A stretch of 38,597 nucleotides of DNA, from the IMG/VR virus record IMGVR_UViG_3300020187_000080, positions 1 through 38,597 of that record. One strand, written 5' to 3'. The notes under the pieces were generated by a model. The model saw only the letters and a program-made list of their open reading frames with translations, did not search any database and was not told the DNA's origin. The translations under genes were made by a program, and so were the position numbers. Positions 1 through 38,597 of this stretch are shown in pieces. The stretch is from a virus. Every line of letters starts with the position of its first letter. Position 1 is the first letter of the stretch.

Positions 1-433
1 GACAATCAGGATAAATAGCATGATCACCAGCATGAATACCTAAAGCGATATCTGTTTGCTCTTCTGTTTTGTTAGCTACTGAAAGAGCAACTGCTTGAAC
101 TAATGAAGCAAAGATTTTATTACGGTTAGGAACAACAGTAGCTTTCATGTTGTCTTCTTCATAATGTCCTTCTGGTACTTCATCTCCACCTGTTACAAGT
201 GCTGAATCTAGTAGATCAACTAACCCGTCTAAATGGATTTGACGATAATTAACATTATACCCACTAGTATTTAAATAATCTACTAATGATTGGGCACGTT
301 CAAGTTCAACTACGTGTTTTTGACCATAGTTAAAGCTTAATGCTGTAACGGTATCATATTCTTTGATAGCTCTTAACAATAGGGTGCTGCTATCCATTCC
401 ACCACTTAACGAAATTACACAGTGTTTTGCCAT
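1..433 (-). CDS. queC: 7-cyano-7-deazaguanine synthase QueC (C-terminus cut off by window edge)
   Basis: ATP-dependent enzyme that converts 7-carboxy-7-deazaguanine to preQ0, the base precursor of queuosine and of 7-deazaguanine DNA modifications. I translated it from the ATG at 433; about 144 residues are visible before the left edge. The N-terminus carries the PP-loop ATP-pyrophosphatase signature SGGMDS (residues 10-15), followed by the QueC-typical FNYGQKH, VVPNRNKIF and GIHAGDHAIYPDC segments. The zinc-binding cysteines expected at the C-terminus lie outside the window. It is the last visible gene of a leftward cluster that also contains a DpdA-like transglycosylase, so its likely role is supplying modified base for phage DNA rather than tRNA; that role is inference, the family assignment is not. 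Confidence 0.94.
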   Translation of the reverse strand, partial: MAKHCVISLSGGMDSSTLLLRAIKEYDTVTALSFNYGQKHVVELERAQSLVDYLNTSGYNVNYRQIHLDGLVDLLDSALVTGGDEVPEGHYEEDNMKATVVPNRNKIFASLVQAVALSVANKTEEQTDIALGIHAGDHAIYPDC

Positions 434-476
434 GTTTTATATATTTTAATTTGCCAGGTATTTTGAGCGTATAGGC

Positions 477-971
477 TTACGCTATGTTTAATTGTTTTTC
501 TAATCTTTCAAATGCGGGTTCGATTACATCATCCCAAAAGTATTCTTGGTCATCTTCTTCAAGTGAATAATCTTCTAATTCCAAATATTGACCTGCATCT
601 GTAATTTTAATAACACCAATAGGATCATAAGCTTCATCCCAATAACGTGTTGTAAATATAATATCAGGATCTATAGCAACCAACTGACGATGCATTTCTT
701 TTAGCATATCTGATGGGGGGTAATTAGCTGATTCTAGACCAAATTCATATGATGTTTCATCATCCCAAAATATTTCATATTGAGTAATCCATTTAGAACC
801 CACCTTATCAATAAAAAGTTCAGCATCAGCCCCAAACACATCTACAATGTGTGGGTTTTCTTCTTCATTTGGGTATTTCCCATCATGACAACTTTCATAT
901 TTTTCTTTAAAATATAAGATTGCTTCTTTTGATCCTTGGATCTTAACGTCTGTTCTACAAGTATTTGCCAT
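477..971 (-). CDS. Hypothetical acidic protein, possibly Api92-like
   Basis: A 164-residue acidic protein with no signal peptide or membrane segment. It begins MANTCRTDVKIQGS and continues with an alpha/beta pattern rich in Trp, Tyr, Asp and Glu (EIFWDDETSYEF, TTRYWDEAYDPIG). This layout, a short beta strand after an N-terminal Cys, then a segment about calculating over a sequence such as WDEAY, recalls the ferredoxin-like Api92 family found in phages, but I cannot confirm it without a profile search. The start codon overlaps the last base of the stop of the upstream gene (TAATG at 969-973), so translation is probably coupled. No catalytic motif is visible; function unknown. Confidence 0.82.
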   Translation of the reverse strand: MANTCRTDVKIQGSKEAILYFKEKYESCHDGKYPNEEENPHIVDVFGADAELFIDKVGSKWITQYEIFWDDETSYEFGLESANYPPSDMLKEMHRQLVAIDPDIIFTTRYWDEAYDPIGVIKITDAGQYLELEDYSLEEDDQEYFWDDVIEPAFERLEKQLNIA

Positions 972-1168
972 TATTCTTCTATTAGTTCTGGGTATTCAGA
1001 ATCTTCAAGACATTTGTCACGAGCTAAGTCAAATTCAACTTCATCTAAAACTTCTTCTTGTAGGTCTTCATCACCTGATTTCCATTTTTCTACTTGTTCA
1101 GGAGTTAACTCCTCGGTTTCTTCCCATCTGTAATCAGTATAGGTAACCATTTTTCTTAATTTAGCCAT
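971..1168 (-). CDS. Small acidic hypothetical protein
   Basis: A 65-residue protein with about one third Asp/Glu, starting MAKLRKMVTYTDYRW and ending in an acidic helix-like stretch. It contains no recognisable motif. The ATG at 1168 lies inside the end of the upstream gene (stop at 1161-1163) and its own stop touches the start of the next gene, so it sits in an overlapping, co-translated series. The acidic, helical composition is like that of small phage proteins that bind host enzymes or mimic DNA, but nothing here proves that. The opposite-strand frame over the same bases is Ser-rich and has no neighbours, so I regard the minus-strand reading as the gene. Confidence 0.72.
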   Translation of the reverse strand: MAKLRKMVTYTDYRWEETEELTPEQVEKWKSGDEDLQEEVLDEVEFDLARDKCLEDSEYPELIEE

Positions 1169-1352
1169 TGTTTTTAAAATATTCGTTTAAAAATCCTTCT
1201 GGGTAAAGCATTACTTTACCTTTATATCCTGGGTTTGATACTTCTCTTGTATCCATTTTAACTCCCATTGCTGTTGCTTTTTTAGCAACTTGTTCTCCTA
1301 ATTGCATTCCTGCAGCATGACCTAGGTAGTCATATAAACTCATCATTTTCAT
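1161..1352 (-). CDS. Small hypothetical protein
   Basis: A 63-residue protein beginning MKMMSLYDYLGHAAG. There are three possible Met starts within four residues; I keep the first because its ATG overlaps the dpdA stop as ATGA (1349-1352), the usual coupling geometry in this cluster. The middle contains GEQVAKKATAMGVKMDTREV and the C-terminus is basic/aromatic. No known domain is recognisable and there is no membrane segment. Context places it in the same transcript as the DpdA-like gene and queC. Confidence 0.72.
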   Translation of the reverse strand: MKMMSLYDYLGHAAGMQLGEQVAKKATAMGVKMDTREVSNPGYKGKVMLYPEGFLNEYFKNNG

Positions 1353-2140
1353 AAGTCGTTGATATATCTAAATTTAGTTAAATTATCTGTTAGTAAATCC
1401 CAATTTACTTCGTTTTCAAGCATATAGTAATAGTCGTTCATATTTGCTTTAGGTTTTTTATCTAAACCAGCAGTAGTATATCTAATACCTTCTAAAGCAG
1501 CCATTACTGGATTGGACGTATCAATTGATTCAATACAATCATATCCTTTATACCAACCAAACTCTTGTGGAACCGCACAACCTAATAAATGTATTCTATC
1601 ACGTTGTGAAATTACTTTAGTTTTGTATAAAGCTGAAATTACTGAGAGTCTTCCCAAGGCCTTACCAAGATCGTGGTTAGGATGAGGGACAGTATCGTTA
1701 TAATAAGAAGCACCATATGAAAAAGCTATTTTTTGATATCCTAAATCTTTATAAGTTTGATAACAAGTCGCGGCCTCATGAATTGTAGTAGCTTGAACCA
1801 CAGCTACTTTTTCTACACCTTCAGGTAATTCAATAGAAGCCCATTTACGAGCATTTACTACCGAAGCATTTCTATCTTCCCATACGTCTGGAATGATAAA
1901 TTCATTTGGTCTTAGTTCCTCAACCCATTTTAATAGACCAGCATCATTATAAGCATGACCTAACTCATGTAATGAGTTGTCTAAAATAATGTAGCGCCCT
2001 TTATTACGGGCTTCCAAAAAGTATTCTCGGTATGTCTCATCTTCTTCTAATAAGTGAACTAACGCATAATCATAATCGTTAAAATTTTCACTGTCATAGA
2101 GAAGACAACGGGGAACTTCATGACTAATCTTTATTAACAT
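1349..2140 (-). CDS. dpdA: DpdA-like 7-deazaguanine DNA transglycosylase (TGT fold)
   Basis: A 263-residue protein related to tRNA-guanine transglycosylases, of the short phage type that exchanges guanine in DNA for a 7-deazaguanine. Visible family marks are YALVHLL (25-31), the substrate-pocket Asp segment ILDNSLHELG (52-61, D54), FIIPD (81-85), HLLG (184-187) and the nucleophile segment IESIDTSNP (203-211, D207). It lacks the C-terminal CxC...C...H zinc site of bacterial Tgt, in keeping with phage DpdA forms. A queC gene lies 0.9 kb downstream in the same array, which strongly favours DNA modification over a tRNA role. The start overlaps the end of a 48-residue membrane protein gene, and TATATTTATTAC lies at 2154-2165. 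The family call is from motifs; the exact base inserted is unknown. Confidence 0.82.
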   Translation of the reverse strand: MLIKISHEVPRCLLYDSENFNDYDYALVHLLEEDETYREYFLEARNKGRYIILDNSLHELGHAYNDAGLLKWVEELRPNEFIIPDVWEDRNASVVNARKWASIELPEGVEKVAVVQATTIHEAATCYQTYKDLGYQKIAFSYGASYYNDTVPHPNHDLGKALGRLSVISALYKTKVISQRDRIHLLGCAVPQEFGWYKGYDCIESIDTSNPVMAALEGIRYTTAGLDKKPKANMNDYYYMLENEVNWDLLTDNLTKFRYINDL

Positions 2141-2270
2141 AACTTTTTAATTTGTAATAAATATAATTAAAAGCTGGGGCTAATCCAAATCCACTTAAAA
2201 GAATTGTAAAAACATTTGGGTGCCAATGTTCACCACAAAATCCGAAACTATGTCTTAATACCTCAATCAT
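2124..2270 (-). CDS. 48-residue single-pass membrane protein
   Basis: A short gene read directly from the sequence: ATG at 2270, TAG at 2124-2126. The product begins MIEVLRHSFGFCGEHWHPN and then has one hydrophobic segment (about residues 19-36, VFTILLSGFGLAPAFNYI) followed by a basic tail ending KSYVNKD. The ATG overlaps the stop of the upstream gene (ATGATTGA), and its 3' end runs 17 bases into the dpdA gene, so it fills what would otherwise be the only gap in this array. The CGEHWH cluster before the membrane segment might bind metal. Function unknown; the positive-inside rule puts the C-terminus in the cytoplasm. Confidence 0.68.
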   Translation of the reverse strand: MIEVLRHSFGFCGEHWHPNVFTILLSGFGLAPAFNYIYYKLKSYVNKD

Positions 2271-2511
2271 AATGCTCTCCTGTATTTCCGTTTTGTCCTA
2301 TAATATTCATTCTACGATTTGATTCTTCCTCATCCCATTTAGGTTCATCTCTTAAACTCGTATGAGTCCCATCATGGTTATTAGTAAAACTAGTAGTAGC
2401 TATAAAATCTGATTTACCTTCTATAGCACCTCTAACTAACACTAACATAATTTTACCTGTAGTATCGTCTATAACGACATGACCTTTATTATCTCCAATT
2501 TTTAATTCCAT
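2263..2511 (-). CDS. Hypothetical protein
   Basis: An 82-residue soluble protein. The first half looks like beta strands (MELKIGDNKGHVVIDDTTG, IMLVLVRGAI), the second half is polar and probably flexible (NNHDGTHTSLRDEPKWDEE). No known motif is recognisable. Its ATG overlaps the TAA of the upstream gene (TAATG at 2509-2513) and its TGA lies inside the start of the 48-residue membrane protein gene, so it is tightly coupled on both sides. Confidence 0.75.
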   Translation of the reverse strand: MELKIGDNKGHVVIDDTTGKIMLVLVRGAIEGKSDFIATTSFTNNHDGTHTSLRDEPKWDEEESNRRMNIIGQNGNTGEHYD

Positions 2512-2696
2512 TATTTCCTAGTTAATATTATTCCATATTCTTTTCTCATAGGACAATAAAAAAAGTGTTTTACTGTCCACCCAATATAAGCACCTTGATA
2601 AAACCCTTCTGTAAAGGTTTGGTGTGCTTCCTTACCGAATAGGGTTTTTTCTTGGTCTTCCCCGTTTCGATTTTCTACCCGCGTATGGTGTTTCAT
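2511..2696 (-). CDS. Small hypothetical protein (ATG start inside upstream gene)
   Basis: A 61-residue basic/aromatic protein starting MKHHTRVENRNG and ending GIILTRK. The frame stays open upstream to a TTG at 2765, but that extension only mirrors the neighbouring gene in another frame; the ATG at 2696, with GGA 8-9 bases upstream, is the better start. It still overlaps the last 65 bases of the AT-hook protein gene. The segment GFYQGAYIGWTVKHFFYC is amphipathic to hydrophobic and might touch a membrane. No family recognised. Confidence 0.6.
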   Translation of the reverse strand: MKHHTRVENRNGEDQEKTLFGKEAHQTFTEGFYQGAYIGWTVKHFFYCPMRKEYGIILTRK

Positions 2697-3168
2697 ATTT
2701 AAATTCCATGCAATATTTGTAATAAGATAATAACTCACCAGGCCAATTGCAAAGTTCTTCTTCAAGCTCAGTGCGAGTTATATTAAATGTTTTTGTGAAT
2801 GCCTCGTATAATGCCTCTAGACGAGCAGCCTCTTCCTTCCAATAATCTTCCATCAAGCGCTTATAGCGAGCAAGGTCAACAGCTAATATGTCTAATTGAT
2901 CTGAATGGTCATGACGATTAAGATCGACTTTAGCTTTAGCATTATGTAATGCTAGTTGAGCTTGCATAAAATATGATGACTCATTGAAATCACCATTGAT
3001 GATACGATCTTTTAAAGTCGCGCGTTTACTCAACGGCTTAATTCCGTCCGTATGACTGCGCCACCACATAAAGCGATTGTAATTTAACGGCTGATATCGC
3101 GCTAAATTCTCATGGACTACATCGAGTGGTTGGGTCAAAACTGCTTCTCTAATAAAACTAAAACGCAT
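2632..3168 (-). CDS. Hypothetical helical protein with C-terminal AT-hook
   Basis: A 178-residue, mostly helical, charged protein. Its C-terminus is a clear AT-hook-like basic tail, KSKRGRPRKNP (about residues 166-176), where the GRP core flanked by basic residues would sit in the minor groove of AT-rich DNA. The centre (residues 70-130) is a long helical region rich in Ala, Leu, Glu and Arg. The start overlaps the 3' end of the ExoX-C-like gene by 11 bases. An AT-rich phage with its own small DNA-binding proteins could use this for transcription or nucleoid takeover; that is inference, and the N-terminal region is not recognised. Confidence 0.78.
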   Translation of the reverse strand: MRFSFIREAVLTQPLDVVHENLARYQPLNYNRFMWWRSHTDGIKPLSKRATLKDRIINGDFNESSYFMQAQLALHNAKAKVDLNRHDHSDQLDILAVDLARYKRLMEDYWKEEAARLEALYEAFTKTFNITRTELEEELCNWPGELLSYYKYCMEFKYETPYAGRKSKRGRPRKNPIR

Positions 3169-3361
3169 CGCTTGGGTCTATTAATGGTATATTTTTGTAT
3201 TTGGGAATATACGCATCCCCTTCCTCATCTACAACCTGTTTTTGGGGAGGTTTTGGGATAAGGTTTGGGGCATTTTGACGCGCCCACCTAATATAACCTG
3301 GGTCTATTAGTTCAACATCAACTAATGTATAACCTTTATATTTTCCGAATCTGAATACCAT
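3158..3361 (-). CDS. Small protein with ExoX C-terminal-like domain
   Basis: A 67-residue protein. Its first half, FRFGKYKGYTLVDVELIDPGYIRWARQ written here in two parts as FRFGKYKGYTL and DPGYIRWARQ, matches the short domain found at the C-terminus of exodeoxyribonuclease X-like proteins and as stand-alone phage proteins (pattern FGKyKGktl...dYi.W). The remainder is proline-rich and polar. The exonuclease catalytic domain is absent, so an enzymatic role is not implied; the domain is thought to be an accessory or binding module. It is flanked by overlapping genes on both sides. Confidence 0.78.
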   Translation of the reverse strand: MVFRFGKYKGYTLVDVELIDPGYIRWARQNAPNLIPKPPQKQVVDEEGDAYIPKYKNIPLIDPSDAF

Positions 3362-3642
3362 TACTTGTCTAATGTATTACCCAGTTCAATACCTTCCCAT
3401 TTGATTTTAGAAGTAGTGGGATTATCCAAAACATCAAATGTAAGTAAGATTAACCCTTGTTTAGTAATTGATTTAACACTCGCTATCTTACCTAACGCGC
3501 TTAATTCTTTAACAAAAGCCATTGAATATTTTTCGTCAGGGTTTTGTGGAACAAATTCCAATACCTTTTTTCTTGAGTATTTGTTAAAAACAGTAAATTC
3601 AAATTTTTCTGTTGCTTTTTCGAAATGTTTTTTCATGACCAT
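3361..3642 (-). CDS. Hypothetical protein, first gene after a promoter
   Basis: A 93-residue basic protein with a beta-strand/helix pattern (FEFTVFNKYSRKKVLEF, ASVKSITKQGLILLTFDV). Two ATGs are possible: 3642 and 3636. AAAGG sits about 2 bases before the first and 8 before the second, so 3636 (MKKHFEK) may be the real start. It is the first gene downstream of the promoter-like element at 3666-3697 and heads the leftward array that runs to queC. No family recognised. Confidence 0.75.
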   Translation of the reverse strand: MVMKKHFEKATEKFEFTVFNKYSRKKVLEFVPQNPDEKYSMAFVKELSALGKIASVKSITKQGLILLTFDVLDNPTTSKIKWEGIELGNTLDK

Positions 3643-3665
3643 AACCTTTATATCTTTTTAACACG

Positions 3666-3697
3666 TGAATATACGAAGGCCCTTTCGGGCCTCCAAA
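3666..3697 (-). promoter_or_regulatory. Promoter-like element, class A (TTTGG-N16-TCGTATATTCA)
   Basis: Read leftward: TTTGG at 3697-3693, a 16-nt spacer, then TCGTATATTCA at 3676-3666. The same arrangement occurs at three other intergenic sites in the window. It fits the Bacteroidota primary-sigma pattern TTTG, about 20 nt, TAnnTT. The predicted start would lie 10-20 bases upstream of the 93-residue gene. Unusually, the whole spacer is a perfect inverted repeat (see 3677-3692). Confidence 0.65.
3677..3692. other. Inverted repeat filling the promoter spacer
   Basis: AGGCCC (3677-3682), loop TTTC, GGGCCT (3687-3692): a 6-bp GC-rich stem in AT-rich surroundings. It follows the end of the leftward lipoprotein gene (3719) and could act as its terminator, although the bases that follow in that direction (TCGTATATT) are not a clean U-tract. 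It also lies exactly between the two promoter boxes, so it might be an operator. Confidence 0.55.
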
Positions 3698-3718
3698 TAT
3701 TTTGTATGTTTTTTTTAA

Positions 3719-4723
3719 TTAGAGTGCACCTCTTTCAGAAGCCATTGTCCAATCAAATACTGTTAAATCAGCACCCATTGTAGTATCTACCATAACTGAA
3801 GTAGCTGAATCAGCAGATACATTTGTTAGACCTGTAAATGAAACAAATCCATTAGCACCATCTCTAAAGTGACATTCAACACCATCAGTAGAGATAAATG
3901 TACCTTCTTCTAAAATAAATGCTGGGTTAAGATTACCTTCACCTCCATCTAATTCTAGAGCGTGGTCTGAGTCTACACCTTCAATAGCAACATAATTTGT
4001 TACTGTCCCTTCCCAACCTTGATCAACATCGAAAGCATCATCACCTTGAGCCCATACTAATAGGTTGGAAGCGTTTACTGTACCTCCGAAAAACTCAATA
4101 CCATCATCTAAGTTACCTACTACTTCAATATGGTCAATTACAGTACCTGAACCTATACCGCCTAAGGTTAGCCCATTAAGCTCATTACCACCACCTAACA
4201 AAGTACCAGCGTGACGAATTGAAACATATTTTAATATACCTGAATTATTATGAATGTCTGTACCTCCGTAGGCACCAAATGTTTCATTTACAGGAATACC
4301 TTCAATTTGAGCAGGTGTAGCATCAGCTGAGATTGGAGCATAACCTAATACTACAATACCACCCCAAAGACCCATATCAGATTCATCTAAATTAGCACCT
4401 GTATCATAGATAGAGGTAAATATAATAGGGTTTTCAGCAGTACCTACTGCTTCAATTTTACTACCTTGAGCTACAATAAGAGCAGTAGATAAAGAACCTT
4501 GACCATCTCTTGCTTTAATTAAAGTGCCAGGTTGAATAGTTAAAGTAGCACCTTCACCTACTACAACTTTACCTGCCATTTCATAAATGGTATCTGAATA
4601 CCAAGTTACATCTTCTGAAATTAGTCCTGTTATAATACTTTCTTTGGGAAGTTCTACAGGGGGATTTTTTTCACATGAAGTGAAAGCTAAAATGGCTGCT
4701 AGAGCTAAAACGATTTTTTCCAC
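3719..4723 (-). CDS. Exported lipoprotein, flavobacterial beta-helix type
   Basis: A 334-residue predicted lipoprotein. A GTG start at 4723 gives a short signal peptide ending in the lipobox LAFTSC (lipid attachment at C17). The mature part opens with the flavobacterial pattern of a beta-solenoid family: VEGATLTIQPGTLIKA-like text (VVVGEGATLTIQPGT), NPIIFTS, GLWGGIVVLG, GTDIHNNSGILKYVSIRHAG, NGLTLGGIGSGTVIDHIEV, DDGIEFFGGTVN and DDAFDVDQGW. Similar proteins occur on flavobacterial surfaces; their function is unclear. In a phage this looks like a moron acquired from a host, perhaps altering the cell surface or excluding other phages. It is divergent from the plus-strand gene at 4832 and stands apart from both neighbouring arrays. 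Confidence 0.82.
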   Translation of the reverse strand: MEKIVLALAAILAFTSCEKNPPVELPKESIITGLISEDVTWYSDTIYEMAGKVVVGEGATLTIQPGTLIKARDGQGSLSTALIVAQGSKIEAVGTAENPIIFTSIYDTGANLDESDMGLWGGIVVLGYAPISADATPAQIEGIPVNETFGAYGGTDIHNNSGILKYVSIRHAGTLLGGGNELNGLTLGGIGSGTVIDHIEVVGNLDDGIEFFGGTVNASNLLVWAQGDDAFDVDQGWEGTVTNYVAIEGVDSDHALELDGGEGNLNPAFILEEGTFISTDGVECHFRDGANGFVSFTGLTNVSADSATSVMVDTTMGADLTVFDWTMASERGAL

Positions 4724-4831
4724 ACTTATTTAATTTAAATTTCAATTATAGATACGAAAAGTAATGTGGAAACCCCATATGACGTTTTTACATTTATATG
4801 ACGTTAAGATTACTAACTAATATTTATTACC
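4724..4831. promoter_or_regulatory. Divergent intergenic region with 10-bp direct repeat
   Basis: A 108-bp region between the only two divergent genes. It carries ATATGACGTT twice (4777-4786 and 4796-4805), start to start 19 bp, about two helical turns, which is the usual spacing of a dimeric regulator's sites. Leftward, TTTCGTATCTATAAT (about 4763-4749) partly resembles the class A -7 box. Rightward, AATATTTATTAC (4819-4830) sits immediately before the ATG. Both genes could share control here; no regulator is identified. Confidence 0.45.
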
Positions 4832-5122
4832 ATGAAACGCATTATTATTACATTGGTATTACTACTTGGATTAAATCTAAGTGCTCAGGAGAAAAAAGCG
4901 TATCAACTTGAAAATGGACTTACTAGAGTAGAGACTTTATACCCAAATGGGGAAATAAGTCAAGTTAGTTTTTACCTAGAAAATAAGGCATTTGGTACTT
5001 GGAAAAAGTACGATGAATCAGGAAATGTTACCATGAAAGCAAAAATGGAGAATGGGCGACCTGTTAAGATCACCCACTTTCAAAATGGTAATACTATTGT
5101 TATTGATAGAAGAAAGGATTAA
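4832..5122 (+). CDS. Secreted YwqK/MORN-like repeat protein
   Basis: A 96-residue exported protein and the only rightward gene seen. The signal peptide is MKRIIITLVLLLGLNLSA with probable cleavage before Q19, a common Bacteroidota pattern. The mature part contains two MORN-variant strands of the YwqK type (YPNGEISQVSFYLENKAFG, then TWKKYDESGNVTMKAKMENG), as in small secreted flavobacterial proteins. Such repeats form a short antiparallel sheet; no enzymatic residues are evident. The orientation, opposite to everything else, and the host-like sequence suggest recent acquisition as a moron. A weak hairpin (AAAGG...CCTTT, 5113-5128) followed by T residues covers its stop. Confidence 0.8.
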   Translation: MKRIIITLVLLLGLNLSAQEKKAYQLENGLTRVETLYPNGEISQVSFYLENKAFGTWKKYDESGNVTMKAKMENGRPVKITHFQNGNTIVIDRRKD

Positions 5123-5131
5123 ACCTTTTTT
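5113..5131. terminator. Weak bidirectional terminator between convergent genes
   Basis: AAAGG (5113-5117), loop ATTAAA, CCTTT (5124-5128) with further T residues. It lies between the convergent 3' ends of the plus-strand YwqK-like gene and the 55-residue minus-strand gene. The stem has only five pairs, so the call is tentative. Confidence 0.35.
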
Positions 5132-5134
5132 ATC

Positions 5135-5302
5135 TTAATACATTTCGCTTACTAAATGGAAACGATCATATTCAGCCATTGATAAAGCATACACATCATA
5201 CCCTTCAGATTCGGTAACACACTTTTCAACACCATTTTCTCTGATAATGGCTAATCTATCACCTGTTAACTCACACTTAAAAAATCTAACTAACTGCTTC
5301 AT
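5135..5302 (-). CDS. Small 55-residue hypothetical protein
   Basis: A short gene read directly: ATG at 5302, TAA at 5135-5137. The product starts MKQLVRFFKCELTGDR and ends FHLVSEMY; it has two Cys and a mixed alpha/beta composition with no signal peptide. Support is contextual: it has its own class A promoter-like element (5340-5371) with a 38-base leader, the same leader length as for the SSB gene, and without it the 5123-5374 gap would be empty. Function unknown; early expression is likely if the promoter call is right. Confidence 0.68.
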   Translation of the reverse strand: MKQLVRFFKCELTGDRLAIIRENGVEKCVTESEGYDVYALSMAEYDRFHLVSEMY

Positions 5303-5339
5303 AACTTTTATTTGTGGCTTCTCGCCTTATTCAACACCG

Positions 5340-5371
5340 TGAATATACGAACAATATTTTGGGTAGCCAAA
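5340..5371 (-). promoter_or_regulatory. Promoter-like element, class A
   Basis: Leftward TTTGG at 5371-5367, 16-nt spacer, TCGTATATTCA at 5350-5340. Both boxes and the spacing are identical to those at 3666-3697, although the spacer sequences are unrelated, which argues for function rather than a copied repeat. It precedes the 55-residue gene at 5302. Confidence 0.68.
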
Positions 5372-5374
5372 TAT

Positions 5375-6571
5375 CTAATACGTTATTGTTAAATCGTCTT
5401 CAGATGAGTTTTTTAACCTTCTAATAGCTTTTCTTTTACCAAAAGATGAAAGTTTAGAGTTTCTAATCTGTTCTATTTTTTCTGAAACTGATATAGGTTT
5501 TTCCTCATCTACTATTTCCCAATCTTTTTCAGATAGTTTAGTAAAATCAAACTCCATTTGACTTAAAGGGTTTTCTTCTACCTCCTCTATTTTTTCTTCT
5601 TCTTCACCAAATAAATCTTCGTGAAGCTCTTCCATATCATCCTCATCTGGGAGTAAATCATCAGCATTGAACTGCTCATTAAAATCTTCCATCTCTTCTT
5701 CGGTCCAAAAACCATCATCTTCTACTACTACCTTCTCACCATAGATATTATTTTTGGTTTTTGGTATTAGTTTTTCAAAGGCAAAGTTTGCTGCAATAAC
5801 TAATGCAATAGCTAAAGGGTCAAATACAAAGATAATAGTAAGTAAAAGATAGTTAATAATCTTATCCATCGGGATACCTGTTAAACCTGATAAGTATTTT
5901 AGAGGTCCTAGTTCACCAGCTATATCATTACTAGATTTAACTTCTACTATTTCAGTTTCATACTCAAATAGTTGCTCGTTTAAGACATCTACTTTGGTAT
6001 TGATTTCAGTTTGACGTATAATAGCTTGGTCTAGTTGTTTTTCTAATGCTCTACGAGTCGAACTTGAGGTTGTTGTTATGATTTGACCGGTTTCCCTGTC
6101 TCTATACTGGATTTTATTGTTAGATAAGCCAGACCTAAGGTCACTCACGGCAGTGTTAATACTTGTTTTTTCCTCGTTGTATACCGCGAGTTGTTCCCTG
6201 ATATTATCTCGTTTAGTCTCTATTAAGGCTATTTGAGAATCTATACTTCCAGATTTAGCTGCTGTCTCTTGATATGCTGCTGATAGGAATCCGTAAATAC
6301 CCATCGAGGTAATCAATACTAGAACAGATGCTGCTACTATTAGGTATGATTTTAAACCAAGAGGTAAAGTTTTACGATACTGGTAAAGTAAAGAAGCTAT
6401 TACTAACTTAGCTACCTCTAAAGAGGTTGCCATAATAATAACTGCTAGAGTAGCGCCTGCAAAAAGTTTGCTAAGACCGCTAACTGAATAGAAAGCGGCC
6501 GAAGCAGAGACTGACAGGGCAGAGGTTGCGATTATAAAGGGGAATACCCTTTCTTGTATTTTCTTCCACAT
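5375..6571 (-). CDS. Multi-pass membrane protein with coiled coil and acidic tail
   Basis: A 398-residue membrane protein. Hydrophobic segments are at about residues 11-33, 36-62, 73-99 and 238-265. Between the third and fourth lies a long coiled-coil region (about 108-212) interrupted by a Thr/Ser stretch. After the last segment comes a strongly acidic cytoplasmic tail (about 275-370) and a basic end. The segment FVFDPLAIALVIAANFAFEK recurs in membrane proteins of many phages, of unknown role. It sits directly upstream of (rightward from) nothing but follows the holin-like gene by 7 bases in the transcript, so it probably belongs to the lysis or superinfection-exclusion group. The extended coiled coil could span part of the periplasm. 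Confidence 0.78.
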   Translation of the reverse strand: MWKKIQERVFPFIIATSALSVSASAAFYSVSGLSKLFAGATLAVIIMATSLEVAKLVIASLLYQYRKTLPLGLKSYLIVAASVLVLITSMGIYGFLSAAYQETAAKSGSIDSQIALIETKRDNIREQLAVYNEEKTSINTAVSDLRSGLSNNKIQYRDRETGQIITTTSSSTRRALEKQLDQAIIRQTEINTKVDVLNEQLFEYETEIVEVKSSNDIAGELGPLKYLSGLTGIPMDKIINYLLLTIIFVFDPLAIALVIAANFAFEKLIPKTKNNIYGEKVVVEDDGFWTEEEMEDFNEQFNADDLLPDEDDMEELHEDLFGEEEEKIEEVEENPLSQMEFDFTKLSEKDWEIVDEEKPISVSEKIEQIRNSKLSSFGKRKAIRRLKNSSEDDLTITY

Positions 6572-6578
6572 AGGGGTT

Positions 6579-6998
6579 TTAGTTTCTAAAGCCCTTATGA
6601 TTGTCTATGCGGTCTAATATTTTATTTAGTTCTTCTGCTTTGATAAATCCAGCCATAGACGCGTTTTTAAGGGCGCTTATTAATTGTAATACCACGAACG
6701 GTATGATAACTACTTCACTAAGCCAAGCTGTTCCTTGAAATCCTCTTTCTACCATCAAAAGCACTGTTAAAATAGCAACCCAAGTTACAGCACGTTTTAA
6801 TACACGGACTGCTTTTCTTGTTTGGAAGCCTTCTCTTTTAATACCGGCTGCTATACCAAAGAAACCATCAATGAATATTACAGCAATAAGAGCTAAGTAT
6901 TGTTCAACATTACCCATAGTAAGTTGAAAAAAGTATGAGCAGAAAAAGGATACAGTCACTATAGGAACAGATAAAAAAGTTAAGGTAGTAGTTTTCAT
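6579..6998 (-). CDS. Holin-like membrane protein
   Basis: A 139-residue protein with about four hydrophobic segments (residues 8-28, 33-53, 70-85 and 90-108) and a charged C-terminus (KAEELNKILDRIDNHKG). The segment IDGFFGIAAGIKREGFQTRKAVR, given here as IDGFFGIAAGIKREG, matches the 'D...G...A..k....s.k' signature of phage holin family 4-type proteins. It overlaps the endolysin stop by one base (TAATG), the classic holin-endolysin coupling. It would form inner-membrane lesions that time lysis. The family match is by eye; the context makes the assignment reasonable. Confidence 0.75.
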   Translation of the reverse strand: MKTTTLTFLSVPIVTVSFFCSYFFQLTMGNVEQYLALIAVIFIDGFFGIAAGIKREGFQTRKAVRVLKRAVTWVAILTVLLMVERGFQGTAWLSEVVIIPFVVLQLISALKNASMAGFIKAEELNKILDRIDNHKGFRN

Positions 6999-7468
6999 TA
7001 TTTAGACCAGTTTTCGTAATACGTCTTCCCCTTAGAGTTTCTTTTAGCTGCTAAGATTTGACCACGTTGTTCGCCATCACTGTTATAAGAAACATGGACC
7101 CAATCAGGTCTTTCATCAGTACCAAACTCCCAGATCAGTTGATCAAAAGGTAAGTTTTCTCTGATGTAATGAAACACTTCTTCATTTTGAGGACCATTTC
7201 TATAGTCCATATCTATATCTATTGCTTCACCTTTGGAATGTTGTGAAGTTTTAGAACCGCCAATAGCTTCATTTAATGCTTGGCTTCTGTATCCTGAAGA
7301 AATAAAAATAGGTTTGCCGAAATGTTCTCTAATAGGTTGAAAGATATTTTCAGCTAAGATTTTTGCTGCCTCTAGATGTTCACCTTGTGGTGTATTATCA
7401 ATACCCCTACGTTTAGCGGTTTGAGACCTAGTAAACTCCCCTAATGATAGATTTTTACTTAACTTCAT
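6998..7468 (-). CDS. Endolysin, M15-family peptidoglycan peptidase
   Basis: A 156-residue zinc peptidase of the M15 (D-Ala-D-Ala carboxypeptidase/L-Ala-D-Glu endopeptidase) fold. All expected marks are present: FISSGYRSQALNEAIGG (55-71), the zinc segment SQHSKGEAIDID (75-86, H77 and D84) and WVHVSY (123-128, H125). There is no signal peptide, so release through a holin is implied. It overlaps the upstream small membrane gene by 4 bases (ATGA) and the holin-like gene by 1. A second M15-like domain is found at the C-terminus of the baseplate hub protein (23570-26923), which would act on entry rather than exit. Confidence 0.92.
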   Translation of the reverse strand: MKLSKNLSLGEFTRSQTAKRRGIDNTPQGEHLEAAKILAENIFQPIREHFGKPIFISSGYRSQALNEAIGGSKTSQHSKGEAIDIDMDYRNGPQNEEVFHYIRENLPFDQLIWEFGTDERPDWVHVSYNSDGEQRGQILAAKRNSKGKTYYENWSK

Positions 7469-7695
7469 TTATTCTCCTTTTTAGCAAATTTTTCTAAACC
7501 TGCGATCCCAAAACAACCCAAAGTAACGAATACAAATGAGTTATAAATAAATTCTTGAACTACTAAATCTTTACCAAAGTATCCTGTGATTAGATCAGCG
7601 GCTGCGAATAACACCATTACTGCAAATGATAAGAATCCTATAACGTTCTTTTCGTTAACATCATTATCATCTTTAAAGATATCCTTAAATGCCAT
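7465..7695 (-). CDS. Small two-pass membrane protein in lysis cassette
   Basis: A 76-residue protein starting MAFKDIFKDDNDVNEKN. The frame is open 9 codons further (ATG at 7722), but MAFKDIF is the more usual start for this type of protein. Two hydrophobic segments lie at about residues 18-38 and 48-66 of the short form, with a basic C-terminus. It immediately precedes the endolysin (4-base overlap), so it may be a second holin, antiholin or holin partner. TATTTATAAC occurs inside the gene at 7540-7549, about 70 bases before the endolysin start. Confidence 0.75.
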   Translation of the reverse strand: MAFKDIFKDDNDVNEKNVIGFLSFAVMVLFAAADLITGYFGKDLVVQEFIYNSFVFVTLGCFGIAGLEKFAKKENK

Positions 7696-7749
7696 AATTT
7701 GTTTTTTTATATATTTAACCATAATAAAAACTTTTAATTAAAACTATTT

Positions 7750-7761
7750 GTCATAAATACT
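7750..7761 (-). promoter_or_regulatory. Late-type motif variant (AGTATTTATGAC)
   Basis: Leftward AGTATTTATGAC, one mismatch from the TATTTATAAC core seen before sheath and tube genes. It lies 55-66 bases before the likely start of the small lysis-cassette membrane protein and would serve the lysis genes. Confidence 0.45.
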
Positions 7762-8296
7762 AAAAGATTCCCCAACTATACCCAAAGAATATAAAACGGC
7801 GTTTTTCTCCTAACTGGTAGTGTAATCCTAAATCCATAAATCCACCATCAACCGCTATTACACGATAGTAATGTGAGAATTTAAAAACATATGTTTCAGT
7901 TGTAGAAGTTCCTACTTGTAAAATATATCTAAATTTATTTTTTTGAATTGTTTTACCCGCGAAAAATGTGAATTCTTTTTTACGGGGTCGTCCTTTATAT
8001 TCAGCAAATTCTTCTACATTCGGTATTAGATATGATAAATTACCAGCTTGTTGTTGGATAACATTATTAAATCTAAGATTAATTTGTTCGGGGAGATCAA
8101 TCATCCCTACTTCGAATGAAAGATTTGATTTTGTAGTTAAGTTAAGATGGGTGTAAGGAAAAACAAAGTGATGGTCAATATACACCCCATGTTCAATAGA
8201 TTTAATGAAACTTTTAGGAAAACTGGTTGATTGAGAATAAGAACTTAATGAAAAAAGGTATAGTAGAAAAGTTAATATGAGTTTTCCGCTATTCAC
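7760..8296 (-). CDS. Small secreted beta-rich protein, possible outer-membrane barrel
   Basis: A 178-residue exported protein. The only good start is a GTG at 8296, giving a signal peptide MNSGKLILTFLLYLFSLSSYS with likely cleavage before Q22. The mature part alternates hydrophobic and polar residues in strand-like runs (LNLTTKSNLSFEVGM, FTFFAGKTIQKNKFRYILQVG, YVFKFSHYYRVIAVDGG) and ends in aromatic residues (FIFFGYSWGIF), as outer-membrane barrels do. Eight or so strands would fit the length. It opens the exported-protein island that continues to 13096. Function unknown; an outer-membrane receptor-masking role is possible but unproven. Confidence 0.72.
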   Translation of the reverse strand: MNSGKLILTFLLYLFSLSSYSQSTSFPKSFIKSIEHGVYIDHHFVFPYTHLNLTTKSNLSFEVGMIDLPEQINLRFNNVIQQQAGNLSYLIPNVEEFAEYKGRPRKKEFTFFAGKTIQKNKFRYILQVGTSTTETYVFKFSHYYRVIAVDGGFMDLGLHYQLGEKRRFIFFGYSWGIF

Positions 8297-8310
8297 ACAT
8301 ATAAATATGT

Positions 8311-8640
8311 TTAGAAATCACCTAACACTAACTCATCTATATAATCTTGAACTTCTTCTTTGGTAGCTGATAGTTTAAAACTTAAATCTGCTTGGTATCT
8401 TTTTACCTCTTCATCGTATTCAAATATAATGATTGTAGGAACGACAACTACACCGAAATCTTTGGCGGTTTGGGGGGAGGAAGCTATATCTACAAACTCA
8501 ATATCACATTCCTTAAGTTTAGATACCCATTCTACTTGGTTAGCTTCATTCCAACTTGCGTTGAAATGGATAACTTTTATTTGAGCTTTAGCAGTAAAAC
8601 TTAAAAGGAAAAATGTTATTAAAAGTAGGAGATTTTTCAT
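8311..8640 (-). CDS. Secreted thioredoxin-fold protein lacking CxxC
   Basis: A 109-residue protein with signal peptide MKNLLLLITFFLLSFTAKA (cleavage before Q20). The mature part follows the thioredoxin order: strand IKVIHFNASW, helix, strand DIEFVDIA, helix, strand VVVVPTIIIFE with the cis-Pro segment VPT (67-69), and a last helix. The active-site position reads SWNEAN (29-34) where thioredoxins have WCGPC, so both redox cysteines are gone; one Cys remains at 45. It cannot be a normal disulfide reductase and may have a binding or chaperone role in the periplasm. Secreted thioredoxin-like proteins are common in marine phages, usually with CxxC. Confidence 0.82.
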   Translation of the reverse strand: MKNLLLLITFFLLSFTAKAQIKVIHFNASWNEANQVEWVSKLKECDIEFVDIASSPQTAKDFGVVVVPTIIIFEYDEEVKRYQADLSFKLSATKEEVQDYIDELVLGDF

Positions 8641-8641
8641 A

Positions 8642-8926
8642 TTACTTTAATTGATCTATTTTTTCTTCTAATCTTCTTAGATCAGTTTTTATTTCGTCTA
8701 CATCTTCTTTCGTAGTCATAATAGTTTGACGGATCAATTGATCCTTCATATCGTATTCCATACGCGTAACATCTGGTGGTGGTGGTACTGGGAGGGCTTT
8801 CGCTTCCTCAATATCAGCCTGTAATGTAAACCACATACCAACAACAGTTGCAACAAAGAATAAGATAATTCCTATTGTTTTTAAATCTAAAGTAATTTGA
8901 GTTCCCTCATCTAACTTCTTAGCCAT
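8642..8926 (-). CDS. Single-pass membrane protein with periplasmic coiled coil
   Basis: A 94-residue protein: short cytoplasmic N-terminus (MAKKLDEGTQITLDLK), one membrane segment (about 17-36, TIGIILFFVATVVGMWFTL), a proline patch (ALPVPPPPD) and a C-terminal coiled coil (about 60-94, heptad-like EIKTDLRRLEEKIDQLK). This is the layout of an inner-membrane spanin (Rz/i-spanin), and an outer-membrane partner could be encoded nearby, but no small Rz1-type lipoprotein is embedded here. A tail-associated or structural role is equally possible. It is spaced 1-2 bases from both neighbours. Confidence 0.75.
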   Translation of the reverse strand: MAKKLDEGTQITLDLKTIGIILFFVATVVGMWFTLQADIEEAKALPVPPPPDVTRMEYDMKDQLIRQTIMTTKEDVDEIKTDLRRLEEKIDQLK

Positions 8927-8928
8927 AT

Positions 8929-9981
8929 CTATCTAATAATATAATTTATTCCTGTTGAAAACTCGTACCAATTTCTATTCCAGTATTGGTGATAACGTCC
9001 TTCGGTAAATATACCAAGAGATTTGTTAAATCGATATCCAAATATCAACCCACCTGAATAATCAATCCATTGACCGCCATGGAACTTATGGTAACTATAA
9101 TCGTCTTCAATATCAACGTGATATGGTAATACGTTAGCCCACGAATGAACCCAAAAAGTTTTACTATAATGGTAATAATCAAAACCCATTACTAGTGAAT
9201 GTTCCCATTTATTAGGTAAAGCACTTCTTTGCTCATTAGCATATTCTGATAGGATTTGTGGGACTACTACAGCTTCAAATACTGCGGTACTATTGGCTAC
9301 TATTTCACCTTCAGGGTTGGTGTAAACATCACCTAGTCCTAGTGTATTCCAGTTATACCCCATATCTGTAGCGATTTTCATCCACGGGATACTACCATCA
9401 GGTCTTATACAATCAGCAAAGGGATCAAAACCATAAGGTTCGGAGATTCTTTGAACTGCACCTACGTTAAACGAGAATTTATTATTTAGTTTTTGTCTAA
9501 ATCTTTCTGATGATTCAAAATAACCAATATCAGCAAATCCATCTTCTAAGTATTCTACTTTGAATACATATCTGTCAGCTACATATCTTAAGAAATGATC
9601 TTGATTTATAAAGGTTTTACCTTGCTGTCTTCTGTAATCTAATTCGAATAAGTACTCAAATCCACTTCTTCTACCTATTGTAGCAGCATCTGAATATGAG
9701 TTCTCAGTACCATTTTTAAATCTATTCTGAATGTTTGGTTCGTATCCAAACCTTTGAATCTTTCTCAACCCAAATACTGCTGAGTAATCATAAGGGGTGA
9801 TTTCAGTATCTGTAGATAAACCATCTGTTACAGAGTATGTAGTGACATCTGAGATAGAATTATTACCATTATATGCTCCGTAAAATGTAGCAAATTTAAA
9901 GGTTCTTTTGATTTGGTCTTTTACATTAATTTGACCGAAAACCGAAACCGGAATAAGTAATAATAGTAGTAATTTTTTCAT
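8929..9981 (-). CDS. Outer-membrane beta-barrel-like exported protein
   Basis: A 350-residue protein with signal peptide MKKLLLLLLIPVSVFG (cleavage before Q17). The mature part is rich in Tyr, Phe and Trp with amphipathic strand runs (FEYLFELDYRRQQG, YVFKVEYLEDGFADIGYF, WEHSLVMGFDYYHYSKTFW, GLIFGYRFNKSLGIFTEGRY) and ends GINYIIR, close to the terminal beta-signal of outer-membrane proteins. Two Cys are absent apart from one at about 191. It directly follows the T9SS-sorted repeat protein with a 1-base gap, so the two are co-expressed and might work together at the cell surface. Its exact role is not known; a virion-structural role cannot be excluded. Confidence 0.75.
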   Translation of the reverse strand: MKKLLLLLLIPVSVFGQINVKDQIKRTFKFATFYGAYNGNNSISDVTTYSVTDGLSTDTEITPYDYSAVFGLRKIQRFGYEPNIQNRFKNGTENSYSDAATIGRRSGFEYLFELDYRRQQGKTFINQDHFLRYVADRYVFKVEYLEDGFADIGYFESSERFRQKLNNKFSFNVGAVQRISEPYGFDPFADCIRPDGSIPWMKIATDMGYNWNTLGLGDVYTNPEGEIVANSTAVFEAVVVPQILSEYANEQRSALPNKWEHSLVMGFDYYHYSKTFWVHSWANVLPYHVDIEDDYSYHKFHGGQWIDYSGGLIFGYRFNKSLGIFTEGRYHQYWNRNWYEFSTGINYIIR

Positions 9982-9982
9982 C

Positions 9983-12900
9983 TTAATCTTCTTTTACAAT
10001 TCTCTTATTAAATGTTTTATCACCATATCTAATAGATAAGAAATAAATACCATTTGGTAATGCTGTTATATCAATCATTTCTTCAGTTGAGTTTTTAACT
10101 AACTCCTTACCTATAGAGCTGTATAAACTATAAGTAATACTTAGTGAAGTTTTAATATTTAGATTACCTGTAGTGGGGTTAGGATAAACTACTATGTTAT
10201 CAAAAACAAATTCATTAATATCAATAGTGCCACTAGCTGTAGCACAGTAGTTGTATAACGACTGACAATCTGGATCCCAGGAGTTAGTACAGCAATATTC
10301 ATCTACATCAATTACCCAAGCGTAACATGGATCGTTTAACCAATATGGGTTACCAGGTCCATCTATACAACCAGCATCATAAACACAAGAACTATCTGAC
10401 ACGTTTGCTCCTGGGTTGTAGTTGTGTGCTGTAGGGTCGATACATCCAAATACTGAAGGAATACAAGATCCATTATCTGTGTTTGCTAAAGGATCATAGT
10501 TTACTGCACTTGAATCAGTACACCCATACACGATTGGTATACATGGGTTAGAAGGATCATTTGTTGATACTTGATTTACATTAGCTAATGGGTTGTAGTT
10601 AAAGGAGTTAGGATCGGTACAACCATATACTTTAGGAATACAAGTTCCATTATCAGTATTAGCTAAAGGATTGTAGTTTAATGATGTTGAATCAGTACAC
10701 CCATAGATAAATGGAATACAAGTACTATCATCAATATTAGCAGATTGATTGTAGTTAATTGAGTTTACGTTAGTACACCCAAATACTTTAGGAATACAAG
10801 ATCCGTTATTAGTATTAGCTAATGAGTTGTAGTTGAATGCTGTAGAATCTGTACATCCATATAAAGTAGGGATACACGTTCCGTTGTTTACATTAGCAGT
10901 GGAGTCGTAATTGAATGCTGTAGCATCTGTACACCCATAGATAAACGGAATACAAGAATTATCTAAAGTGTTTGCTAACGAATTATAGTTAAACTGAGTT
11001 GAGTCTGTACATCCATAAATAAATGGAATACAAGTACCTGCTGTATTAGCAGTTGAATCATAGTTCCATTGAGTGCTGTCTAAACATCCTACAATAATAG
11101 GAATACAAGTTCCTGAAACATTAGCTGTTGAATCGTAGTTGAAAGATAAAGGATTCGTACATCCCACTATTACTGGAATACAAGAACTGTCTAAAGTATT
11201 TGCTAAAGAATCGAAGTTAAATGCTGAAGTATCTGTACATCCAAATACCTTTTCAATACAAACATCTCCGAATGTTGGTTGAGCAGTTGTAGTCTGAATG
11301 ATAGGAAACTGTAATGATTGTGCTCCCCAGTAAGGTACATCTACAATAGTATCACCTTCTGGCCCATACAACGTATAAGCTACTTGAGCAATAGAACCTT
11401 GAGATTGTTGAGTAGTAAATAAATATAATTCGATTGGTTCGTAAATGTTTAGAGGTACCTCAAACGTTAGAGAGGAACCATCTTGTGGTCCTATCTTATA
11501 TTGTGGAGAAGTAATATCTCCTTGTTTGATACCTAACCAAGTACCACCCCATCCGTTAGATGCACCATCATAAATCTTTAGAGTGTAATCACCAAACATA
11601 ACTTCACTAGTGTTGGCGTTAGCATCGTAGTTAAATGAAGATGTATCAGTACACCCTACTATTCTTTGAGTACTACAAGAAGTATCACTTATAGTAGCAT
11701 TAGGGTTATAACTTAATGAGAATGGGTCTGTACACCCTACGATACTATTTGCACCACTGGAACAAGCACTTCCTGTACTAAACTGAGGAGAAGTATATAG
11801 GTACCCAAAGTTTGAGTTAGTCACTGAGTCGGCTAAGTTAAATAAAGTATTTTGATTACAATCTAATACTTGAAGATTACCGTTTACAGTACCTCCATAC
11901 AAAGTACCATTCAAACCATCACCATAACTATCACCAATAACAACATCAACTAATGCGTTTGTATCAACACAGATGTAGTAAGAGATACCTACACCAGGTT
12001 GGTAACCTGAATATGTTCCTGCTGGGGCTGAGTATAATGCTCCGTTGTCATCGTATAACGTCCAACTTGATTCACTACCATAGTTATCAGGAACAAAGTA
12101 AACTTGTAAATAAGTTTTACCGGGGTCACAATTTGGAATAGGATCACCCTGACATTGTCCGTCACTAACAGTAGCCCATGGGTTAAACTCAGTAGATGTA
12201 GAATCAGTACATCCTATAATATCTTCACAGTCTAAACATTTTTCCCAACAGTTAGTATCTAATACTACTGGTGCTCCATCTACTATTAGGTTTCTATTTG
12301 TAAACCCTGCTGCATCTAATAAGAAACAAGTTGCATATGGGTTTTGGTTGTTTTGCATATTTGGGGGTAACTCTTGGTCAGCCCAGTTATCAACTGAATA
12401 CTTCCATAGCCATCCTGGATTGTTTCCGATATCAATCGTACCTGTCCAAATGTTATCACCATCAGGGTCAGCTAAAGAATCCCAAATACCGCTCCAGCTA
12501 TTAAATTGACCGCTGACGTATACTTGGGAGAAGGTATCGGGATATGAGTTCATATCTACTGCAAAATCAACAGGATAGGTACATTGTCCATTACTTATAT
12601 TAGCATTAGGATTATAACTCGAGGAAGTTGAATCCATACAACCAGCTAGTGGTGGTGGTTGTGATAGAAGATTTACAACAGTATCATAAGACCAGTTTGG
12701 ATTGGACCCTACCCAGTCTATATTGTTGTTTTGAAAATCAAGTTTGGTTAAACTTAAAAGATCACCTTGAGTGTAGTTTCTAATACTAAGGTAAGAGTCT
12801 GATTGGAAGTAGTAACTATACCAACCGTAACTGTAAGCACTTTTTAATTCTACATGAATATCTCCAGTGTCGGCATTGATTACTGCATAGCGATATCTTG

Positions 12901-13096
12901 CTTGATTAGCAGGAGTACAATATGTTTCGTAAAGAGTATCGTTACCCTGAGTAATAACAATTCCTTGAGTATTAGATGAGGTAAACCCTCCGAATTCTAA
13001 CTCTATCTCAAACCAACCAGTTCCAGGTGTTTGGGATATTCCTAAAAATGGGAGGATCAAAAACAGAGATAATATAAACTTTTTCATAATCAACAT
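9983..13096 (-). CDS. Secreted Cys-repeat protein with T9SS C-terminal sorting domain
   Basis: A 1037-residue exported protein. The frame opens MLIMKKF; the second ATG (13087) gives a normal signal peptide ending before Q22. Next come a beta-rich N-terminal region, a carbohydrate-binding E-set-like stretch (about 175-240, VYVSGQFNSWSG), and beta-sandwich-like inserts. About fifteen copies of a 20-24 residue repeat, GC(T)D-x5-NY-x3-AN-x5-C, follow, densest at about 610-910. The C-terminus is a canonical T9SS type A sorting domain: VVYPNPTTGNLNIK, LPNGIYFLSI and KRIVKE. T9SS exists only in Bacteroidota and close relatives, so this phage protein should be exported through the host's T9SS and attached to or released from the surface. 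No catalytic site is recognised. It may be an adhesin, a shield, or cargo carried from a host genome. Confidence 0.9.
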   Translation of the reverse strand: MLIMKKFILSLFLILPFLGISQTPGTGWFEIELEFGGFTSSNTQGIVITQGNDTLYETYCTPANQARYRYAVINADTGDIHVELKSAYSYGWYSYYFQSDSYLSIRNYTQGDLLSLTKLDFQNNNIDWVGSNPNWSYDTVVNLLSQPPPLAGCMDSTSSSYNPNANISNGQCTYPVDFAVDMNSYPDTFSQVYVSGQFNSWSGIWDSLADPDGDNIWTGTIDIGNNPGWLWKYSVDNWADQELPPNMQNNQNPYATCFLLDAAGFTNRNLIVDGAPVVLDTNCWEKCLDCEDIIGCTDSTSTEFNPWATVSDGQCQGDPIPNCDPGKTYLQVYFVPDNYGSESSWTLYDDNGALYSAPAGTYSGYQPGVGISYYICVDTNALVDVVIGDSYGDGLNGTLYGGTVNGNLQVLDCNQNTLFNLADSVTNSNFGYLYTSPQFSTGSACSSGANSIVGCTDPFSLSYNPNATISDTSCSTQRIVGCTDTSSFNYDANANTSEVMFGDYTLKIYDGASNGWGGTWLGIKQGDITSPQYKIGPQDGSSLTFEVPLNIYEPIELYLFTTQQSQGSIAQVAYTLYGPEGDTIVDVPYWGAQSLQFPIIQTTTAQPTFGDVCIEKVFGCTDTSAFNFDSLANTLDSSCIPVIVGCTNPLSFNYDSTANVSGTCIPIIVGCLDSTQWNYDSTANTAGTCIPFIYGCTDSTQFNYNSLANTLDNSCIPFIYGCTDATAFNYDSTANVNNGTCIPTLYGCTDSTAFNYNSLANTNNGSCIPKVFGCTNVNSINYNQSANIDDSTCIPFIYGCTDSTSLNYNPLANTDNGTCIPKVYGCTDPNSFNYNPLANVNQVSTNDPSNPCIPIVYGCTDSSAVNYDPLANTDNGSCIPSVFGCIDPTAHNYNPGANVSDSSCVYDAGCIDGPGNPYWLNDPCYAWVIDVDEYCCTNSWDPDCQSLYNYCATASGTIDINEFVFDNIVVYPNPTTGNLNIKTSLSITYSLYSSIGKELVKNSTEEMIDITALPNGIYFLSIRYGDKTFNKRIVKED

Positions 13097-13112
13097 TTTA
13101 TAATAATAAATA

Positions 13113-13136
13113 TAAAAAAAGAGCGCTAATGCGCTC
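13113..13136 (-). terminator. Rho-independent terminator
   Basis: Leftward GAGCGC, loop ATTA, GCGCTC (13136-13121), followed by seven to eight U residues (13120-13113). It lies between the leftward 114-residue gene (ending 13166) and the T9SS protein gene, so it separates the replication-side transcript from the exported-protein island. Confidence 0.85.
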
Positions 13137-13165
13137 CTCCTTTAAAAATTATATAGAATAATATA

Positions 13166-13510
13166 TTATTTGTTTTTATGTAAGGTATAAACTTTGTTTA
13201 CCAGAGTAGACTTTGCTATTTTAGGATCAAATTCTTCACCAAACTCATCTTTAGCGTGTTGAAGTAAGTCACCTTTTTTACAGGCGTTTAGTTTACTTTT
13301 TGTAACTTTACCTTCAATTAAAGAACCTTGAGCAGCCTCAACTACGTCTTTAACTTGTTCTACAGCTTCAGCAATTGCTTCTTTAGCTTCAGCTATTTCT
13401 TCTTTAACAGCTTTTACTCTTTTCTTTGCTTCTTTTACAGTTGCTACTACTTTTTCGTCTACAGTAGTTTTACCTAACAACCAATTCCAAAATCTTTTTA
13501 ATGTTTCCAT
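13166..13510 (-). CDS. Coiled-coil protein with C-terminal HeH/SAP-like helix pair
   Basis: A 114-residue protein. Residues 15-60 form an Ala/Glu/Lys/Val-rich coiled coil (EAKKRVKAVKEEIAEAKEA). The C-terminal 45 residues (KLNACKKGDLLQHAKDEFG, then PKIAKSTLVNKVYTLH) have the 'L..k.K.dL...a...g......k..Lv..i' rhythm of HeH/LEM or Rho-N-like helix-extended-helix modules that bind nucleic acid or proteins. The gene is its own unit: CGTATTTATTAAC at 13534-13546 upstream and a strong terminator at 13113-13136 downstream. Function unknown. Confidence 0.75.
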   Translation of the reverse strand: METLKRFWNWLLGKTTVDEKVVATVKEAKKRVKAVKEEIAEAKEAIAEAVEQVKDVVEAAQGSLIEGKVTKSKLNACKKGDLLQHAKDEFGEEFDPKIAKSTLVNKVYTLHKNK

Positions 13511-13533
13511 CTTTGTTTAAATATTGTTTATAT

Positions 13534-13546
13534 GTTAATAAATACG
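13534..13546 (-). promoter_or_regulatory. Late-type motif variant (CGTATTTATTAAC)
   Basis: Leftward CGTATTTATTAAC, the TATTTATAAC core with one extra base. It lies 24-36 bases before the coiled-coil gene, in the only gap (13511-13571) between that gene and the oxygenase gene. Confidence 0.5.
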
Positions 13547-13571
13547 TTAAAATGCGTTAAAAATGTGGGGT

Positions 13572-14156
13572 TTATTTAAATTGGTTATCTTTATTACCGG
13601 ACAGCCAGTTAACTACCAAGGCAACCCTATTTACCTCTGTAAAGTTATAAACCTTATGATTAGTCATAGTTCCTGGATTATGTGAGGGTACAAAAGCTAA
13701 CATCCTATTAGGTTTCCACTTTACCTCAGTTACAAATTGAGCTGTTTGTGAGGGGTCGGAAGTGTAAATTTCAGTACCTACTTGCCCTTCAAAAGGATAT
13801 AAATAAAGAACTAATGAAAACACCTTACTCCAATTATCAGCATGGACACAAAAATTATGGCCTGGTTCTCTAATATGGAGATAGGGGGTAACAGATGCAC
13901 CTTTTGGATCTTTATTAGGGATGTTTAAGGTATCAAAGGTTAATTCTTTAAACTTTGTAACTTGGGAGATTATATCTTGTCTTAAATCCTCATACCCTTT
14001 TTCTAGGAAATTGTAGGTTCCAAGTGTGTTAACTGGAGTATCAGCACCCTTTACTTTACCATATTCTATAACCTGGTTGAAAGTATCCTGAGATAGAAAA
14101 TCATCTACTACAGCATACTTCCAAGGGGTATCAAAATATTTTATTTTACCCATCAC
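13572..14156 (-). CDS. 2OG-Fe(II) oxygenase-like protein
   Basis: A 194-residue protein with the prolyl-4-hydroxylase-like double-stranded beta-helix pattern. The iron ligands are visible as HAD (H105, D107) in NFCVHADNWSK and the distal H167 in MTNHKVYNF, with R177 ten residues later as the likely 2-oxoglutarate anchor. The core strands SLVLYLYPFEGQVGTEIY and RMLAFVPSHN fit the family. It would use 2-oxoglutarate, O2 and Fe(II) to hydroxylate a protein, base or small molecule; the substrate is unknown. It overlaps the 3' end of nrdA by 11 bases, so it is expressed with nucleotide metabolism, which hints at a base or nucleotide substrate but does not show it. Confidence 0.82.
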   Translation of the reverse strand: MMGKIKYFDTPWKYAVVDDFLSQDTFNQVIEYGKVKGADTPVNTLGTYNFLEKGYEDLRQDIISQVTKFKELTFDTLNIPNKDPKGASVTPYLHIREPGHNFCVHADNWSKVFSLVLYLYPFEGQVGTEIYTSDPSQTAQFVTEVKWKPNRMLAFVPSHNPGTMTNHKVYNFTEVNRVALVVNWLSGNKDNQFK

Positions 14157-15858
14157 AGCTTAAACAATCTTCAGTAGTGCGGGAACCTAAGTCACCTTTA
14201 ATCACGGAATCTGTACGTAGATAATATAATGTTTTAATACCTAATTTCCAGGCTTCCATATGAACTTGATTAATCCATTTAGGTGAATCCGTTGGATCAA
14301 ATGCTAAGTTTAACGATTGGGTTTGATCAATGTATTTTTGACGTGTAGCTGCTTGTTGAACTAAAGCTAATTGGTTGATTTCTGGAAATGTCATAAACAC
14401 TTCCTTTTCATCTTCAGTTAAAATATCATGAGATAAACCCATTACTGAACCATTATCACCCATAATTTGATCCCAAACACGAGTTGTATTGTGTCCTTTT
14501 TCAATTAATAGTTTTTCTAATTCAGGATTTTTTACAATAAATGTTCCTTTAGCACCATTAAACACATAAATGTTTGCTGGTTGGGGTTCAATACCTGCTG
14601 AACAACTATTGATACGAGAGTTAGATACAGTAGGAGCAATTGCTAACAAATGAGTATTTCTCATACCTGTACCTTTACACCAAACTGGTTCTCCATACTC
14701 TAAAGCCATTTGACGGGAAGCTGCTTCAGCTTTTCTTTGAATATCACTAAAAATAGTGTGTGTCCAAGCTGTAGCACCAATAGAGTTAAATGCTATATTT
14801 TTCTGTTGTAAGAATGTATGCCATCCCATTACACCTAAACCTAATGCTCTACCTTTTTTAGCTGAGCGGTGAGTTCTAATCATTGAATCCTTACCATTGG
14901 TTTTCTGGATAAACTCCTCCATTACACCATCTAAGAAGTAAGTAGCAATCTCAACTACATCTGTGTTTTTCCACTCATCATATTTAGCTAAGTTAAGTGA
15001 AGATAAACAACAAATAAAACTATGCTCCTCATCTGTATGTAATGTAATCTCAGTACAAATGTTAGTCATAGAAACATCTAGATTATTCATACGATAAGCT
15101 AAAGGATTGTCTTTGTTAACATTGTCCTTAAACATAATGTATGGTTCTCCCGTTTCTACACGTGATTTAAGTATTTCAAGCCATAGTGACATGGCCTCGC
15201 TGTCTCGATCCTGTAAGCGCTTCATAAACGCATCATCTACAACAACAGCCTGGTGTAAGTTTAAACATTGTCTGTTAGGATCACCTTTAGGTCTACGGAT
15301 CTGTAAAAATTCTTTAACATCAATATGGTTAATATCTAAATTAACAGATGCTGCTCCTCTCCTTACTGAACCTTGATTAGTTGCAATAATAGTAGAATCA
15401 TAAATTTTAGCCCAAGGAACTATCCCTTCAGATCTTCCGTTTCCTGTGATGCCTTCTCCTCTTCCTCTAATTCTACTAAGGGATATTCCCACGCCTCCCC
15501 CATAACTAGTAAGGCGCATAAGCTCTGCGTTAGTGAGGCCAATACCACGTACCGAATCCGGAGTATCAACACCAAAACAACTAATTGGCAAACCCCTATC
15601 AGTACCAGTATTACTGAGAACAGGAGAAGCGAGACCAATCCATCCATTCCAAATATATTTAAAGAATTTATTAGCTAAGTCTGGTCTGTTTAATCTGTCA
15701 GCTACAGCATTAGCTACACGTCTATACGCTTTGCGAGGTGTTTCCCCAGGTAATAAATATCCTTTTGAAATCGTAGACAACGCTACGTCATCAAAAAACT
15801 CTGGGTAATCTTTACCTCTTTCCCATTGAGAGGTATCTGCTATAATATTGTTATCCAT
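14146..15858 (-). CDS. nrdA: Ribonucleoside-diphosphate reductase, large subunit (class I)
   Basis: A 570-residue catalytic subunit that reduces ribonucleoside diphosphates to supply dNTPs. Key residues are present: C94 (LPISCFG), N266/C268/E270 in NICTEI, the second redox Cys in CCLSSLNL (283-284), the radical-transfer tyrosines Y545-Y546 in LYYLR, and a C-terminal CxxC (C565, C568; EDCLSCDG). It lacks the N-terminal ATP-cone, so dATP feedback inhibition is probably missing, and at 570 residues it is shorter than cellular NrdA (about 760), as in other phage forms. The small subunit gene ends 2 bases upstream. The Cys pair suggests reduction by thioredoxin or glutaredoxin. Confidence 0.95.
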   Translation of the reverse strand: MDNNIIADTSQWERGKDYPEFFDDVALSTISKGYLLPGETPRKAYRRVANAVADRLNRPDLANKFFKYIWNGWIGLASPVLSNTGTDRGLPISCFGVDTPDSVRGIGLTNAELMRLTSYGGGVGISLSRIRGRGEGITGNGRSEGIVPWAKIYDSTIIATNQGSVRRGAASVNLDINHIDVKEFLQIRRPKGDPNRQCLNLHQAVVVDDAFMKRLQDRDSEAMSLWLEILKSRVETGEPYIMFKDNVNKDNPLAYRMNNLDVSMTNICTEITLHTDEEHSFICCLSSLNLAKYDEWKNTDVVEIATYFLDGVMEEFIQKTNGKDSMIRTHRSAKKGRALGLGVMGWHTFLQQKNIAFNSIGATAWTHTIFSDIQRKAEAASRQMALEYGEPVWCKGTGMRNTHLLAIAPTVSNSRINSCSAGIEPQPANIYVFNGAKGTFIVKNPELEKLLIEKGHNTTRVWDQIMGDNGSVMGLSHDILTEDEKEVFMTFPEINQLALVQQAATRQKYIDQTQSLNLAFDPTDSPKWINQVHMEAWKLGIKTLYYLRTDSVIKGDLGSRTTEDCLSCDG

Positions 15859-15860
15859 AA

Positions 15861-16847
15861 TTAAAATATACTTTCATCCCATTCCATGTGTCCTTTGGAA
15901 TAGTTTGTTACTCTATTTGCGAAGAAATCTGTATGTTGTTTTCCACCTGATAAGGCACCAAACCAACTCATTCTCTCTACTGCTGTCATATCTACTCCTT
16001 CGATGATTGCTTTGTAACCTAAATCACCTAGTTTTACGTTGACTCTATTTTTAATAAAGTGAACTAAATCATCTTTAGGACATCCCTCTAAATCACCTAA
16101 CTCGTAAACTTTATTTATAAAATCTAACTCCAGTTTTAAAGATAATAAAGCTGCTTCATTTATCGCTGCTTCAAGCTCTGGTGTTTTGATTTCAGGATTT
16201 TCATCGATAAGTGTTCTGAATAACCAACATCCTGCTTCGGAATGTAATGATTCATCTCTAATAGACCATTCAACAATTTGACCCACTCCCTTAAGCTTGT
16301 TTCGCATTTTAAAAGATAGGAGGATGGCGAAGGAAGAGAATAAATTAACTCCCTCGGTAAATGCTGAGAATATAGCGAGTGATTTAGCAATCTCGTGAAT
16401 ATCTTTTTCGCCATTAAAACTATCCCTAACAGAAGTAAGATTTTCAATTTTAGCCATCGTAGCCTCATCTTCCAAAAATTCATCGAAATTCTCAAGTCCA
16501 AGTGTTTCATTTAATAGTGAATATGCTTCAGCGTGTATTGTTTCAAACGCGCCAAATGTTGTAGCCATCATAATAACTTCTGGTTTTCTAAACCATTTTG
16601 TTACTAATCCTGACCAATAATCGTTTACAACTGTTTCTGTTTGAGCAAATCCTTTAAGGATAGACCCAATAATATTTTTTTCTGTTTCATTTAAATTTGA
16701 GCTCCAATCTGTGATGTCGCTCATCATTGGTACTTCAGTATGAAGCCAATGTGCCTGCTGTTGTTTTAACCAATAATCAGCAGCCGTTTGGTATTCGAAG
16801 GGCTTGTATACAATGCGTTCCTCTAGGAGGGATTTACGTTTTGCCAT
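15861..16847 (-). CDS. nrdB: Ribonucleoside-diphosphate reductase, small subunit (class Ia type)
   Basis: A 328-residue radical-generating subunit. The di-iron and radical residues are visible: FETIHAEAY gives E102, H105 and radical Y109; a second set lies in FTEGVNLF and RDESLH (E and H). At the position of the first ligand, Asp in E. coli NrdB, this protein has E71 (AQTETVVNDYW), exactly 31 residues before E102 as in E. coli. Tyr is kept, so it is not a class Ic (Tyr-less) enzyme. The C-terminus GHMEWDESIF would dock with NrdA. The gene lies 2 bases upstream of nrdA and 13 bases downstream of the helicase gene. Confidence 0.95.
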   Translation of the reverse strand: MAKRKSLLEERIVYKPFEYQTAADYWLKQQQAHWLHTEVPMMSDITDWSSNLNETEKNIIGSILKGFAQTETVVNDYWSGLVTKWFRKPEVIMMATTFGAFETIHAEAYSLLNETLGLENFDEFLEDEATMAKIENLTSVRDSFNGEKDIHEIAKSLAIFSAFTEGVNLFSSFAILLSFKMRNKLKGVGQIVEWSIRDESLHSEAGCWLFRTLIDENPEIKTPELEAAINEAALLSLKLELDFINKVYELGDLEGCPKDDLVHFIKNRVNVKLGDLGYKAIIEGVDMTAVERMSWFGALSGGKQHTDFFANRVTNYSKGHMEWDESIF

Positions 16848-16860
16848 TTGTTTTGTTCTT

Positions 16861-18225
16861 TTAAATATTACTTAAAAATTGAGCAGCATTTTGTTTAGTC
16901 TCTAGACTAAAATTGTTAGAACCATCATTTATATATGATTGGGGCTGCTGTGGAGCAATACTTTCTATCTCTTCTTCAGATACAATCTCAAAGGTACCAG
17001 TAGACACATCAGCCTTAGCGCCAAAGGTAAGGCCATCCATACCGTAGCGGTTTTTCATAATATGCCATCTACCGGTTCCATTGATTTTGTCCTCTTTCTT
17101 TCTAGAAAGTGATGCGGCAAAATCAGTCACCATCATTTTATCGTAGGAACCTGCTGCTTTATGACCCTCAATAATGTCATCTTGAGCACCCTGTCGGTTT
17201 ACTTGAGATACACTCCATATTGGAACGTCAAGTTGGCGAGCAAGCCCTTTTGTGCTTAGATAAATATCGTCAATTTCGTCCTTACGTTCCCTATTTGTTT
17301 TCTTACTTCGAAGAAGGTCAACATAATCAATAATTATTAAATCAGGCTTCATACCTAAGTCAATACACTTTACAACGTGTGATTCAACTGTTGATACTGC
17401 TGCCTTACCTGTCGCAAACTCCTTGATGATTAGGCGACCTGGTAAGTCTTTTAGAGTTTCAGCAATCCTATCTTTATGATTATTTACTTCACTAACAGAG
17501 ATTTTAGTAAAGAAGGCGTCATATCGTTTCCCAACATACTCTTCTCCTAGTTCTAAAGTATAATGAACAACATTATACCCCATTTTTACTGCATGACCAC
17601 CAAGTGCTACTAGTGACCAAGATTTACCACCTCCTGGATTACCAAATATAAGACCAAAGTCACCATTTCCAAGTCCACCCTGTAATAACTCATTGAACTG
17701 AGGCCAAGGTGTAGGGATAGCTGTTCTATGTTCTTCTCTATAACGGTCTTCAATGTCTTTTTCATATTCATGTCCTAGATTTTTATCTTGTCCAGCTCTT
17801 AAAGCATTTTCAATCATCATTTTAATAGAATCATAATCACCAGCCTTAAGTAAATCTACACTACTAAGTAGTGCTTTTTTTAACTGTTGGTTCTTACAGA
17901 AGTCTGAGAACTCACTTTCAACAAACTCTGCATCTGTATCTCTATGGTTAACAGCCTCACGAAGTTGTTCTTTAATAGATACTTGTAATACTTCGTTTTC
18001 AACCCTGGCTAACTCTACTTTTAAAACCTCAAGTGTAGGTGTTGTATGGTATTTGTCGTAATACTTCAATATCTCACCCACAACCCATTTGTGAGCTTGG
18101 TTATCAAAGTATTCTTCGCTTAAGATATCATGGATGTTGATTAGGAACTCTTTATTATTTAATAATGAAGATAGAACCTTAACCTGAAATCCAGGACCAT
18201 ATTGATTTAGTGAGTTTAGGGTCAT
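16861..18225 (-). CDS. Replicative DNA helicase, DnaB/T4 gp41-like
   Basis: A 454-residue hexameric helicase that would unwind DNA at the phage fork. The RecA-type core carries Walker A GNPGGGKS (195-202) and Walker B LIIIDYVDLL (296-305), followed by SVSQVNRQG, the DnaB sensor-type segment with the arginine. The N-terminal 150 residues are helical (RVENEVLQVSIKEQL), as in the primase-interacting domain of gp41. No primase domain is fused, so a separate gp61-like primase is expected elsewhere in the genome. It is flanked by nrdB and the 5'-3' exonuclease gene with 5-13 base gaps, a typical replication cluster. Confidence 0.93.
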   Translation of the reverse strand: MTLNSLNQYGPGFQVKVLSSLLNNKEFLINIHDILSEEYFDNQAHKWVVGEILKYYDKYHTTPTLEVLKVELARVENEVLQVSIKEQLREAVNHRDTDAEFVESEFSDFCKNQQLKKALLSSVDLLKAGDYDSIKMMIENALRAGQDKNLGHEYEKDIEDRYREEHRTAIPTPWPQFNELLQGGLGNGDFGLIFGNPGGGKSWSLVALGGHAVKMGYNVVHYTLELGEEYVGKRYDAFFTKISVSEVNNHKDRIAETLKDLPGRLIIKEFATGKAAVSTVESHVVKCIDLGMKPDLIIIDYVDLLRSKKTNRERKDEIDDIYLSTKGLARQLDVPIWSVSQVNRQGAQDDIIEGHKAAGSYDKMMVTDFAASLSRKKEDKINGTGRWHIMKNRYGMDGLTFGAKADVSTGTFEIVSEEEIESIAPQQPQSYINDGSNNFSLETKQNAAQFLSNI

Positions 18226-18230
18226 GTAAC

Positions 18231-19274
18231 TTATTTATTGTAACTGATTAAATCCTTGAATGTGTTTTGAATCCAGTAATCAACATTTTTAATCAAATGT
18301 CTCAAACCATCTTCAGCATATAATCTAAGAAAAAGATCTGAGTTTAACACGGGGAAATCAGAAGCTTCTAAATCTCTTAAATACTCTTTTTCTAAGTCAT
18401 CCATCATAGGATTATGTAAATCCATAATCTTATAAGTACGTCTTAAAATCTCAGCATCTAACCCAACACGAGAGTAAATAGTATGTTCTTTATATTTTTC
18501 AATCGAGGATTCAATAATATCCTCTAAAGTAACAATACGTTCACCTAACTCTGGGAATAGTTTTTTAAGTTTCTTTTCACCTAAACCCTTAATCCCTGGG
18601 ATTTTATCTGAAGCATCACCCATAAGGGTTTTATATACAATAAAGTTTTCAGCTAATACCCCAAACTTTTTCATCACTACTTCCTTAGTATAAAAATCTT
18701 TTTCAATAGGACGATAAACTGTGATTTGGTCATCTGTTAACTGAATAAAATCCTTATCACTGGAGACAATAAATGCTTTATTTTCAGGGTCTTGTTTAGT
18801 AATATACTTGCTTAAATAGCCTATAATATCATCAGCTTCAACTTTGTCAAGTGCTACGGTTTTAACAGGTATACACTTTAAATATTGTACTAATCTAACG
18901 ATTTGGTCTACTTTAGCATCGTGTTCTTCATCTAAATCTTCAAAAGTATCCCAGTTAGTTATTCTACTAAGATGACGGCCACCCTTATATTCGGGGAGAA
19001 GGTTCTTCCTATTAGTGGTTGAACCTTCCCCATCGAATACAATATAAATGGATGTTGGTTGGATTTGATTAACTAAAGTTCCTAAAGAGCGAAGAAATCC
19101 ACCTAAACCCCCAATATGTGCTCCTTCGGAGTTAACAATATTGAGCATTGCGAAGTTGCGAAAGAATAGATTTAGACCGTCGATTAATAATACTCTGCTA
19201 TTTCTACTAAAGGTAGTTTCCTCCCGCTCCTCTGACAGATTGTCAAGGAGACTTAATAAATCCTTTTTGTCCAT
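18231..19274 (-). CDS. 5'-3' exonuclease / RNase H (FEN family, T4 Rnh-like)
   Basis: A 347-residue flap-nuclease-family enzyme that would remove RNA primers and 5' flaps during lagging-strand synthesis. Metal-binding acidic residues occur in the expected motifs: LLIDGLN (29-35, D32), VFDG (79-82), VEADDIIG (145-152), SSDKDFIQL (171-179) and MGDASDKIPG (218-227), the last leading into the helix-hairpin-helix GIKGLGEKKL. The N-terminal 25 residues are charged and precede the domain. It is too short for, and lacks, a polymerase domain; a separate polymerase-like gene lies at 21723-22985. Confidence 0.93.
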   Translation of the reverse strand: MDKKDLLSLLDNLSEEREETTFSRNSRVLLIDGLNLFFRNFAMLNIVNSEGAHIGGLGGFLRSLGTLVNQIQPTSIYIVFDGEGSTTNRKNLLPEYKGGRHLSRITNWDTFEDLDEEHDAKVDQIVRLVQYLKCIPVKTVALDKVEADDIIGYLSKYITKQDPENKAFIVSSDKDFIQLTDDQITVYRPIEKDFYTKEVVMKKFGVLAENFIVYKTLMGDASDKIPGIKGLGEKKLKKLFPELGERIVTLEDIIESSIEKYKEHTIYSRVGLDAEILRRTYKIMDLHNPMMDDLEKEYLRDLEASDFPVLNSDLFLRLYAEDGLRHLIKNVDYWIQNTFKDLISYNK

Positions 19275-19276
19275 TT

Positions 19277-20359
19277 TTAATCAGGTTCTTGAGTGAATGT
19301 TACTTGTGATTCGACTACATCTGCTTCTTCTACAATATCAAAATCGCCACCACCTAAAATCTTAACCCATTCTGCTGAATGGTCATTCTTATAGGCTTTA
19401 AGTGATTTATCATTGTCCTCGATAAAACCATGAGGTGTCATAATAATACGACCTCTTGTAGTAATACCATTGATATGGTTTTTATCTACTTGAAGATTTG
19501 TACGCTTAGCAAACTCAACTTGTTTACCATCCTTAATCGCTTTGATTTTAGATGTACCAGCGTTTGAAATATTACCAAATGTAATAACAAAAGTTGCGTC
19601 ATACCACATTGTAAAACCACCTTTATTCATCAACTTAGGCATAGACATAGGAGTTTCAGCCTTTGCAGTCCATACTTTATTAACACAAACTAATGTATTA
19701 GTGTAAGGTGATGACTCTTTACGAGACATTACAATCTTTTGATTAACAACATTTCCAAACTGGGTTGACATAGCACCAGCATTCCATTCGTTGTTATTTT
19801 TCTTTTTCTCAACAGACATTTGACAAGGTATAGAACCGATACTATCCCATAGGAATAATAAATCATAAGGTAAGTTACCTTTCTTTTGCTCATCTAATAA
19901 GTCAAGAATAAAACCAGCAACATCTTCAATAGTGTGGAGTGATTCACGGTCAGCGTAAATAAAGTTACCCTGGTAGTCTAATAACTCACCTGTATTTTTA
20001 TCCCAGATTTCTTCTACCTCAAGACCCATCTGCATAGCGTGTTCCCAGTTCCATTTCATCTCAGTTACGATGAATACGGGAAGGACACCTGATTTTTGAG
20101 CCGATACAGCAGCTTCAATCATTGCTGTAGTTTTTCCTGTATCCGAATGACCACGTAATAAACAAACATGACCCATTGGAATACCAGGGACTGATGTTAC
20201 TGATTGGTAAGCATCAGAGAGCGGGATCCATTTTTGTGGTTTAAACTTAACATTACCACCTAGACCTTTTTTGTCTTTGAAGCTGTTAAGATCAAACTTG
20301 GATTTAATCTCGGCGGACATAGCCGCCGAGAGTGATTTACTTACTTTTTTCTTAGCCAT
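19277..20359 (-). CDS. uvsX: RecA/UvsX-like recombinase
   Basis: A 360-residue RecA-family ATPase for strand exchange in recombination-dependent replication and repair. Walker A is GHSDTGKT (70-77) and Walker B LLFLWDSIG (167-175); MSTQFGNVVNQKI and the following segments fit the UvsX core. The N-terminus is basic and flexible (MAKKKVSKSL), and the C-terminus acidic (GGGDFDIVEEADVVES). The gene sits between the SSB and exonuclease genes with 2-base gaps, matching the gp32-UvsX functional pair of T4. The uvsX symbol is given by analogy with T4-like phages. Confidence 0.92.
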   Translation of the reverse strand: MAKKKVSKSLSAAMSAEIKSKFDLNSFKDKKGLGGNVKFKPQKWIPLSDAYQSVTSVPGIPMGHVCLLRGHSDTGKTTAMIEAAVSAQKSGVLPVFIVTEMKWNWEHAMQMGLEVEEIWDKNTGELLDYQGNFIYADRESLHTIEDVAGFILDLLDEQKKGNLPYDLLFLWDSIGSIPCQMSVEKKKNNNEWNAGAMSTQFGNVVNQKIVMSRKESSPYTNTLVCVNKVWTAKAETPMSMPKLMNKGGFTMWYDATFVITFGNISNAGTSKIKAIKDGKQVEFAKRTNLQVDKNHINGITTRGRIIMTPHGFIEDNDKSLKAYKNDHSAEWVKILGGGDFDIVEEADVVESQVTFTQEPD

Positions 20360-20361
20360 GA

Positions 20362-21204
20362 TTAGAAGGGCAAGTCATTATCCTTATCCTCATCAAACAA
20401 ACTATCAAACTTATCTAGTTTGGTTTGTTTTACTTGAGTATTAGATGTGTTCATCGAATAGTTGTTAGAAGCTGGTGTTTTATCTTCATCGATAATATCA
20501 CCCTCTTGTGCTGATCCTTCAGGATTTAACCATGAAGCCAAATGTTGTTTGGTTTGATCATAATCTACGATACGATTCTTAAACAAATCTTTAGGATTAA
20601 CTTGGTCTTCCAACCACGTTTTTACTTGATCTGCATCCTCTGAAGCATTAGATACTTTCATTGATGGAGATGCTGTAGTACGATTGTACTTAGTACCTGT
20701 TACTTCAGGTCCTACTGTTACTAACTTGATGTCACGACCTGATGCTACATCAGTGTAATCACCTACTTCCTCATCTACTGCTAGTTGTAGGAATGTCTCA
20801 TATAACTCTTTACCAAACTGCCATACTTTAACACCCTCATCTTCACGACCGCGAACGATAATAGGAGCAAAGTAACGAACCTTAGGATCTAACTTCTTAG
20901 CTAGTTTCCAGTTCTCTGATTCGCTGGTTTGGCGGAGTTGTTTTGTAAACTCGATGATTGGATCTTTTAAAGTCTCACCACTTTCGTCTACATAGTTTGT
21001 ACGCGAAGGCATTACATTAGCACCAATACCGTAATAGAATAACATCTCGGTAAATGGCATTTTGGGGTTGAACTTCGAAGGTACAATACGAATTGTTTGT
21101 TTACCTACTTCAGGTTTCCAGAAGAGCTGTCGGCGCTCACCGTTGTTTGAATTACCCGTTTTCTCTAGGGCATTCAAACGTTGTTTGATTACGTCTAAAT
21201 CCAT
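20362..21204 (-). CDS. Single-stranded DNA-binding protein, T4 gp32-like
   Basis: A 280-residue SSB that coats ssDNA at the fork and recruits replication proteins. The N-terminal LNALEKTGN and the core FWKPEVGKQTIRIVPSKFN fit the gp32 family of marine T4-like phages; the C-terminus is the expected acidic protein-interaction tail (FDSLFDEDKDNDLPF). It contains no cysteine at all, so the gp32 zinc module (His-Cys3) is missing. A class A promoter-like element lies at 21242-21273, giving a leader of about 38 bases; strong separate transcription of SSB makes sense because it is needed in large amounts. Confidence 0.88.
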   Translation of the reverse strand: MDLDVIKQRLNALEKTGNSNNGERRQLFWKPEVGKQTIRIVPSKFNPKMPFTEMLFYYGIGANVMPSRTNYVDESGETLKDPIIEFTKQLRQTSESENWKLAKKLDPKVRYFAPIIVRGREDEGVKVWQFGKELYETFLQLAVDEEVGDYTDVASGRDIKLVTVGPEVTGTKYNRTTASPSMKVSNASEDADQVKTWLEDQVNPKDLFKNRIVDYDQTKQHLASWLNPEGSAQEGDIIDEDKTPASNNYSMNTSNTQVKQTKLDKFDSLFDEDKDNDLPF

Positions 21205-21241
21205 TATTAAAACTATTTATTATTATAACTATTTACTTGAC

Positions 21242-21273
21242 TAAATATACGAAACCGATTTGGGGCATCCAAA
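21242..21273 (-). promoter_or_regulatory. Promoter-like element, class A, before SSB gene
   Basis: Leftward TTTGG at 21273-21269, 16-nt spacer, TCGTATATTTA at 21252-21242. One base differs from the consensus (T for C). It fills the 70-base gap between the 157-residue gene and the gp32-like gene. Confidence 0.68.
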
Positions 21274-21274
21274 C

Positions 21275-21748
21275 TTAAAGGTCAATTATTTTAAAAATCT
21301 TTGTTTTAAGTTGTTTCAAATCTGATTGTTGGGTTAGAAGGATAGTATTACGATAGTGCATCCATTCTACTCTATATCTTCTATCTACAACCCCATCATT
21401 TAATGATTTAATAAGCTCATTAAGGGCGTTGATAGTGTATAAAGTGTTTGATTCTTTTTTTCTATGTACTAATATTGTATTAGCTGGGATAGCATTGATG
21501 TTGCCCTGGTCAACATTGTAAGTAACAACAAGTTCTTCACTGTCTTTAATCTCAAGGACAAACATCTTATTATACATAATGTCGTACTGGGAAGTAATAT
21601 CTGAGATTAAGCTGTCTAGGCCCTCACGAGTGGTGAAGGTGCAAAATAATTTATTGTTCAAATCTTTGGTGTTTATACTATCAGTAACAAAATCGTAACC
21701 TGATGTATAAATATCTAAAGGATTAGGTAAAGTTGTAGTTGAGTCCAT
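21275..21748 (-). CDS. Hypothetical protein between polymerase-like and SSB genes
   Basis: A 157-residue soluble protein with alternating strands and helices (NKLFCTFTTREGLDSLI, KMFVLEIKDSEELVVTYNVD, YRVEWMHYRNTILLTQQ). It overlaps the 3' end of the polymerase-like gene by 26 bases, so the two are translationally coupled and it may be a polymerase partner. No motif was recognised; there is no signal peptide or membrane segment. Confidence 0.78.
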   Translation of the reverse strand: MDSTTTLPNPLDIYTSGYDFVTDSINTKDLNNKLFCTFTTREGLDSLISDITSQYDIMYNKMFVLEIKDSEELVVTYNVDQGNINAIPANTILVHRKKESNTLYTINALNELIKSLNDGVVDRRYRVEWMHYRNTILLTQQSDLKQLKTKIFKIIDL

Positions 21749-22985
21749 TTTTTTCTGTTATTCGTAACTTAAATTTATTAAAAACCTGTTTTATTGCATC
21801 TATCACATCTTCTTCACCTTTATCTACGTCAAATAAAAATGAATCATACGTGTAAAGAATCAATTTGGTATTCCTACCTTTCAATAGCTTGAATATACGA
21901 AAGAGTATTTGAATATTCACGCTTGTTTCCATATTTTGTAAAACGTAGTTAAACAACTTTTGTGGGTTCATATCCTCAAGTTTATCTTTTTCAAAAACAT
22001 AGTTAGATATAGGACATACAAGTTTACCCTCTTCTTGAAACTCGTTCCAGATTATCTGTATATACGCACTTGTCTTCTTAAAAAATGGTAAATCTTGGTA
22101 TTGTTTAAATACACCCCCGTATAGTTGTTTAAACGTTAGTTCTTTAGCTTTTTTGTAATCAACACCATACATGCTTGCAAAAGCCTTATGTATATCACTA
22201 TCACCAAAGTCATAGTCAACGAGAATCCCACTAAGAGTAGGATGGTAGGCGCTAATATCAAATTCCACAAACTCATCATTACGAGGAATAAAACTTTCCC
22301 TACAGCCGTTCTCTTTTGGGAGAGCCGCATAGTTGATACCATCATACTTGTTGGAAGGCCTAGTAGTAAGGGTCTTAAAATTGTAAGAAGTAAAAACATA
22401 CTCGTTTGACGGAGTCCTCTGGAAGTGTTTTTTAAAGGCATCTTTATCTATTTTTATTCCACTACGCTCTATTGCGTTTAGTACAAGTGTTGCTTTATTA
22501 TTATAAAAGTTGTTTACCGGTTGATTAACGCGGTGCTCTAAATCATCATATACTTGCTCGCAAACCTCATAATGTTTGGTTATAGGCACTATAGCGTTGG
22601 TATCAACGCGTGTATCGTATTGTCTGTATATAAAACTATGTGCTTGTGTTTTCGGTGGTATATACGTAGGAAGTGTTAGCGTGATATCGATTAAAGGTTT
22701 TAGAATTGTATAGTGTAGGAAATCTTTCTTATCCCTAACATATATTTTCTTGAAGTTTTTTAACTCCAAATACACCTCATCTTCAAATAAGTTTAAACAC
22801 TCACTATGATTAATCGGTAGTATATAACCCTTTGTCTCCCTAATCGGTCTAATATAAAAAGCACATATAGAGTTTTCTATAGGATGTTGCCAGTGGTTAA
22901 GTGGGATGATGTCCATAAACACTTCCTCAAAACCTCTATTACAAAACTCTTTAAACTTATCTTCTCCTTCTATTAACCAAAACAT
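21723..22985 (-). CDS. Divergent family-A DNA polymerase-like protein
   Basis: A 420-residue protein with the PolA palm/fingers motifs in order: TTRPSNKYDGINYAALP (207-223; PolA has TGR.SS..PNLQNIP), motif A FVEFDISAYHPT (239-250, D243; PolA DYSQIELR), motif B KELTFKQLYGG (281-291; PolA K..NFGI.YG) and motif C LYTYDSFLFD (377-386, D381; PolA HDE). The HDE of motif C is YDS, and the arginine four residues before the motif B lysine is missing. Residues 1-150 show no exonuclease motifs, so there is no proofreading domain. It may be the replicative polymerase, a repair enzyme or a specialised enzyme. T4-like phages normally carry a family-B gp43. The start codon lies only 4-5 bases after the -7-like box at 22990, implying a leaderless transcript. 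Confidence 0.78.
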   Translation of the reverse strand: MFWLIEGEDKFKEFCNRGFEEVFMDIIPLNHWQHPIENSICAFYIRPIRETKGYILPINHSECLNLFEDEVYLELKNFKKIYVRDKKDFLHYTILKPLIDITLTLPTYIPPKTQAHSFIYRQYDTRVDTNAIVPITKHYEVCEQVYDDLEHRVNQPVNNFYNNKATLVLNAIERSGIKIDKDAFKKHFQRTPSNEYVFTSYNFKTLTTRPSNKYDGINYAALPKENGCRESFIPRNDEFVEFDISAYHPTLSGILVDYDFGDSDIHKAFASMYGVDYKKAKELTFKQLYGGVFKQYQDLPFFKKTSAYIQIIWNEFQEEGKLVCPISNYVFEKDKLEDMNPQKLFNYVLQNMETSVNIQILFRIFKLLKGRNTKLILYTYDSFLFDVDKGEEDVIDAIKQVFNKFKLRITEKNGLNYNFT

Positions 22986-22989
22986 AGTG

Positions 22990-23020
22990 TGAATATACGA
23001 TCACTAGCTTGGTTTCCAAA
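22990..23020 (-). promoter_or_regulatory. Promoter-like element, class A, before polymerase-like gene
   Basis: Leftward TTTGG at 23020-23016, 15-nt spacer, TCGTATATTCA at 23000-22990. It overlaps the last 17 bases of the 188-residue gene and marks the border between structural and replication genes. Confidence 0.62.
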
Positions 23021-23570
23021 ATTTAAGGTAATCGTTTTTTAAGAATTGGTTAAATGCTGGGAGTGGGAGTTGTTTCATATAAAGTTCAACCATTTTTTGG
23101 TTGGTTTCTTTTACATTAGATTCTTCACCGCTTATTACCCATTGTAGATTAAAAGAAAAATAAATTGGGTTTTGTGATATACTATTATCTACTACTTCGT
23201 AATAGATATTTTCATTTCTTTTTTTAGTAAAAAACCTTGTTATCTCTCCTGTTTGATAATCCCCTTGAGTTGGTTGGGGGTTATAAGGCACAGGAAGGGT
23301 TGGATTATAAGTTTTTGATTGGTGGGTGATAGTGCTGTATGTTCTATTTTGGGGGGTGAATCTATAATCTATAAGTCCTGGGTAATCAGATGATTCTTCT
23401 GGGAGTTTTTCTAAGATAAGGGTTTGACCATCATTAGGTTCTTTACCAGTATATAATATACCTTTAAAAGTTTTAAAGTAAGGACCATAATAAACTTCCC
23501 CAGTAGAAGCGATTATTAATTCACCACTACTAAACAAATTGGTTTCTATTTTGGATTTAGGAATATACAT
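23004..23570 (-). CDS. Hypothetical protein at the end of the baseplate cluster
   Basis: A 188-residue soluble, proline- and aromatic-rich protein. The N-terminus has strand-like repeats around a hinge (SSGELIIASTGEVYYGPYF, GILYTGKEPNDGQTL), followed by a flexible Pro/Thr/Tyr region (YNPTLPVPYNPQPTQGDYQ) and a C-terminal helical part ending FLKNDYLKFWKPS. Its ATG shares a base with the stop of the hub gene (23570), so it belongs to the tail operon and is probably a minor virion or baseplate protein. No domain recognised. Confidence 0.8.
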   Translation of the reverse strand: MYIPKSKIETNLFSSGELIIASTGEVYYGPYFKTFKGILYTGKEPNDGQTLILEKLPEESSDYPGLIDYRFTPQNRTYSTITHQSKTYNPTLPVPYNPQPTQGDYQTGEITRFFTKKRNENIYYEVVDNSISQNPIYFSFNLQWVISGEESNVKETNQKMVELYMKQLPLPAFNQFLKNDYLKFWKPS

Positions 23571-26500
23571 TATGTGTTTGCTCTATTTAATTCATCAATT
23601 ACACCCTGTTGGATAAAGTCTGTAGTAGATGAACGGCGGGTTATTTTACCTTCATCTGCTAAGGCATTTGCTAAGTTTCTAGAGCTAGAAGCTGCGGATC
23701 CACCGCCTATAACCATATGGAAATGTTTACCAGTTGCTTCTTTAGTAGGGTCAGCATACTCATTTATAAAACTAAACTTTTGTAATACATCCCCAGCTGT
23801 ATATTCTTGTAAAACTGTCACAATATTTTTTATATTTGTTTCAGTTGGGGGTGAGATTACAAAGTCTAGGGCATTACCCGTAGTATGAAGAGATACATAA
23901 TCTGCTTGTAGATTTTGATGGTATAAATCATTTCCCCCTGTTACGGAAATAACGAGATTTGGGTAAGTTGCTTTAATATATCTGAAAACAGCCTCAGATG
24001 CTACCTTCATATCAAATGTAATGTCTCCACCATTAGCTATTTCTTCACCCTTTTCTAGATACCCTAATTCATCTAATACAGTTCTTAAATCCGTGGCATT
24101 CGGGATCTCTGAAGGGGTAAAGGAAGGATCATTCGTCACGGCGTTTAAGATTTCATCGCGTATTTGGAATTTATCAAATAATTGTAAGTCTTCTTGAAAT
24201 TGGACTTTAGGTTGTGCTATAGTATCAATATTAGTCACCCATCTATTTCCTGTAAACCCATGAGATACTCCTTTAACTATAAAAATTAAATAATTAGGAT
24301 AATATGATGGTAAAAATCTAGTGTCTACATGGATTTGATCATATATTCTAATACCAGAAATACCATCCATTTCAAGATTAAGATTTATAGGTAGCATCCC
24401 TATTTGATTCGAAATACGATTAGGATTTTTTGAATGGTGTGAACATTCTAACTTAATTAAAGATTGTAAAAAGTTTTGTTGTAATTTAATAAAACTTGAA
24501 AATTCAGTTTTATCTCCCATTGCTGGGAATTTATACACATGATGTTTATTGATGAGTTCCGGACCTTTAAAGGCTTGGATTTGGTACCTACTCCAAAGTT
24601 GGGTAATTTTTGCAGTTAAAGATTGAAATTCTTTTTCTTCATTTATTTCTTTTTGGTCACGGGTTATTGAATCTATTTTTTCAGGGATAAACCTATCTAC
24701 TAAACCAAAATTCCATTTTGATAACATAGTTGAGTCTTCCCCAACAACTTGACCATTGGATTGAGCTCCAATAGCTACAGTAGTTGCAAATTCGTTAGTT
24801 AATTCTGTTTTTAAACCAAAATTAGTTATAAAACTACCATCATTTTCATTTACCCCATATATATTAAATTTTTGAGCTTTTTCTTCGGGTTGGTTTAATT
24901 TAATACCATATAAAGGGGTTTGATCAAAAATTTCTACAATTCTATCTTCCTTAACCCTTATGTCAAGGTTATTAACTCCCCCTAAACAACTATTGGCAGT
25001 ATCTAAAAGATTTTTTATAAACTTGTATAAAGGTAATTTACCACTTTTAGCATCTCTTAATTTATCTATTTCACTATAAAGGTATTCTTTTTCAAAATAA
25101 ATATTCATTATATCCCCCCCTATAATTTCATTTCCTGGGACTTTGGTGTCAAATTCCTCTAGGTTTAGTGGAATTTCTGCACCCCCATCCAAAGAAACTT
25201 GACTATCAAACACACCTTCAACTGTAAAATAATCAAGGTCTTTTGGGATTTTATCTAATAGGGTTAATGGTAAAATACTACTATCAGAAAATGGAAGCTT
25301 TCTTCGGATCATTACTTTGGAAGGATCTGCTGAAACATTAATTTTAGGATTATAGCAGAAATTTTTACCGGGTGTGGTATCTATAGTAAGTATAGGGGTT
25401 GATTCATTATAAATTAAAAGTTTTTCCTGTATAAAATCTAATAAATCTCCAAATCTTAAATAATAATAGTGGTCTTTTTCTCCAAATATAGCATTACCAC
25501 TAATTATTTTACCTGAGGAATTAGTATAAAACCTATCATATCCTAGAAGAGCAGAATATTCTGTTTGGGTAGAGTTTTTAGAGCCCTCTATATTAATACC
25601 CACGATAGAAATATCTTCTTTAAATTCCCTAACTAATGTTTTTTTAGTAGGTAAAATAGTAGAAGTATCATAAGATGCAAATATAAAACTATTTACAGTT
25701 GATTCACCCTCGGGGAGTGTTGCCTCATAGATAAAAGCTTCTAAGGCTGAGGAGTTTTTTCTATCTATTACATCAGCAACAGGTTCTCCCTCATCGTTAA
25801 AATCTAGGAAAATATCCGGAAAGTAGGGGTTAATATTTAGAGATTCAATAATATCACCCCATGAAATCATAGTTAAAGATACACTATAAAACCCTGATGG
25901 GTTATATTCCCAACTAAAGTTGGTCACCTTACCAAAAAACGCATCATAATTCCCACAAGAACGTTTTCTTTCTTCTTCTATCTTATCATTAAGAATCCAA
26001 ACAGAATCAAGTTGTTTTTTAAAAGATTCGATTTGGGAAGGTGTAAGAGTTTCTCCAATACCATCATTATCTAATGTACGTAAGGTTAGTATTCTATCTA
26101 TTTCTTGTTGGGTTGGGGTTTCTTGTTGAAGGAAATCATAAATAAGTCCGGGTTCAGCTAGAGCTCCCTTTATATATTCTTTATCATTATTAAAATATGA
26201 AGAGTTACCCCATTCTAAAAACATAGAATAACCTAATCTTAAATATAATGTTTCTATAAGTTCTAATTGTTCAGCATCATTTACTCTAAGAGAAATATTT
26301 GCCTCCCTTAAGGAACCCATACTTTTTGATTTTATATCTACAGATTGAATGCCTGGCATAGCTACTAAGCCAAAGTCTCCATTTTTTGAGGAATATGCTG
26401 AAGTAGTGGAAGCAGTAGATTGGTCAGTTTTGGTTGTGATTCCTTTCCTCTTAAGTAAAGAATTATTATCATTTCCGAAGATTGATTGTTCTATACCCCC

Positions 26501-26923
26501 ATGAAGTATTAATTTTTGAGATAATGTAGACCCCATAAAGGAATCATCTAAACCTAATAATTCTAATCTTTGTTCTCCTGTAGGTACTTCAATATCTATC
26601 CCATTATAACCTTCAGAATTTAGAGTATCTAGATTTATTTTAATAATAGTATTAATTTCAGGAGATACCGTTTGGGAAGAAGTAGTATCCCCACCAGCAT
26701 CATATCGAGCATTTTCATATAATTCTTTAGTTGTGAAGGGGATGCGAATGGTACTATTTTTTATATCAACTGATGAGGCTAGTCTAACCCAAGAGGTTTT
26801 ACCACTAGACCAAGATATATCTGTAGAATCTTTAGTGAGTTTACCAAGTTTTTCTTGACGGACCCTTATTTGATCTTGGACGTATTGTTTATGGGATTTT
26901 CCAAGTAGGTTAGTTCCTTCCAT
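23570..26923 (-). CDS. Large baseplate hub protein with C-terminal M15-like peptidase
   Basis: A 1117-residue structural protein. The N-terminal and central parts have the hub-type segment GIQSVDIKSKSMGSLREANI followed by LGYSMFLEWG, known from baseplate proteins of T4-like phages. The C-terminus (about 950-1075) is an M15-like zinc peptidase: SLHTTGNALDF (1011-1021, H1013 and D1020) and HFHMV (1067-1071, H1067/H1069), spaced as in D-Ala-D-Ala peptidases. It would puncture or locally digest peptidoglycan during entry, the job T4 gives to the gp5 lysozyme. The residues after 1075 are low-complexity. The hub assignment is by context and resemblance; the peptidase motifs are plain to see. Confidence 0.83.
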   Translation of the reverse strand: MEGTNLLGKSHKQYVQDQIRVRQEKLGKLTKDSTDISWSSGKTSWVRLASSVDIKNSTIRIPFTTKELYENARYDAGGDTTSSQTVSPEINTIIKINLDTLNSEGYNGIDIEVPTGEQRLELLGLDDSFMGSTLSQKLILHGGIEQSIFGNDNNSLLKRKGITTKTDQSTASTTSAYSSKNGDFGLVAMPGIQSVDIKSKSMGSLREANISLRVNDAEQLELIETLYLRLGYSMFLEWGNSSYFNNDKEYIKGALAEPGLIYDFLQQETPTQQEIDRILTLRTLDNDGIGETLTPSQIESFKKQLDSVWILNDKIEEERKRSCGNYDAFFGKVTNFSWEYNPSGFYSVSLTMISWGDIIESLNINPYFPDIFLDFNDEGEPVADVIDRKNSSALEAFIYEATLPEGESTVNSFIFASYDTSTILPTKKTLVREFKEDISIVGINIEGSKNSTQTEYSALLGYDRFYTNSSGKIISGNAIFGEKDHYYYLRFGDLLDFIQEKLLIYNESTPILTIDTTPGKNFCYNPKINVSADPSKVMIRRKLPFSDSSILPLTLLDKIPKDLDYFTVEGVFDSQVSLDGGAEIPLNLEEFDTKVPGNEIIGGDIMNIYFEKEYLYSEIDKLRDAKSGKLPLYKFIKNLLDTANSCLGGVNNLDIRVKEDRIVEIFDQTPLYGIKLNQPEEKAQKFNIYGVNENDGSFITNFGLKTELTNEFATTVAIGAQSNGQVVGEDSTMLSKWNFGLVDRFIPEKIDSITRDQKEINEEKEFQSLTAKITQLWSRYQIQAFKGPELINKHHVYKFPAMGDKTEFSSFIKLQQNFLQSLIKLECSHHSKNPNRISNQIGMLPINLNLEMDGISGIRIYDQIHVDTRFLPSYYPNYLIFIVKGVSHGFTGNRWVTNIDTIAQPKVQFQEDLQLFDKFQIRDEILNAVTNDPSFTPSEIPNATDLRTVLDELGYLEKGEEIANGGDITFDMKVASEAVFRYIKATYPNLVISVTGGNDLYHQNLQADYVSLHTTGNALDFVISPPTETNIKNIVTVLQEYTAGDVLQKFSFINEYADPTKEATGKHFHMVIGGGSAASSSRNLANALADEGKITRRSSTTDFIQQGVIDELNRANT

Positions 26924-26929
26924 AACTTA

Positions 26930-27229
26930 TTATTGATTTGCACGTTTGTAACTTGATAATACTTGTGATATATTACCTGGGATTCTAAGTTGGACGCCTA
27001 TAGGAGGGAATAAACTACCATCAATATATTCAGGGTTAGCATTGGAAATAACCCACCATAATGATGAATCTGAGTAGTATTGGAGGGCTAACCTATCGTA
27101 TCTATCTTCAGCTTGAGTAATAACGTAGGTATCATTTTCAGAACGAGGAATATCAGGATAGATATTAGTTTTGTAATACCTAGTCCCTGTTTTATCCTTT
27201 TTACGCCCTATATTAGTATATCTACTCAT
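26930..27229 (-). CDS. LysM-like baseplate wedge protein, T4 gp53-like
   Basis: A 99-residue protein whose second half is the LysM-like tail pattern: DRYDRLALQYYSDSSLWWV, then ISNANPEYIDG, then IGVQLRIPG. This pattern is shared by T4 gp53 and P2 gpX-type proteins, which join baseplate parts. The first 35 residues are basic and carry RYYKTNIYPDIP. Its start overlaps the stop of the 608-residue gene by one base. The LysM-like fold here serves assembly, not peptidoglycan binding, in the characterised relatives. Confidence 0.82.
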   Translation of the reverse strand: MSRYTNIGRKKDKTGTRYYKTNIYPDIPRSENDTYVITQAEDRYDRLALQYYSDSSLWWVISNANPEYIDGSLFPPIGVQLRIPGNISQVLSSYKRANQ

Positions 27230-29055
27230 TATTTAACTTTTGTAGCATTTTCAGTTCCCTTATTATATAAACTATTTTCTCTCCCACTATCAGCAGTTAA
27301 AGATAAGAAACGTTCGTTAATACTCCCAGCTCCATTTATATCTTTTACGGTTTGTGGTAAGAATTCATTTATTGGTTTGAAGGTCATTGAAACTTCAATT
27401 CTGTGTGCTAATTCTTTTACATCCGTATCTTCAGTAATTGAAGAGGTGGATGAATCAATATTACCTGTTCTTTCACTTGGAATAGCAATCTCCCAAGTTG
27501 AATCATCTGGAGTTGTATATGTTAAGCTTTGTATAATTCCTGGATATTCGTAGACGTAACCACCAATAGTAAGTTGGTGGATATTTCCTCTCATAAACCC
27601 AGGACTACTAAAATTAGGAGCTAGAGTTGAAGCTAAATAGTTTAGCTTTTGGTACATTGTAGATAGTTCTCTTTTTGATTGAGCTATTACAGTCCAGTTT
27701 AAGGATAATGTTCTATCAAACCCTTGATAGTTATAAAATTTTTCACCTCTACCTAAATACTTAAAATCACTCCACTCTGCTGAGAAATTATCTGTAATAC
27801 CACTAATATAAGATCTAAAGTGGATAAATGTTTTTTTAGATGGTTCATCAGGATCAATTACTGCAATCCTGAATTTGACTAAGTCATTTTTTGTACCGCT
27901 ATTAGTAACATTATCACTACGGTAAAGGTACATATTGTTAATTTTATCAGTCCCCGTATCTGAACCTAATGCAGCATAATCACTTCTATTAATATCAAGA
28001 TTACCAGGATCACCTAAATTAATTCGAGTCTCAATCCTATTTAAAGGATTACTATAATCTAAACCTCTTGATAAAACCCCTGTTTTATTTAGACTTTTAA
28101 TTTCGGGACTACTTAGGCTTTTTCTTTTAACTGCTCTAAAGTCTTGGATTATAGTTGATGTTTTTGAGGAAGTTTGAGATGCTATTTCTTCTTGAGATAG
28201 TGTAGCAAATAGACCTTGGTTTTCAGTATATCCAAACCCTAAACCTTTTAGTTGAGTAGTTGATACTCTATTAACTACTGTTTGTCCTACCCCAATATCT
28301 GAACCAGGACCTCCTGAATATGTAAATAGTACTCCTGGGTTTGTATCTTTTGTGTTAGTGATTTTATTTCTATAAAGGCTATATAATCGATTTAAGGTAG
28401 CTGGTTGGTTTTGTTTTACTAAATCACTATATGTGATAAGAGATAAAGCCGTTAACCCTGTTGGGTCTATTCCTTGTTTATTAGGGTGAGCCCCAAAAGC
28501 ATTTCCACCAGCAGCCAATAATGTAGATAATGGGGTATAAGTTCCTTGGTTTAGTGGGTTTATGCGGTTACGAGTACTAGCAGAAATCCCACCTAAACCA
28601 TTTTCTCCTAACCCATTAGAAAGAGCTAAACTAGCTAACTCTTGAACATTTTGAAGTCTTTCACGAGCTGTTAGATTTTCAATAGTATCACCTGCTTGTA
28701 GTTTTACACCGGTTCTAGATAATAGGTTTTGTTTAGCGACAAATAATAAACCATTAGGGGATCTAAAGTCAAAAAACATTTGGGTCAATCTACTAGCATC
28801 CGTAATAGATCTAGTCAGAGATAAAGCCCCACCCCTGATAATAAAATCTGGGGAGTTAGAGGCTAAAGAACCTAGTGTAAAGTTCCTCCTATCTCTAACT
28901 TGTTCAAACGTTTGGTCTGAATCGTTGTAATCAACCCCTGGTATTCTAGATGTGATATAGGGTTGGCTACTGTTACCTCCGTTTTTTCGGTCAGTAGATG
29001 GTGGAACTCCAAACTTTAGCTTATTAAGCTGTGTTGTTGAAGTTACTAAAGGCAT
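27229..29055 (-). CDS. Baseplate/tail structural protein, unidentified
   Basis: A 608-residue protein. The N-terminal two thirds are Ser/Thr/Asn/Gly-rich and probably extended, with many Arg-Asn-x-Leu turns. The C-terminal part (about 400-530) is a folded beta domain: IHFRSYISGITDNFSAEW, LGRGEKFYNYQGFDRTLSL, KLNYLASTLAPNFSSPG and LTIGGYVYEYPGIIQSLTY. This resembles the tube-initiator-like beta domains of tail proteins, but I cannot match it to a specific T4 gene product. It lies between a small gene and the gp53-like gene with 1-7 base gaps, so it is almost certainly a baseplate component. Confidence 0.83.
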   Translation of the reverse strand: MPLVTSTTQLNKLKFGVPPSTDRKNGGNSSQPYITSRIPGVDYNDSDQTFEQVRDRRNFTLGSLASNSPDFIIRGGALSLTRSITDASRLTQMFFDFRSPNGLLFVAKQNLLSRTGVKLQAGDTIENLTARERLQNVQELASLALSNGLGENGLGGISASTRNRINPLNQGTYTPLSTLLAAGGNAFGAHPNKQGIDPTGLTALSLITYSDLVKQNQPATLNRLYSLYRNKITNTKDTNPGVLFTYSGGPGSDIGVGQTVVNRVSTTQLKGLGFGYTENQGLFATLSQEEIASQTSSKTSTIIQDFRAVKRKSLSSPEIKSLNKTGVLSRGLDYSNPLNRIETRINLGDPGNLDINRSDYAALGSDTGTDKINNMYLYRSDNVTNSGTKNDLVKFRIAVIDPDEPSKKTFIHFRSYISGITDNFSAEWSDFKYLGRGEKFYNYQGFDRTLSLNWTVIAQSKRELSTMYQKLNYLASTLAPNFSSPGFMRGNIHQLTIGGYVYEYPGIIQSLTYTTPDDSTWEIAIPSERTGNIDSSTSSITEDTDVKELAHRIEVSMTFKPINEFLPQTVKDINGAGSINERFLSLTADSGRENSLYNKGTENATKVK

Positions 29056-29062
29056 ATTCTAA

Positions 29063-29407
29063 TTAATAACGTCCGTCTCTAGGACCTAAATCATCATAGT
29101 TTTGACCTTCTCTTGGGTCATGTGCTTGTGTGTGACCATATCTGGGTTCACTAATCTTAGCACCACCAGCCATATCTAAACGTGAAGGACGGGGTAAGTC
29201 ATTTGCAACACCGTCAACATAGTCTTGGTATGCTGGGTTCACAGTAGCAAAATATTTTCCACTAGTAGAGTAACCATGTGCCTCATTACCCCCATCAGCG
29301 TGTAGTAAAGATTCTTTAGTAGCACCCATGTTAGTTGAAGGAGAAGTTCCTTGCCATTTAGTAAGGTTTGAACTCTTATTTGATAATAATCTATCTTTTA
29401 AACTCAT
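29063..29407 (-). CDS. Small tail-region protein, unidentified
   Basis: A 114-residue, polar, Gly/Asp/Asn-rich protein starting MSLKDRLLSNKSSNLTKWQG and ending YDDLGPRDGRY. It is probably largely unstructured apart from a short N-terminal helix. The exact TATTTATAAC motif lies at 29423-29434, 15 bases before the ATG. Its place between the tape-measure-like and baseplate genes suggests a minor virion protein. Confidence 0.75.
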   Translation of the reverse strand: MSLKDRLLSNKSSNLTKWQGTSPSTNMGATKESLLHADGGNEAHGYSTSGKYFATVNPAYQDYVDGVANDLPRPSRLDMAGGAKISEPRYGHTQAHDPREGQNYDDLGPRDGRY

Positions 29408-29422
29408 AATATGTTATGTTTT

Positions 29423-29434
29423 GTTATAAATATT
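29423..29434 (-). promoter_or_regulatory. Late-type motif (AATATTTATAAC)
   Basis: Leftward AATATTTATAAC, exact core match, between the tape-measure-like gene (whose stop it overlaps) and the 114-residue gene. The distance to the ATG is 15 bases. Confidence 0.55.
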
Positions 29435-31433
29435 AGAAACTAGCGCTTTTAGCGAAGGAAGAACCTACTTTATCACTATCCATGTATACGTTTGAATCTT
29501 TTGCTAATAACCGTTCTAACAGGGCATTTGTCCTACTTTGTTCACTATTACCTGCGGATGTAGCCGAGTTTGTAATGTTAGGTGAAGCCATGATACTATC
29601 ACCTTTAGCTGTAACTGCCATAGCACCGTAGCTATCTGTAATAGTAAATGGTCCTTTAGATGAAGGTGCAATACCATCCTGAACAGATTGAGCTACCATA
29701 GCTGTACCTGCTCCTATAGCAGACATTAAACCTATAATACCAGCCGCAGCTAACGCAGGGCCAGCAAGTGGTCCTGCGAAAAAAGATGAAGCCGTAATAT
29801 CTGCAATAGCTTTTATAATGGATAAAGTTGCTAACCCCGCTAAAACTCCTACTAAGGCTACAGCTGCTACTTTGGATTGAGCTAAAAATCCAACTACAGA
29901 AGCAAACCCATCTATAATAGGAGACAATACAGTTCCTATATCACCTATAATACCTTGAATTTTTTCGAGTGAAGCTTGGAATTTTTCGGATGCAGATTGA
30001 GCTTGCATGGCTTGGTATGATTGTTCACCATATTGAGCTATAAAATCATCTTGAGCTAAATTGAGGTATTGTTGCTGCATTACCATATCCGCTAAATCAT
30101 TACGAGACATGCCTAAAGCAGCTGCAGCGGCTTCTTGTTGGATTCTATTCCCAGTAGCAAATGTTTCAGTAAGGGCAGTATTTTCAGCTATTTCTTTTGA
30201 TAAAGCAGCTGAATCGTTATTAAGAGCTGCTAATCTAGCTTTTTCTAAATTAATTTCTTTACCTAATAATAATTCTGCTTTAAGTTCGTTCTCAATAGAT
30301 GATTCAAACTGAAGTAAAGAAGCAGCAATTGCATCTACTTTTTCTAAGTTTAAACCTAAAGCTCGAGCTTCAGTAGCTGCTTCTGCTAATAGCTCAGGAG
30401 ACATCCCTAACGATACTACAATAGATGCGGATGCTGTTGCAATATCATTTAGTACTGCTTTAGCACTGATTGCTGATTTATTTTGTTTGTTTATAGCGTT
30501 AACAGTATCAACAGTATTTTCTAATACTGAGTTTGTGTCTTCGCTTTGTGTTCTAGCTAATAATGATAGTTGAGAGGCTTCTTTAGCACCAAACCCTAAC
30601 TGTTTAGTTAGAGTAGTCATAGTAACTAAAGTATCACCACTAAATGTTGAAAGTAAACCTGTAGTTTCTACTAAATCTGTAAGGGATTTATTTAAATCCT
30701 TAGAATTAATAAATAATTTTTCTGAATTGGTAGCAGATAATGCTAAGTTATTTTGTAGTTGGTAGGCATTGTTGTAACTAATACCTAAGTTTTTCTGTAG
30801 GTTAGCTATATTATCGCTACCAGCCAATGCTGCCTTAGCAATAGCTAAAAAAGCAGCTTCTCCTAATAAAGCTGTTTTTTGAGCTTTATTAAGTTCACCC
30901 CCTAATAATTTAGCTGATAAGCCTGATTTGTCAAGATTAGAAAGATATTCTTTAGCATTTTCAAGAATATTACCTGTAATACCTTTTTGAGCTATTTGTT
31001 CAGTATTAATGTCATTAATAGCACCTAAAGTGTCTATTTGGGATTGGAAATAATCCCTTTGATTTTGTAGAGTTTCTTCGTTAAATATAGCTCCTGCCGC
31101 TTTAGCAGCATTGATTTTCCTTTCAAAAGTTGCTTTTTCTTTTTGAACTTTAGCAAGTTCTTTTTCTACTTCTTTAGCAACGTTTTGTCCTTTTTGAGCT
31201 TTTTCAAGTAACCCCTGTTGAACCTTTAATTGAGTATTAGAACCTTTAACCCCTTTTACTAAGTCATCCCCTAAGGATTTAACCACACCCCTGGCTTCTT
31301 CCTGAACCAGATTAAGATTATCTTTTAGTTCAACCTTAAGTGCATCCCCAACTCCTTTAAACCCACCTTCTAGGAGAATAAATTCCTCTCTAAGTTCTTG
31401 TATTTGTTTTTTTATTTCTTCGGGTGTAGCCAT
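29433..31433 (-). CDS. Tape-measure-like tail protein
   Basis: A 666-residue protein with an N-terminal coiled coil (about 1-130, many Lys/Glu/Gln/Ala), a long Ala/Leu/Asn-rich helical middle, and two or three hydrophobic segments at about 515-605 (VVGFLAQSKVAAVALVGVL, then LAGPALAAAGIIGLM). This composition, together with its place after the chaperone-like genes and before the baseplate genes, is typical of tail tape-measure proteins, which set tail length and help DNA cross the membrane. By the usual rule of about 1.5 angstrom per residue it would give a tail near 100 nm, similar to T4 (gp29, 590 residues). AATATGTATAAC at 31447-31458 lies just upstream. Confidence 0.78.
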   Translation of the reverse strand: MATPEEIKKQIQELREEFILLEGGFKGVGDALKVELKDNLNLVQEEARGVVKSLGDDLVKGVKGSNTQLKVQQGLLEKAQKGQNVAKEVEKELAKVQKEKATFERKINAAKAAGAIFNEETLQNQRDYFQSQIDTLGAINDINTEQIAQKGITGNILENAKEYLSNLDKSGLSAKLLGGELNKAQKTALLGEAAFLAIAKAALAGSDNIANLQKNLGISYNNAYQLQNNLALSATNSEKLFINSKDLNKSLTDLVETTGLLSTFSGDTLVTMTTLTKQLGFGAKEASQLSLLARTQSEDTNSVLENTVDTVNAINKQNKSAISAKAVLNDIATASASIVVSLGMSPELLAEAATEARALGLNLEKVDAIAASLLQFESSIENELKAELLLGKEINLEKARLAALNNDSAALSKEIAENTALTETFATGNRIQQEAAAAALGMSRNDLADMVMQQQYLNLAQDDFIAQYGEQSYQAMQAQSASEKFQASLEKIQGIIGDIGTVLSPIIDGFASVVGFLAQSKVAAVALVGVLAGLATLSIIKAIADITASSFFAGPLAGPALAAAGIIGLMSAIGAGTAMVAQSVQDGIAPSSKGPFTITDSYGAMAVTAKGDSIMASPNITNSATSAGNSEQSRTNALLERLLAKDSNVYMDSDKVGSSFAKSASF

Positions 31434-31456
31434 AATATATCTATATGTTATACATA

Positions 31457-31750
31457 TTACTTATAACTAGTTTTATTACCAAATTTTGGGGTAGAGATTT
31501 TACCATCTTTACCTATTAAATTGCTAGTATTAGAAGATTTTTTAGATTCAGATGTTTGTTCTGCTTGTTTATCGTAATGTTCCTTTATCTTTTGATAAGT
31601 AAACTTACGGAGCCAAAGTGGCATATTGTAAACATCGTTCCAACTATAACCACCTTGACCATAAAAACAAATTTCATGGATTTGAGTTAAAAAGTTAACT
31701 CTATACTGCTTAGCCGAGGTCGACGTCAGGCCAAAAAAAGCTAATCCCAA
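31457..31750 (-). CDS. Second chaperone frame, T4 gp51-like, no ATG (frameshift or TTG start)
   Basis: A 97-residue frame with no ATG before residue 42. The first possible start is TTG at 31750. The centre, FLTQIHEICFYGQGGYSWND followed by VYNMPLWLRKFTYQKI, is well-structured and similar to short hub-assembly proteins beside gp26-like genes in marine T4-like phages. It overlaps the end of the 244-residue gene by 41 bases in the +1 frame. In the overlap both frames run through a seven-T tract (31739-31733): AGC TTT TTT TGG against GCT TTT TTT GGC. The layout (tail tube, chaperone, shifted extension, tape measure) is that of lambda G/GT-type genes. A fused product by +1 or -2 shift is therefore likely, though a TTG start or a homopolymer error is possible. 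Confidence 0.72.
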   Translation of the reverse strand: MGLAFFGLTSTSAKQYRVNFLTQIHEICFYGQGGYSWNDVYNMPLWLRKFTYQKIKEHYDKQAEQTSESKKSSNTSNLIGKDGKISTPKFGNKTSYK

Positions 31751-32444
31751 TTGGGATAGAGAGAGATTTTGTTGTTCCGGAGGGAAAAAAAGTTAAATCA
31801 ACGTCAGGTTGGATTTTTTGAATATATTCCCTAAATGCTCTAGCATCTCGAGCTAAGAAAGCAGTATCCACAAACTCTCGAATAGTTTTTCTTTCTCTAT
31901 CACCATTGATAGACGTAATCATATACTTCAACCTAGTTGTTAGTTCTGGGGAACCCTCTACGTTAATTTTCTTTAAACCCTCTAACTCTTGAGAGACTTT
32001 AGTTTCGTCCCCCTGAGTTAATAGTTTAAATGAGATTTCATTACTAGAGGTAGGGAGAGTGAATTGAAATTCATTTAATCCCTTAGTATATAGTGATTCA
32101 TCTAATGGTTTATTTTCTAATAAAGATAAGTCTACTGATTCTTCTTTACCGTTGTATGTAAACTTATAATCAGCTCCATACCCTAAAATACGAGCAGCTA
32201 TCATAATAGCATTTTTATCCCCAATAAGTAAATCATTATAATTAATATCAGATACTATTAAGGATTTTAGGAGTTTATCCAATACACTCCCATTAGCAAT
32301 ATAATTCTGGTTGGTGAGGATATCTTCCTCCTTAGCAGTCATATACTTAATTTCAATTGTACCCGAGGAAAGTAGGTTATCACTAGGATAAATTAAACCT
32401 TTAGAAGGTAATTCGATTGTTTCTGTTGGTAATTTAAAACTCAT
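31710..32444 (-). CDS. Tail/baseplate assembly protein, T4 gp26-like chaperone
   Basis: A 244-residue protein similar to the gp26-type baseplate hub assembly proteins of T4-like phages. It starts MSFKLPTETIELPSKGLIYP and has TAKEEDILTNQNYIANGSVL, LLIGDKNAIMIAARILGYGA and FVDTAFLARDARAFREYIQ, the family's landmarks. It ends FFWPDVDLG just after a seven-T run, where a shifted frame continues for 80-odd more residues (31457-31750). Its place between tube and tape-measure genes fits a tail assembly chaperone. GGTATTTAT lies at 32471-32479, upstream of the ATG. Confidence 0.8.
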   Translation of the reverse strand: MSFKLPTETIELPSKGLIYPSDNLLSSGTIEIKYMTAKEEDILTNQNYIANGSVLDKLLKSLIVSDINYNDLLIGDKNAIMIAARILGYGADYKFTYNGKEESVDLSLLENKPLDESLYTKGLNEFQFTLPTSSNEISFKLLTQGDETKVSQELEGLKKINVEGSPELTTRLKYMITSINGDRERKTIREFVDTAFLARDARAFREYIQKIQPDVDLTFFPSGTTKSLSIPIGISFFWPDVDLG

Positions 32445-32510
32445 ATTTTATGTTATAACTTTATTCAAAAATAAATACCGCGAAGGTAAATTCTTTAACA
32501 AATTATTTAA

Positions 32511-32816
32511 TTAGTATTGGCGAGACTGTTGTCTCTTTATATCAAGATCACCATAGATCTTACTTTCTAGTTTATCGACTCTGGAGTCGGTATGTCGAAC
32601 AACGTTTTGTTCTACTTCATCAATTCGAGAATATAACTCTTGTCGAGTCTTCTCAAGTTGTCTATAAATATCTTCAAACGCGTGGTTTGATGAAATATTT
32701 AAGTTATCAATGTCCTTCTTAAGGACTTTTGTCGTCATGTAATTCACGGACGTAATCGCAACCATAGCCAGCGCTATAACAGCAAGTACACCCAAAATAA
32801 ATGATGTTATTTCCAT
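32511..32816 (-). CDS. Single-pass membrane protein with coiled coil
   Basis: A 101-residue protein with one N-terminal membrane segment (about 4-27, TSFILGVLAVIALAMVAITSV) and a long coiled coil (about 33-92, LKKDIDNLNISS to DKLESKIYG). It has no lipobox. It stands in the tail operon between tube and gp26-like genes. Similar small proteins elsewhere in phages act in lysis, exclusion or membrane attachment of assembly; none can be chosen here. CATTTATA lies just upstream of its ATG. Confidence 0.75.
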   Translation of the reverse strand: MEITSFILGVLAVIALAMVAITSVNYMTTKVLKKDIDNLNISSNHAFEDIYRQLEKTRQELYSRIDEVEQNVVRHTDSRVDKLESKIYGDLDIKRQQSRQY

Positions 32817-32865
32817 AGTATATAAATGTTATGCTAAAGAACTTACCTCGCAGTAATCCCAAGAT

Positions 32866-32893
32866 AAAAAAAGAGCTTGGCATAGCCAAGCTC
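32866..32893 (-). terminator. Rho-independent terminator after tail tube gene
   Basis: Leftward GAGCTTGGC (32893-32885), loop TAT, GCCAAGCTC (32881-32873), followed by a run of U residues (32871-32865). The nine-pair stem stops transcription 25 bases after the tail tube gene, which limits read-through into the membrane-protein and chaperone genes and would favour high tube expression. Confidence 0.85.
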
Positions 32894-32917
32894 CTTTATA
32901 AAGTATGTTAAATCTTC

Positions 32918-33406
32918 TTAGAAGTTTAATACAGCGTAATCGATAGCAACAGTCATTGAGATTTCGATAGCAGTATCAACAGTATCCCAGTTATAATCTC
33001 CAAATGAAGCATCTTTAATGAATGCACCTTTTAGTACCCATTCAGATACTACATCTCCTACAGGACCTAATACGTTAAATCTAAGATCTTTCTTATAGAA
33101 ATCTGAGTAACCATCTCTACCAGTAACTGATTCGTGGTGTAAACGAACCCATTCCATTACTGATTGTGCACCTGAAGGTGTGATAGGATCAAATAATGTA
33201 AATGATACATCGTTCCATACGGACTTACCTTTTACCTTACGTTGTACATTCATATGGTTAAGAGTCACTTCACCTTGTGCCAAAGACACTGCACCTACAC
33301 CTTTTACCATGTATGAAGGAACACCGTCCATATACATGATAAACCTATTTGCTTGTTTTGGTTCAAATGCTGTGAAGAAAACTTCGTTTGTATCTAATAC
33401 TGCCAT
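32918..33406 (-). CDS. Tail tube protein, T4 gp19-like
   Basis: A 162-residue protein of the T4-type tail tube family: ANRFIMYMDGVPSYMVKGVG, then VTLNHMNVQRKVKGKSVWN, FTLFDPITPSGAQ, VMEWVRLHH and GDVVSEWVLKGAFIKDASFG are the expected segments, and the length matches gp19 (163 residues). It polymerises into the inner tube through which DNA passes. It follows the sheath gene, has its own TATTTATAAC motif at 33428-33439 and its own terminator at 32866-32893, consistent with a highly expressed single-gene unit. Confidence 0.92.
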   Translation of the reverse strand: MAVLDTNEVFFTAFEPKQANRFIMYMDGVPSYMVKGVGAVSLAQGEVTLNHMNVQRKVKGKSVWNDVSFTLFDPITPSGAQSVMEWVRLHHESVTGRDGYSDFYKKDLRFNVLGPVGDVVSEWVLKGAFIKDASFGDYNWDTVDTAIEISMTVAIDYAVLNF

Positions 33407-33427
33407 TTTGCTATGCTATTTTATTCG

Positions 33428-33439
33428 GTTATAAATATC
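33428..33439 (-). promoter_or_regulatory. Late-type motif before tail tube (GATATTTATAAC)
   Basis: Leftward GATATTTATAAC, exact core, ending 21 bases before the tail tube ATG and lying in the 47-base gap after the sheath gene. Confidence 0.6.
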
Positions 33440-33453
33440 TACTTTTCTTCTCC

Positions 33454-35169
33454 TTATGCTGGGAATGAAGCGCCAGTTGGTTGTAAGTTAAAGTCTAAGT
33501 AGATGAACTCAGCTGTTCTAGTTGGTTGGATATAAATCTGACCTATTAACTGATTTCTATCAATCACATCAGGTGTGTTATTACTTTCATCCATGATTAC
33601 TTTAAAAGCATATAAACCTTGTCTTGATTGAACACTTTCTAAGTATGGGTTAACTTGAGCTAAGAAGTTATTTCTTGTAGCTGCTGTATTTTGTTCAAAT
33701 ACTAAGTTTTGACCTATTTGAGAAATATATCCTTTTAGTTCAATCAACAATCTTCTAACGTTTACTCTATCAAGTGCTGAAGCTTGTTTTTGTAAGGTTT
33801 TCTGACCATATACTACAACACCAGTTCCTGGGAAAGTAGCGATTGGGTTAATATTTGCTTGATATAAATCATCTCTGTTAGTAGCTGATAGTTTTCTTTC
33901 TGCTTGGATTACTGTTCCTAATCCACCTCTGTTGATACCAGCAGGTGCGAACCAAGGCTCTGATGCGTTATCGTTAAATGCGAATACACCACCCATCATA
34001 GTTGAAGCTGGTACCCATACGTTTTCACCTGAATCTGGGTCGATTGTTCTTAACCAAGGCCAATACATAGAAGCATATGAAGTATCTCTACCTGCTGCTT
34101 CTGTTTTAGCTTGAACTTGAGTCGAAGCATAGTTTACAGGATCAACTATCACCATATGATCTCCTCTTGATTGAGCATTTGAGATTGCTTTTGTGATTGG
34201 AGATGAGTGTGATTGATCTGTTAAACCAGGTAATAACATCAAGTTATATCTGTAATCATCTTGATTAGATAATAAGTTTAACATATCAGTATAATCACCA
34301 GCTACCAAACCTTGAGTTTGAGCTGCTATCTTATCGTAGTATAAACCTGCACTAGATGGAATATTAGAACCAGAACCACCATCAAACGAACCACCATAAG
34401 AACCTGATCCTACTACTGGAATGTTACCAACAAACTCTGATCTTGCGGCTCCAGCGTTATTAAAGTAGTTTAAAGTAGCACCTGGTACTGATTTTACTCT
34501 TACATATCTTGAAGCGTTAGGATAAGAACCTGATACTTCAACATAGTTTTCTGTTGAGTTGTAAGCTAACGTTTGATCACCTATTACCTTTGAAATATAG
34601 TTTTCAGATTTAGGATCTAGTGATAAGTTAGGATAAGTTTCTAAAGCTACTTTACCAGTACTATTATCATCACCTCTTCTGATGATTAAAGAGAAAGTAC
34701 CTGATGCTGTGTTAGCTGTATTAATCTCCCATCTAATACTATCTTTAGAACCACTATCTAGGGCTCCGTTAGATAATAATGAAGAAGTGTTATTGAATAA
34801 TATTCCTTTATCTAAAGTTTCTAATACAAATGAACCTGAAGTATTTGATCCACTAACTTCTGCAGTGGCGTAACCCCAATCACTAGAAGAAGATACTACA
34901 CGTGTTACTAATAAGCTATCACCACCGTTTTGGAAATAGTTATAAGCTGAAATAGAAGTTAAGTAAGTGTACTCACTGCTACCACTTTCAAACGTAGTAC
35001 CAAATCTGTTTTGGTAATCTGAATATGAAGTTACTAATGTTGGGATTTCAACTGGTCCTTTAACTGCAGGACCTACAATAGCAGCACCTGCGTCTACTGG
35101 TTGCTGCTGAATAAAAGTATTATCGTTTTCACGAGCTAATACGCCTGGTGATACTAATGTTTCTGCCAT
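33454..35169 (-). CDS. Contractile tail sheath protein, T4 gp18-like
   Basis: A 571-residue sheath subunit. The N-terminus SPGVLARENDN, AAIVGPAVKGPVEIPTLVTS and YQNRFG are the sheath family's opening; LMLLPGLTDQSHSSPI and HMVIVDP mark the central domain; and the C-terminal DRVNVRRLLIELKGYISQI, followed by VFEQNT and IYIQPTRTAEFIYLDFNLQ, is the conserved sheath core that interlocks subunits. It contracts to drive the tube through the host envelope. Its presence makes the phage a myovirus. It is preceded by TATTTATAAC (35188-35199), 19 bases from the ATG. Confidence 0.96.
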   Translation of the reverse strand: MAETLVSPGVLARENDNTFIQQQPVDAGAAIVGPAVKGPVEIPTLVTSYSDYQNRFGTTFESGSSEYTYLTSISAYNYFQNGGDSLLVTRVVSSSSDWGYATAEVSGSNTSGSFVLETLDKGILFNNTSSLLSNGALDSGSKDSIRWEINTANTASGTFSLIIRRGDDNSTGKVALETYPNLSLDPKSENYISKVIGDQTLAYNSTENYVEVSGSYPNASRYVRVKSVPGATLNYFNNAGAARSEFVGNIPVVGSGSYGGSFDGGSGSNIPSSAGLYYDKIAAQTQGLVAGDYTDMLNLLSNQDDYRYNLMLLPGLTDQSHSSPITKAISNAQSRGDHMVIVDPVNYASTQVQAKTEAAGRDTSYASMYWPWLRTIDPDSGENVWVPASTMMGGVFAFNDNASEPWFAPAGINRGGLGTVIQAERKLSATNRDDLYQANINPIATFPGTGVVVYGQKTLQKQASALDRVNVRRLLIELKGYISQIGQNLVFEQNTAATRNNFLAQVNPYLESVQSRQGLYAFKVIMDESNNTPDVIDRNQLIGQIYIQPTRTAEFIYLDFNLQPTGASFPA

Positions 35170-35187
35170 CGTGTAAGGTTGTTATTT

Positions 35188-35199
35188 GTTATAAATACC
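35188..35199 (-). promoter_or_regulatory. Late-type motif before tail sheath (GGTATTTATAAC)
   Basis: Leftward GGTATTTATAAC, exact core, in the gap between the 82-residue gene and the sheath gene; the distance to the ATG is 18-19 bases. Confidence 0.6.
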
Positions 35200-35216
35200 T
35201 AAAAGGGGGGTAAAAA

Positions 35217-35465
35217 TCAAGCTTTTGTAAACTCACCTGTATTCAAATCAACGTTTCCGTCGCCATATGCTTCTGTCATCTGTTGTCCTAAAGTATATTG
35301 GTCTTTTCTTAGTTGAGATAGTTGTTCTGTTAAAGAATCTTTGTCTAACTCTAAAGATTGGATTTGATATTCAATCTGGCCTAAACCAATAATTATTTGT
35401 TCTTCACGTTGACGAAACTCAGTTAGTTTTGCTTTTTCGTTTTCTGTAATAAATTGTTGTTCCAT
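35217..35465 (-). CDS. Small coiled-coil protein upstream of sheath
   Basis: An 82-residue protein starting MEQQFITENEKAKLTEF. The frame is open upstream to a TTG at 35564, but that part overlaps the preceding gene and is not needed; the ATG at 35465 is preceded directly by AATATTTATAAC. Residues 8-65 form a coiled coil (REEQIIIGLGQIEYQIQSL, then LDKDSLTEQLSQLRKDQ) and the end is polar. No family recognised; it may be a tail or head-tail accessory protein. Confidence 0.75.
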   Translation of the reverse strand: MEQQFITENEKAKLTEFRQREEQIIIGLGQIEYQIQSLELDKDSLTEQLSQLRKDQYTLGQQMTEAYGDGNVDLNTGEFTKA

Positions 35466-35477
35466 GTTATAAATATT
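35466..35477 (-). promoter_or_regulatory. Late-type motif abutting a start codon (AATATTTATAAC)
   Basis: Exact core match that ends at the base before the ATG at 35465. If it is a -10-type promoter the transcript would begin inside the coding region and serve the sheath gene instead; if it is a translation signal this position is the informative one. Confidence 0.5.
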
Positions 35478-35502
35478 ACTTATTTTGTTAAAATGTGTTT
35501 TA

Positions 35503-36090
35503 TTAATACTCTGTATTAAAGAAGAATGTTTGGAATAATCTACCTGTTTCTTTGTCTTCACCAAAATACTTCATTGATGAATGGAATAAATCACCTCTAT
35601 AAAGAACCAAACGATTAAACTTATTAGAGACCATATCGACCATATCCCATTTGGACATATCCCTAGAATCTTGGTATATATGGTTCATTGTTTCTTCATC
35701 ATATGAACCATCGGCGTGGCGAGGAGCACTGTATAAACCCGTTTCTTTGTGGCGATATAACGCGGTACCTGAGTTTAGAGGTGCATCAGGAGTTAGATAA
35801 CAAACACCAGCCCACATAGTGGTTTGATCACAATGAATCCAGCTACTATCATGTTTAGTTGTATACTGGTAAGAACCATTATATTGAATATCTTCGAACT
35901 GGGTGATATTTCCTCCAGCTTGTTGAACTAAACCTTGAATACAGTTTCTTAACTCATTATAATGCCAAGTACGAGTACGTTGCCCTGGGTAGTTACCATA
36001 TGTTTGGAACTCTTGAGATAAAGCAAAGTTACGGGGGATCATAGGATCAATCCCATAAAAGTCATCTACAATAATAACATTAGTTTGCAT
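35503..36090 (-). CDS. 2OG-Fe(II) oxygenase-like protein (DUF6445-type)
   Basis: A 195-residue protein with the iron-binding pattern of 2-oxoglutarate oxygenases: WIHCD (H86, D88), distal LFHSS (H170) and R184 near the C-terminal strand RLFQTFFFN. The segments AGVCYLTPDAPLNSGTALYR and NRLVLYRGDLFHSS match the DUF6445 group often found beside tail genes in marine T4-like phages. It is unrelated in detail to the oxygenase at 13572. It lies directly after the collagen-like fibre gene, so the fibre is a candidate substrate; however its Gly-X-Y repeats carry proline at X, not at Y where classical prolyl-4-hydroxylases act. Confidence 0.8.
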   Translation of the reverse strand: MQTNVIIVDDFYGIDPMIPRNFALSQEFQTYGNYPGQRTRTWHYNELRNCIQGLVQQAGGNITQFEDIQYNGSYQYTTKHDSSWIHCDQTTMWAGVCYLTPDAPLNSGTALYRHKETGLYSAPRHADGSYDEETMNHIYQDSRDMSKWDMVDMVSNKFNRLVLYRGDLFHSSMKYFGEDKETGRLFQTFFFNTEY

Positions 36091-36129
36091 ATTATTTACT
36101 CTTTTTATTTATTAGAATGTTTATATCGG

Positions 36130-36161
36130 GTAATATACAAAAGGGGAGCTAATGCTCCCCT
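36130..36161 (-). terminator. Rho-independent terminator after the fibre gene
   Basis: Leftward AGGGGAGC (36161-36154), loop ATTA, GCTCCCCT (36149-36142), then TTTTGTATATT. It lies 27 bases after the fibre stop codon. The loop and inner stem (GCTAATGC in plus-strand reading) are the same as in the terminator at 13113-13136. Confidence 0.82.
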
Positions 36162-36187
36162 CTTACTTTTAAGATATTTTAGATTTT

Positions 36188-38597
36188 TTAAAGTTTTTCA
36201 ATCTTCGCATCTAACTCTTTAACAGCCTCAATAAGAACGGCTACTAGTTTTTCGTATTTAACAGCTTTGTATCCGTTTTCTCTTGTAGTTACTACTTCTG
36301 GTAGGATTGCTTCTATTTCTTGGGCAATCACCCCAATATCAGTTCCTTTATGAGAGTGAACAGATTCAAACCCTTCTTTCCATTCAAAGTTAACACCGTT
36401 AATAGCTTTTACTTTATCCAAAGCGTTACCTATTTTAACAATATTACCCTTTAGTTTTCTATCTGAAGAAGAATACGCTATAACATCAGCTCCAGCATGT
36501 ATTTCACCAGCTGTTGTTCCTAAAGTACTAGTACCTGAGGTCGTAACTGAGAGTGATTTACCTACGATAACAACATTACCTGAGTTATTATATAAGTTAG
36601 CTGTGTTTAGTGTTGTAGCTCCTGTTCTATAAGTAAAGTAGTTGTTAGTACCACTTATAGTAGCTGTTGGACCCGTAGGACCAATATTACCAATAGGACC
36701 AATAGGGCCAATAGGACCAATAGGGCCAATAGCACCTTGAGGACCGATAGGACCTGTAGGACCTGCTACTGTTGAAGCTGCTCCTGTAGGACCGATAGGA
36801 CCTGTAGGACCAATAGCACCTTGGGGTCCGATAGGACCTGTAGGACCAATAGCACCTTGGGGTCCGATAGGACCTGTAGGACCAATAGCACCTTGTGGAC
36901 CGATAGGACCGCTAGGACCTTGAGGACCGATAGGACCGCTAGGACCTTGAGGACCGATAGGACCACTAGGACCTGTAGGACCTGCTACTGTTGAAGCTGC
37001 TCCTGTAGGACCAATAGGACCTGTAGGACCTGCTACTGTTGAAGCTGCTCCTGTAGGACCGATAGGACCTGTAGGACCTGCTACTGTTGAAGCTGCTCCT
37101 GTAGGACCAATAGGACCTGTAGGACCTGCTACTGTTGAAGCTGCTCCTGTAGGACCGATAGGACCTGTAGGACCAATAGCACCTTGTGGACCGATAGGAC
37201 CGATAGGACCGCTAGGACCTGTAGGACCAATAGCACCTTGTGGACCGATAGGACCGATAGGACCTGTAGGACCAATAGCACCTTGTGGACCGATAGGACC
37301 GATAGGACCGCTAGGACCTGTAGGACCAATAGCACCTTGTGGACCAATAGGACCTTGAGCACCTTGTGGACCAATAGGACCTTGAGCACCTTGTGGACCA
37401 ATAGGACCTTGAGCACCTTGTGGACCAATAGGACCTTGAGCACCTTGTGGGCCTATAGGACCTTGAGCACCTTGTGGACCTATAGGACCTTGAGCACCTT
37501 GTGGACCAATAGGACCAATAGGACCTTGAGCTCCTGTAGAACCCGTAGGACCAATAGGACCGATTGGGCCGATAGGACCAATAGCACCTTGAGGACCGAT
37601 AGGACCTTGAGCACCTTGTGGACCAATAGGACCGATAGGACCTTGAGCTCCTGTAGAACCCGTAGGACCAATAGGACCAATAGGACCAATAGGACCAATA
37701 GCACCTTGTGGGCCAATAGGACCTTGAGCACCTTGTGGACCTATAGGACCAATAGCACCTTGTGGACCAATAGGACCAATAGCACCTTGTGGGCCAATAG
37801 GACCTTGGGCACCTTGTGGACCAATAGGACCAATAGCACCTTGTGGACCAATAGGACCAATAGCACCTTGTGGACCAATAGGACCTTGAGCACCTTGTGG
37901 ACCAATAGGACCAATAGGACCTTGAGCTCCTGTAGAACCCGTAGGACCAATAGGACCGATTGGGCCGATAGGACCAATAGCACCTTGTGGACCAATAGGA
38001 CCTTGAGCACCTTGTGGGCCTATAGGACCTTGAGCACCTTGTGGACCTATAGGACCTTGAGCACCTTGTGGACCAATAGGACCAATAGGACCTTGAGCTC
38101 CTGTAGAACCCGTAGGACCAATAGGACCGATTGGGCCGATAGGACCAATAGCACCTTGAGGACCGATAGGACCTTGAGCACCTTGTGGACCAATAGGACC
38201 GATAGGACCTTGAGCTCCTGTAGAACCCGTAGGGCCTATAGGACCAATAGGACCAATAGGACCAATAGCACCTTGTGGGCCAATAGGACCTTGAGCACCT
38301 TGTGGTCCGATAGGACCGATAGCACCTTGTGGACCAATAGGACCTTGAGCTCCTTGTGGACCAATAGGACCAATAGGACCTTGAGCTCCTGTAGAACCCG
38401 TAGGACCAATAGGACCAATAGGACCAATAGGACCAATAGCACCTTGTGGACCAATAGGACCAATAGGACCAATAGCACCTTGTGGACCAATAGGACCAAT
38501 AGGACCTTGAGCTCCTGTAGAACCCGTAGGACCAATAGGACCGATTGGGCCGATAGGACCAATAGCACCTTGAGGACCGATAGGACCATGAGAACCT
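36188..38597 (-). CDS. Collagen-like tail fibre with S74 intramolecular chaperone (N-terminus outside window)
   Basis: The frame is open from the right edge to the TAA at 36188 without interruption (803 codons), and lacks a Met start only because the N-terminus lies outside. From the edge to about 36672 it encodes Gly-X-Y collagen-like triplets, mostly [15 protein letters not shown] and GST. Near 36766-37140 the triplets are broken by GAASTVA insertions. Next come a beta-rich stalk ([19 protein letters not shown], then [16 protein letters not shown]) and a C-terminal S74 domain with SDRKLKGNI (the Ser-Lys dyad of the self-cleaving SDxRxK motif), [15 protein letters not shown] and [22 protein letters not shown] split as two helices. 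S74 domains trimerise the fibre and then cleave themselves off. It should be a receptor-binding or side fibre. Confidence 0.92.
36672..38597. repeat. Collagen-coding tandem repeat array, 9-bp unit with higher-order blocks
   Basis: A GC-richer array of 9-bp units, each one Gly-X-Y codon triplet. A landmark block (plus strand CTCCTGTAGAACCC, coding GSTGAQ) starts at 37531, 37648, 37927, 38098, 38215, 38386 and 38512; the intervals are 117, 279, 171, 117, 171 and 126 bp, all multiples of 9. This indicates expansion by unequal recombination in frame. Such arrays change length readily. Confidence 0.9.
36978..37150. repeat. 48-bp tandem repeats encoding collagen interruptions
   Basis: CTGCTACTGTTGAAGC recurs at about 36982, 37030, 37078 and 37126 with exact 48-bp spacing, and once more near 36764. 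Each unit encodes 16 residues, GAASTVA plus three GPx triplets. Because 7 is not a multiple of 3, each copy shifts the Gly register, which would put a kink or hinge in the triple helix. Confidence 0.85.

Follow-up and report, generated by a model that had tools for sequence, protein, structure and literature searches.

A type IX secretion cargo protein in a conserved four-gene set of large phages of marine Bacteroidota

In the type IX secretion system (T9SS), SprA-PorV binds type A C-terminal sorting domains (CTDs), after which the cargo either leaves the cell or becomes attached to lipopolysaccharide at the surface (PMC10994853). A Lys near the C terminus is known as a near-invariant residue of these domains (PMC10994853). 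Type B cargo is genetically linked to PorP/SprF, an outer-membrane barrel shuttle (PMC12618676).

The idea that phages carry T9SS cargo is not new, having appeared in 2019 (PMC6949934) and in 2020 (PMC7468147). The earlier report describes T9SS sorting domains on crAss-BACON contigs, one of them sharing its ORF with BACON repeats (de Jonge et al. 2019). The later report described phage-encoded T9SS type A cargo in Cryophage, and proposed both hijacking of host secretion and superinfection exclusion (Bellas et al. 2020).

In this study, we analyzed a 38.6-kb IMG/VR virus record (the window, i.e., the whole stretch of 38,597 nucleotides) together with its relatives. In large phages of marine Bacteroidota, four genes form a nearly constant set, coding for a large, Cys-rich T9SS cargo, a barrel of the outer membrane, an anchor in the inner membrane and a periplasmic protein. 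That the cargo gene is a real phage gene encoding T9SS type A cargo is strongly supported by its profile matches, fold, motifs, purifying selection and the replacement, instead of loss, of its tail. As far as our literature searches reach, four findings are new: that the module is conserved, how widely it occurs, that its tails are swapped and that an isolated phage has a counterpart.

The cargo protein and its sorting domain

The cargo gene lies on the minus strand, as do the neighboring genes, and encodes a protein with a predicted size of ~112 kDa (Table 1). A sequence-only reading of the window had placed here, at the same coordinates and in phage orientation, a gene for a protein with a signal peptide, about fifteen Cys repeats and a complete type A sorting domain, and all of these features were recovered. 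The signal peptide, identified by eye, is MLIMKKFILSLFLILPFLGIS/Q, ending in ...GIS/Q. Gln22 is nearly invariant in our alignment of cargo relatives (A2), and the combination of a small residue and Gln, a sequence motif only, was found in the signal peptides of 91 of 92 tailed relatives. The repeats, with the pattern GC[TMLI][DN]...N[YF]...A...C, number 15 when counted in the translation.

Regions of the protein differ in conservation. In most comparisons the N-terminal domain varies more than any other part (dN/dS 0.15-0.36), and the Cys-rich domain preceding the CTD is one of the two best conserved regions. The domain at residues 151-300 also occurs in bacterial genomes, partly in tandem; it had no match in Pfam and was modeled by AlphaFold2 with pLDDT below 50, and by eye it looks like a possible E-set or CBM-like domain. 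The fold search listed no convincing match to a known fold for either the N-terminal domain or residues 151-300. The beta-sandwich at residues 320-445 is weakly similar to a Ca-dependent carbohydrate-binding module (2xhh), with a Z score of 6.8 that is below the level considered meaningful for the tool.

The C-terminus matches the profiles of T9SS sorting domains: TIGR04183 scored 45.7 bits at residues 970-1036 (cut-off 23), and PF18962 scored 42.5 bits (cut-off 27). A phmmer search of the PDB returned two T9SS substrate CTDs as its sole matches, 8glk_D (NucA, E 3e-6) and 8glj_D (FspA, E 3e-4). The closest solved relative by sequence is thus the NucA CTD, which was captured in the SprA-PorV translocon. 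The AlphaFold2 model of residues 968-1035 has seven strands, with pLDDT of about 77-89, and it aligned with 8glk_D and the RgpB CTD (7pq4) at Z 8.5 and with RemZ (8gl8_D) at Z 8.4. Since these scores were tied with those of DUF3244 Ig-like folds, the fold agrees with a T9SS CTD but is not decisive alone, and the sequence evidence is stronger. All of 87 distinct phage type A CTDs have PNP and one particular Gly, and all but one (86) have the C-terminal Lys. The dN/dS values of the CTD were 0.12-0.38.

Table 1. Positions of the cargo protein, its parts and its module partners in the window
Feature	Position	Strand	Basis or remark
T9SS cargo protein (P0001), 1037 aa	9983..13096	-	Translation, profile matches, relatives
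Signal peptide, residues 1-21	13034..13096	-	Sequence; cleavage expected before Gln22
N-terminal domain, residues 22-150	12647..13033	-	Beta-rich
First GCTD repeat and domain, residues 151-300	12197..12646	-	Well conserved across relatives
Beta-sandwich domain, residues about 320-445	11762..12139	-	AlphaFold2 model, fold search
Second (D)GxxNGWGG-kind domain, residues about 500-605	11282..11599	-	Sequence, AlphaFold2 model
11 of the 15 GCTD...NY...AN...C repeats, in one run, residues 613-907	10376..11260	-	Translation
Cys-rich domain GCIDGPGNPYWLNDPCYAWVIDVDEYCC, residues 908-955	10232..10375	-	Alignment A2, dN/dS
T9SS type A C-terminal sorting domain, residues 966-1037	9986..10201	-	Profiles, PDB sequence match, AlphaFold2 fold
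OMP350, predicted outer-membrane beta-barrel protein	8929..9981	-	Signal peptide and 12 predicted strands
TM94	8642..8926	-	N-terminal transmembrane segment, then conserved segment and coiled-coil-like end
TRX109	8311..8640	-	Signal peptide and thioredoxin-like domain

Phage setting and the four-gene module

Besides the cargo, the window encodes a tail sheath, ribonucleotide reductase, UvsX-like and DnaB-like proteins and a phage single-strand DNA binding protein. The cargo protein was found along its whole length in many viral contigs, and protein and setting recur together in more than 90 distinct viral sequences. Four cargo-bearing viral records are 172-178 kb in length, each with exactly one TIGR04183 match. 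Because the gene, its neighbors and their order are the same in many independent contigs, including these large records, a chimera or host contamination could be ruled out, and the phage origin proposed from the sequence stands. A tail sheath was detected in 10 of 19 large phage records; in several of these (G003, G006, G011, G014 and others) the profile matches cross in-frame stop codons.

Elsewhere in the window, the product of 3719-4723 (minus strand) is a predicted lipoprotein (lipobox ...TSCEK, by eye) with beta-helix-like repeats, and a 69% relative lies upstream of the cargo in one related locus (L011). At 36188-38596 (minus strand), a gene that runs off the contig encodes collagen-like GPxGPx repeats and an S74 chaperone (endosialidase-type) end; its product is probably a tail fibre. 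A partial QueC-like protein is encoded at 2-433 (minus strand), and an annotated QueC is present in Flavobacterium phage immuto (see below), which together suggest 7-deazaguanine chemistry in this phage group.

SprA was not found in the 19 phage records. It was detected, with scores above 2,380 bits, in three MAGs whose bins contain module contigs (these contigs may be co-binned phage), and the same MAGs had 39, 15 and 42 TIGR04183 matches, binning being no proof of a host.

Directly downstream of the cargo gene are those for OMP350, TM94 and TRX109. The initial proposal of a phage gene for T9SS cargo is strongly supported, but its single-gene view was too narrow: four genes make up a conserved envelope module, of which the cargo is the outermost component. 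Among 109 distinct complete OMP350 genes, the stop codon of the cargo gene lies at most 300 nt upstream in 64, and cargo is encoded elsewhere in the locus in 38. Six of the remaining genes have too little flanking sequence, and one (L019) has a cut-off cargo homologue at the end of the locus. The median gap between cargo and OMP350 is -1 nt, with a 4-nt overlap in 27 of the 64 pairs. Of 105 loci, 98 encode TM94 and 95 encode TRX109.

OMP350 is predicted to be a 12-strand outer-membrane barrel (model pLDDT 75); set beside the 14-strand FadL-like barrel of PorV/FadL-type shuttles, this prediction does not decide for or against a shuttle of that type. Its nearest structural neighbors, OmpG, TamA and CymA (Z about 11), are generic barrels only. 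No PorP/SprF match in Pfam was detected among 50 members at E 0.01, and the window member had no match in NCBIfam; these 50 members share no Pfam family, one of them having a weak FtsH_ext match. A lipobox-like SC occurs in the signal peptide of some OMP350 relatives. The protein was found in at least 544 viral stretches, and had only 5 matches in 84,980 bacterial and archaeal genomes, mostly on MAG contigs with other module genes. No relatives of OMP350 or TM94 were found in 50,697 phage records, and the PHROG collection gave no family for OMP350 or TRX109 and weak matches only for TM94.

In most of 25 aligned TRX109 members, WNxxN takes the place of the WCxxC of thioredoxins, and no CxxC is present at this site. 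TRX109 is a predicted redox-dead thioredoxin relative that has been kept across the phage group.

Tail replacement and a counterpart in an isolated phage

We examined how constant the sorting tail is among the relatives. The loci encode 94 distinct full-length GCTD-repeat proteins, and these have a type A CTD in 77 cases, an alternative short tail in 15 and neither in 2. Mapped onto a tree built from 104 OMP350 sequences, tail type requires at least 5 changes, and OMP350 did not change in step with it. The tail was replaced but not lost, and it is maintained by selection. In some pairs dS is very uneven between regions (0.29 for the CTD in L022 versus about 1-1.6 elsewhere), suggesting recombination.

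The two proteins with neither tail (L144:2560-6903 and L148:656-5356, both on the plus strand) are large GCTD-repeat proteins of the same phages that also lack an N-terminal signal peptide; they are possibly virion proteins.

The alternative tail (L173-L191), e.g., LLGRxxxxxxxLLFYIYDDGTVEKKIIxx, is common to phage cargo and Flavobacteriales proteins, several of which have signal peptides. Among 149 genomes from the class to which the NAT55 MAG belongs, 5 encode proteins that end in it, and the NAT55 MAG has 15 copies. Searches of NCBIfam gave no match to this tail, and those of Pfam gave chance matches only. The tail is a candidate secretion tail, and the replacements suggest that some marine Flavobacteriales may rely for secretion on a second type of C-terminal tail that has not been curated.

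By its tail sheath, which is 52% identical, the nearest isolated relative is Flavobacterium phage vB_FspM_immuto (NC_055915). Like the window phages, it is T4-like and encodes one TIGR04183 protein after dnaB-nrdB-nrdA, followed by one-TM and secreted proteins (gp013-gp018). The tailed protein, gp015 (L193:1006-1737, plus strand; NC_055915.1 12691-13422), is a cohesin-domain protein with a T9SS type A CTD (46.5 bits); it was deposited as 'cohesin domain-containing protein' and the CTD was left unnamed. Two genes earlier, gp013 (L196:5528-6526 and L196:6599-7690, plus strand) has a signal peptide, a C-type lectin domain and a dockerin-like stretch, DVNNDSRFTVSDIYSIY. By eye, this stretch and the gp015 cohesin could form a cohesin-dockerin pair. 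Of the other products, gp016 is a one-TM protein, gp017 is secreted (CsgG was matched by only 1 of 17 relatives) and gp018 is secreted, with C-terminal strands that appear barrel-like by eye.

In viral contigs found via gp017, a T9SS-tail protein is encoded in 75 of 80 loci; in these 75, the cargo of this second group adjoins a one-TM protein, a secreted protein and a secreted, possibly barrel-bearing protein. The two groups differ in that the immuto cargo is a cohesin-domain protein and that OMP350 and TM94 were not detected in immuto. Homology between the modules was considered and was not detected save for a weak likeness of TM94 to gp016: no homology was detectable between OMP350 and gp018, and the likeness of TRX109 to gp017 lies mainly in the signal peptide. 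A tblastn search of phages with the bare CTD missed immuto even at E 1, so these searches do not amount to a census of phage CTDs; six other Bacteroidota phage isolates had no TIGR04183 match. A counterpart is available in the isolated pair of immuto and its host, Flavobacterium sp. LMO8, which makes the question amenable to bench tests.

Proposed role and comparison with known systems

The sorting domain, the fold classes of the CTD and the barrel, and the conserved gene order were established by computation, and around them we propose the following. The cargo would be destined for the outer face of Bacteroidota cells under infection. Sec would carry it into the periplasm, where host SprA-PorV would recognize the CTD and move the protein across the outer membrane, leading to its release or attachment; export by the host T9SS is very likely. 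Because OMP350 does not follow the changes in tail type, another protein probably carries the CTD; as OMP350 is also not a recognized shuttle, we propose it as a probable docking or retention site for the cargo. TM94 would be an inner-membrane protein reaching into the periplasm, and TRX109, which has no redox cysteines, a probable binding or folding partner there. Partnership of the cargo with these three proteins is probable, and the four would act in the envelope as a module by which the surface is coated or altered while infection proceeds. This change may mask receptors and keep out competing phages, which is the role we consider most likely, and only tentatively. To the reading as a whole, in which a T9SS-exported cargo and three phage partners alter the host surface, we assign a probability of roughly 0.6.

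Other uses of the genes were weighed against this proposal. In the window, the cassette is followed by genes for a holin-like protein, an M15 endolysin and a Phage_holin_4_1 protein, and this neighborhood makes a lysis role possible for the partners: the cassette could be an outer-membrane lysis apparatus, a spanin counterpart, with the cargo as a passenger or as an envelope-breaking part at the end of infection. The topology of TM94 would suit an inner-membrane spanin or a one-TM holin. Of 152 loci, 73 have window-type holin-like genes at a distance of at most 8 kb, but only 15 have the window-type endolysin so near. Moreover, apart from the lipobox-like SC of some OMP350 relatives, the conserved set shows no o-spanin-like lipoprotein, and spanin lysis offers no known use for an extracellular protein of 112 kDa that carries a secretion signal, so this explanation seems quite unlikely. 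With its Cys repeats and beta-sandwich domains the protein resembles an adhesin, and if displayed it could bind cells or released virions to one another or attach them to algal polysaccharide or particles, favoring spread instead of exclusion. The similarity to a carbohydrate-binding module and the secreted C-type lectin next to the immuto cargo fit such a role. That similarity is, however, below the meaningful level, and simple adhesion does not require an outer-membrane barrel, an inner-membrane anchor and a periplasmic protein; we regard adhesion as unlikely.

A virion component, i.e., a tail or head fibre whose CTD is a borrowed beta-sandwich with no secretory role, is very improbable. GCTD-repeat stretches do occur in a cyanophage protein annotated as virion structural and in the two large signal-less GCTD proteins of these loci, but the latter have no tail either, and the signal-peptide motif accompanies the tail in nearly every tailed protein. 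A swap to another tail known from secreted host proteins would also be senseless for a virion part. An extension of our own proposal, which we consider somewhat doubtful, is a dedicated envelope-spanning display machine in which the T9SS would export the cargo, the barrel would hold it and the inner-membrane and periplasmic proteins would bridge the envelope, with two forms in two phage groups and a tail swapped to suit the host.

The proposed surface-altering module may be compared with the systems described earlier. The Cryophage genome likewise encodes proteins with T9SS type A sorting domains, but there these are an endoglucanase, a GH39 hydrolase and a PA14 protein that occur as variable genes, whereas the window group, a large T4-like one, has one conserved repeat protein in a fixed unit with outer-membrane barrel, TM and Trx-fold proteins. 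The crAss-BACON contigs belong to gut crAss-like phages and carry other domains, and the available part of that report describes no partner module. Linkage of a cargo gene to an outer-membrane barrel gene recalls type B cargo and PorP/SprF, but the phage CTD is type A (a type that uses PorV), and OMP350 neither matches PorP/SprF in Pfam nor tracks tail type. The F. johnsoniae proteins NucA, FspA and RemZ (PMC10994853; 8glk, 8glj, 8gl8) are similar in CTD sequence (NucA, FspA) and in the seven-strand fold, but they are host proteins with other passenger domains. Our data suggest that phages rebuild the exterior of the infected cell with the export machine of the host, and surface remodeling is probably a core part of infection of Bacteroidota by this phage group and not the work of a stray accessory gene. 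Single phage genes with T9SS tails have been noted before; here the cargo is nearly constant in a large group of marine phages and belongs to a fixed module with its own barrel.
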